From a virus, in IMG/VR virus record IMGVR_UViG_3300044846_002469, positions 1 through 35,703 of that record: a stretch of 35,703 bases of DNA. The stretch is one strand, 5' to 3'. Both the position numbers and the translations under genes were made by a program. This document shows positions 1 to 35,703 of this stretch, piece by piece. Under the pieces are notes generated by a model, which worked only from the letters and a program-made list of their open reading frames with translations, did not search any database and was not told the origin of the DNA. Within the stretch, counting starts at the first letter, position 1, and every line of letters begins with the position of its first letter.

Positions 1-143
1 TTTTAACCCTCAATGGTTCATCACTTCTAAACCCTATAAAATTTTCAAACCTTCTTATCCCAATACTTCGCAAATATCTTTTGCAGGTTTTAATCTTTAA
101 TTCATCTGTACAAAATCTTTTTACTCTATTAGGTATTACTTTA
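1..143. repeat. Left copy of 143-bp terminal repeat (circular join)
   Basis: Bases 1-143 are the same as 35561-35703 except at position 17 (T here, A at 35577). The repeat lies inside one gene whose two halves read in frame across the join. It is therefore best explained as the overlap of a circular assembly, or as redundancy of a circularly permuted packaged genome, and not as a separate functional element. The unit length is 35,560 bp. Confidence 0.9.
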
Positions 144-376
144 TATTTTCTTTTTACTAACATTTCAGTAAAAGGATTTTCAGCACCATAATATTTAAGC
201 CTTATTATTGGTATATTTTCAAATGCCTCAAAATCATTTATAAACTTATATGTTTTTTCATGCTCTCTACCTGTATCGCAAAATATAACCAAATCACCTT
301 CTTTATAGTTATGAATAGTCATATATGCTGATGTTTTACCACCACTAAAATTAAATACTCTTGTTAAATTTTCCAT
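1..376 (-). CDS. PAPS reductase family protein, N-terminal part (continues at the right end)
   Basis: This encodes the first 125 codons of a 249-residue protein; the rest lies at 35187-35560 after joining the ends (376 + 374 nt = 250 codons, in frame). ATG is at 376-374, 10 nt after the previous stop. Residues 10-18 hold an SGGKTSAY P-loop, the PP-loop ATP-pyrophosphatase signature shared by CysH, DndC and related sulfur-transfer enzymes. Further marks are FCDTGREHE (32-40), C89 and C98 in FCTDELKIKTC, and GFRSDE (115-120). The family activates a substrate with adenylate or reduces phosphoadenosine phosphosulfate; phage members have no settled substrate. It lies just upstream of a small basic protein and a DNA methyltransferase gene, which suggests nucleic-acid modification or sulfur metabolism. 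The fold is clear; the reaction is unknown. Confidence 0.85.
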   Translation of the reverse strand, partial: MENLTRVFNFSGGKTSAYMTIHNYKEGDLVIFCDTGREHEKTYKFINDFEAFENIPIIRLKYYGAENPFTEMLVKRKYKVIPNRVKRFCTDELKIKTCKRYLRSIGIRRFENFIGFRSDEPLRVK

Positions 377-386
377 GTTTATTGTT

Positions 387-566
387 TTATTGTGAGTTAT
401 CAATGCAATCACTTTTAGGTACTCTATCTACCGGCTCTAAATTAGATTTTAAATATCTAAATGTGCCACGTTTTACAATATAAACCTTTACTGATTCACC
501 ATTGATTTCTAAAATTGTGCCTACTTCCTGAGTGCTTTTAACTCTAATTTGTTGTCCTGTTTTCAT
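387..566 (-). CDS. Small hypothetical protein, 59 aa, possibly SH3/KOW-like
   Basis: Reading from ATG at 566-564 to TAA at 389-387 gives 59 residues beginning MKTGQQIRVKS. The chain alternates short beta-prone stretches (GTILEING, SVKVYIVKRG, FRYLKSNLEPVD), like the small barrel proteins (KOW/SH3) common in phages; this likeness is from pattern only. It sits between a 55-residue gene and the PAPS-reductase-like gene in the same orientation with gaps of 10-11 nt, so co-transcription is likely. No function can be given. Confidence 0.6.
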   Translation of the reverse strand: MKTGQQIRVKSTQEVGTILEINGESVKVYIVKRGTFRYLKSNLEPVDRVPKSDCIDNSQ

Positions 567-577
567 TTTATGTGTTT

Positions 578-745
578 TTAAAGTATGTAATCCGGTGCTA
601 TTTCTTTACTTGGCTCTGATACAATTATCTTACTATCTTCAAATGTAAGATTAATTTGCCCTTCAAAGTTATGAACTAAACAATATTGTATTAATTCTTT
701 AATTTCTGCCACGCTTGTAACGATTGTTGTGTTTACTATTTGCAT
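578..745 (-). CDS. Small hypothetical protein, 55 aa
   Basis: ATG at 745-743 and TAA at 580-578 give 55 residues starting MQIVNTTIVTS. The protein is acidic in its C-terminal half (FEDSKIIVSEPSKE) and has no motif that I recognise. The gene is packed 6 nt after the neighbouring 63-residue gene and 11 nt before the 59-residue gene, as expected for a member of the same early operon driven from 1808-1837. Confidence 0.55.
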   Translation of the reverse strand: MQIVNTTIVTSVAEIKELIQYCLVHNFEGQINLTFEDSKIIVSEPSKEIAPDYIL

Positions 746-751
746 ATTTAT

Positions 752-943
752 TTATTTTTTAAAAGTTTGATTATAATATTCTTCTGATGTTGTTTTGCCT
801 TCACTAAAAAGACCTATTACCCATGCGTTCATTATCTGCTCTTTTTCAATTTCTTTGGCTTGTTCAATTATTTCTTTCCATTTTGTAGAAGTAGAATAAT
901 GTAAATTGTCTATTAAAAATTCAACTGCTGTTTGTTTAGTCAT
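752..943 (-). CDS. Hypothetical protein, 63 aa
   Basis: A 63-residue, mainly helical and charged protein (EIIEQAKEIEKEQIMNAWV), with a short YYNQTF end. Its start overlaps the end of the upstream 65-residue gene by 8 nt (936-943), a typical sign of translational coupling. This helical sequence ending in a tyrosine-rich tail is common among small Bacteroidetes phage proteins, but I cannot assign a function. Confidence 0.6.
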   Translation of the reverse strand: MTKQTAVEFLIDNLHYSTSTKWKEIIEQAKEIEKEQIMNAWVIGLFSEGKTTSEEYYNQTFKK

Positions 944-1133
944 TATTCATTATATCTTTAAGGTGATTAATAAGGTCGTTTGCGTGTTCACCCCAATACA
1001 TTTCACATTTTCCATCTTTAAAAGGTGGTTTTACAAAATAGGCTTGTAATATTTCATTTTCTGTTGCTGTAAACCTGTAGCAACTTTCTTTAATAGGGCA
1101 ATCTGTACCCTTACATTTAGTTATGTCTGCCAT
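936..1133 (-). CDS. Small cysteine-rich protein, 65 aa, probable metal-binding
   Basis: Four cysteines stand at residues 7, 12, 18 and 43 (KCKGTDCPIKESCYRF and DGKCEMYWG), an arrangement that could hold zinc or an iron-sulfur cluster. The C-terminal third is acidic. Small proteins with a KCxGxxCPxKxxCYR start recur in Bacteroidetes phages as conserved unknowns; this is recalled from the family, not tested here. The gene overlaps the next one by 8 nt. It follows a 78-nt gap that holds only a short hairpin (1182-1200). Confidence 0.65.
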   Translation of the reverse strand: MADITKCKGTDCPIKESCYRFTATENEILQAYFVKPPFKDGKCEMYWGEHANDLINHLKDIMNND

Positions 1134-1211
1134 TTTTATTTTTTATTTTAATGTGTTATAAAAGTTATACGTTAATACTTGTTCTTATCCTTTATAAGAA
1201 ACATTATCATA

Positions 1212-1568
1212 TTAGTTGTTTTTTACTAATTCTATTAATTTTATAAGACAAGCAAGTTCTGCTTCTTCATAGGTTTTATTTTTCTGAAGAACAAATGTTG
1301 TTGTATAATTATTGATTGGTATATGTATGACCACATCGTTGGTTCTACCGATTGAATAACTACATTCATACTTTTCTCTAAAAAATCTAAAGGCTTGTTG
1401 GTAGAGTGGTGCTTGTAAACAATTATTAGTATTAATGGATAAATTTCTATAAATCTTCCATTTTAATTCTAAATCATCAACATCTAAATAATGTGCTGAA
1501 CATTCTTCTTTAAAACCTAATTCTTTTAGTTCTAATGCTTGTTCGTAAGGGATAAATTCTTTATTCAT
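1212..1568 (-). CDS. Hypothetical protein, 118 aa
   Basis: The start MNKEFIPYEQALELKELGF, followed by a central region with repeated tyrosines and a C-terminal TYEEAELACLIKLIELV helix, is typical of a family of roughly 100-120-residue proteins often seen in Bacteroidetes phages and mobile elements. No catalytic motif is visible. It lies 7 nt after the stop of the 71-residue first gene of this unit. A 78-nt gap follows it. The function is unknown. Confidence 0.65.
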   Translation of the reverse strand: MNKEFIPYEQALELKELGFKEECSAHYLDVDDLELKWKIYRNLSINTNNCLQAPLYQQAFRFFREKYECSYSIGRTNDVVIHIPINNYTTTFVLQKNKTYEEAELACLIKLIELVKNN

Positions 1569-1575
1569 TTTATTT

Positions 1576-1791
1576 TTATTTATTATTTTTTAAATAGTTT
1601 TTCAATCTAAGTATTTCAGTTTTTAAGAATGCAATTTTATCCCAATTCTTTGTTGGTTTCTGCATTTCTAATTCAAGCACTTCTAACTTATGTGCTAAAT
1701 TTACCTTTTTAACTTCATCAATTGTAGCCATGTCTAAATGGTGTTGAGTTAATGTGTTTTGTTCGCTTGTTTGCTGTGTTAATTGTATCAT
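1576..1791 (-). CDS. Hypothetical coiled-coil protein, 71 aa; first gene of an early operon
   Basis: This is a glutamine/threonine-rich N-terminus (QLTQQTSEQNTLTQ) followed by a leucine-patterned helix (LAHKLEVLELEMQKP and IAFLKTEILRLKNYL) that probably forms a short coiled coil. The ATG at 1791-1789 lies about 10 nt after the expected transcription start of the promoter at 1808-1837, so this is the leader gene of its unit. No function is recognised. Confidence 0.6.
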   Translation of the reverse strand: MIQLTQQTSEQNTLTQHHLDMATIDEVKKVNLAHKLEVLELEMQKPTKNWDKIAFLKTEILRLKNYLKNNK

Positions 1792-1807
1792 AATTATTTA
1801 TTTTTAG

Positions 1808-1837
1808 CAAAGATATAAATTAATTCTGTATTACAAA
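1808..1837 (-). promoter_or_regulatory. Bacteroidetes-type promoter for the early small-gene operon
   Basis: On the minus strand the -33 element TTTG (1837-1834) is followed after 18 nt by TATCTTTG (1815-1808), which fits TAnnTTTG. It lies between the terminator at 1857-1888 and the ATG at 1791, and so is placed to start the early unit just after the lysis unit ends. The short leader is A-rich (CTAAAAATAAATAATT) with no Shine-Dalgarno motif. Confidence 0.75.
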
Positions 1838-1856
1838 ATATTTTTACAATTATTTT

Positions 1857-1888
1857 AAAAAAAAAGCCTTACTTAGAAAAGTAAAGCC
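1857..1888 (-). terminator. Intrinsic terminator at the end of the lysis genes
   Basis: On the minus strand GCTTTACTT (1887-1879) pairs with AAGTAAGGC (1874-1866) around a 4-nt loop. The 9-bp stem includes one G-U pair and is followed by nine T residues (1865-1857). It sits 35 nt after the endolysin stop codon and directly before the next promoter, so it closes the late region. Confidence 0.85.
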
Positions 1889-1922
1889 CAAAATACAATT
1901 TTTAAACTATGAAAAAAACGAA

Positions 1923-2399
1923 TTAAATAGGTATGCCGTATTGGAAGTGCATCCAATCAAAATTTTTTAATCTTCCTAAACTAGCAAAGCCATGTTTTTC
2001 AAATATATCAATCATTGCCTTGTAATCAGGTTTTGCAAATCTTGCTGTTGAGCTTGTTTCTTTTAATGTGTTTCTATTAGGATCTAAATCAATTGCAGTA
2101 CCCCACGAATGTGCGCTTAACTTAATTTTTGAACCTCTCATTAATCTATAATTAAAACAACCTCCAAATTCATTTATTCCTAACTCATTTATTTTACGTT
2201 CTCCGTAACTAGCCAATATTTCATTGAATACATTGGTAAAAGCCTGTGCAACTTTTTTATGACATCTCATTCTTTTTACCGGCTGTCTATCATAATACAT
2301 CGTATATGGTAAATCTATCATTGTAAGGTAACTACCTTCTGCATTTGCTTTCCCAAAATACTTTTCCTGTTCTGCTTGACTAAATATTTTCACTTTCAT
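1923..2399 (-). CDS. Endolysin, M15-family peptidase
   Basis: This is a 158-residue protein with the zinc-ligand signature of D,D/L,D-peptidases of family M15: SAHSWGTAIDLD (H97, D104) and DWMHFQY (H151). The family cuts peptide cross-links of peptidoglycan, and phage members act as endolysins. There is no signal peptide, so release would depend on a holin. The protein is a single catalytic domain without a visible cell-wall-binding domain, as is usual for phages of Gram-negative hosts. Its ATG forms an ATGA overlap with the stop of a 43-residue gene, and the unit ends in the terminator at 1857-1888. Confidence 0.88.
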   Translation of the reverse strand: MKVKIFSQAEQEKYFGKANAEGSYLTMIDLPYTMYYDRQPVKRMRCHKKVAQAFTNVFNEILASYGERKINELGINEFGGCFNYRLMRGSKIKLSAHSWGTAIDLDPNRNTLKETSSTARFAKPDYKAMIDIFEKHGFASLGRLKNFDWMHFQYGIPI

Positions 2400-2527
2400 T
2401 TTAAATCTTGTTTATTAATTACAAATTGGTTATTATTATGCAAATTTTTCAACTCAACCTTCTCAACACCTTTGTAGATAAATTCCCTTATTATCCTGTG
2501 ATTCATTCCCTGATACGTTATTATCAT
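2396..2527 (-). CDS. Small hypothetical protein, 43 aa, coupled to the endolysin
   Basis: ATG at 2527-2525 and TGA at 2398-2396 encode 43 residues (MIITYQGMNHRIIREF and so on), basic with several asparagines. The stop overlaps the endolysin ATG in an ATGA junction, which favours a real coupled gene. An internal ATG (MNHRI) is an alternative start. It begins just after the hairpin at 2541-2565. It could also be only a leader peptide controlling the endolysin. The function is unknown. Confidence 0.5.
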   Translation of the reverse strand: MIITYQGMNHRIIREFIYKGVEKVELKNLHNNNQFVINKQDLK

Positions 2528-2540
2528 TCTACAAATATAT

Positions 2541-2565
2541 AAAAAAACCACTAAAAATAGTGGTC
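2541..2565 (-). terminator. Intrinsic terminator or attenuator between the membrane-protein genes and the endolysin
   Basis: On the minus strand ACCACT (2564-2559) and AGTGGT (2552-2547) form a stem with an A/T loop, followed by a run of seven T residues when the last stem T is counted. It is a typical intrinsic terminator. It lies downstream of a good promoter (2601-2632) but upstream of the endolysin gene, so it may act as an attenuator. Confidence 0.8.
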
Positions 2566-2600
2566 TTTTCAAATAATAAATAATAAATAAGTATGAAATG

Positions 2601-2632
2601 CAAATATACTACTTCTTTTTTATATTTACAAA
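2601..2632 (-). promoter_or_regulatory. Bacteroidetes-type promoter ahead of the attenuator and endolysin
   Basis: TTTG at 2632-2629, a spacer of 20 nt, then TATATTTG at 2608-2601 on the minus strand match the Bacteroidetes consensus. The -7 element directly follows the stop codon of the 83-residue gene. The expected transcript starts near 2595 and meets the hairpin at 2541-2565 after about 30 nt. Confidence 0.65.
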
Positions 2633-2860
2633 TGGTAAAATTTTTGCACCTATTTTTGAAAGTATTGCGCCTATCTTACCTAATTTAGTTTTATGAGGTT
2701 TAGTTGCATTTTGGTGCAATAACTCAATTAAAATAGCCTTAATTTGCTTTTTTATTTCCTCTTTATCTGTTCCACTAGCATCTAAATATGCTCTCTCAAA
2801 ATGTACGTTATTTACTGAACCTAACTCAGTAATCAATTCATCTTTAATTTCTTGTTTCAT
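2609..2860 (-). CDS. Hypothetical protein, 83 aa, with amphipathic basic C-terminus
   Basis: The N-terminal two thirds is charged and helical (DELITELGSVNNV, KEEIKKQIKAILIELLHQN). The last 30 residues (THKTKLGKIGAILSKIGAK then ILPFVNIKKK-type end) form a cationic amphipathic stretch that could lie on a membrane. The gene overlaps the next upstream small membrane protein by 17 nt and sits in the lysis cluster. A role in lysis is a guess from position. The C-terminus resembles membrane-active peptides in composition only. Confidence 0.55.
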   Translation of the reverse strand: MKQEIKDELITELGSVNNVHFERAYLDASGTDKEEIKKQIKAILIELLHQNATKPHKTKLGKIGAILSKIGAKILPFVNIKKK

Positions 2861-3059
2861 TATCTATGTTTGTTTTGTGATTTGAACCATAATATGTGCC
2901 TGTAATTGAACCTAAAACCGTTCCACCTATCAACCCTATCAAAAGAGTTAATATCTCCATTTGTGCGCCCCAATTAATGAGAATATAAAAAAGCATTGAC
3001 ATTGCAAAAAATACCAATATCAAAGTCAATAATTCCCTAAATGATAATTTACTTTTCAT
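2844..3059 (-). CDS. Small membrane protein, 71 aa, holin or lysis accessory candidate
   Basis: Two hydrophobic segments can be seen: residues about 10-28 (LLTLILVFFAMSMLFYILI) and about 36-52 (ILTLLIGLIGGTVLGSI, glycine-rich), followed by a polar tail (YYGSNHKTNIDNETRN). This two-span layout and the position before the endolysin suggest a holin or antiholin, or a spanin-like helper. It overlaps the next gene by 17 nt and the upstream 123-residue gene by 11 nt. Confidence 0.6.
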   Translation of the reverse strand: MKSKLSFRELLTLILVFFAMSMLFYILINWGAQMEILTLLIGLIGGTVLGSITGTYYGSNHKTNIDNETRN

Positions 3060-3420
3060 TTGATTTCTTGTTAAAGTAACTTGTAATCCACTTTTTTAAA
3101 CCCAATGTAATTGTTTCTAAAATTGGTGTGATTTCCTTACTAATTATATTTGAAATAGGTGTTACAATTAACGAACTATACCCACCTAATAAACATTTAA
3201 CTATAATATTTATATCTAAAAATTGCAATAAATATATGATTCCTGCTGAACCTAAACCGCTTAAAAAAACATCAATAAAACACTCAAATTTTGACATTCT
3301 TTTTTTCATTCTGATAAGGTTGTGAATCTTTGCCATCAAGCTAAAAATAAATGTTCCAATAATCAGCAAATACTGAAATACATAGTTTATTACATTATTT
3401 ATATAATCATTATTGTTCAT
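3049..3420 (-). CDS. Membrane protein, 123 aa, probable holin
   Basis: Residues about 14-30 (YVFQYLLIIGTFIFSLM) form a first hydrophobic segment, followed by a basic loop (RMKKRMSK) and two more hydrophobic stretches about 47-66 (FIDVFLSGLGSAGIIYLLQF) and 70-92. An amphipathic helix and a charged C-terminus (YFNKKSNEK) follow. Three-span holins that release M15 endolysins have this size and topology. The gene overlaps neighbours on both sides by about 11 nt. The assignment rests on topology and position, not on a family signature. Confidence 0.6.
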   Translation of the reverse strand: MNNNDYINNVINYVFQYLLIIGTFIFSLMAKIHNLIRMKKRMSKFECFIDVFLSGLGSAGIIYLLQFLDINIIVKCLLGGYSSLIVTPISNIISKEITPILETITLGLKKWITSYFNKKSNEK

Positions 3421-3703
3421 CTCTTATAGCAGTAAATCCGTTTTCAGATAAAATAGTTGCTGATGTAACACACTCGTAAAAATTGCTAAACTCATCAGTC
3501 AAAACATCAACTTGGTTTATTACTGCAATTATTGTGCTATCTACAGTATATCTTTTAATTTCTAAATTTTCTACAACATCATCACCTTTATAAATGATTT
3601 TTGCCATTTCAAAATTTGGGTTTGGTATTGTAGTAAAATATTGAATACCATCAATTGTTACTACATCAATTATTTCTCCTGCTGTTAAAATTATCTTTGT
3701 CAT
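3410..3703 (-). CDS. Hypothetical protein, 97 aa, at the tail/lysis boundary
   Basis: This is a beta-rich, acidic protein (TAGEIIDVVTIDGIQYFTTIPNP and a C-terminal ATILSENGFTAIRDEQ) without transmembrane segments. It follows the small tail-tip gene by 19 nt and overlaps the holin candidate by 11 nt. It may be a minor structural protein by position. No family is recognised. Confidence 0.55.
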   Translation of the reverse strand: MTKIILTAGEIIDVVTIDGIQYFTTIPNPNFEMAKIIYKGDDVVENLEIKRYTVDSTIIAVINQVDVLTDEFSNFYECVTSATILSENGFTAIRDEQ

Positions 3704-3722
3704 ATTATTATTTTTTATTTGA

Positions 3723-4286
3723 TTATCTTAAAGCGGCTGTAATAAAACCATAATCTACATTTGCACAATTATTTGCTGTTAATTCTGCATAAAATGTAGG
3801 TGAACTTATGATTATTTTGTTAGGGTCAATTGCATTAATAATCATATCTGTATAAGAAACCATTGCAACCTCTACAAAACTTGAACCATTATCTTTTTGA
3901 ATTGATAAAAAATAAGTGCCTGAAACACCACCATCTTGTAATAATAATAGGCTATATTTCTTATCTAATATTTCATCTTTAATAACTAATTTAGTTTTAT
4001 TATTTAAACCATTTATCAAATGAGTATAAGAAATATTAACACAATTATCATCACTAAATTCACCATAAAAATTAGGTGCATTTATTATTAATAAATCAGG
4101 ATTTCTGTGGTCTATTATAAGGTTTTGATAATCACAACTAAAAATTTCCCTTGCAGGACTGCCTCCTTTTACAACAAATCTAATTTCAGTTGGGTTTGAT
4201 GTATTTGTTACTAAATCAATAATGTATTTATTAACCAATGGTTTGTTGTTAATAAAACTTTTTCCGTTTGCTGTTTGTATGTTCAT
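3723..4286 (-). CDS. Probable tail tip/fibre protein, 187 aa, with internal duplication
   Basis: The protein carries the same block twice: residues about 54-90 (NLIIDHRNPDLLIINAPNFY, then GEFSDDNCVNISY) and about 148-182 (MIINAIDPNKIIISSPTFYA, then ELTANNCANVDY). The shared pattern is FY-x-E-x2-x2-NC-x-N-x2-Y. Between them lies a KYSLLLLQDGGVSGTYFLSIQKDNGSS segment rich in beta strands. This is the composition of a phage tip or fibre protein. It follows the 575-residue tail gene by 3 nt, which supports a shared structural role. Receptor recognition is inferred from position only. Confidence 0.6.
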   Translation of the reverse strand: MNIQTANGKSFINNKPLVNKYIIDLVTNTSNPTEIRFVVKGGSPAREIFSCDYQNLIIDHRNPDLLIINAPNFYGEFSDDNCVNISYTHLINGLNNKTKLVIKDEILDKKYSLLLLQDGGVSGTYFLSIQKDNGSSFVEVAMVSYTDMIINAIDPNKIIISSPTFYAELTANNCANVDYGFITAALR

Positions 4287-4289
4287 TTT

Positions 4290-6017
4290 TTAATCGGTTG
4301 TTATACTCCAACCTAAGTTTGTTAGTTTATTTATAAATGTGTTAATTCCTATATCGTTTCCTAGTGGTGCAATTGGTGTTTGATTATTAGTAATTAATAA
4401 ACCACTACTTGCTAATACTTTAGTTTCCCAAAGATACAACAAAACTTTTATTACTTCATTGGTAATCAGTTTATTATTATTAATTGCTACACCTTGTAAT
4501 ACTTGTGTACTTTCAAATAAGTTATTTTTAAAACTTCCTAAAGCGTTATTTGTTAATTCAAATGAACCACAATTTACTCCTAGATTCCCTCCAATTGATG
4601 TAATATCTATCAATGAATTTGATAAATAAACATAAGTTATATTTGAAAAGAATAAGAATGCAGTAGTATTAGGTATTGCAATGTTATAGGTTTGGTTAAT
4701 TGCACCTGCTGTAATTGTTCCTTCAATTAAAGCAGTGCCATCATTTAAAAAATAAGCATATTTAGTCGTACCACCTATACCTATTGTAAAATCTAATAAA
4801 TCTGATGTATTAATGGTTAAATCTAACTCAACAAACCTATCTATTAAATTATTCAATCTAAATGTTGTTAATGAGTTTATGTAACTTACACTTGTATTCA
4901 ATATTAACTCACCAAAATCATTAACTGAAAAGAAATAATAATCAGTTATGCCAACACTAAAATTACTAGCAATTGTTAAATTAAGATAGTTAAGAAACTC
5001 AGTTTGCCCTAAAAAGTATTTTTTTATATTTGTTGTATTTGTACCAATGGTTATACTTTCAACATAAAATGCTCTTGATTTAGATAAAATATAAGTATTA
5101 TTATTAATGTGAAATCTTTTAGTAAATGCACTTGATACTTCTAAACTAATTCTATTTATTTTTTCCCTTACCTCAATTTTTGCACTACATAATGAACTAC
5201 CATCATTTTTTGTAATTGCTATCTTACTCCCCTCAATTCTTGTATAAAATATACCATCAATCTTCAATTGGTCATGTAAAAATAACAATTCTAATTTATC
5301 ACAAACCCATAAAGGTATATTTTTAAACTCCAAAGTCCATTGTCTAAACTTAACACCTCCTAACAATTCAAGATTCATTGGTTGGTCTTCATAAACATTA
5401 AACTTGCTATCTGTAGTTAACTCAGTAAAACTAGCATCAATTCTAAATTGAAAATTAATACCTGTTTCATAGTAAATATCATTAGCATTGCTTGTATTTT
5501 TATAATTAAACAACTTGCTATCTCTATGTATGGTCTTAATTTCTATAGGCTCACTTATTAAACAACTATCAGGTGCGCCTATTAAGTTATCCTCTCTTTT
5601 CATTTGAACTATATACCTTCCTTCAGGCACATCAAATAAATCTATAGTAGCCTCCCATAAATAATCACCATTAAATAATATAGGTACAATTGGATATAAA
5701 AGTGCAGGTTTAAATTGTTTTATTATATTACCATTACAATCTAATATGGCTATAATATAAGGAATCACATTTGTAGGTGATAATAAATTAGTACCACCCC
5801 ATTGTAATCTAATGCAATCGCTTTGTTGAAATTGTTGGTAATATAATCTACTTTCTACCCATCTATCAATATTTCGATAATAAAAATCATCATCAAAATT
5901 ACGCTTATTGAATTGTGGATTAAATGTGTTTAAATCTGTATTAGCAATGGTATTAAAAACATCTGCTTGTTTATAAAACTTTAAAGGATTAGCCTGTGAA
6001 ATGTTAAAATAATTCAT
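4290..6017 (-). CDS. Tail/baseplate protein, 575 aa, receptor-binding candidate
   Basis: The N-terminal 270 residues form an aromatic- and asparagine-rich region (FDDDFYYRNIDRW, LQWGGTNLL, YIIAILDCNGNII, DVPEGRYIVQM) with many predicted beta strands. This resembles the large tail proteins that follow the distal tail gene in Bacteroidetes siphoviruses. From about residue 380 the chain becomes a series of short repeats with regularly spaced leucine/isoleucine and asparagine (LNNLIDRFVELDLTIN, ITYVYLSNSLIDI, GSFELTNNALGSF), similar to leucine-rich-repeat-type tips. A TAAATTTG sequence at 6032-6025 lies just before the ATG but has no -33 partner. The function is inferred from order and composition. 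Confidence 0.6.
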   Translation of the reverse strand: MNYFNISQANPLKFYKQADVFNTIANTDLNTFNPQFNKRNFDDDFYYRNIDRWVESRLYYQQFQQSDCIRLQWGGTNLLSPTNVIPYIIAILDCNGNIIKQFKPALLYPIVPILFNGDYLWEATIDLFDVPEGRYIVQMKREDNLIGAPDSCLISEPIEIKTIHRDSKLFNYKNTSNANDIYYETGINFQFRIDASFTELTTDSKFNVYEDQPMNLELLGGVKFRQWTLEFKNIPLWVCDKLELLFLHDQLKIDGIFYTRIEGSKIAITKNDGSSLCSAKIEVREKINRISLEVSSAFTKRFHINNNTYILSKSRAFYVESITIGTNTTNIKKYFLGQTEFLNYLNLTIASNFSVGITDYYFFSVNDFGELILNTSVSYINSLTTFRLNNLIDRFVELDLTINTSDLLDFTIGIGGTTKYAYFLNDGTALIEGTITAGAINQTYNIAIPNTTAFLFFSNITYVYLSNSLIDITSIGGNLGVNCGSFELTNNALGSFKNNLFESTQVLQGVAINNNKLITNEVIKVLLYLWETKVLASSGLLITNNQTPIAPLGNDIGINTFINKLTNLGWSITTD

Positions 6018-6055
6018 TGTAATGCAAATTTAAGTATTTTTTATTAATTAATATA

Positions 6056-8179
6056 TTAATATATTAAATTAGTTAAGTCTGTTTGTGGTGCGCATAATAA
6101 TCTAAATCTTTGTGTTTCATTAAATGCAGGTTGTAAGCTACTTTTGATGAAAAAACCATAATAAGTATTTCTTTTAAATGTAAAACTACATAATTGATAA
6201 GGTGTAGCGTTCATTATTGAATCCAAAGAATTATTAACCTTAGTTTTAAACTCAAATATTGTAGGTTTAAATATAATATCATCCAAAGTACTTATTAATA
6301 TATCAGCACCCTCATCAATTACATTACCTGCATCATTGGTTAACATTTTTAATCCTAAATAGTTATTTTTACTACTTATTTGATATTTAATTAACTCAGA
6401 ATCATTGCCATATAATAATGAACGTAAATAATAACCTTGTCTTAATAAACATCTTTTTGGACTAAAAAATATATTAAATGCAGTTTGTGGACTATATATA
6501 TTTGAAATTAAAAGCGAAGGATCTCTATACAATTCGTAGTAGTCTTGCCCTGCGCCCGGAAATCCTAATGGAATTTGCCCTGCTACAGTATTTTCAATGT
6601 GAATTACTGCAACATCATTATCACTCTCTCCATCGGTAGCTGTCTTATCTGTTAAATTAAGCCTTGTCAATTCAATTCCATACATATCTGCTCTGTATGT
6701 TTTTGCTAAATTTAAACTTGTTGAAACTGCTGTTAATGGTGAAAGAAACTCATTCAAAGTATTAAACTCATCCTTACCATTTACAGAATCATAATCATAA
6801 TTTTTGTAACTTGCCTCTAATTTAGAAAATAAATCTTGTGTATGTGGTATAATTTCAAACTCGCTTATTTCACCTAAGTTTAATACAGATGTAGAATTAT
6901 CATATACAGTTGCTTTTGATTCTAAAAAACAAAAATCATTAATTTTATCGTAAATCAAACAAGTATTAAATATGTTATTCATTGATTCGTAAAAATCTTT
7001 GAAATTTGTATTTAATTTACTATTAGGTAAATTTCTAATACTATCAAAACTTGTTATTACCTTATCCTCATTACCATCAAGTAATTGACTATCAGCAATT
7101 GTTGTGTTATCACCAATTCTATTAATTAATTCAGAAAATACATTTAAAGGTCTTAAACATTTAATGTAAGTAGTTTTTGCCCTAATATCTGCATTAATTT
7201 CTAAATCTAATAGACTATCAACAATACTCCAAAAAGAAGTAGTAGTACCTACCCCACTACTATCAACTAATGTAGATGATATACTAAATGAATAACCTGC
7301 AGGTAATGTATATGAAGTAGTAATTAAAGGTACATTAATTATATTATAACCTGTAGTATTTATAGGTGGAGAAACAAATATAATATTTCCACCTACTAAT
7401 ACCCCTAAAGCATCATATTCTCTAATTCTTATTCTTAAAAATTTAGGCACACCTGCACTAGGTGATATATCAATATCAACTACACCACTTAATTGTATAT
7501 TATAAGTAACCGGATTAGGTGTAATATTAGTTACTACACTTTTTACCGGTATTGTTGGGTCAGGCTCTTGGTATTTACTTTTTACTACTCCCTCTGTAGT
7601 TACTACTCTAAAAGGATAAAAATTATCAAAGTTATTACTTGGCATTGTAAAGCCACCTGTTCTTGCTATAAAATGGCAAATTTCTTGGAAATTAATACCA
7701 TCCATTTTAACCCAAATTTGATTAGGATTAGTATATAAATCAATATCGTAATTGGTATCTTCTCTACTCTCTAATTTATTTAAAAATCCACCCTCAATTA
7801 TTTCACATTGTACTCCATATAATGTACTTCTATATGATACAAAGTTTATTTCACCATCATATAATAACTCATAATTTTGAACTGCAAAAGTATCATTAAA
7901 TCTTTCAATTACAAATTTAGCATATCCATTAACCCCTGCATTATAATAAATACTTCTTAATATACTTGCACTATCTTTATGAAACTCAAAAGTAGTTGAT
8001 GTTTTTCTTACTATTCCATGATATTTAAAACCCCTTTCCCAATCTAATTGAGTTATATCCCAATTCTGAGGTGCAAATGCTAATGGTGTTTTTGTAGTTG
8101 TTAAATCAACTGCATTACCATTCATGTAGTAATACTTACCTGTCTTGTCTTGTAAATAAAATCTAAACCTATTTTCCAT
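6056..8179 (-). CDS. Distal tail / tail-associated protein, 707 aa
   Basis: A large structural protein directly after the tape measure gene, with which it overlaps by one base at 8179. The start (MENRFRFYLQDKTGKYYY) and the early WDITQLDWERGFKYHGIVRK-like segment recall distal tail proteins that begin with a beta-sandwich hub. The middle contains a hydroxyl-rich beta region (residues about 215-330), and the C-terminus has strands ending in FKRNTYYGFFIKSS. In siphoviruses the gene after the tape measure encodes the Dit/Tal hub that closes the tube tip; that role is inferred from order, length and composition. Confidence 0.7.
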   Translation of the reverse strand: MENRFRFYLQDKTGKYYYMNGNAVDLTTTKTPLAFAPQNWDITQLDWERGFKYHGIVRKTSTTFEFHKDSASILRSIYYNAGVNGYAKFVIERFNDTFAVQNYELLYDGEINFVSYRSTLYGVQCEIIEGGFLNKLESREDTNYDIDLYTNPNQIWVKMDGINFQEICHFIARTGGFTMPSNNFDNFYPFRVVTTEGVVKSKYQEPDPTIPVKSVVTNITPNPVTYNIQLSGVVDIDISPSAGVPKFLRIRIREYDALGVLVGGNIIFVSPPINTTGYNIINVPLITTSYTLPAGYSFSISSTLVDSSGVGTTTSFWSIVDSLLDLEINADIRAKTTYIKCLRPLNVFSELINRIGDNTTIADSQLLDGNEDKVITSFDSIRNLPNSKLNTNFKDFYESMNNIFNTCLIYDKINDFCFLESKATVYDNSTSVLNLGEISEFEIIPHTQDLFSKLEASYKNYDYDSVNGKDEFNTLNEFLSPLTAVSTSLNLAKTYRADMYGIELTRLNLTDKTATDGESDNDVAVIHIENTVAGQIPLGFPGAGQDYYELYRDPSLLISNIYSPQTAFNIFFSPKRCLLRQGYYLRSLLYGNDSELIKYQISSKNNYLGLKMLTNDAGNVIDEGADILISTLDDIIFKPTIFEFKTKVNNSLDSIMNATPYQLCSFTFKRNTYYGFFIKSSLQPAFNETQRFRLLCAPQTDLTNLIY

Positions 8180-10920
8180 TACATTCTACTTTTTTTAATT
8201 CTCATAGCGTGTTCAAAGTCCCCAAATATAGATACATTCATGTTCTTTTTAGCCATAATCTCGGTTAAATTATCAACTTTATTATATAACTCCTCAAATG
8301 ATTGTATCAAAGCAGTTTGCATTGTATCCGTTGTAACACTACTATTACTAGCCATGTATTTATGTGCATTATCATAAACATTAGCCATTAACTCGTGATG
8401 GGGTGTTACTTTTGTACCTTTTGGTAAATAAGTTAATGTATCTTTATTAGGTGTTAAATATTGCTTACCACTTTTTTCTGTGATTAACTCCGTACCTTTT
8501 TCTCCTACAATTGCAAGGCTATCTGAAGGTGTTGATTCAATACCCTCAGCATATTGTGGTAATGGTGTTGCTAATACTTTTGCCAATTGTACTGCCCCTG
8601 TTAAACCAAAACCTATAGCGTTTGCAACTTTTACCGGTGCAGGTACACCGACTTCTCCTAATGCTCTCATAATAGATAATGCAGTAGAACTAATTATTTG
8701 TGCTACGTCTATACTTTTTTGTATTAAAGCAAATTTTCTAAGGTCTTTTATTTTTTCTTTTTCAATTGCTTTTCTTCTTGCCTCAGCCTCTAATTCAATT
8801 TGTTTCTTCTTTTCTGCCCTTTCATTTTCAGTTAAAGTCAATCTATCTAAACTAGCTAATTCTGCTTGTTCTTGTGCATCTACTCTTTTTAATTCAATTT
8901 CTGCAAGTCTTTCGGCATTATATATTAACCTATCTGTTATTGTAGAGGCTATTTCAGCACTTGCCTCAATTGATTGGTCTGTTAATTCTTGTTTTGCTTT
9001 TTGTATTGCATAATATTCTTCTAATTTTTTCTTTTGTTTAGCTTGAATATCCTCTAATAATTTTTGATTATTTTTTTGTAATACTGCTAAATAATCGTAA
9101 GTTTCTTTATACTTTTTCTTAATAGCATCTTGTTTTGCCTTAACTCTTTCTTCTTCTGTTCCATATACATATTGAGCAACTTCTAATTCTTTTAAAGAAT
9201 TATTAATTAACTTATCGTGAAAATCATTTGCTTTTTTCTCTAAATCTAAATTAAAATCTATTTCTGTTTCAGTTTCTTTTTTAGATAAACCTTTTCTTTT
9301 AGCAATAAACTTTGAAGTTAATACTATTGATTTGTAATAAAATTGTTCTTCTGTAATTAATTTGTCACCTAAACTAATTTCTAACTCTTTTTGCTCTCTT
9401 TCGTATTGCTTTTTAATTTCATTTATTCTGTTAACTTCTGCCTCTTTTGGCTCTGCTTTTGGTTTTGGCTCTGTTTTTGGTTTTGGTGTTTTAGGCTCTT
9501 TTGGTGCTTTAGCATAAGGGTCGCCATATTTTGCAATAACTTTATCTGTTTCTTTTAAATTATCTTGATATTTTTTTAATTCTTTATTTTGATTTTTATA
9601 AAAATCTGAAAGATTTTTATCAGCATTTTGTATATCTTTTAATCTTGTTTCATCCGTTTCAATACCACTACCAAATATTGAACCTGCACCAACTCGTATA
9701 AATTTACCTTTATTTTTATTATATTTTTCAATTGCTTGTGCTTGTGCCTCAATTAAATCTAATTCAGTTTCCATACCATCAGACACAATCTCATCAATTT
9801 TTGTTTTTATTGCTTTTGCCCTTGCACTTGCAACAATAGCATCTCTTAAATGATAATATGTTGCTGTTGCCTCCCCATTTAATATTTTTTCATCCTCAAT
9901 ATTACCAAAATAAGTAGGGTAAATTTTCTGTAATTTATCAATTGCTAATTTTCTTTCATTAATTGAAAGTGTTACATCTTGTGTAGTTTCATATAATCTT
10001 TCTAATTCGTTAACCTCTGAAACAGCGTTTTTACTTCCTTTTAAAATAGCCTCATTCAATCCTTTTTGTGCCTCTGCTAATATACTAATTTCTGATTCAC
10101 TTTTTAATAAATTACCAATAAAAGCAAATATCTCTTTACTATAAGCACTTAGCAAACCAATACCAACATATAATACAGTATTCCATGAAAATAAAGCACC
10201 TGCAATTTGAGATAATGCACTTGTAGTAGTTTTCCCTTCACTTTTAAGCACTTTATTTTCTGCATTAATACCTTTTATAGCGTCTTGTAAAGCACCAATA
10301 TTATTGGTTAATGACATTACCCCAATTTGTAAAGATTGCCCAAAATTGGGTAATTCCCTTGTAATTTGCCCAATTGCATTTGATAAAGGTGACCAACCAC
10401 TTGCATAATTACCTACATTTCTTTGAAATCTACCACTACCTGCCTCTAATTTTTTTAACTCTGCATCAACATCTTTCAAATGCTTTATTAAATCTGTACC
10501 TCTAGCTGATTCCCTTTCAGCACTTGACATTGCATCATATTCATTCTGCAAACCCTTTAATTGCAATCTTAATGAATTAATACTACCTTCTTTAGCTTGT
10601 TGACTTTTTACATAGTCTTTATTTTCTTGTGTAGATTTTTGTAATTCAAGTCTTAATTCTGCCTCTACTTGTGCTTGATATGTAGCTTGTTTAGCTATTT
10701 TTTCTTGTAGCTTTTGTATTTCTGAAAGTGCATTTTGTTGGTCTTTAATTACACGAGTTGTATCTGTTATGCCTTTTACATTGGCTAATGCACTATTTAA
10801 TAATAATGCAACTTTTGCACTTTTTTCAAATTTATCAATTAAAAGGCTTAAATTATCTTTTAATTTTTCTACTTGGTCAAAGGCTTCTTGACCTACTATT
10901 TCCGTTATTTTATCAGCCAT
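8179..10920 (-). CDS. Tape measure protein, 913 aa
   Basis: This is the longest gene of the window, in the tail cluster between the chaperone and distal tail genes. Long helical, charged coiled-coil stretches (ALSEIQKLQEKIAKQ, residues about 60-165) are followed by a hydrophobic segment near residues 245-275 (FSWNTVLYVGIGLLSAYSK). A proline/lysine/glutamate linker (KEPKTPKPKTEPKPKAEPKE) and a second coiled-coil region rich in K and E come next. The C-terminus holds LAIVGEKGTELI, near the GE-x-GxE motif often seen at the ends of tape measure proteins. The protein sets tail length and is carried in the tail tube. Its first codons overlap the stop of the 58-residue membrane protein by 8 nt. Confidence 0.88.
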   Translation of the reverse strand: MADKITEIVGQEAFDQVEKLKDNLSLLIDKFEKSAKVALLLNSALANVKGITDTTRVIKDQQNALSEIQKLQEKIAKQATYQAQVEAELRLELQKSTQENKDYVKSQQAKEGSINSLRLQLKGLQNEYDAMSSAERESARGTDLIKHLKDVDAELKKLEAGSGRFQRNVGNYASGWSPLSNAIGQITRELPNFGQSLQIGVMSLTNNIGALQDAIKGINAENKVLKSEGKTTTSALSQIAGALFSWNTVLYVGIGLLSAYSKEIFAFIGNLLKSESEISILAEAQKGLNEAILKGSKNAVSEVNELERLYETTQDVTLSINERKLAIDKLQKIYPTYFGNIEDEKILNGEATATYYHLRDAIVASARAKAIKTKIDEIVSDGMETELDLIEAQAQAIEKYNKNKGKFIRVGAGSIFGSGIETDETRLKDIQNADKNLSDFYKNQNKELKKYQDNLKETDKVIAKYGDPYAKAPKEPKTPKPKTEPKPKAEPKEAEVNRINEIKKQYEREQKELEISLGDKLITEEQFYYKSIVLTSKFIAKRKGLSKKETETEIDFNLDLEKKANDFHDKLINNSLKELEVAQYVYGTEEERVKAKQDAIKKKYKETYDYLAVLQKNNQKLLEDIQAKQKKKLEEYYAIQKAKQELTDQSIEASAEIASTITDRLIYNAERLAEIELKRVDAQEQAELASLDRLTLTENERAEKKKQIELEAEARRKAIEKEKIKDLRKFALIQKSIDVAQIISSTALSIMRALGEVGVPAPVKVANAIGFGLTGAVQLAKVLATPLPQYAEGIESTPSDSLAIVGEKGTELITEKSGKQYLTPNKDTLTYLPKGTKVTPHHELMANVYDNAHKYMASNSSVTTDTMQTALIQSFEELYNKVDNLTEIMAKKNMNVSIFGDFEHAMRIKKSRM

Positions 10921-11089
10921 TTTGTAACTCGTTTAATTGATTAATTAATTTTTGTTTTTTTGCTATTAACTCAGCACCATAATTTATAAGTTTTTCACCT
11001 TTTGCAACTCTTAATCGAATAGCATAATTCATTAATGAAACAAAGCATAAACAAGTTATAAACCCTAATATAAAACTAATTGCTATCAT
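10913..11089 (-). CDS. Small membrane-anchored protein, 58 aa, ahead of the tape measure
   Basis: ATG at 11089-11087 and TGA at 10915-10913 give 58 residues. Residues 2-20 (IAISFILGFITCLCFVSLM) form one hydrophobic segment, followed by a charged helix (RLRVAKGEKLINYG, IAKKQKLINQLNELQ). The ATG overlaps the stop of the upstream gene as ATGA, and its own stop overlaps the tape measure ATG, so it is coupled on both sides. A small membrane protein between chaperone and tape measure is unusual. A coiled coil with tape measure or chaperone is possible but unproven. Confidence 0.6.
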   Translation of the reverse strand: MIAISFILGFITCLCFVSLMNYAIRLRVAKGEKLINYGAELIAKKQKLINQLNELQNG

Positions 11090-11781
11090 TTATTTTTATT
11101 TATTTGTTTTTCTAAATTTTTAATATGATTATTGTAACTATTAACATACTCGCAATATTTTGCTGTTGTTATTTTTTCAACACTAATTTGAAACTTAAAT
11201 GTTAACTCTATAGCTACTATTATTTTTTCAAAATATTGCTTTGTTATTTCCGTTTCTTTTTTCTCAACTTTATCAATCTCATTTAACTTTTCCTGTAACT
11301 CTAACAACTCTACTTTCAAATAACCATTAAATTGGTTAATATAAGCCTCTAAATTAGCCTCATTAGGCTCGATTGATATAATGTACCCAAAAGACGATAA
11401 CATTTGAATTAAGGGATCAGAATAGCCATATTCTAATTGTTTAATAATTGAATTTGCTATGTTTATTCTACCTTCTAAATAAGCTATTTCCCTTGCACTT
11501 TCAATTCTGATTTTTGTATCTAAATCACCTATAGCCTCAATATATAATTCATTTATAGTTTGCCACGCATCAGATAATTCACTTTCAGTTGCATTTCCCT
11601 CAATTATTAATAAATTTAAGTCTTTATTTATTAAAATTTCTATATATTTGCTAAACGGGATTGATAAATCTTGAAATAACTTCAATGATGTTTTCACCTC
11701 TTCTTGTTGCACTTTCGTAGGTGGCGATACGAAGTTCTTTATCTTCTTCATCAAAGTATATACAATAGTTTTTATCTTCAT
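11086..11781 (-). CDS. Tail assembly chaperone, downstream frame (C-terminal part of a likely frameshift fusion)
   Basis: This open frame could encode 231 residues from ATG 11781, but an in-frame TAA stands right before that ATG and the first 131 nt overlap the 77-residue frame. The convincing part starts at about residue 42 (PFSKYIEILINKD, then LLIIEGNATESELSDAWQTI), followed by long helices ending in a lysine-rich tail (HIKNLEKQINKNK). A +1 shift at CCC (11659-11657) would join both frames as RFINP-FSKYIE, giving about 265 residues. Position between the major tail protein and the tape measure matches the G/GT-type chaperone that coats the tape measure during tail assembly. Either a programmed shift or a one-base indel fits. 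Confidence 0.65.
   Translation of the reverse strand: MKIKTIVYTLMKKIKNFVSPPTKVQQEEVKTSLKLFQDLSIPFSKYIEILINKDLNLLIIEGNATESELSDAWQTINELYIEAIGDLDTKIRIESAREIAYLEGRINIANSIIKQLEYGYSDPLIQMLSSFGYIISIEPNEANLEAYINQFNGYLKVELLELQEKLNEIDKVEKKETEITKQYFEKIIVAIELTFKFQISVEKITTAKYCEYVNSYNNHIKNLEKQINKNK
11651..11660 (-). promoter_or_regulatory. Candidate +1 ribosomal frameshift site (CCC GTT TAG)
   Basis: In the 77-residue frame the end reads AAT CCC GTT TAG. Slipping +1 on CCC gives CCG TTT AGC, which enters the 231-residue frame with PFSKYIE. Proline codons of the CCC type near a stop are known +1 slip sites in tail genes of some phages, such as Listeria phage PSA. I cannot tell from sequence alone whether it is used here. 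Confidence 0.45.
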
Positions 11782-11884
11782 TTAATGCTCTTTCTTTTGC
11801 AAATTTACGCAAAGTTATTTGCTTTTGCATTAATAATTCATGTTTGATTTTGCAAGTTATGCAAGTACTAAAGTTAAACAGCAT
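11651..11884 (-). CDS. Tail assembly chaperone, N-terminal frame, 77 aa
   Basis: The start MLFNFSTCITCKIKHEL carries a CxxC pair, followed by LRKFAKERALNEDKNY and IYFDEEDKELRIATYESATR, a good protein-like sequence ending ISRFINPV. Its ATG overlaps the stop of the 156-residue gene by 11 nt, so coupling is likely. The stop at 11651 lies two codons after a CCC codon where a +1 shift would extend the chain into the downstream frame. In siphoviruses the short form (G) and the frameshifted form (GT) of the chaperone are both needed for tail assembly. Assignment is from gene order and arrangement. Confidence 0.6.
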   Translation of the reverse strand: MLFNFSTCITCKIKHELLMQKQITLRKFAKERALNEDKNYCIYFDEEDKELRIATYESATRRGENIIEVISRFINPV

Positions 11885-12344
11885 TTTTAAGGTTTTTTAC
11901 TAGTTTATCATTAAACCCCTTTGCATCAATTAATTCTGCTCTACTTTCTTTATTTAATCCAAACATATTCTTATATCCATCAAAAAATGCTTGTTTATCC
12001 CCAATCCCTGTTCCTGTAGAAAATATTTTATATTCTAAACTAGAAACTTCTAATTGCATATTATTTAAAAAATCCCCTGTCCATCCAAAGTTATATAAAC
12101 TACCTGCACTTTTTGATAATATAGGATTTTCTTTACTTGCAATTTCTTGTGTTAATGGTTTATATACACCTTTATAATTTTTATTGCTATTTTTTAACAC
12201 AGCATCATCACTACCCTTCCCATCTTGCATTTGTTCTACATTCAAGTAAATAATATCTTTTTCACTTTCATACATAGTAGTTTCCACAACCTTGTTAAAG
12301 TCTAGTTTATCCCATTTACTAAATACTTGATTAATTGTAGCCAT
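11874..12344 (-). CDS. Tail or connector protein, 156 aa
   Basis: The chain begins MATINQVFSKWDKLDFNKVV and contains SLYNFGWTGDFLNNMQLEV followed by a charged helical end (ESRAELIDAKGFNDKLVKNL). Its place between the major tail protein and the chaperone suggests a tail completion or virion morphogenesis protein. I do not recognise a named domain. A strong terminator hairpin stands 16 nt before its ATG, so it may be expressed less than the major tail protein. Confidence 0.55.
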   Translation of the reverse strand: MATINQVFSKWDKLDFNKVVETTMYESEKDIIYLNVEQMQDGKGSDDAVLKNSNKNYKGVYKPLTQEIASKENPILSKSAGSLYNFGWTGDFLNNMQLEVSSLEYKIFSTGTGIGDKQAFFDGYKNMFGLNKESRAELIDAKGFNDKLVKNLKNAV

Positions 12345-12359
12345 ATTACAAATTTAATT

Positions 12360-12386
12360 AAAAAAAGGGAGTTTTTACACTCCCCT
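12360..12386 (-). terminator. Intrinsic terminator after the major tail protein genes
   Basis: On the minus strand GGGAG (12384-12380) pairs with CTCCC (12371-12367) around an 8-nt loop, followed by seven T residues (12366-12360). It lies just after the 52-residue gene and before the 156-residue gene. Partial termination here could keep capsid and tail-tube proteins far above the tail-tip proteins. Confidence 0.82.
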
Positions 12387-12393
12387 TTCAATT

Positions 12394-12552
12394 TTACTTC
12401 TTAACTTTCTTTTCATGCACCATGTAATAAACATCTTCAAGTATTTCTTTTGGATATTTTGGGTGTTGCTTTAAAAAAGGATCAAGCGTTTTACATGATT
12501 TTATGAAATCTACAACAAAACAATATTTGTCTATTCTAATTTCCTTCATCAT
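12394..12552 (-). CDS. Small hypothetical protein, 52 aa
   Basis: ATG at 12552-12550 and TAA at 12396-12394 give 52 residues (MMKEIRIDKYCFVVDFIKSC; later HPKYPKEILEDVYYMVHEKK). It is a compact helical, lysine-rich protein with two cysteines. It begins 4 nt after the stop of the major tail protein and ends just before the terminator at 12360-12386, so it is likely made with the major tail protein. No family is recognised. A second ATG directly after the first is an alternative start. Confidence 0.6.
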   Translation of the reverse strand: MMKEIRIDKYCFVVDFIKSCKTLDPFLKQHPKYPKEILEDVYYMVHEKKVKK

Positions 12553-12556
12553 ATTA

Positions 12557-13522
12557 TTATGCTCTAGTTGTTAATAATGTAGATTCAGATAAGCCGGGCA
12601 TATTAGCAGTTGTTAATGCTGAAACATTACCAAACTCAATTGTGATACCACCACCTGCTGTAGAAGGGTAGTTAGTACTTGTATTCAATGTAATTTCAAC
12701 TCCTTTTAATGCAGGGTCTAATGTTACAGATGTAATAGTAATAGGTAATCCTGTTGCAGTATTTTTTGCACTCCAAATAGCTGATGTATTTAAGTTACCT
12801 GCATAAATATCATACAAATTAGTAGTTGCACCTAAAACTTGGATTGTAGCCACACCTGCTGTAAATGCAGTTGTTGCATTATTTAAGAATGTTTGTTTTA
12901 AACCTACTATTTGTGAAATACTTAATGTATCAGGTAATTTTAAAGACGCTATATCATCATTCCATTGAGATGATTCAGATAAACCTAATGAAATTGAATA
13001 CATTGCTGTTCCGTTACTTCCTGTAGGTATTTTCCATGTTTCAACTGCAAACATTTCTAAATCAAAACCTTTCAAGTTACCTAATGAATCAGAATAACCA
13101 ACAAGTACTTTATTTTTCTTATCCATTAAGAAAATATCGTAACGGTTTTGTTGTAAATGGAACGCTTTTCTGTACAATTTATTCATTGTAACACCATGCT
13201 TGTGTAACATTTTAAATGATGGTTTACCATCAGATAAATAGTTAATACCACCAAATGCACTTGTTTCAGTTGTACTTTCAGATGATTGGTCTTCAATTTC
13301 CCATAAAGTTTGGAAAGGATACCAACGTAATGCAGGGTTATTGTTGTTGATTCCTGCTAAAATTGTAGTTTGTAATACAATTTGTTGTGCAGGTGTAATC
13401 ATAGTACCTTGTGGCACTGCGATAAATCCACTTACTTCTCTTAAATCAAATACGCAATCTTGCATACCTGTATTTGCATTTGTGTTGTTGCAATTCAACA
13501 TATTTAAAATTATGTTTGGCAT
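12557..13522 (-). CDS. Major tail protein, 321 aa
   Basis: The protein begins MPNIILNMLNCNNTNANTG and continues VFDLREVSGFIAVPQGTMIT, with a long beta-rich body and a C-terminal third rich in threonine, alanine and valine (TAFTAGVATIQVLGATTN) that could be an added Ig-like domain. Its size and position between head-completion genes and the chaperone/tape measure genes fit the tube protein of a siphovirus. Segment MLHKHGVTMNKLYRKAFHLQ and a DSLGNLKGFDLEMFAVETWK strand resemble the central part of Bacteroidetes phage tube proteins. A terminator follows at 12360-12386. Confidence 0.8.
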   Translation of the reverse strand: MPNIILNMLNCNNTNANTGMQDCVFDLREVSGFIAVPQGTMITPAQQIVLQTTILAGINNNNPALRWYPFQTLWEIEDQSSESTTETSAFGGINYLSDGKPSFKMLHKHGVTMNKLYRKAFHLQQNRYDIFLMDKKNKVLVGYSDSLGNLKGFDLEMFAVETWKIPTGSNGTAMYSISLGLSESSQWNDDIASLKLPDTLSISQIVGLKQTFLNNATTAFTAGVATIQVLGATTNLYDIYAGNLNTSAIWSAKNTATGLPITITSVTLDPALKGVEITLNTSTNYPSTAGGGITIEFGNVSALTTANMPGLSESTLLTTRA

Positions 13523-13536
13523 TTTTTTATTTTTTT

Positions 13537-14091
13537 TTAATTAATTATAAAATTCTCTTGCAAAGAGCAATTTGTTTCGTTTATTGTTAATTCTAATTTC
13601 TTAATAACTAACCCATCTAAATAATCCGGTAGTTTATATGCTACATTACCATTAGTTTCATTTACCCCCATATTTAACGCATCAATTTTAGTATGGTTAA
13701 ACCCTCTTTCAGAATTACCCAAAAAATAAGCAGAATTTGCAACTATGTGCATAAACTCAGCATAAATTGGGTATAATGTAGGTAAATAGTTTTTTGTGTA
13801 CCTTACACTATAATAATCCGTTGGGTTTGATGGGGTTACAATTACAATATCTAAATCAGCATTTAATACACCATCTCTTCGCCTTTCCTCAAACTCATGT
13901 ATTAACATAATTAAAGGATAAACGATATTTTTTCTTGATGGTGCTTTTTTATCATCATTAATTTGATTCATTAAATGAATCCAACTACCATGCTTATACG
14001 TTATGTTAAATCCTAAATTAAGCGAAACCTGAGCAACTATGTTCTCAATTAATTTTGGTATTGCTATAGGAAATTGTGTATAAGTGTGCAT
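13537..14091 (-). CDS. Head-tail or tail completion protein, 184 aa
   Basis: Sequence starts MHTYTQFPIAIPKLIENIVA and contains KAPSRKNIVYPLIMLIHEFE and DLDIVIVTPSNPTDYYSVRY. Its place between the connector gene and the major tail protein matches a head-closure or tail-terminator protein. Its ATG overlaps the stop of the upstream connector by one base (14091). The specific role in the neck is not decided by the sequence. Confidence 0.6.
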   Translation of the reverse strand: MHTYTQFPIAIPKLIENIVAQVSLNLGFNITYKHGSWIHLMNQINDDKKAPSRKNIVYPLIMLIHEFEERRRDGVLNADLDIVIVTPSNPTDYYSVRYTKNYLPTLYPIYAEFMHIVANSAYFLGNSERGFNHTKIDALNMGVNETNGNVAYKLPDYLDGLVIKKLELTINETNCSLQENFIIN

Positions 14092-14759
14092 TATATAGAT
14101 AGGATATTTTTCTTAATGAAATAATTTTGATTTTCGCTTTCAATTCTAGGCATAAAATGTAGCCTATCAAAAATAGTATTGTGTAAATTGATATTATGAA
14201 TTGGTGGATATTCAACACCTACATAAGAAGGATAATCACTAATATTCTCCATTATAAAATTGTGCATTTGATAATGATACTTTACCATATCATTCCATGA
14301 ACGCATCAACTTAATATAAGGGTTTGATAATGTAGAATTTTCAAAGTTAGGTTGTGCCTCACCTTGTCCGAATGTAGTTGTAATTTTTGATTCTATCATC
14401 ATATTGTATATATAGTTAGCATAAGGACTAATTCTTCTTGTACTCCCTACACTTGCTGATACATAAACATGATGATTTGAAAAACCTAACCAATCATTAC
14501 TATAAGTATTATTAACACCCTTTTTACCAAATAACAAATTTAACCATTTAGCATTTGTATTCCCCAATGTAGTATTTGTTACTTGGGTTATACCATCAAT
14601 AAATAATGTAGCTAATTCAGTACCTAACATAATTGTAAGGTAATTGATTTGCTCATCATCAATCAACAACCTAAGTACCTCACCATCGCCTGATGATGAG
14701 GTATTAGGTAATGTTAATTTTAATTTATCGAAATAAGAATTATTAATAAATTGAAACAT
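14091..14759 (-). CDS. Head-tail connector protein, 222 aa
   Basis: This follows the major capsid protein and a 55-residue gene, the usual position of the adaptor that joins the portal to the tail. The start MFQFINNSYFDKLKLTLPNT and the motif RLLIDDEQINYLTIMLGTEL (helical), then YIKLMRSWNDMVKYHYQMHN, recall the helical adaptor proteins of Bacteroidetes phages. No catalytic motif is present. The function is inferred from order and composition. Confidence 0.6.
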   Translation of the reverse strand: MFQFINNSYFDKLKLTLPNTSSSGDGEVLRLLIDDEQINYLTIMLGTELATLFIDGITQVTNTTLGNTNAKWLNLLFGKKGVNNTYSNDWLGFSNHHVYVSASVGSTRRISPYANYIYNMMIESKITTTFGQGEAQPNFENSTLSNPYIKLMRSWNDMVKYHYQMHNFIMENISDYPSYVGVEYPPIHNINLHNTIFDRLHFMPRIESENQNYFIKKNILSI

Positions 14760-14762
14760 TTT

Positions 14763-14930
14763 TTACTTTGTTTTTTTTGTTGCTTTTACTTCTTCTACTA
14801 CTTTATCTTTAGGATTAATAGCATACCCTTTACTTATCATTTTTTCAGCTAATTCACTATATACGGTAATAGTTTCATTTGCTTTATGATAAGGTGCTTT
14901 ATCGGTTGTTATAATCGTTATAAATTCCAT
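14763..14930 (-). CDS. Small hypothetical protein, 55 aa, after the capsid gene
   Basis: ATG at 14930-14928 and TAA at 14765-14763 give 55 residues: MEFITIITTDKAPYHKANET, then AEKMISKGYAINPKDK and a lysine-rich tail. It sits 2 nt after the major capsid stop and 3 nt before the connector start. Small proteins with this kind of beta-alpha start and a lysine tail commonly follow capsid genes. A head decoration or head completion role is possible by position only. Confidence 0.6.
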   Translation of the reverse strand: MEFITIITTDKAPYHKANETITVYSELAEKMISKGYAINPKDKVVEEVKATKKTK

Positions 14931-14932
14931 AA

Positions 14933-16180
14933 TTAGATTTCTATAGCAGTTTTGATAGTAGCAATTGAATCATAAATGAAAGCAATTCTATCTAATTGTT
15001 TTACAAATGAATGGTAACGGCTTTCTCCTAAGATAACAAATTGATTTTTGATGAAATCATCGTTTACATAACCAATTTTAACAGTGTAAGGTTTGTAGTT
15101 AGATACGTTCATTCTTGACATATCAGCAACTAATACATAACCTGCTGAAATTGATTGTTCAGGAATGATTAATACACCACCAATAACAACTTGGTTAAAT
15201 AAAGACGCTGTAGGATATAAAGGTAATCCCATACCATCTTTTGCACTAACAAATTGTACAAAGAAGTCAATTGGATTCATTAACGCTACGTTTGCCATGT
15301 AAGGCATTTCATCAGTGAAATTTGTAGTTGTATAGATTTTAGTTACACAAGCATTGATAACATCCATTACATTTGGAGTAGCAACTGTACCTGCTAATGC
15401 ACCTGCTGTGAAAGATGACGCAACTGTGATAGAATCAGCAATTAACGCTTTGTTTTTCTTTAAATTGTGTTTTTTAAACAATAAATCTGTAGCAACTGAT
15501 TGCAAGAAAGGAATATCATCAACTGATTGCTCTGTTAATTTAATCCATGCGGCTAATGTTTTTGGTGCGGCATATCTTGTTTCAACTTTGAAGTCAATTT
15601 GTGCTTTATCACTTCCTTCAGTTTGGAAAGTGTAATCACCATCTTTAGGGATAGTTTCAGTGTAAGGGAAAGACGCTTGGTTAGTGCTAAATGAAGTACA
15701 TAAAGGTAAAACATTTAATTCTCTTACATTAGCATTCGCAGGGTTTGCTTGGTTGTAAGTGGGTGTAGAACCTTGAATAGTTGCACTAGCTGTAGTAACT
15801 GTACCAACTACTTTTGTAGCGATTTCATGTACACGATTGTTTTTGAAAGCCTCTTTGATTTCTGTAGCGTTCTCAGCAATTGCTTTTGAAATTTGCTCGT
15901 TGAAAGTAATTGCACTTTCTAAATTTTTGTTTTTCATGTTTGCAACTTTAGTAGCTGTTTCAATCAATTGACCTTGCAATTCTTTGAAAGCCTCGTTTGT
16001 AGCATACTGAGATTTTAATGCTGTTAAATCTGCCTCAACTTGTTCTGCTGTTTTAAACTCAGCGTTCATTGCCAATTCAAGACCTTTAACTTGTTCTCTT
16101 ACATTAAGTAACATCGCTTTTTGTTCCTCGCTGTAATCTTTGATTTGCTCTGCAAATTGAGCATCTGTAATTTTTGCCAT
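14933..16180 (-). CDS. Major capsid protein, HK97 fold, 415 aa
   Basis: Residues 1-115 form a charged helical region (SEEQKAMLLNVREQVKGLEL, ELQGQLIETATKVANM, ISKAIAENATEIKEAFKNN), as in the delta/scaffolding domain of HK97-type capsid proteins. The main body has typical capsid sequence (NVLPLCTSFSTNQASFPYTE, ETRYAAPKTLAAWIKLTEQS, DIPFLQSVATDLLFKKHNLK), and the end reads YVNDDFIKNQFVILGESRYH. Cleavage after the delta region by the upstream protease is expected for this family. It lies directly after the prohead protease gene in the canonical order. Confidence 0.9.
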   Translation of the reverse strand: MAKITDAQFAEQIKDYSEEQKAMLLNVREQVKGLELAMNAEFKTAEQVEADLTALKSQYATNEAFKELQGQLIETATKVANMKNKNLESAITFNEQISKAIAENATEIKEAFKNNRVHEIATKVVGTVTTASATIQGSTPTYNQANPANANVRELNVLPLCTSFSTNQASFPYTETIPKDGDYTFQTEGSDKAQIDFKVETRYAAPKTLAAWIKLTEQSVDDIPFLQSVATDLLFKKHNLKKNKALIADSITVASSFTAGALAGTVATPNVMDVINACVTKIYTTTNFTDEMPYMANVALMNPIDFFVQFVSAKDGMGLPLYPTASLFNQVVIGGVLIIPEQSISAGYVLVADMSRMNVSNYKPYTVKIGYVNDDFIKNQFVILGESRYHSFVKQLDRIAFIYDSIATIKTAIEI

Positions 16181-16201
16181 TTTTTTTGTGTTTGTTTGTT
16201 T

Positions 16202-17032
16202 TTAAATAAATTTTAATTTTGAATAATCAACCTTTTTTTGAGTGTCGTATGACGGCTCTATATTAGTAGTAGTGGTCGAACCGGCTACTTTTGATTCTGT
16301 TACTGAAATTGTAGGTGTAATCGTATTACTACCTTTTACAACTGCTGAAATTTCTATTAGTTCAGCCTCTAATACTGCAAAGAAATACCCACACTCATCT
16401 GCTTTTTCTTTATTTGCAACCATTGGATAGTATTTATCCCAATTTGCTTTTTCATCAACATAGTACTTTTCTTCACTATTAACACACATTACAACATTTT
16501 TGTATCGCATACCTACAGAATGATTAGTTACATAACCTTTCTTGTATTGCTCTACCATATATTCGTTTCTATCAACCGGTGCTAATGATTCACCAAATAA
16601 AGCCTGAGTACTTCCCTCATAAGGTGCGCCCAATGATTTCCATTTAACATTCTTTACACTACATTTCATTTTGCTATCAATAACCTTATCAAACTCCATT
16701 TCATGCTCTTGCAAATGTAAAAAATATTCATTATCAGCTAGTGTCTTATTCCATAACTTAGGAATATGCACATCCATGTGGCTATCTAATAAATTAGTAG
16801 TATTACCTACAAACTTCAATAAAACAAACCCTGTTTCAATGTTATCTGTAGTCATTGCCACTTCTTTGCTTTCATAATCACCTTTTGTACTTACTAAAGG
16901 CATTTGATAGCTAACAACATCGCATTTTTTATTTGCGCTTTTCTTTTCTTGAATTATAGTACTCTTATTGTCTTTAAGATACTTAAACAATTCATCTTTA
17001 GTTGTAATATTTGTAGGTATTGTAAAGTTCAT
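16202..17032 (-). CDS. Prohead protease (S78-like), 276 aa
   Basis: The protein lies between portal and capsid, the standard place for the head-maturation protease. Candidate catalytic residues are the His in LLDSHMDVHIP (residues about 93-103) and the Ser in VTNHSVGMRY (about 170-179), followed by ELIEISAVVKGSNT (about 228-241), the family's E-[IL]-S-x-V-x3-[AS]-N block. It cleaves the delta domain of the capsid protein during maturation. The C-terminal 40 residues are polar and probably flexible. The catalytic assignment is by motif alignment from memory. Confidence 0.82.
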   Translation of the reverse strand: MNFTIPTNITTKDELFKYLKDNKSTIIQEKKSANKKCDVVSYQMPLVSTKGDYESKEVAMTTDNIETGFVLLKFVGNTTNLLDSHMDVHIPKLWNKTLADNEYFLHLQEHEMEFDKVIDSKMKCSVKNVKWKSLGAPYEGSTQALFGESLAPVDRNEYMVEQYKKGYVTNHSVGMRYKNVVMCVNSEEKYYVDEKANWDKYYPMVANKEKADECGYFFAVLEAELIEISAVVKGSNTITPTISVTESKVAGSTTTTNIEPSYDTQKKVDYSKLKFI

Positions 17033-17209
17033 TTATTCTATATTTTGTTTTAATGTTATTAACATATTCGTTGGAACAATTGCTAAAATTTCATTACCTT
17101 CACCTCTAATAATACTTTGCCCTGTTTTTTCATCAATGGCAATAGTACCTTCAATTTCAATTAAACTAAAGTAACCTGTATTATTTTGTACGAAAATTTG
17201 ATAAATCAT
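17033..17209 (-). CDS. Small hypothetical protein, 58 aa, between portal and protease
   Basis: ATG at 17209-17207 and TAA at 17035-17033 give 58 residues (MIYQIFVQNNTGYFSLIEIE, then GTIAIDEKTGQSIIRGEGNE), strongly beta-prone. The stop lies directly against the protease ATG, and the ATG overlaps a tiny upstream frame as ATGA. Close packing and codon use like its neighbours support a real gene. No function is known; a small head component is possible. Confidence 0.6.
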   Translation of the reverse strand: MIYQIFVQNNTGYFSLIEIEGTIAIDEKTGQSIIRGEGNEILAIVPTNMLITLKQNIE

Positions 17210-17292
17210 TTAGTAATTATTTTAGTAGATTTTATTTGCTTATCTTTAATTTCTTTTATTTCTTTAATTTCCTTGTCCGTTAACTTGTTCAT
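17206..17292 (-). CDS. Tiny basic peptide, 28 aa, overlapping the portal gene end
   Basis: ATG at 17292-17290 and TGA at 17208-17206 encode 28 residues consisting largely of K, E and I (MNKLTDKEIKEIKEIKDKQ and so on). It overlaps the last 29 nt of the portal gene and ends with an ATGA junction to the 58-residue gene, so it could be a coupling peptide. A chance open frame in AT-rich DNA cannot be excluded. Confidence 0.35.
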   Translation of the reverse strand: MNKLTDKEIKEIKEIKDKQIKSTKIITK

Positions 17293-18595
17293 TTTGAGTA
17301 TTATTTATTTTATATAGATCCCACAATTGAGGTAATTCATCTAAATATTTACCTGTAAATTCTTTTCTAATTGGTTGTTTTAACTCCAACATCAAAGCAT
17401 CGTGTGTAATTGCGCATTTTAAAAACTGCTCGGTAAATGATTGAACATTTAATCTATGTATTTCAGCCTTCTCCTTTTGGTTATCTTGGAATAAATGTAA
17501 ATGTGAGTAATCAATTACAAATCTATATCCACTATCAAAAGTTAAAGTAGCCTCATTAAACTGATATATGATATTTTCACTCTCAGGAATAATAGCATTT
17601 TGATACATTGCCTTTTCATAAGCAGTTTGATTATTAAAGGTTGTACCCTGTGCATTTGATAATAAATTATAATTAAATCCAAAAGCATCGCAAATTGTAT
17701 GTAAATCAGACTTTTCATTTTCAAATAACTTCAATTGGTCAACATCCATACTAATTTGTTGCCATTTTAATGACATATTAGTAATAATTATTTGCCATTG
17801 TGATTTACTTAAACCATATTTCTTATAATCTTCTTGTAAATCTTGCTTATCTTGTGCATCAATTGACGTTGTACCTATTACATCCTTTGAATCATTTGAT
17901 AATATACCTAATGCACCTCTGCTATTAATTAGCATACCTCTTGCCTCGTAGTTTGCAATTAAATTACTTACTTGATTTGTTAAAGGTGTAATTCTACTTT
18001 GTGGAAATATAGGACTATCTAAACTTGTTGTCGTATCAGTACAAAAATATAAATCTTCCTTATTTAACTGAGTAGTTTCACCATTATAAGTAAAATAAAC
18101 TGATTCAATAAGGTCTGCTATACTTTCAGCACTTAAGTAATTAGTTTGCTTATAATTGATTTGCAAAAACTGATTAGGTAAAATATACATTCTACCCACA
18201 ATTGATTTGAAAGGCTTTATAATCAACCAAACAGAAACTCCGTAAATTTGAGATAAAGCATAAGACTGAGATAAAAACTGCCCTCCTGTTTGCAATGGGT
18301 TAGGCTGTGCAAGTAATTTCAAAAGTCTATTCTCTTTCACCTCTTCACCCTTCTTATTCAATAATGATAATTTACCATTATTAAACATTGACGATTTTTT
18401 ATTTATAATCGTAGGTAAAATAGGCAATAATTGATAGGCTTTATCTATTGTCGCATTTGATAGACTAAAAGTGTTTGGATTAAAAGAATTTCCAAATTCT
18501 TGAAAATACTCATAACTTGTACTATTATAATTTTTTGTAGTAAAATTACTATCTATTCTTTCAATCTTATTAGAAACTAATTTAATTAAATCCAT
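17264..18595 (-). CDS. Portal protein, 443 aa
   Basis: The chain has the look of an HK97/SPP1-type portal: KAYQLLPILPTIINKKSSMF near residues 50-70, a PNPLQTGGQFLSQSYALSQI block near 92-112, DDLYFCTDTT-like strand region, then SLDSPIFPQSRITPL near 190-205 and a C-terminal helical crown. The order terminase-large, portal, protease, capsid is canonical. The portal forms the dodecameric ring through which DNA enters and leaves the head. A TATCTTTG element at 18622-18615 lies just upstream, and a 56-residue membrane protein gene separates it from the terminase. Confidence 0.88.
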   Translation of the reverse strand: MDLIKLVSNKIERIDSNFTTKNYNSTSYEYFQEFGNSFNPNTFSLSNATIDKAYQLLPILPTIINKKSSMFNNGKLSLLNKKGEEVKENRLLKLLAQPNPLQTGGQFLSQSYALSQIYGVSVWLIIKPFKSIVGRMYILPNQFLQINYKQTNYLSAESIADLIESVYFTYNGETTQLNKEDLYFCTDTTTSLDSPIFPQSRITPLTNQVSNLIANYEARGMLINSRGALGILSNDSKDVIGTTSIDAQDKQDLQEDYKKYGLSKSQWQIIITNMSLKWQQISMDVDQLKLFENEKSDLHTICDAFGFNYNLLSNAQGTTFNNQTAYEKAMYQNAIIPESENIIYQFNEATLTFDSGYRFVIDYSHLHLFQDNQKEKAEIHRLNVQSFTEQFLKCAITHDALMLELKQPIRKEFTGKYLDELPQLWDLYKINNTQNEQVNGQGN

Positions 18596-18614
18596 TTAAC
18601 GTCTTGTAATTATG

Positions 18615-18622
18615 CAAAGATA
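18615..18622 (-). promoter_or_regulatory. Possible -7 promoter element ahead of the portal gene
   Basis: TATCTTTG on the minus strand matches TAnnTTTG and lies 20 nt before the portal ATG, in a short non-coding stretch. There is no TTTG at the usual distance upstream, so it is only half of the expected promoter. It may give extra expression to head genes. Confidence 0.3.
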
Positions 18623-18630
18623 AACATTTT

Positions 18631-18801
18631 TTATTTATTAATATTATTTTTTAAATAATTCCAAATTATTCTACTAATAAAAAAAGGACAAAGAAAAAAG
18701 TAAATAATAAAAGAAATTATTTTATTACTAGCCTTATCATCTAAAGCCATATTATAAGCAATAAATAAACAGAAAAAAAGGTAAATTATTAATATATTCA
18801 T
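18631..18801 (-). CDS. Small membrane protein, 56 aa, between terminase and portal
   Basis: ATG at 18801-18799 and TAA at 18633-18631 give 56 residues with two hydrophobic segments (ILIIYLFFCLFIAYNMAL at 3-20 and IISFIIYFFLCPFFI at about 28-42), separated by a short charged loop (DDKASNK). It starts 3 nt after the large terminase stop. Its place in the packaging cluster is unusual for a membrane protein, so the role is unknown. The composition is extreme in AT codons, which makes a chance frame a weak alternative. Confidence 0.5.
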   Translation of the reverse strand: MNILIIYLFFCLFIAYNMALDDKASNKIISFIIYFFLCPFFISRIIWNYLKNNINK

Positions 18802-18804
18802 ATT

Positions 18805-19983
18805 TTATTTTTTAAAGTAATGTGTATAAACTCCGTATCTTATTGAATCCATTAAGTGATTGAATGTATCTATAGGTGTGTTGGTACTTTGCCCTGTTTT
18901 GTTATCCTTTGCCCACATATACTTTTGTCGTTCCTCATGCAAATTTAATGAATTAGATGTATAAAATACTTTAAATTCTTTTAATCTGATAATACCTGCA
19001 TTTATTGAACCTTGCCCTTTCCTTGCAGGTAAGCAATTCCTCATTCCTAATCTTCTTAGTTGTGCTATTTGGTCAGGATCATGGTCGCAATAAATCGGAG
19101 TACTGCTAGTAAACCCATTAGCCTCAAATATTTGTTTCATTTGTATAGGTGCAATTCCGGGAGTATAGCATATCTCATGCACAAAAATACTTTCCCCAAT
19201 TCTTACAATTTTAACACCTGCTGTAGGATCATTCGTATATCCAAAGTCTAAACCTCCTATAAAGTCGTTTTGATGTGGGAAATCGTTATAATCAATAACT
19301 TGCCAATCATTATATATGATACCTTCAAGATTCCCTGTTAAACCCCTTGCGTAAACCCTCCATAAATCCTTATCCTTAATAGATTCCGTTCTTCTATGTT
19401 CCTCCTCTGATAAAAATGGGTTGTGCCTATGGTCTGAAATAATTAACTTAACATCTGCACTTATATCGTTTGTTTCTTTATCCGTTCCTATTAACTTGTC
19501 ATGCGCCCAAAATGGTGCTGATGGGTTATAATCTACAAATGTCCTTACCCTTGTACGCTTTGCAACTTGCCAAAAAATACCCCACGTTATACCATTAGCC
19601 TCATTAAAAAATGAATACTGCCTTTTACCTTGCTTTGCGCCTTGCTCATTCTCATAACTTGTAAACTCAATAATCCACCCACTTTTAAAATATATCATTC
19701 TATCCGTTTCGTTCCAATTCTTAACATACTTTTTTAATCCATCGTTTGAATTATAGATATTTTTAGCTACTCGATAAGCACCCTTTTTCAAATTGGGTAC
19801 ACTTTCCCCTACAACCGTTATAATAGGGTCTTCCGTTGGTGCTTTGTTAGTCGTTGCAATTGTAAATAATAACTGCATAATTGCATACGTTTTGCCGGAA
19901 TCAGTACCTCCCTGATTAATAACTACTTGTTCCGTTGCATTATAATTTGCATAATATACCGGTGATACATCAAATTTATACAT
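18805..19983 (-). CDS. terL: Terminase large subunit, 392 aa
   Basis: Walker A is GGTDSGKT (residues 25-32, K31), and FFNEAN (E128) is a likely catalytic carboxylate. The nuclease domain begins at GGLDFGYTNDPTAG (D246), followed by PIYCDHDPDQIAQL and the end HLMDSIRYGVYTHY, the usual RNase-H-like set. The enzyme pumps DNA into the prohead and cuts it. At 392 residues it is short but in range for PBSX/terminase_3-like members. It overlaps the small subunit stop by 8 nt. The type of genome ends is not decided, but the overlap of the assembly ends would suit headful packaging. Confidence 0.93.
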   Translation of the reverse strand: MYKFDVSPVYYANYNATEQVVINQGGTDSGKTYAIMQLLFTIATTNKAPTEDPIITVVGESVPNLKKGAYRVAKNIYNSNDGLKKYVKNWNETDRMIYFKSGWIIEFTSYENEQGAKQGKRQYSFFNEANGITWGIFWQVAKRTRVRTFVDYNPSAPFWAHDKLIGTDKETNDISADVKLIISDHRHNPFLSEEEHRRTESIKDKDLWRVYARGLTGNLEGIIYNDWQVIDYNDFPHQNDFIGGLDFGYTNDPTAGVKIVRIGESIFVHEICYTPGIAPIQMKQIFEANGFTSSTPIYCDHDPDQIAQLRRLGMRNCLPARKGQGSINAGIIRLKEFKVFYTSNSLNLHEERQKYMWAKDNKTGQSTNTPIDTFNHLMDSIRYGVYTHYFKK

Positions 19984-20548
19984 TTACTTCAGTTTCTGAG
20001 TGTGAAAGATTAGCGTTAACAGAAAATACATTTATTGTAGGTGCTACAGTTGCCACGTCTTCCCCTGCTGAGTTCGTTTGCGCTGATTTCGTTGGCGCAT
20101 AATCACCTTCAATTTTACTTATCTCTGCTCTGATTTCTTTTATTGTCTTGTTTATAGTCGTTTTTTCTATTGCGTTCATTGGTCGTGTACCCGTTAACAA
20201 TTCGCCCTCTGCAAAAGTAGATACTATCATAATATTTGCCTCTAATTCATCATTCAATTTCTTAATTTGTTCCTGCAATTCAAGTAACCTGTCTATTTTT
20301 GATTTAATGCCACTTTTTAAGCCTACTTCTGTATTCGCTTGTATTTGGTTGACAATTGCAATATCTTTGAATTTTGACCACTCTTCTAGCGTTTTATAAT
20401 ATATTTTGATATGTCTTGCCTTCGCAATTGTAAAACGTTGCCTTATATCATTGTAAGTGCTAGTATTTTCCGTATTTCCTGCCTCAAATAGTTTTATATA
20501 TTCGTTTCTGAGTGCGACTTCAGTTAGAAACTTTTTTTTCTTTTCCAT
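19976..20548 (-). CDS. terS: Terminase small subunit, 190 aa
   Basis: Gene position directly before the large subunit, with an 8-nt overlap, and an N-terminal helical segment (FLTEVALRNEYIKLFEAGN, then TYNDIRQRFTIAKARHIKIY) that looks like a DNA-binding HTH support the call. The centre (LLELQEQIKKLNDELEANIM) would form the oligomerisation coiled coil. The C-terminal third is threonine/alanine/serine-rich and probably disordered, and would contact the large subunit. The family is divergent and the assignment leans on order. Confidence 0.75.
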   Translation of the reverse strand: MEKKKKFLTEVALRNEYIKLFEAGNTENTSTYNDIRQRFTIAKARHIKIYYKTLEEWSKFKDIAIVNQIQANTEVGLKSGIKSKIDRLLELQEQIKKLNDELEANIMIVSTFAEGELLTGTRPMNAIEKTTINKTIKEIRAEISKIEGDYAPTKSAQTNSAGEDVATVAPTINVFSVNANLSHSETEVNV

Positions 20549-20551
20549 ATT

Positions 20552-20761
20552 TTAAATAACCTTTGAAAGTGCCTTTTGTAGTGAAATAATAACGCTTTGA
20601 ATACATGAGGCGCATTTTATAGGCGTTTTATTCGTTTTGTATATGCTATTATGTAAAGTATATAGTAAATTCAATTCATTAGGCGTGTAATTATGTTGGC
20701 TGTCAATTATTATCTTCCTATTTTCTATTAAAGTGTCCTTTTGTTGTATTGTTATCTTCAT
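20552..20761 (-). CDS. Hypothetical protein, 69 aa, before the small terminase
   Basis: The protein has a helical N-terminus (TIQQKDTLIENRKIIID), a turn around NYTPNELNLLYTLHNSIY and a C-terminal IKCASCIQSVIISLQKAL with a CxxC pair. The same general layout is seen for small proteins beside terminase genes in Bacteroidetes phages. Its start overlaps the HExxH gene stop by 4 nt. No function can be assigned. Confidence 0.55.
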   Translation of the reverse strand: MKITIQQKDTLIENRKIIIDSQHNYTPNELNLLYTLHNSIYKTNKTPIKCASCIQSVIISLQKALSKVI

Positions 20762-21105
20762 TTAACTATTATTTTATTTTTCTCAATATGTTTATATATG
20801 TCTTGAGTAATTTTACCACATAACCACGCTTGTGCCTCTTCATCTGTTATGTCTCTATTTTCTGTTACTTTTACCACTAGATGGTAAATTTCATGCGCTA
20901 AGGTATTATGTGTTAAGTATATACTGTTTATTATAATGTAGTATTCTGATATATCAAAATAAAAAACTATTCCCTCAACTTCGCAGTCTAATGTAAAATT
21001 AAGTTTGTGCTTTTTTCCTATTCGCTTAATTTCTTTGTGAATATCCTGAGTAATAATAAAATTAACCTTACAATTATATATATGTAAATTTATTACTTTA
21101 TTCAT
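20758..21105 (-). CDS. Small HExxH zinc-metallopeptidase-like protein, 115 aa
   Basis: Residues about 67-77 read NTLAHEIYHLV, a HExxH zinc motif in a hydrophobic helix as in small metallopeptidases of the ImmA/IrrE or SprT type. It is followed at about 92-108 by EEAQAWLCGKITQDIYKHI, where the Glu could be the third zinc ligand. The N-terminus is beta-rich. In phages such proteins are reported beside terminase or regulator genes and may cleave a repressor or act structurally. The gene overlaps the phosphoesterase stop by 8 nt and the next gene by 4 nt. The motif is clear; the substrate is unknown. Confidence 0.65.
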   Translation of the reverse strand: MNKVINLHIYNCKVNFIITQDIHKEIKRIGKKHKLNFTLDCEVEGIVFYFDISEYYIIINSIYLTHNTLAHEIYHLVVKVTENRDITDEEAQAWLCGKITQDIYKHIEKNKIIVK

Positions 21106-21733
21106 TCATCTTCACAATTATAGGCAATTTACCATCTATCACAACTCCACACGCTATTTGAGGGGGTGCAAAGTTTCGAGCATATGCCATGCTATAAGCG
21201 TTTGCATCAACTCCACACCCTACCTGCATCCCAAAAATGTTATTCAGGTATTCAATTGAGCATTTAGTGTGCGAATGCCCGGCAACTACAGAACGAAACA
21301 AGGTTTTAGCCTTTGCAAAGGCTTGCATACCTTCGCCATGTACATATAAAACGCCATCAATTTGCGCCTCTGTTTTAAATTCCCAATTGGGTACTTTCAA
21401 AACCTCTTTATATTCTTTGATCCACTTACTAGATATACCATGCGCAAAGGCTTTCCGGTACACTATCCTGTCATGATTCCCAATTATTACCGTTGCTTTG
21501 TTAAAAGCTTTGTACCAACGTGCTAATTTTTTTATTGAGGCGTTCAATTCTTCAATTGCACTCATGCCGTCGGGGTCTGTTTGGTGAAAGCTACTATAAT
21601 GTGAGTCGATACAGTCACCTATAAAAATAACCTTATTGCAATTGAATTGCTTATATACTTGTTTGCAATGTTCTAAATAACCCTCCTTACAAAATGGTTC
21701 GTGGATGTCACCTATTACCAAAATTTTACTCAT
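21098..21733 (-). CDS. Metallophosphoesterase, 211 aa
   Basis: This is a calcineurin-like phosphoesterase with all five blocks in order: GDIH (residues 8-11), GDCID (39-43), GNHDR (85-89), VHGEG (about 130-134) and GHSH (about 152-155). These bind two metals and hydrolyse phosphoester bonds; phage relatives include phosphatases and nucleases. The ATG lies just after the strong terminator at 21734-21762, so the gene may start the packaging/structure unit. No promoter consensus is visible between the terminator and the ATG. Its substrate is not known. Confidence 0.88.
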   Translation of the reverse strand: MSKILVIGDIHEPFCKEGYLEHCKQVYKQFNCNKVIFIGDCIDSHYSSFHQTDPDGMSAIEELNASIKKLARWYKAFNKATVIIGNHDRIVYRKAFAHGISSKWIKEYKEVLKVPNWEFKTEAQIDGVLYVHGEGMQAFAKAKTLFRSVVAGHSHTKCSIEYLNNIFGMQVGCGVDANAYSMAYARNFAPPQIACGVVIDGKLPIIVKMNE

Positions 21734-21762
21734 AAAAAAACCGGCGTATTTGTTACGCCGGT
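21734..21762 (-). terminator. Strong intrinsic terminator after the HTH gene
   Basis: On the minus strand ACCGGCGTA pairs with TACGCCGGT (9 bp, 21762-21754 with 21748-21740) around a 5-nt loop, followed by T residues (21740-21734, one of them in the stem). It is among the most GC-rich features of this AT-rich genome. It separates the unit that ends with the HTH protein from the phosphoesterase/packaging unit. Confidence 0.93.
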
Positions 21763-21787
21763 AAAATTAAGATATTATTTTTTGCAA

Positions 21788-21994
21788 TCAATATTCCTCA
21801 ATTGCTTTTTTGATTTTGAAATAATTGGTCACGCTTGTATCGTTAAGCCCTCGCATGATTCGTGAGGTCAAGCCCTTGTCAAGTTGGGTTAAGTTAGCCA
21901 ATTGAATGTTAGTTAATTTTTTGTTAACCTGTATTAATCTCAATTGTTTTATAGTGGGTAGTTCACCCGCCCCGCAAAATTTGCATTTATTCAT
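21788..21994 (-). CDS. Small HTH protein with CxxC N-terminus, 68 aa
   Basis: Residues 4-8 read CKFCG, a zinc-knuckle half, followed by an HTH of the XRE/Cro kind (TIKQLRLIQVNKKLTNIQLA, then LTQLDKGLTSRIMRGLND, about 14-54), where the turn and recognition helix can be seen. It probably binds DNA and could regulate the early-to-late switch, as it ends its unit before the terminator at 21734-21762. A second zinc pair is not present, so metal binding would need a dimer. The start at 21994 keeps the CxxC. Confidence 0.6.
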   Translation of the reverse strand: MNKCKFCGAGELPTIKQLRLIQVNKKLTNIQLANLTQLDKGLTSRIMRGLNDTSVTNYFKIKKAIEEY

Positions 21995-22006
21995 ATTTGT
22001 ACATTT

Positions 22007-22279
22007 TTATTCGTTATCTTCTAAAATTATTCGTTTTAATAGGCTATCTTCTGATAAATTAGCAACTATCCGAACATTTGCGCCTTGTATATCCAATAAT
22101 TTGATAATAGGAGTATCTGTAGTATAGTCAATTTCTAACCGGTAACAGTTATCATACTCCGAAACGTTGATTTTTTCGCCTGATTCCAAAGTAAATTGAG
22201 GACTTAGTGCGTGCCTTTCTACGGTTAAATTGACAAAAATAACTATAGAAAGCGCTATTATAATAAGATTCTTTATCAT
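22007..22279 (-). CDS. Membrane-anchored or exported protein, 90 aa
   Basis: Residues 1-20 (MIKNLIIIALSIVIFVNLTV) form an N-terminal hydrophobic segment of signal-anchor type; no lipobox cysteine follows it. The remainder is beta-rich and acidic (FTLESGEKINVSEYDNCYR, then VRIVANLSEDSLLKR). It could lie in the periplasm or be tethered to the inner membrane during infection, for example in superinfection exclusion; that is a guess. It sits 12 nt from the HTH gene in the same unit. Confidence 0.55.
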   Translation of the reverse strand: MIKNLIIIALSIVIFVNLTVERHALSPQFTLESGEKINVSEYDNCYRLEIDYTTDTPIIKLLDIQGANVRIVANLSEDSLLKRIILEDNE

Positions 22280-22290
22280 GGTGTTATAAT

Positions 22291-22611
22291 TTAATTTTGA
22301 ATGATTGAATAAGTAAGCGTTAAAATATTATTTATATAAATATTAACTTTGTTGTCCTGTATTACTACATTTGAAGCCTTTGGATATTCGCAGTAACTAT
22401 TTACTATTTCCCCGTTTTTTTCTGTAGCTAAGGCAAAGCAATTAGTCTGTAATATAGTTACTTTTCTAAGTCCTTTATCTATTGAATTATAGACAATTTG
22501 CCCGGATTGATTTCGCCCTATTGGATTTCTGTGAAATATTGTGTGTACCTCTGTATTTAAGGCTAACTTTCTTTTAAATTCTGCTAGTGTTTTGATTTCT
22601 TGTAAATTCAT
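22291..22611 (-). CDS. Hypothetical protein, 106 aa
   Basis: The sequence starts with a helix (NLQEIKTLAEFKRKLALNTE) and then reads VHTIFHRNPIGRNQSGQIVY and VTILQTNCFALATEKNGEIV, a pattern of alternating strands found in conserved unknown proteins of Bacteroidetes phages. No catalytic site is visible. It is tightly packed with its neighbours (4 and 11 nt gaps). Confidence 0.6.
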   Translation of the reverse strand: MNLQEIKTLAEFKRKLALNTEVHTIFHRNPIGRNQSGQIVYNSIDKGLRKVTILQTNCFALATEKNGEIVNSYCEYPKASNVVIQDNKVNIYINNILTLTYSIIQN

Positions 22612-22615
22612 GTTA

Positions 22616-23278
22616 TTAATCTTTTAATGTGTAAAAATCGCTGTTAATTATTTTATTTATACATTCTTCGTGTAGTTCCTGTAGATGTTGGTCTAGTGTA
22701 AAAAATTCATTTAAAGATATCTCTACAAAGGCTATTTTATTACTTTTTTCCTCTTCGTGTGTGGTTGCTTCGTGTGTTGCAATCAGTTTATTTTCTATTA
22801 ATTCAATATCAAAAATCAGATAATCTTCTTTATTAGTTCTATTATCAATTACCTCAAATTCAAAGATTTTCTCTAAATTCATATTATCAAATTCATGTTT
22901 AAAGGCTTTTAAATAAAAGTTGCTAAAAAAGTCCTCGATTTCGCTTTTAAGGTCGTAAAATGATTCCTCAGCGTTTCTACTTGCTAATAATGAGGCTAAT
23001 AATTCGCTATTTATATTTTCTATAGTATATCCGTATTCTATAGCAATTTCCAAAGAATTTGAAAGACTTTGGTCATGTTCTTTTAAGTAGTTTATTGCAT
23101 CTGAATAGTAAATTATATCAATATTAAAGCCTCCGTTCTCTTGTAGCATCTCATAAATAGAGTTATAAGCATCTGAATAGTCTATATCTTCAATATTGAT
23201 ATAGCCTAAAATATCGACCTCAGTTTGTAAATTGCTTAAGAATTTTTCAATTGTGTTGTGTGTGTTTTGTGTGTTCAT
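22616..23278 (-). CDS. Acidic hypothetical protein, 220 aa
   Basis: A strongly acidic protein (DIDYSDAYNSIYEMLQENGG, IIYYSDAINYLKEHDQSLSN, then NAEESFYDLKSEIEDFFSNF) made of helices, with an IEDIDYSDAY / IDIIYYSDAI partial repeat near the N-terminus. Conserved SDA-type segments recall unknown phage and plasmid proteins. Acidic proteins in early units are often DNA mimics or inhibitors of host enzymes, but no such match is shown here. Confidence 0.6.
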   Translation of the reverse strand: MNTQNTHNTIEKFLSNLQTEVDILGYINIEDIDYSDAYNSIYEMLQENGGFNIDIIYYSDAINYLKEHDQSLSNSLEIAIEYGYTIENINSELLASLLASRNAEESFYDLKSEIEDFFSNFYLKAFKHEFDNMNLEKIFEFEVIDNRTNKEDYLIFDIELIENKLIATHEATTHEEEKSNKIAFVEISLNEFFTLDQHLQELHEECINKIINSDFYTLKD

Positions 23279-23320
23279 TTTATTTATTATTTAGGGTTTA
23301 AAAAATTTGTTTTTTAGTGT

Positions 23321-23626
23321 TTAAATTTTGCGCAAATTATGTGCTATTAAGTCTAAGCCATATTGAAAGTAATAACCTGTTTTAATCATTCTTTTATTAT
23401 AGTTTTTTAAGTCGATATAGTCTAATTCTTTGCTATTCATTTCTATAATAATATTTTGAACCTGAAGAGGCAAATTTTCGTAATTATTGAATAGGTCAAA
23501 ATTATTAATTTCGCTTATTACCTGTAGCATACCCTTTCCTTTGCTTTTTTCTGTAGAATTGCCATATTCTATTAATTCGTTGGCTTGTTCTGATAATTCG
23601 TTTAAAAGTTGTGTTAATGTGTTCAT
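23321..23626 (-). CDS. Hypothetical helical protein, 101 aa
   Basis: Mainly helical with LTQLLNELSEQANELIEYGN at the start and a DLKNYNKRMIKTGYYFQYGL segment near the end. No domain is recognised. It lies in the run of small genes that starts at the promoter 24693-24725. The 42-nt gap ahead of the next gene holds nothing recognisable. Confidence 0.55.
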   Translation of the reverse strand: MNTLTQLLNELSEQANELIEYGNSTEKSKGKGMLQVISEINNFDLFNNYENLPLQVQNIIIEMNSKELDYIDLKNYNKRMIKTGYYFQYGLDLIAHNLRKI

Positions 23627-23631
23627 GTTTT

Positions 23632-23829
23632 TTAGTTTTTAGTTTTTAAAATATAAATTGTTGATAAATTCCTATTGAATAAAAAAATGTCATATCCAAC
23701 ATTAAAGTAAGTTTTTAAGTTTTTTTGTTCTTGTTTTTCAATTTCTTTTATTGTCATATTTCTATAATCAGGTTTGAAAATTTGTGCGCAATTCCAATAT
23801 CCAAAAGTTTTTTTTATTTTAATTTTCAT
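23632..23829 (-). CDS. Hypothetical protein, 65 aa
   Basis: A short basic protein (MKIKIKKTFGYWNCAQIFKP and IKEIEKQEQKNLKTYFNVGY, ending IYILKTKN). It may be a small ssDNA- or RNA-binding protein by charge, but no family is visible. It is 5 nt from the following gene and 12 nt from the preceding one. Confidence 0.5.
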   Translation of the reverse strand: MKIKIKKTFGYWNCAQIFKPDYRNMTIKEIEKQEQKNLKTYFNVGYDIFLFNRNLSTIYILKTKN

Positions 23830-23841
23830 TTTTTTTAGTTT

Positions 23842-24666
23842 TTAGTTATTAATTAATTGCTTTCCTATTTTATTCATGCTCTGAATGTTAATCTTGTGAC
23901 ATCCTATTTTTAACGTGCCGTTTAATGAGGTTACAATGTATCCGGCTATGTTATATCCTTTAATATCTTTTTTTGCTAAAATGAGGCTATAAAGTGCCTT
24001 TGCTTCGTTTATAGTTGTTCTTACCTGTTGGCTTGTTTCGATATATTCACCACACTGAGAGAATCTTAAGTAGTCCTGTTCACTTTTAATAAAATTTACT
24101 TTGTATTCTTCAAAATTTTTTATTGACTTGTTTAAAATAGATTTTTGCTTTTTTTCGTTGGCTTTTTTAAGTTCTTTTAATGTATCTTTAAAATTATCTA
24201 CGTTTAAAGCTATTTGAGTGACTAAATTTGCTATATTTTTAAGTTCTTTATACTTATCATTTTTTATATTTTTATTAAGTGGGTATTCTTTGAACGCCTC
24301 AAATTTACTTAATATAGCATCTATATATAAAGCCGGCTTTTTAGCTTTTAATAATTTGTCATATTGATTTTTAACAAAATTTAATACTAAGTCTAAATTT
24401 ACATTATTTTCATAGTATTGTTTATATTGCCGGGTTGCACCTGTTACTTGTGCAATATGTTTATTAGTAGTCATACTGTAACCTGTGTTATTAATTAATA
24501 CAAAGGTGCTATTTTCATGCTCTATAAACTCCGCTAGCTTATAATGATATCCGTATGAATAGCATTTTTTACCGTAAAAGAATACGTTTGAACATTTAGC
24601 GTGTTCCTGTGTCTGCTGAGCGAATAAGTGTAATACGTCAGCTGAGTTTGTAAATACTTTTTTCAT
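23842..24666 (-). CDS. Conserved hypothetical protein, 274 aa (phage/plasmid type)
   Basis: The N-terminal region reads FYGKKCYSYGYHYKLAEFIE and then VLINNTGYSMTTNKHIAQV (residues about 30-77). I recall this YSYG-x-HY...GYS-x-TT-x-KH pattern from many phage and plasmid proteins annotated only as conserved unknowns. The middle is a lysine-rich helical region (KNFKDTLKELKKANEKKQKS-type), and the C-terminus is beta-rich (GYNIAGYIVTSLNGTLKIG). It is the first gene after the promoter at 24693-24725 and next to the candidate origin, so a role in replication or host takeover is possible. Confidence 0.65.
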   Translation of the reverse strand: MKKVFTNSADVLHLFAQQTQEHAKCSNVFFYGKKCYSYGYHYKLAEFIEHENSTFVLINNTGYSMTTNKHIAQVTGATRQYKQYYENNVNLDLVLNFVKNQYDKLLKAKKPALYIDAILSKFEAFKEYPLNKNIKNDKYKELKNIANLVTQIALNVDNFKDTLKELKKANEKKQKSILNKSIKNFEEYKVNFIKSEQDYLRFSQCGEYIETSQQVRTTINEAKALYSLILAKKDIKGYNIAGYIVTSLNGTLKIGCHKINIQSMNKIGKQLINN

Positions 24667-24692
24667 TTTTTATTTATTTTTATTATTTATTG

Positions 24693-24725
24693 CAAATATA
24701 CAATTGTCTGTTTTTATTTAGCAAA
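24693..24725 (-). promoter_or_regulatory. Bacteroidetes-type promoter next to the candidate origin
   Basis: TTTG (24725-24722), a 21-nt spacer and TATATTTG (24700-24693) on the minus strand fit the consensus. The expected start is near 24686, giving a leader of about 20 nt before the ATG at 24666. It drives the run of small genes down to 21788. Confidence 0.7.
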
Positions 24726-24739
24726 TTTATTTATATATA

Positions 24740-25028
24740 GCCTATAAATTTTGTCTATATAGTTGCTGAAAGCCTTTATTTATAAGGATCATTAAAATTT
24801 AATTTCAAAAAAAAATATTTTTTTGCTGATTTTATACGCTTTAATTTTACCCAATAAAAATAGGCTTATATATTGGCTGATTATTTAGGCTTTTTTTCCT
24901 GTAAATCAATATTTTTTTTGCTGATTTTATAAGGATCAATTTTTTTGGGCTGATTCTGATGGATCATTTTTTTTCTGATGGATCATTTTTTTTATTTTAT
25001 CCTGTTTTACTTTTTTTTAAAAGTCTAG
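24740..25028. other. T-tract-rich non-coding part of the candidate origin, with direct repeats
   Basis: No gene is seen here. On the plus strand the stretch is a chain of T-tracts with embedded repeats: a near-identical 22-23-nt element containing GCTGATTTTATA at 24815-24836 and 24909-24931; a perfect 19-bp tandem (CTGATGGATCATTTTTTTT) at 24956-24974 and 24975-24993; and several GGATCA words. It lies next to the iteron array and has the low stability expected of a DNA-unwinding element. The role as part of an origin is inferred. Confidence 0.6.
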
Positions 25029-25238
25029 TGTATTAATTAACTGAGGGTATGTATTAATTGGCTGATCCTCTGTATTAATTGGATCACCCTCTGTATTAAT
25101 CAATTTACCCTCTGTATTAATCAATCGGGTGTATTAATTAAATTATTTATGGGGTGTATTAATTGAATTACCCTATGTATTAATTGAATTAGTGGGTGTA
25201 TTAATCAATTTAGTGGGTGTATCAATTGAATTGGTTAA
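25029..25238. repeat. Iteron array: ten TGTATTAAT repeats on a 21-bp period
   Basis: Copies start at 25029, 25050, 25071, 25092, 25113, 25130, 25155, 25176, 25197 and 25218. The steps are 21 bp except one pair of 17 and 25, which sum to 42, so the register is kept. The core is TGTATTAAT followed mostly by TGAATTA or CAATTTA; the last copy is TGTATCAAT. Most copies are preceded by GGG or CCC. A period of two helical turns places every copy on the same face of DNA. This suggests cooperative binding of one protein, most likely a replication initiator. It directly follows the VRR-NUC gene stop. Confidence 0.85.
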
Positions 25239-25570
25239 TAATATTTTTTACATATTTCTTTAAACTCTTCCAATGTTCTGACAATAACATAAATTTGGTT
25301 TAAACTTTTTACCTGAGTTTCAAATATTTTTTGTTCTTTGCCTTGCTTTCCTATTTCTGTTTTTAACTCAATAAAAATAACTTTTTCGTTTACTACTAGA
25401 ATCAAATCAGGTACTCCTGTTTTAACTCCCATAGCTTTCATCCTGTTACCTTCAATTTTATTTTTGGCTTTGTTATTACAATGAAATAAACATTTATCGT
25501 GTTTTTTACCATACTCTAAAGAATACCATTGTACTATCTGCCCTTGTAAAATATCTTCGTTTCTATTCAT
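25235..25570 (-). CDS. VRR-NUC domain nuclease, 111 aa
   Basis: The motif GVPDLILVVNEKVIFIELK (residues about 49-67) carries the PD-(D/E)xK active site: D in VPD, E and K in IELK. It is followed by the conserved GKQGKEQKIFETQV helix, which together define small phage VRR-NUC nucleases. Such enzymes act as structure-specific nucleases beside SNF2/DEAD-type helicases. The gene overlaps the helicase stop by 8 nt, supporting a functional pair in replication or recombination. The start at 25570 gives a standard stand-alone length. Confidence 0.88.
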   Translation of the reverse strand: MNRNEDILQGQIVQWYSLEYGKKHDKCLFHCNNKAKNKIEGNRMKAMGVKTGVPDLILVVNEKVIFIELKTEIGKQGKEQKIFETQVKSLNQIYVIVRTLEEFKEICKKYY

Positions 25571-27065
25571 GTGTTATTAATTTTAATTTACTTTCTAGTG
25601 TTTCAATTGCTTTATCTTGAATCCATTTATTATATTTATTATTATATTCTTCGCACCATTTTGCTGTTTCTTTCAACATTTCAGAATATATTACTTCTTT
25701 CAATCCTTCCGTATCTTTATATTTTGAATAATAATTTACTAAGTGGTCTGCTATCTTATGTAATACTGCAAAAGGTTTCCAATTTCTTTCTTTTGCCATC
25801 GCTAACAATCTGTTTATTGGTAATTCAATTGGTTTTGTACTGATTAATAAAACTAATTTTTGCTCTTTCTCTTCTTGTTTTTGTCTTTCTGCCTCTTCTT
25901 CAAAATCGTGTCCACAACTGATACAAACTAATTTTCTTGTGTGCTGTAAATAATGACATTCAGGACATTCTTTTACCGGTGCTACTCCATTGCTTTTTTT
26001 ACCATCATTTAATTTTGCGCCATGTTTAAAATAGCTTTGCCAATCAAAAAAATCTGTATATGCTCCATGCCTCGTAGTATTTTTACCTAAATCTAAAACT
26101 AAAAACTTTTCTTTATTTTCTGATAATCTTGAACCTCTACCTACCATCTGCAAGTATAATGACAAACTTTTAGTTGCTCTATTTAAAATTATTGTTTCTA
26201 CAGTTGGCTCATCGAATCCTGTGGTAAGTACTCCTACATTACAAAGAATAGCGTGTTTATTTGTCTTAAACCAATTTATTATCTCTTTCCTTTCGTTTTT
26301 TTCTGTTTCACTTGAAATTGTTTTTACTTCTAATCCTTCACTTTCAAAGGCTTTTTGTACTAATTCGTTATGTTTCAGATTAACATTGAATATTAATGTT
26401 TTTTTACCTGCTGATTTTTCCCAATAAGCATTGATAACATTCTTTACCATTTTTTCACTAGAGTAAAAATCTTGCATTTGTTTTTCATCAAACTCACCTT
26501 TTTTTACTTTCCACTTTTCCTTGCTTACTAAATCTGAGGCGAATCCATATACATCACAATTCAATAAGTATTTATTTTTTATTAATTCTTCTACACTTGT
26601 ACCTAAAATTAAATTTTCGTAATAATTACTTAATGGATTTTCTGCAATTGGTGTTGCTGTCACTCCTAAAATCTTTTCTTTTCTATTTTCTTCAAAATAA
26701 GGTATTTTTTTAAAATTACCTATATGACACTCATCAATTATTATTAAACCGAAATTTGGTAGCTTTTCTATTCTTTTATAGGTAGTTTCTACCATCCCTA
26801 TGTAATAATCAAAATTATGAGGTATATTTTTTACTCCGGCTGATATTATAAAACATTTTTCGCCTAAACTTTTTACTGCCTGTTCTAATAATTCTATTCT
26901 GTGAACAAGTATTAAAACTCTTTCTGTAGTTTCTGTGAAATGGTCTTTTGCAATCTCAATGAATGTAAAAGTTTTTCCACTTCCTGTTGGCATTTGTAGA
27001 ATGTTTTTTCTAAATTCTGTGTTTTGAACTTTGTTTTTTATCTCAATTTGATAGTTTCTTAGCAT
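25563..27065 (-). CDS. Superfamily 2 DEAD/DEAH-type helicase with zinc finger, 500 aa
   Basis: Motif I is MPTGSGKT (residues 25-32), motif II DECH (111-114), motif III TATP (about 135-138), and motif VI QMVGRGSRL near residue 310. The first domain begins with LRNYQIEI, the Q-motif position of type I-restriction-like/UvrB-like SF2 helicases. Near residues 375-395 CPECHYLQHTRKLVCISCG is a four-cysteine zinc ribbon. Such proteins unwind DNA for replication or repair. It sits between the primase and the VRR-NUC nuclease. A 272-nt repeat-bearing gap separates it from the primase gene. Confidence 0.88.
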   Translation of the reverse strand: MLRNYQIEIKNKVQNTEFRKNILQMPTGSGKTFTFIEIAKDHFTETTERVLILVHRIELLEQAVKSLGEKCFIISAGVKNIPHNFDYYIGMVETTYKRIEKLPNFGLIIIDECHIGNFKKIPYFEENRKEKILGVTATPIAENPLSNYYENLILGTSVEELIKNKYLLNCDVYGFASDLVSKEKWKVKKGEFDEKQMQDFYSSEKMVKNVINAYWEKSAGKKTLIFNVNLKHNELVQKAFESEGLEVKTISSETEKNERKEIINWFKTNKHAILCNVGVLTTGFDEPTVETIILNRATKSLSLYLQMVGRGSRLSENKEKFLVLDLGKNTTRHGAYTDFFDWQSYFKHGAKLNDGKKSNGVAPVKECPECHYLQHTRKLVCISCGHDFEEEAERQKQEEKEQKLVLLISTKPIELPINRLLAMAKERNWKPFAVLHKIADHLVNYYSKYKDTEGLKEVIYSEMLKETAKWCEEYNNKYNKWIQDKAIETLESKLKLITHE

Positions 27066-27069
27066 ATTT

Positions 27070-27331
27070 ATTACAGATTATTTTTTTGAAAGTATTGATT
27101 TTATTGAGTTATTACACATTACAGATTATTTTCACTTTTTTAAACTCTCCTTCGTAAAAAAATTTTTTTTTATTTTTTTTTATTTTTTTCTAGGTAGTTT
27201 AATAATATATAATCTGTAATATACATATTTTCCTCTAATAGTCAATGATAGCAAGGCATTACAGATTATTACAGATTATTTTTCTAATATATAACTCATT
27301 GATTATCAAGCATTACAGATTATTACAGATT
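27070..27331. repeat. Cluster of seven ATTACAGATT repeats between primase and helicase genes
   Basis: This gap carries no gene. ATTACAGATT starts at 27070, 27118, 27258, 27268, 27312 and 27322, and as its reverse complement AATCTGTAAT at 27211. The last four form two head-to-tail pairs with 10-bp period (one helical turn) 54 bp apart. Between 27150 and 27190 a long A/T-tract lies in the middle. Helically phased short repeats beside replication genes suggest a binding site for a replication or regulatory protein. The helicase ATG is at 27065, so repression of its transcription is an alternative. Confidence 0.75.
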
Positions 27332-27337
27332 GCATTT

Positions 27338-29458
27338 TTAGAAAGAATGTGTAATTTCTTCTGTCTTAAATTTCACCTTATAAACTCTCTGAGTTTTTCC
27401 ATCAACTAATTTTATTATTGGCTCAAATCCACATTTTTTCAACGCTGTTCCAATTCTTTTATTTGTTGTTCTGAAACTTGGATATTTGCTTTCTAAACTC
27501 AATTTTATTTGTGTATTTGTCATTTCTGTGTATTTGTCAACCATAACACAATCTAAAATCAATTCTTCTTCACTCATAACCTCTTGGTTTATTAATGTTG
27601 ATTGGTTTAAACCTGCGATTTCATCTGCTGTTAAGAACCATCCTGTTCTATCTTTTTGCCATTCATGGTACAATTCAATAAACAATTCTGTTTTATCTAT
27701 TTCTCTGTATTTTATTAAATCAAAATTTGTTACATTTATTGGTATAATACGTCTATTTCCTGTAGGATCATTAATTACCTCACTTTCATTTGATGTACCT
27801 CCCAAAACTGCTAACCTGTTTAAATCTTCACTAACTTTGCCATAAGGTCTCCTGATTGAAAAAGTTTGCTGACTAGATAACCTTTTTAATTTTGTAGCAT
27901 CTTTTTTACTTTTACCTCCAAACTCATCATCCACGATTAAAAGTTTTTTTGTCATCAAGATTTCAGAATCTTTGCCCTCATCTAAATTTGATTCTGCATA
28001 ATATTCTCTCAATTCTGTAGGTAATAAATTTCTAAAAAACTCTGTTTTGCTTATTCCCTGCTTACCATTTAATACTAATATCATCAATGAATATGTGCCA
28101 TGTGCTGAACCTATTATAGATAATAGCCATTTTTTTAAGAAAATCTGCAAATAATCATCTACTTTTAGTTGTTTCCCATCAAATAAAATATTATGTTCAA
28201 TTTCAAAGCAACTGCAAAGCAATTCAAAATTTCCTGTAGGCTTTAAATGTTCATTCTTTGCGAAAAATTGTTTTATTGGATTAAATGAGGTTGTATTATC
28301 AGGATTTTCAATTAGTGTAAATATCTTGTCTTTACTTAAATCAGGATCAATTAAATCCCAACATTTCGTATAAAACTTAGCTAAAACCCTATCAGTCATC
28401 TGCTCTTTGTTAAATTCGTAGTTTCTAGTTATCTCATTAAATCTAATATTAGAAATTTTGATTAAATCAACTACTTCATCTAGTGTTGTTCTTTCTTTAT
28501 CTTCATCCTTAATTTTATCTACTAAACCATTGTCTTCAATTCCTAATTCTTTTAACTTAATTTTTGCCTCTTCTTTTGTGGCTGATAATTTAGTTATCTG
28601 AGTAATTTGTTTTGTTTTTTCTGATACAATGTTTATACCGGCTTGTTTGCAATGATAATAGATAGTTTTAATGGTAATACCACTTTTAGAACGCTTTAAA
28701 GCAATATCATACATTTTATCAGTTGATTCCCTTGTATATTTTGGTGATGTGCATGAAAATGCGTGATAGTAATTTCTACCATTTACCCCAAATCCATCCA
28801 CTAGAGCAAAAGAAAATTTAACCCATGTTTGATAGTCATCGCATAAATTTAGGTATTTATTAGAGTATTCCCTTACAATCTCATCAAAATCGTTTTTTGT
28901 CGTTGGGTAGTAAACATTTGTATCTTTTTTGGTATCTTTCTTTACATATTGTTTGAATACCTTTGCTTTGTCATTCTGATACAAATAAGGGTCATAAGAT
29001 ACGAATCTCAATGAACATACATTTTTAGGTGCAGGATCAACTATCAATTTGAAATTATCTAAAAAATATTTTTCTAATCCTAAATAAGATTCTTTGTGTT
29101 TTTCAGGGTTAATCTTAAAAAATACTGCAAATCCATATCCACTCACTGAGGTGTGTACTGCATATACATAAGGGTCTTTTTTTATTGCCTCAATATCAAA
29201 TTTCACGACTTGGTCTTTTGCATCTAAATCAATGCAAATAAAACCACTATGTTGTGTTAATTTGTCTTCTTTACGTTCTGTAAATGTTCCACTTGTTGTA
29301 ATACATGGTAATTTTTGTTTATCTAAATTACCTGTTCTATAGGCTAAAACTTCATCCTGCCATAAACCATTTTTCACATTTGATAAGTAATTTTCAAATT
29401 CAATTTCTGAGTATGGTTTAGAGGATTGGTTACCTGCTTTGAATAAATTTATTTTCAT
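27338..29458 (-). CDS. Primase-helicase: BT4734-like N-terminal domain plus VirE-like SF3 ATPase, 706 aa
   Basis: Residues 72-80 (GFICIDLDA) hold the D-x-D of archaeo-eukaryotic-primase-like folds, followed by HTSVSGYGFAVFF (102-114) as in BT4734-type domains of Bacteroidetes. A PriCT-like helical part (about 195-275, YQTWVKFSFALVDGFG) follows. The C-terminal half is the virulence-associated E (VirE) helicase-like ATPase: P-loop GKQGISKT (465-472, K471) and Walker B LLIVDDEF (506-513). The layout is that of phage and mobile-element primase-helicases that start replication. A structured leader lies upstream. Confidence 0.87.
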   Translation of the reverse strand: MKINLFKAGNQSSKPYSEIEFENYLSNVKNGLWQDEVLAYRTGNLDKQKLPCITTSGTFTERKEDKLTQHSGFICIDLDAKDQVVKFDIEAIKKDPYVYAVHTSVSGYGFAVFFKINPEKHKESYLGLEKYFLDNFKLIVDPAPKNVCSLRFVSYDPYLYQNDKAKVFKQYVKKDTKKDTNVYYPTTKNDFDEIVREYSNKYLNLCDDYQTWVKFSFALVDGFGVNGRNYYHAFSCTSPKYTRESTDKMYDIALKRSKSGITIKTIYYHCKQAGINIVSEKTKQITQITKLSATKEEAKIKLKELGIEDNGLVDKIKDEDKERTTLDEVVDLIKISNIRFNEITRNYEFNKEQMTDRVLAKFYTKCWDLIDPDLSKDKIFTLIENPDNTTSFNPIKQFFAKNEHLKPTGNFELLCSCFEIEHNILFDGKQLKVDDYLQIFLKKWLLSIIGSAHGTYSLMILVLNGKQGISKTEFFRNLLPTELREYYAESNLDEGKDSEILMTKKLLIVDDEFGGKSKKDATKLKRLSSQQTFSIRRPYGKVSEDLNRLAVLGGTSNESEVINDPTGNRRIIPINVTNFDLIKYREIDKTELFIELYHEWQKDRTGWFLTADEIAGLNQSTLINQEVMSEEELILDCVMVDKYTEMTNTQIKLSLESKYPSFRTTNKRIGTALKKCGFEPIIKLVDGKTQRVYKVKFKTEEITHSF

Positions 29459-29474
29459 ATTTTATAATAAAAAA

Positions 29475-29557
29475 CCCCCATCATTAAAATAGACTTGTCC
29501 TTCCAAATTAAATAATAGGGGCGATAATAAATAAGTTTTGTATATGCAGGGACAAGC
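29475..29557 (-). promoter_or_regulatory. Structured leader of the primase gene: candidate H-type pseudoknot with T-run
   Basis: On the minus-strand RNA, CTTGTCC (29556-29550) can pair with GGACAAG (29500-29494), and CCCC (29521-29518) with GGGG(G) (29479-29475). The two helices interlock, which is the H-type pseudoknot arrangement. The second helix is followed at once by six T residues, so it can alternatively end as a terminator hairpin. The primase ATG is 17 nt further on. This is the form of an attenuator or riboswitch; no known class is recognised. Confidence 0.5.
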
Positions 29558-29579
29558 TACATATTTATACAAATTTAAC

Positions 29580-29611
29580 TAAAAATAGCGCAATTAAAAA
29601 CTATTTGCGCC
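29580..29611 (-). terminator. Terminator-like hairpin after the small conserved gene
   Basis: On the minus strand GCGCAA (29610-29605) pairs with TTGCGC (29593-29588), with further A-T pairs inside, followed by TATTTTTAG. The run of T residues is short, so termination may be partial. It ends the recombination unit, before the primase leader. Confidence 0.6.
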
Positions 29612-29618
29612 ATTATTT

Positions 29619-29945
29619 TTAGAATGGTAATATTTCGCTTATTTGCTCAATTTTGCCATTTTCAAACTTCACTTCTGTAGATGGTGTAATCTGTTCTTTT
29701 GTTCCTAAAGTAACTTTACCATCAGTCCAAAAAACCTTACCATTACCAAAGTAATATTTGCTTGTTTTTGCCTCTCTTTGCTCTTTCGTTTGTTCTGCAA
29801 AGAAACTCACATTTTGCCCAAATTGGTTTGATGTATCACCAATTGAGGCTGTAAATTTAAACCCATTTTCGTTTTTAGTTTCGCAAACCTTAACGATTTC
29901 TTTTAGTTTTTCTAGGGTGAAATACCCACTAATCATTGTACTCAT
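29619..29945 (-). CDS. Conserved small protein, 108 aa, possible ssDNA-binding
   Basis: The chain reads GYFTLEKLKEIVKVCETKNE and then FKFTASIGDTSNQFGQNVSFFAEQTKEQREAK-type sequence with YYFGNGKVFWTDGKVTLGTK, a beta-rich basic body. The FGQNV-x-FF-x-EQT-x-EQR pattern recurs in small proteins of Bacteroidetes phage recombination clusters. It could be a single-strand binding protein by position and composition, but a standard OB-fold SSB signature is not evident. Its ATG lies 24 nt after the end of the tRNA gene. Confidence 0.5.
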   Translation of the reverse strand: MSTMISGYFTLEKLKEIVKVCETKNENGFKFTASIGDTSNQFGQNVSFFAEQTKEQREAKTSKYYFGNGKVFWTDGKVTLGTKEQITPSTEVKFENGKIEQISEILPF

Positions 29946-29968
29946 TGTTTATTTGTTTTTAAAGTTAG

Positions 29969-30064
29969 TAGTCAGGACAGGATTTGAACCCGTAATCTAA
30001 TTAAAGATACCAATTATGTCGCTTAAGCCCCTAAAATGTGCGTTACCAATTCCGCCACCTGACT
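29969..30064 (-). tRNA. Class II tRNA (leucine-like), anticodon arm non-canonical
   Basis: The acceptor stem AGTCAGG (30064-30058) pairs with CCTGACT (29976-29970), with A73 at 29969. The D-arm GCGGAATTGGTAACGC is that of leucine tRNAs. The T-arm ACGGG-TTCAAAT-CCTGT is complete, and an ATCT/AGAT variable arm is present. The stretch between D-arm and variable arm is longer than usual and does not form a good 5-bp anticodon stem. CTTAAGC (anticodon UAA) and TTTAGGG (UAG) are both possible loops. CCA is not encoded. Confidence 0.65.
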
Positions 30065-30140
30065 ATTAAGATTTATAAAACTCATCCTTAAAGGGTAAAG
30101 AAACTCCATCTTAATTGTTTTTTGCATCTTTAAAGTTTTT

Positions 30141-30317
30141 CTATTCTTCTGTATTTATTGTTAATATTGTTACAAGTAAATTTACAAACATAAAAAGTAT
30201 AAATCCACCTCTTGTTTCTATTTTCCATATTTGAGGATTTAATTCCCATGTTACAAATGAAAATGAGAGATAAATAAAAATGCTTAAAAATATAAATAGT
30301 GCTATCCCTTTTTTCAT
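30141..30317 (-). CDS. Small membrane protein, 58 aa
   Basis: ATG at 30317-30315 and TAG at 30143-30141 give 58 residues. Two hydrophobic segments can be seen, ALFIFLSIFIYLSFSFVTW (6-24) and FILFMFVNLLVTILTI (39-54). Between them ELNPQIWKIETRGG is a short exposed loop. The ATG overlaps the stop of the upstream gene as ATGA. Small two-span proteins with this WELNP-x-IW loop recur in Bacteroidetes phage genomes in my memory, but no function is known. Confidence 0.6.
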   Translation of the reverse strand: MKKGIALFIFLSIFIYLSFSFVTWELNPQIWKIETRGGFILFMFVNLLVTILTINTEE

Positions 30318-30499
30318 AAATCTATAATATTATCGCAGTAATTTTCAATATGGTAAGCAGTTGGGTAATGTACATTTTCAATTTCAGCATAAATTGAATT
30401 TATTTGTTCCTGACATATTTCTTTTATAGCCTTTTGCATTTTAGGTGTAAATTTAATATTATAATAGTCAAGTATTTCTATTATTTTTTCTTTATTCAT
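30314..30499 (-). CDS. Hypothetical protein, 61 aa
   Basis: An acidic helical protein (NKEKIIEILDYYNIKFTPKM, then AIKEICQEQINSIYAEIENV), ending with YHIENYCDNIIDL. Both ends overlap with neighbours as ATGA junctions. No function is recognised. Confidence 0.5.
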   Translation of the reverse strand: MNKEKIIEILDYYNIKFTPKMQKAIKEICQEQINSIYAEIENVHYPTAYHIENYCDNIIDL

Positions 30500-30642
30500 A
30501 TTTTTACTAGTTTAATTGTTTTTTTGTCGATTCTGATTGCTTTCATTTTATCCATTTCAACCGGTTTTGTTTTGAAACTTTTAGTTTTGTCGTTTTTAGT
30601 TTTACCTAAGTATTCGTAATTGTTAATTGCTTTTTTGTTCAT
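30496..30642 (-). CDS. Small lysine-rich protein, 48 aa
   Basis: ATG at 30642-30640 and TGA at 30498-30496 give 48 residues with about one third lysine (NKKAINNYEYLGKTKNDKTK, then KMKAIRIDKKTIKLVKI). The stop overlaps the following ATG as ATGA, and the start overlaps the previous gene end by 20 nt. The high positive charge suggests nucleic-acid binding. It could alternatively be a chance frame, as A-rich DNA favours lysine codons. Confidence 0.45.
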   Translation of the reverse strand: MNKKAINNYEYLGKTKNDKTKSFKTKPVEMDKMKAIRIDKKTIKLVKI

Positions 30643-30994
30643 CTTCTCTATTAATTTTTAATGTTCCATTTAATATCTCAGTCATTACCTCATCTGCTAA
30701 ATTACGTTGCTCATCATTCATTTGCCCAATATTGAACATAATGTTATCAAATGTGCCTGTTTCGTAATTATCAGTTGTTCTGTTATGAATTTCCTTTCTT
30801 AATTTGAAATTAGTTGCTGATGTGATAGTTTTGTGTATGTTATTAGCACAATTAATTGAAAAAAGAAACTCCCCTTTATGCTCACGAGTTAATTGCAAAT
30901 CTAAGATTACATTTTCACAAAGTCTTTTAATTTGTGTTGCATAAGTAAGAATTAATGTTATATCTGTGTTTGATTTTAAGTATTTTGCATCCAT
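30623..30994 (-). CDS. Hypothetical protein, 123 aa
   Basis: The protein is helical with a START MDAKYLKSNTDITLILTYAT, a middle CANNIHKTITSATNFKLRKE and an acidic ending (NLADEVMTEILNGTLKINRE). No motif is recognised. It follows the triple-HTH protein by 1 nt and belongs to the recombination/replication unit started at 33712-33742. Confidence 0.55.
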   Translation of the reverse strand: MDAKYLKSNTDITLILTYATQIKRLCENVILDLQLTREHKGEFLFSINCANNIHKTITSATNFKLRKEIHNRTTDNYETGTFDNIMFNIGQMNDEQRNLADEVMTEILNGTLKINREDEQKSN

Positions 30995-30995
30995 A

Positions 30996-31481
30996 TTAGT
31001 ACATTATTTTTATATATTTATCTAAATCAAAAAAGCCTTTCCCATTGTCTAAATCATAGTCATAAAACTTGATATTGCTTGTTTCATTGTGTAACTTCAT
31101 TTCAATCATTCTGCATCTTAAAATGTGTTTAGTAACTCCTATCAATTTAGCAATTTTATCAATGCTCATCTTGTCATAATTCAATTTAACTATCTCAATT
31201 TGTTCAGGTGTTAATTCTACTTTTCTATTTATACTAGGTTTTTTATTTAAAAATCTAACATGAGCAACTAACTGCTGACTACATCCAATTTCTTTAGCAA
31301 TCTCAATATTTCGTTTATGCAACATTGTGGCTATCTGTTTACATATTATTCCTGCCTCATGCTTAATACCAAAAGATGTTCTTTTTCTACTAATTGTTGA
31401 AATTGAAATATTGTACATTTTTGATATTTCTTTTAATTTCATTTTAGGGTTATTTTTTATAAATTCGTCTAATTGTTCCAT
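30996..31481 (-). CDS. Multi-HTH DNA-binding protein, 161 aa
   Basis: Three helix-turn-helix units can be read: KLKEISKMYNISISTISRKR (about 16-35), NIEIAKEIGCSQQLVAHVR (about 58-76) and SIDKIAKLIGVTKHILRCRM (about 105-124). Three separated HTHs suggest that the protein reads an extended or repeated DNA site. It overlaps the DnaA-IV-like gene by 13 nt, so both are made together, and a joint role at the iteron arrays is plausible. A purely regulatory function is also possible. No family name can be given. Confidence 0.7.
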   Translation of the reverse strand: MEQLDEFIKNNPKMKLKEISKMYNISISTISRKRTSFGIKHEAGIICKQIATMLHKRNIEIAKEIGCSQQLVAHVRFLNKKPSINRKVELTPEQIEIVKLNYDKMSIDKIAKLIGVTKHILRCRMIEMKLHNETSNIKFYDYDLDNGKGFFDLDKYIKIMY

Positions 31482-31840
31482 CCTTTAAAATTTAATGCTG
31501 TAAAATCAAATTTATTATCTACTATTAGATTGTTAACAGAATCAACAATATTTTTAAACAATGGCTCTGTTTCAATATGTTCTTTTGCTAACCTTACATG
31601 GTATAAAATACTTGTATGGTCTTTTGGTATTATGCTAATTATTTTACCAATATCGTGAAATGCGTATCCGTTATTATGTAATAAATAACTTGCTATCTTT
31701 CTAGCGTTAACAAACTTTCGATGTCTTTTTTGCCCTATTAAATCATCTAATTTGATGTTTGAATAGTCGCATATCGTATTCAATAATGAATACTGCCATG
31801 CACTTAATTTTTTGATGTGTTCTTTTACTTCTTCTTTCAT
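31469..31840 (-). CDS. DnaA domain IV-like DNA-binding protein, 123 aa
   Basis: Residues about 35-88 (IGQKRHRKFVNARKIASYLL, then FHDIGKIIS, and IPKDHTSILYHVRLAKE) follow the pattern of the DnaA C-terminal domain: the basic helix R-x2-R-x5-A, the IG-x2 turn and the signature [RK]DHTSV-x-H. That domain binds DnaA boxes. There is no AAA+ ATPase part, so it would recruit or replace a host factor, or act as a phage initiator at repeats. It is overlapped by the multi-HTH gene. The domain match is by eye but strong. Confidence 0.75.
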   Translation of the reverse strand: MKEEVKEHIKKLSAWQYSLLNTICDYSNIKLDDLIGQKRHRKFVNARKIASYLLHNNGYAFHDIGKIISIIPKDHTSILYHVRLAKEHIETEPLFKNIVDSVNNLIVDNKFDFTALNFKGWNN

Positions 31841-31843
31841 AAT

Positions 31844-32536
31844 TTATAGTTTTAATGTTTTATAATATTCTCTTGCTTTTTCAATTTTTTTCATCAATAT
31901 GTCAATGTAGTTTGCATCATAATCAAATTCAAATTTCTTAACTCTCTTTTCAATTGGCAAATCTTTGATTAAATTATTGTTTTTCTTAATCTGCTCACAT
32001 TCTTTGATATAATCTTCATTTTGGCTATTTCTGTTATATTTATATAACAATCTATCACATTCATTCAAAACCATGTGTTCCGGTGTTGGCACTAAAGAAT
32101 ATATTAAACGATATTTTTGCTTACTTGTTAACCACATATAACATTGTGCTTGTGCATAATACATTTTTGATAACTCAGCGTTGAAAAACGTCTTTAAATT
32201 CCACGAAGTCTTAATATCCTCAACACAATCTGAAAGTACTATATCAGGTGTTCCTATAACATAGTCATTTTGTAGCTTTGTATTGTATCTTGAACGAAAT
32301 CCACCTTCTACCACTTGGCTAACTAAATCCATTGAATCCTGCTCACATTCATTGCCTTTATCCATATAATCATTTTTGATTGATTCGGAAAAACCGAACT
32401 CTTCTAATAACCATTTATCAACTACAAATGTTTTTGCTGTTTCTGATAAGTTACCTGCATCTTTATCTGCTTTCAATTTAGGCTCTGTCATAAGTGCGCC
32501 TACTCCACTGCATCTGAATAATATTTTATTTTCCAT
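31844..32536 (-). CDS. YqaJ-like exonuclease, 230 aa
   Basis: This is a phage recombination exonuclease of the YqaJ/lambda Exo type. GNECEQDSMDLV (residues about 62-73) corresponds to the helix with the catalytic Glu, and GTPDIVLSDCVEDIKTSW (about 93-110) holds D-(x)n-D-x-K of the active site. YYAQAQCYMWL (about 123-133) is the conserved Q-x3-Y block. The enzyme degrades one strand to feed the annealing protein encoded next to it. It overlaps that gene by 11 nt. Confidence 0.87.
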   Translation of the reverse strand: MENKILFRCSGVGALMTEPKLKADKDAGNLSETAKTFVVDKWLLEEFGFSESIKNDYMDKGNECEQDSMDLVSQVVEGGFRSRYNTKLQNDYVIGTPDIVLSDCVEDIKTSWNLKTFFNAELSKMYYAQAQCYMWLTSKQKYRLIYSLVPTPEHMVLNECDRLLYKYNRNSQNEDYIKECEQIKKNNNLIKDLPIEKRVKKFEFDYDANYIDILMKKIEKAREYYKTLKL

Positions 32537-33215
32537 TTTTTAAAGTTTGTTTTTTATTGTTATAAATTTCTGTTAATTCGTACTTCTCGATAAGATTCTC
32601 AACTTGTACCAATGTATCTACGTTATTAGCATTTAAGATGTGTTTTTCAACCCTTTCTTTTTCTTTGCTATTATGTACACTCTCTGCACTTAATAACTCA
32701 GCATCTCCTGTAAATTGCACAATATCCTTTCTATTAAGATTAGCACCAAATAAATCTCCAAAGTGGTCGCAAGCATCCTTGATGGCAATTGATTTCGCAA
32801 TTGGTAGCGCCATCATTACTGCGCCTTTATTGACATTGCTCATATCAGTTTTTAGATTACCACTATTTTTTGTAGTTTGTAATTCTTGTGCGCCTACACC
32901 ATCGTGATACATCATCTCATTTGTTGCCGGATTCAAATAATGAACCCTAACTGTTACCTCAATTGCATTGAATAATTGTGCTGTTTTTATTACCTCAATT
33001 TGATATTTCTTAAAACATCTTCTTAAAAGATATTCTACTTTGTCAATTGGAAGATAATTGTAGCCTTTAATGAATGGGTGCTGTTTTACCCATGCAGGTG
33101 GTGGTGGTGTTGATAAGATTACATTTAGTTGCTCTAGTGGAACTACATCAAAGTTAGTCTGTTTGAAAATGCTAGTAATTGTAGCCTTCGTTTCTTTCAT
33201 AATTTCTTTACTCAT
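32526..33215 (-). CDS. Single-strand annealing protein, Rad52-like, 229 aa
   Basis: The segment AVMMALPIAKSIAIKDACDH followed by FGDLFGANLNRKD (residues about 132-166) matches the conserved ALKRA-x-KxFG-x-x-LG region of Rad52/22-like phage annealing proteins. YNYLPIDKVEYLLRRCFKKY (about 48-68) supports the fold. These proteins bind single strands and anneal them for recombination-dependent replication. It pairs with the exonuclease gene by an 11-nt overlap. A GC-rich hairpin (33234-33249) stands 19 nt before the ATG. Confidence 0.8.
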   Translation of the reverse strand: MSKEIMKETKATITSIFKQTNFDVVPLEQLNVILSTPPPPAWVKQHPFIKGYNYLPIDKVEYLLRRCFKKYQIEVIKTAQLFNAIEVTVRVHYLNPATNEMMYHDGVGAQELQTTKNSGNLKTDMSNVNKGAVMMALPIAKSIAIKDACDHFGDLFGANLNRKDIVQFTGDAELLSAESVHNSKEKERVEKHILNANNVDTLVQVENLIEKYELTEIYNNKKQTLKNGK

Positions 33216-33233
33216 GTTTATTTTGTTTTTAGT

Positions 33234-33249
33234 GGGGGAGTTACCCCCC
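33234..33249 (-). other. GC hairpin in the leader of the annealing protein gene
   Basis: On the minus strand a run of six G (33249-33244) pairs with CCCCC (33238-33234) around TAACT. It is an isolated GC block in very AT-rich DNA, 19 nt before the annealing protein ATG and 9 nt after the previous stop. No T-run follows, so it is not a terminator. It may slow ribosomes or stabilise the downstream RNA. Confidence 0.6.
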
Positions 33250-33258
33250 GTTAATTAA

Positions 33259-33681
33259 TTATCTAACCATTGATTCAGTTTCAGGGTCGTATTCAAAACC
33301 TTCTTCGTCTTGCTTTCTAGTTTGTTCGTATTCATCCATCTCATTAATGAAATCTTGTAACATAAATTTTTCAGGCTTAGGTAGCATAGCTTTCATAACT
33401 GATAAATCTGCATATAATTTATCAATTGTATCAAGATAATATTGCATAAATTCATCTTGACTAACATATTCAAATCCTTCTGTAAAAGCATCTGATATAC
33501 TTGAAAATTTAGAAACATTTGTAATCCCACCACTGCTGTACTGCTCAACTCTTGTAATGTCTTTTTCTGATTTGATACAATAAAGTCTTGTAGAATATCC
33601 ATTTACTACCTTTGTGAATGTTGGGAAATTAATCTCGATTTCCAATGTTTCTGTTCTTTGTGTTGTTGTTGTAATTTTCAT
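33259..33681 (-). CDS. Hypothetical protein, 140 aa, first gene of the recombination operon
   Basis: The N-terminal half is beta-rich (TTTTQRTETLEIEINFPTFT, then YSTRLYCIKSEKDITRVEQY), the C-terminal half helical and acidic (DTIDKLYADLSVMKAMLPKP and EMDEYEQTRKQDEEGFEYD). It has no known signature. It is the first gene after the promoter at 33712-33742. A protein at the head of a Rad52/YqaJ operon may be an accessory of recombination or a host-inhibitory early protein. Confidence 0.6.
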   Translation of the reverse strand: MKITTTTQRTETLEIEINFPTFTKVVNGYSTRLYCIKSEKDITRVEQYSSGGITNVSKFSSISDAFTEGFEYVSQDEFMQYYLDTIDKLYADLSVMKAMLPKPEKFMLQDFINEMDEYEQTRKQDEEGFEYDPETESMVR

Positions 33682-33711
33682 GTTTTTTATTTTTAATTGT
33701 TATTAATACTG

Positions 33712-33742
33712 CAAATCTAATGATTTATTTTGTACCACCAAA
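33712..33742 (-). promoter_or_regulatory. Bacteroidetes-type promoter for the recombination/replication operon
   Basis: TTTG (33742-33739), a 19-nt spacer and TAGATTTG (33719-33712) on the minus strand match the consensus. The expected start is near 33705, about 24 nt before the ATG at 33681. Confidence 0.75.
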
Positions 33743-33764
33743 TTTATTTTGAGTTTTTTTTAAA

Positions 33765-34925
33765 TTATTTTTTAATAAATGAAAAAATATGCTCAATTAT
33801 AGGCAAAGTCCATCCATCGCCTAGCAATGATCCTGCTTTAGCTGTTGAAAGAATATCGCAATAGTCATCAGGAAACCCTTGCAATCTGCACATCTCTACC
33901 TTGTTAACTGTTCTTACTATCCCATCTTTGTAAGAATAAAGATTATTGTTTGATTCCATTAAACAGGGTGATTTACCTTTTGTTACTCTTGCTCTGCGAG
34001 TTTTTGAAGTTGGGAAACTTAAATCTAAACAATCATTTTCAGTAACAATATCATATCCTTTATTTGTATTTGTTTTACATCTTAATTCGTTATCTACTTC
34101 GTATATTAAAGTAATCATTCCAATTGAATTTCTATTTTTTAGATATTTTTGATGAGATTCGCTTAATGGTGTTTTTGATTTATTTTTTGAAATTGTACCT
34201 TCCATTAAACAATTAGATTTTTCACGTTCTGTATAACCACTTGTAATAATATCCTTAAACATAATACCTCTATCTTCAGGTTGTGGTATATCAGTAATTA
34301 TATCCCCAAACAATCCATCTTGCTTTGTTCTAATATTACTCCAATAATATCTATCTCTCAATTGTGCTGTAACTAATTTACTATTAATCCTTACAGGATA
34401 AACTCCCAATGCTCTGCTCATTATACCAACGTCTAATTTTGAGGCACTACCTACATTTTCTTGTAAGAATAACACATTAGGGTTTAGTGATTTTATATTG
34501 TTTAATATATCGACAAAAGTAAAAAATAAACTGCTTTTACTACCATGTATTCCTGCACGTTTACCTGCTGAACTTAAATCTTGACAAGGACTACCACTTA
34601 AAATTAGATCAATACTACCCCAATCAATATCCCATTCATTCCATTTAGTAACATCTCCTACTTGAATTGTATCAGGGAAATGATGTTGAGTTAATTCAAT
34701 TGCATAAGGTTTTATTTCACTTGAATAGTATTTATTAACTTTAATACCTACATTTTCAAGTGCTTGTCTACCTGTATTCATTCCGTTAAAAAGACTTACT
34801 ACGTTTATCCCATCCATATCATAATCATATTCGTAATTCTCACCATCTTCACAAGTTTGACAAAATGATTCTATTTTATTTGCGCAACTATAAAACCCAT
34901 ATTTACATTCTTTTGTTTCTTTCAT
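33765..34925 (-). CDS. DNMT3-like DNA (cytosine-5) methyltransferase, 386 aa
   Basis: Motif I is VVSLFNGMNTG (42-52), the catalytic motif IV GSPCQDLS (C114), motif VI ENV (156-158), motif VIII QLRDRYYWSN (188-197) and a C-terminal block CRLQGFPDDYCD with GDGWTLPIIEHIF. The order and wording (FNG-x-TG, SPCQDLS, RDRYYW, GFPDDYCD, W-x-LPIIEHIF) are closer to DNMT3-type enzymes than to restriction-modification enzymes. The N-terminus has four cysteines (C7, C14, C22, C25) that may bind zinc. No cognate restriction gene is present, so it is an orphan methylase, perhaps protecting phage DNA. It is followed by a non-coding promoter region. Confidence 0.9.
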   Translation of the reverse strand: MKETKECKYGFYSCANKIESFCQTCEDGENYEYDYDMDGINVVSLFNGMNTGRQALENVGIKVNKYYSSEIKPYAIELTQHHFPDTIQVGDVTKWNEWDIDWGSIDLILSGSPCQDLSSAGKRAGIHGSKSSLFFTFVDILNNIKSLNPNVLFLQENVGSASKLDVGIMSRALGVYPVRINSKLVTAQLRDRYYWSNIRTKQDGLFGDIITDIPQPEDRGIMFKDIITSGYTEREKSNCLMEGTISKNKSKTPLSESHQKYLKNRNSIGMITLIYEVDNELRCKTNTNKGYDIVTENDCLDLSFPTSKTRRARVTKGKSPCLMESNNNLYSYKDGIVRTVNKVEMCRLQGFPDDYCDILSTAKAGSLLGDGWTLPIIEHIFSFIKK

Positions 34926-34936
34926 ATTTTAAATTT

Positions 34937-35176
34937 TTATATAAACAATAATTCGTTTATCCTGTCAATTGCCTCTTTACGTTGCTTTTCAGTCAATTTT
35001 GTAGGATTAATTTTATTTTTATTTTGAATCAATTTATTAATCATATCCAATAACTTATGGTTGTTACTCCTATACGTTTTGAGTGTGTTATTTTTAGGAT
35101 TTATGTAAATACTTTTCCTACCTAGAGTTTTATATTCCTCTTTTGATTTTCTAATGTTTTTTCTTTTATTTACCAT
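34937..35176 (-). CDS. Small basic protein, 79 aa
   Basis: The sequence is very basic (NKRKNIRKSKEEYKTLGRKS, then NTLKTYRSNNHKLLDMINKL) and ends with a KQRKEAIDRINELLF helix. It lies between the PAPS-reductase-like gene and the methyltransferase (gaps of 10-11 nt). A nucleic-acid-binding accessory of either enzyme is plausible by charge and position; no family is recognised. Confidence 0.55.
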   Translation of the reverse strand: MVNKRKNIRKSKEEYKTLGRKSIYINPKNNTLKTYRSNNHKLLDMINKLIQNKNKINPTKLTEKQRKEAIDRINELLFI

Positions 35177-35186
35177 GTTTATTTTT

Positions 35187-35703
35187 TTAAGTCGTACAAG
35201 CGCAATTATATGCAGGGTTAATTTCTGTTAAATTCATTTCTTTAAATAGATTATTTTGTGCTATATCTCTCAATTGTTCAATTGTAGTATTATGAAAATA
35301 TGTATGTCCACCATTTTCGCAATGTTTTTGTGCCTCATTTTCATCATTAATCCATTCATCAGCTAATTCAGGATATTCTCTTAAAATTGCCATAATAGCG
35401 TTTTTGCCTTTCATAAAACATAAAGTGCAATTTCCTAATATAGATGGTATTTCTAAATTATATGGTTTTTTTTCAAAATAATCATTAATCATCTTTTTAT
35501 TAATTCCTTGTTCATATAATGGAAATTTATCAATAACATTTTTAAATTTTTGGTTTCTTCTTTTAACCCTCAATGGATCATCACTTCTAAACCCTATAAA
35601 ATTTTCAAACCTTCTTATCCCAATACTTCGCAAATATCTTTTGCAGGTTTTAATCTTTAATTCATCTGTACAAAATCTTTTTACTCTATTAGGTATTACT
35701 TTA
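35187..35703 (-). CDS. PAPS reductase family protein, C-terminal part (starts at 376 on the circle)
   Basis: The frame is open to the right edge and continues into the sequence at the left edge. In a linear reading an internal ATG at 35633 would give 148 residues, but joining the ends gives the complete 249-residue protein. This part carries GNCTLCFMKGKN and the extreme C-terminal NCACTT, which with C89 and C98 could form an iron-sulfur or zinc site, as seen in several sulfur-transfer PP-loop enzymes. At the codon matching position 120, this copy encodes Asp (GAT) and the left copy Glu (GAA). Glu is closer to the usual DE pair in this family. Confidence 0.85.
   Translation of the reverse strand, partial: KVIPNRVKRFCTDELKIKTCKRYLRSIGIRRFENFIGFRSDDPLRVKRRNQKFKNVIDKFPLYEQGINKKMINDYFEKKPYNLEIPSILGNCTLCFMKGKNAIMAILREYPELADEWINDENEAQKHCENGGHTYFHNTTIEQLRDIAQNNLFKEMNLTEINPAYNCACTT
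35561..35703. repeat. Right copy of the 143-bp terminal repeat
   Basis: The same as bases 1-143 except A at 35577 instead of T at 17. It lies wholly inside the PAPS-reductase-like gene. It shows that the contig is circular or terminally redundant. Confidence 0.9.

Follow-up and report, generated by a model that had tools for sequence, protein, structure and literature searches.

Iteron arrays, such as those of Rep_3 plasmids and the lambda origin, consist of direct repeats of about 20 bp that lie in noncoding DNA beside replication genes, and phage and plasmid origins typically contain repeats of this kind. Small-ParB-type centromeres, too, typically have phased arrays of 5-10 direct repeats. 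In pac regions of the SPP1 type, direct repeats are combined with bendable A/T-rich DNA upstream of the terminase genes, and the site spans the start of terS (PMC4737164). A further arrangement is that of the SaPI and SCCmec origins, which depend on D5-type helicases: SaPI Rep helicases bind repeat origins located directly downstream of their own genes, and in vitro binding to a site of this kind is reported for SCCmec Cch2 (PMC7581432). From one small Bacteroidota phage, two separate and testable cis elements can now be set beside these systems, namely a family-wide origin candidate made of ATCTGTAA sites and a lineage-restricted phased array.

The window, meaning the whole stretch of DNA analysed, comprises positions 1-35,703 and is an entire IMG/VR virus record (35,703 bp, 28.6% G+C). 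Nearly all of its genes are on the minus strand (Table 1). The early part encodes a methyltransferase, an exonuclease, HTH proteins, the primase-helicase, a helicase and a VRR-NUC protein; the late part encodes a metallophosphoesterase, the probable TerS, TerL, portal, capsid, tape measure and endolysin. The array is located between the VRR-NUC gene and a 274-aa gene, where the early replication operon gives way to the packaging operon; at 568 bp, this noncoding gap (24667-25234) is the longest in the record. It starts 8 bp past the stop codon of the VRR-NUC gene, directly after it as the preliminary description had stated. No intrinsic terminator was found between the two operons. The predicted promoter in the gap would serve the operon that begins with the 274-aa gene, a family rare in named phages (three records, partial matches). 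The structure models of the 68-aa and 190-aa proteins are of low confidence and hint only at HTH and small-terminase folds. A stand-alone DnaA domain IV protein (PF08299, E 1.9e-12) is encoded at 31469-31840 on the minus strand, and a similar protein is annotated in Cellulophaga phage phi46:1.

Table 1. Coordinates of the array, the rival origin candidate and the neighbouring genes in the window
Feature	Position	Strand	Remarks
Large terminase subunit (TerL)	18805..19983	-	
Probable small terminase (190-aa)	19976..20548	-	Precedes TerL; helical core and beta hairpin in a low-confidence model
68-aa CxxC/HTH-like protein	21788..21994	-	Present in the window phage, L085 and L134; low-confidence model
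274-aa gene, phrog_7247	23842..24666	-	First gene after the array; function unknown
Predicted Bacteroidota-type promoter, TATATTTG	24693..24725	-	Pattern match only; matched at the same place in L085
T-tract-rich noncoding flank	24780..25028	.	Contains a 19-bp tandem duplication (TTCTGATGGATCATTTTTT)
Array, ten 9-bp cores (TGTATTAAT; last = TGTATCAAT)	25029..25226	+	21-bp register; copy 6 (25130) 4 bp out
VRR-NUC domain gene	25235..25570	-	Last gene before the array
Superfamily 2 (ResIII) helicase gene	25563..27065	-	
Rival origin candidate	27066..27337	.	A-rich core with seven ATCTGTAA/TTACAGAT sites around it; lies directly behind the primase-helicase gene
VapE/PriCT-2 primase-helicase gene	27338..29458	-	

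The array had been described as ten copies, one of them with a C, on a 21-bp period. This was confirmed, with nine exact copies of TGTATTAAT and one TGTATCAAT (at 25218). The cores start at 25029, 25050, 25071, 25092, 25113, 25130, 25155, 25176, 25197 and 25218, which gives the claimed steps of 21, 21, 21, 21, 17, 25, 21, 21 and 21 bp. It had also been claimed that the steps of 17 and 25 bp compensate each other so that all copies face the same side of the helix. The register is indeed regained after copy 6, but this copy itself does not share the common face: at 10.5 bp per turn, its displacement of 4 bp places it about 137 degrees off the face of the other nine, so 9/10 copies are in helical register. 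GGG or CCC is found ahead of 8/10 copies, in agreement with the triplets reported before most of them. The T-tracts beside the array show no phasing at 10-11 bp (p 0.64-0.97).

The density of the core is far from that of shuffled DNA. The maximum number of copies of any 9-mer per 200 bp was nine in the array versus two or three in 200 dinucleotide shuffles of the whole 35,703-bp window. Outside the array, only five exact copies of TGTATTAAT were found on both strands of the whole window, against about 2.8 expected. When the 15 units of the window and of the related contig L085 were compared, 134/135 letters of the core columns were identical, and most of the 12 spacer columns were weakly conserved. 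A near-invariant core with variable spacers means that the core is under selection, and recent tandem duplication alone does not account for the array. Taken together with conservation at the same locus in L085, the pattern indicates that proteins very probably bind the array, which is most simply read as a row of sites for one protein.

In order to find related arrays, viral contigs were scanned for three cores at 21-bp steps, which returned L085 and L084. In the 7.6-kb contig L085, five cores follow VRR-NUC at the position seen in the window, every step being exactly 21 bp, and the intergenic region can be aligned to that of the window. At the place that corresponds to the flank, it has T-tracts and a different duplicated block of about 19 bp. 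Its packaging module is close to that of the window (TerL 93%, probable TerS 73% and 68-aa HTH protein 65% identity), and it is the closest relative in the replication module too (helicase 87%, VRR-NUC 88%). L084 is not a relative, as its 21-bp spacing sits in a coding repeat. L147 and L168 were likewise discarded because their spacing comes from coding heptad repeats. A looser scan with two cores gave 45 stretches, mostly chance or coding matches. One of the 45, L166, has (C/T)GTATTAAT at offsets of 0, 42, 63 and 126 bp. These sites lie in a long stretch of noncoding DNA upstream of terS-terL, and a gene homologous to the 274-aa gene over its full length is close by. This 6.8-kb contig contains no replication genes, and its TerS and TerL belong to families other than those of the window. 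L166 probably represents a third, sparse instance of the array, with the caution that heptad codons in genes can also produce 21-bp grids, as in L168. The instances thus amount to two clear ones (window and L085) and one probable one (L166).

The expectation that the repeats are conserved in related phages was borne out in L085, with five copies at the exact 21-bp period and at the same locus, but not in L009, L011, L013 and L015. These four are 80-81% identical to the window in the primase, 80-84% in the helicase and 72-76% in VRR-NUC. The DNA that follows VRR-NUC in them is different and lacks the array. When their whole contigs were searched for two cores with up to three mismatches, only isolated matches were obtained, at a rate close to that of a reversed-pattern control. 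In the packaging module, they show little or no similarity to the window. A distant DNA search of the array region in phage records gave no match, and no VRR-NUC relatives were found by a contig search in genome contigs. Neither the array nor the sites that follow the primase gene were found reported in a limited literature search.

A different candidate for the origin is found about 2 kb from the array, directly behind the primase-helicase gene. At 27066-27337 there are seven ATCTGTAA/TTACAGAT sites, or eight if the AT[CG]TGTAA variants are included, with pairs of ATCTGTAA sites 10 bp apart and in both orientations. Of the nine ATCTGTAA/TTACAGAT sites in the genome, seven lie in a 260-bp stretch inside the primase-helicase/helicase gap. 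The A-rich core is easily melted: the 100-bp segment at 27151 ranks among the 0.3% of lowest duplex stability in the genome. All 21 primase-helicase gaps examined, from phages with protein identity as low as about 53%, had the cluster, with 124 sites versus 3.7 in shuffles (maximum 8); the set includes near-duplicate phages, so independent cases are fewer, but the effect is large. Homologous gaps with the cluster, also in the forms TGTGTAA/TTACACA, are found for instance in L009, L011, L013, L017, L020, L040, L070, L073 and L081, and a few relatives have almost no gap behind primase-helicase (L034, L036 and L076, for example).

This layout resembles that of the SaPI/SCCmec origins, with short repeats directly downstream of the helicase gene (PMC7581432), here on both sides of an A-rich core that would serve as the A/T-rich unwinding element, a likeness that the array does not share. 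The cluster differs from those origins in its motif and in the host group, and the two are likened by layout, not by binding. Its organisation makes the ATCTGTAA cluster the more likely main origin, rather than the 21-bp array. If right, this would make the origins of many uncultured phages identifiable by a simple rule, ATCTGTAA sites behind a VapE-type primase-helicase, and it would correct the obvious but probably mistaken choice of the more conspicuous array as origin. In the more distant Flavobacterium phage snusmum6-1 (L129, 5740-6000), the same layout is seen with another motif, GGTTACCT pairs (GGTTACC), directly behind the primase. The array core and the ATCTGTAA sites were not considered the same motif: TGTAATAAT is one base apart from TGTATTAAT, but it is created solely where two tandem ATCTGTAAT units meet, and several relatives do not have it; the likeness was therefore treated as chance.

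The function of the array itself can be read in several ways. We favour, tentatively and at somewhat below even probability, a site at which cooperative protein binding controls the late/packaging module over an auxiliary origin and a packaging start site. This reading is based on the position of the array at the boundary of the early and packaging operons, on its occurrence with the same TerS/TerL set and 68-aa HTH-like protein in the window and L085, and on its place upstream of different terminases in L166. A phage- or host-encoded protein would bind the cores side by side on one helix face over about 200 bp. The resulting nucleoprotein structure, beside the A/T-tract region, would control the promoter of the late/packaging operon and may also control the access of the packaging machinery. 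The 68-aa CxxC/HTH-like protein is a candidate binder; a shared packaging protein is an unlikely ligand because the L166 TerS and TerL come from other families. The control site is further favoured by the phages that share the replication module but lack the array and have unrelated or barely similar packaging modules, by the better origin candidate at 27066-27337, and by the sparse L166 array upstream of terS-terL on a contig without a replication gene. It is weakened by the small number of carriers (only two or three phages) and by the distance of the late promoter, about 300 bp from the array, which is far for ordinary activation. Moreover, L085 is closest in the replication module too, so the two modules are not cleanly separated. 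Rows of 5-10 phased repeats are also commoner in iterons or centromeres than in operators.

The preliminary description had taken the array for a probable initiator-bound, phased iteron origin. The phased protein-binding array is well supported, given the core/spacer pattern and L085; the origin role is weakened, as the array is missing beside near-identical primase, helicase and VRR-NUC genes. An iteron-type origin, or an auxiliary origin or copy-control array besides the 27.1-27.3 kb site, in which an initiator would bind the ten cores and melt the A/T-rich neighbouring DNA, is accordingly a possible but doubtful reading. The array does adjoin the replication operon and A/T-tract-rich noncoding DNA, and by coincidence a Vagococcus fluvialis contig (L148, 2185-2300) carries, downstream of a gene for a Rep_3 initiator, four copies of TGTATTAAT that are spaced by 21 bp and interleaved with AGTATTACT. 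The L148 array is an unrelated iteron array that shares the same core. In contrast to the iteron arrays of theta-replicating plasmids and phages, no cognate initiator was found for the array here (nothing Rep_3-like among the proteins searched), and it is not inherited with the replication genes, as seen in L009, L011, L013 and L015. These phages, together with L085, which has both modules, indicate that inheritance of the array is not simply tied to the replication proteins. The DnaA-domain-IV (PF08299) and multi-HTH proteins, too, are conserved in L140 and L143, both without the array. The duplex stability of the array and its flank looks unremarkable (the flank has 21% G+C, but is only at about the 17th-27th percentile), in contrast to the DNA around 27151, which is among the least stable. 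The family-wide conserved sites directly behind primase-helicase weigh against this origin as well. GC skew, proposed earlier as a check of the origin, was monotonic and uninformative, because essentially all genes are on one strand.

A packaging recognition site (pac or cosB-like), which the small terminase would wrap before the large terminase cuts, is unlikely. It would agree with the position upstream of terS-terL in the window, L085 and L166, with the resemblance of repeats and A/T tracts to SPP1-type pac regions (PMC4737164), and with the co-occurrence with the window-type TerS/TerL pair, which is confounded by the overall closeness of L085, where both modules are shared. However, the array lies about 4.5 kb from terS, whereas the SPP1 pac spans the terS start, and its repeats are much more regular. 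The L166 terminases are unrelated. The window itself is a linear contig. A speculative and unlikely proposal is that TGTATTAAT cores on a 21-bp grid form a portable cis element which Bacteroidota phages with unrelated terminases share, placed in the noncoding gap before the packaging genes; a common phage or host protein bound there would switch the genome from replicating to being packaged. That the array is a tandem duplication without function or a coding remnant is improbable. The period equals seven codons, and coding heptad repeats give the same spacing by chance (L084, L147 and L168), but here the frames are interrupted by stops and broken by the 17/25 steps, the core is exact even at third positions while the spacers vary, and L085 has kept it at the same locus. 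Least probable is a centromere-like partition site, or an accessory-protein binding site of a plasmid-like prophage state; the number and phasing of the repeats would suit it, but no ParA-, ParM- or TubZ-like gene and no integrase were found among the proteins scanned.

Other readings were dropped. A coding repeat was rejected as the frames are broken, and DnaA boxes because the core is unlike TTATCCACA. The GGG/CCC triplets were not retained as an essential part of the array since they are not kept in L166. RNA folding of the minus-strand array surpasses that of shuffled sequences in the window (z -4.6), whereas in L085 it does not (z -1.1). An RNA element was rejected because the fold is not consistent and repeats of the self-complementary ATTAAT fold easily. 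No Rfam families were detected at the array.

Several further elements were observed. In the window, an Rfam tRNA match (44.9 bits over 96 bases) without an ARAGORN call lies at 29969-30064 on the minus strand and is possibly an unusual tRNA. The gene at 22616-23278 (minus strand) encodes a 220-aa protein of unknown function, the N-terminal half of which has relatives in more than 30 other phage contigs. Arrays of TTAAACATAGTA(GG) with steps of 17 to 29 were seen in L106, L112 (1217-1322, for example), L114, L117, L118 and L125; they are located behind the terL stop codon in several phages and also in other intergenic places. Arrays with a 16-bp period (CTCTTACAGG) were found near the end of the phage stretch examined in L098 (7922-8043) and L101 (7335-7488).
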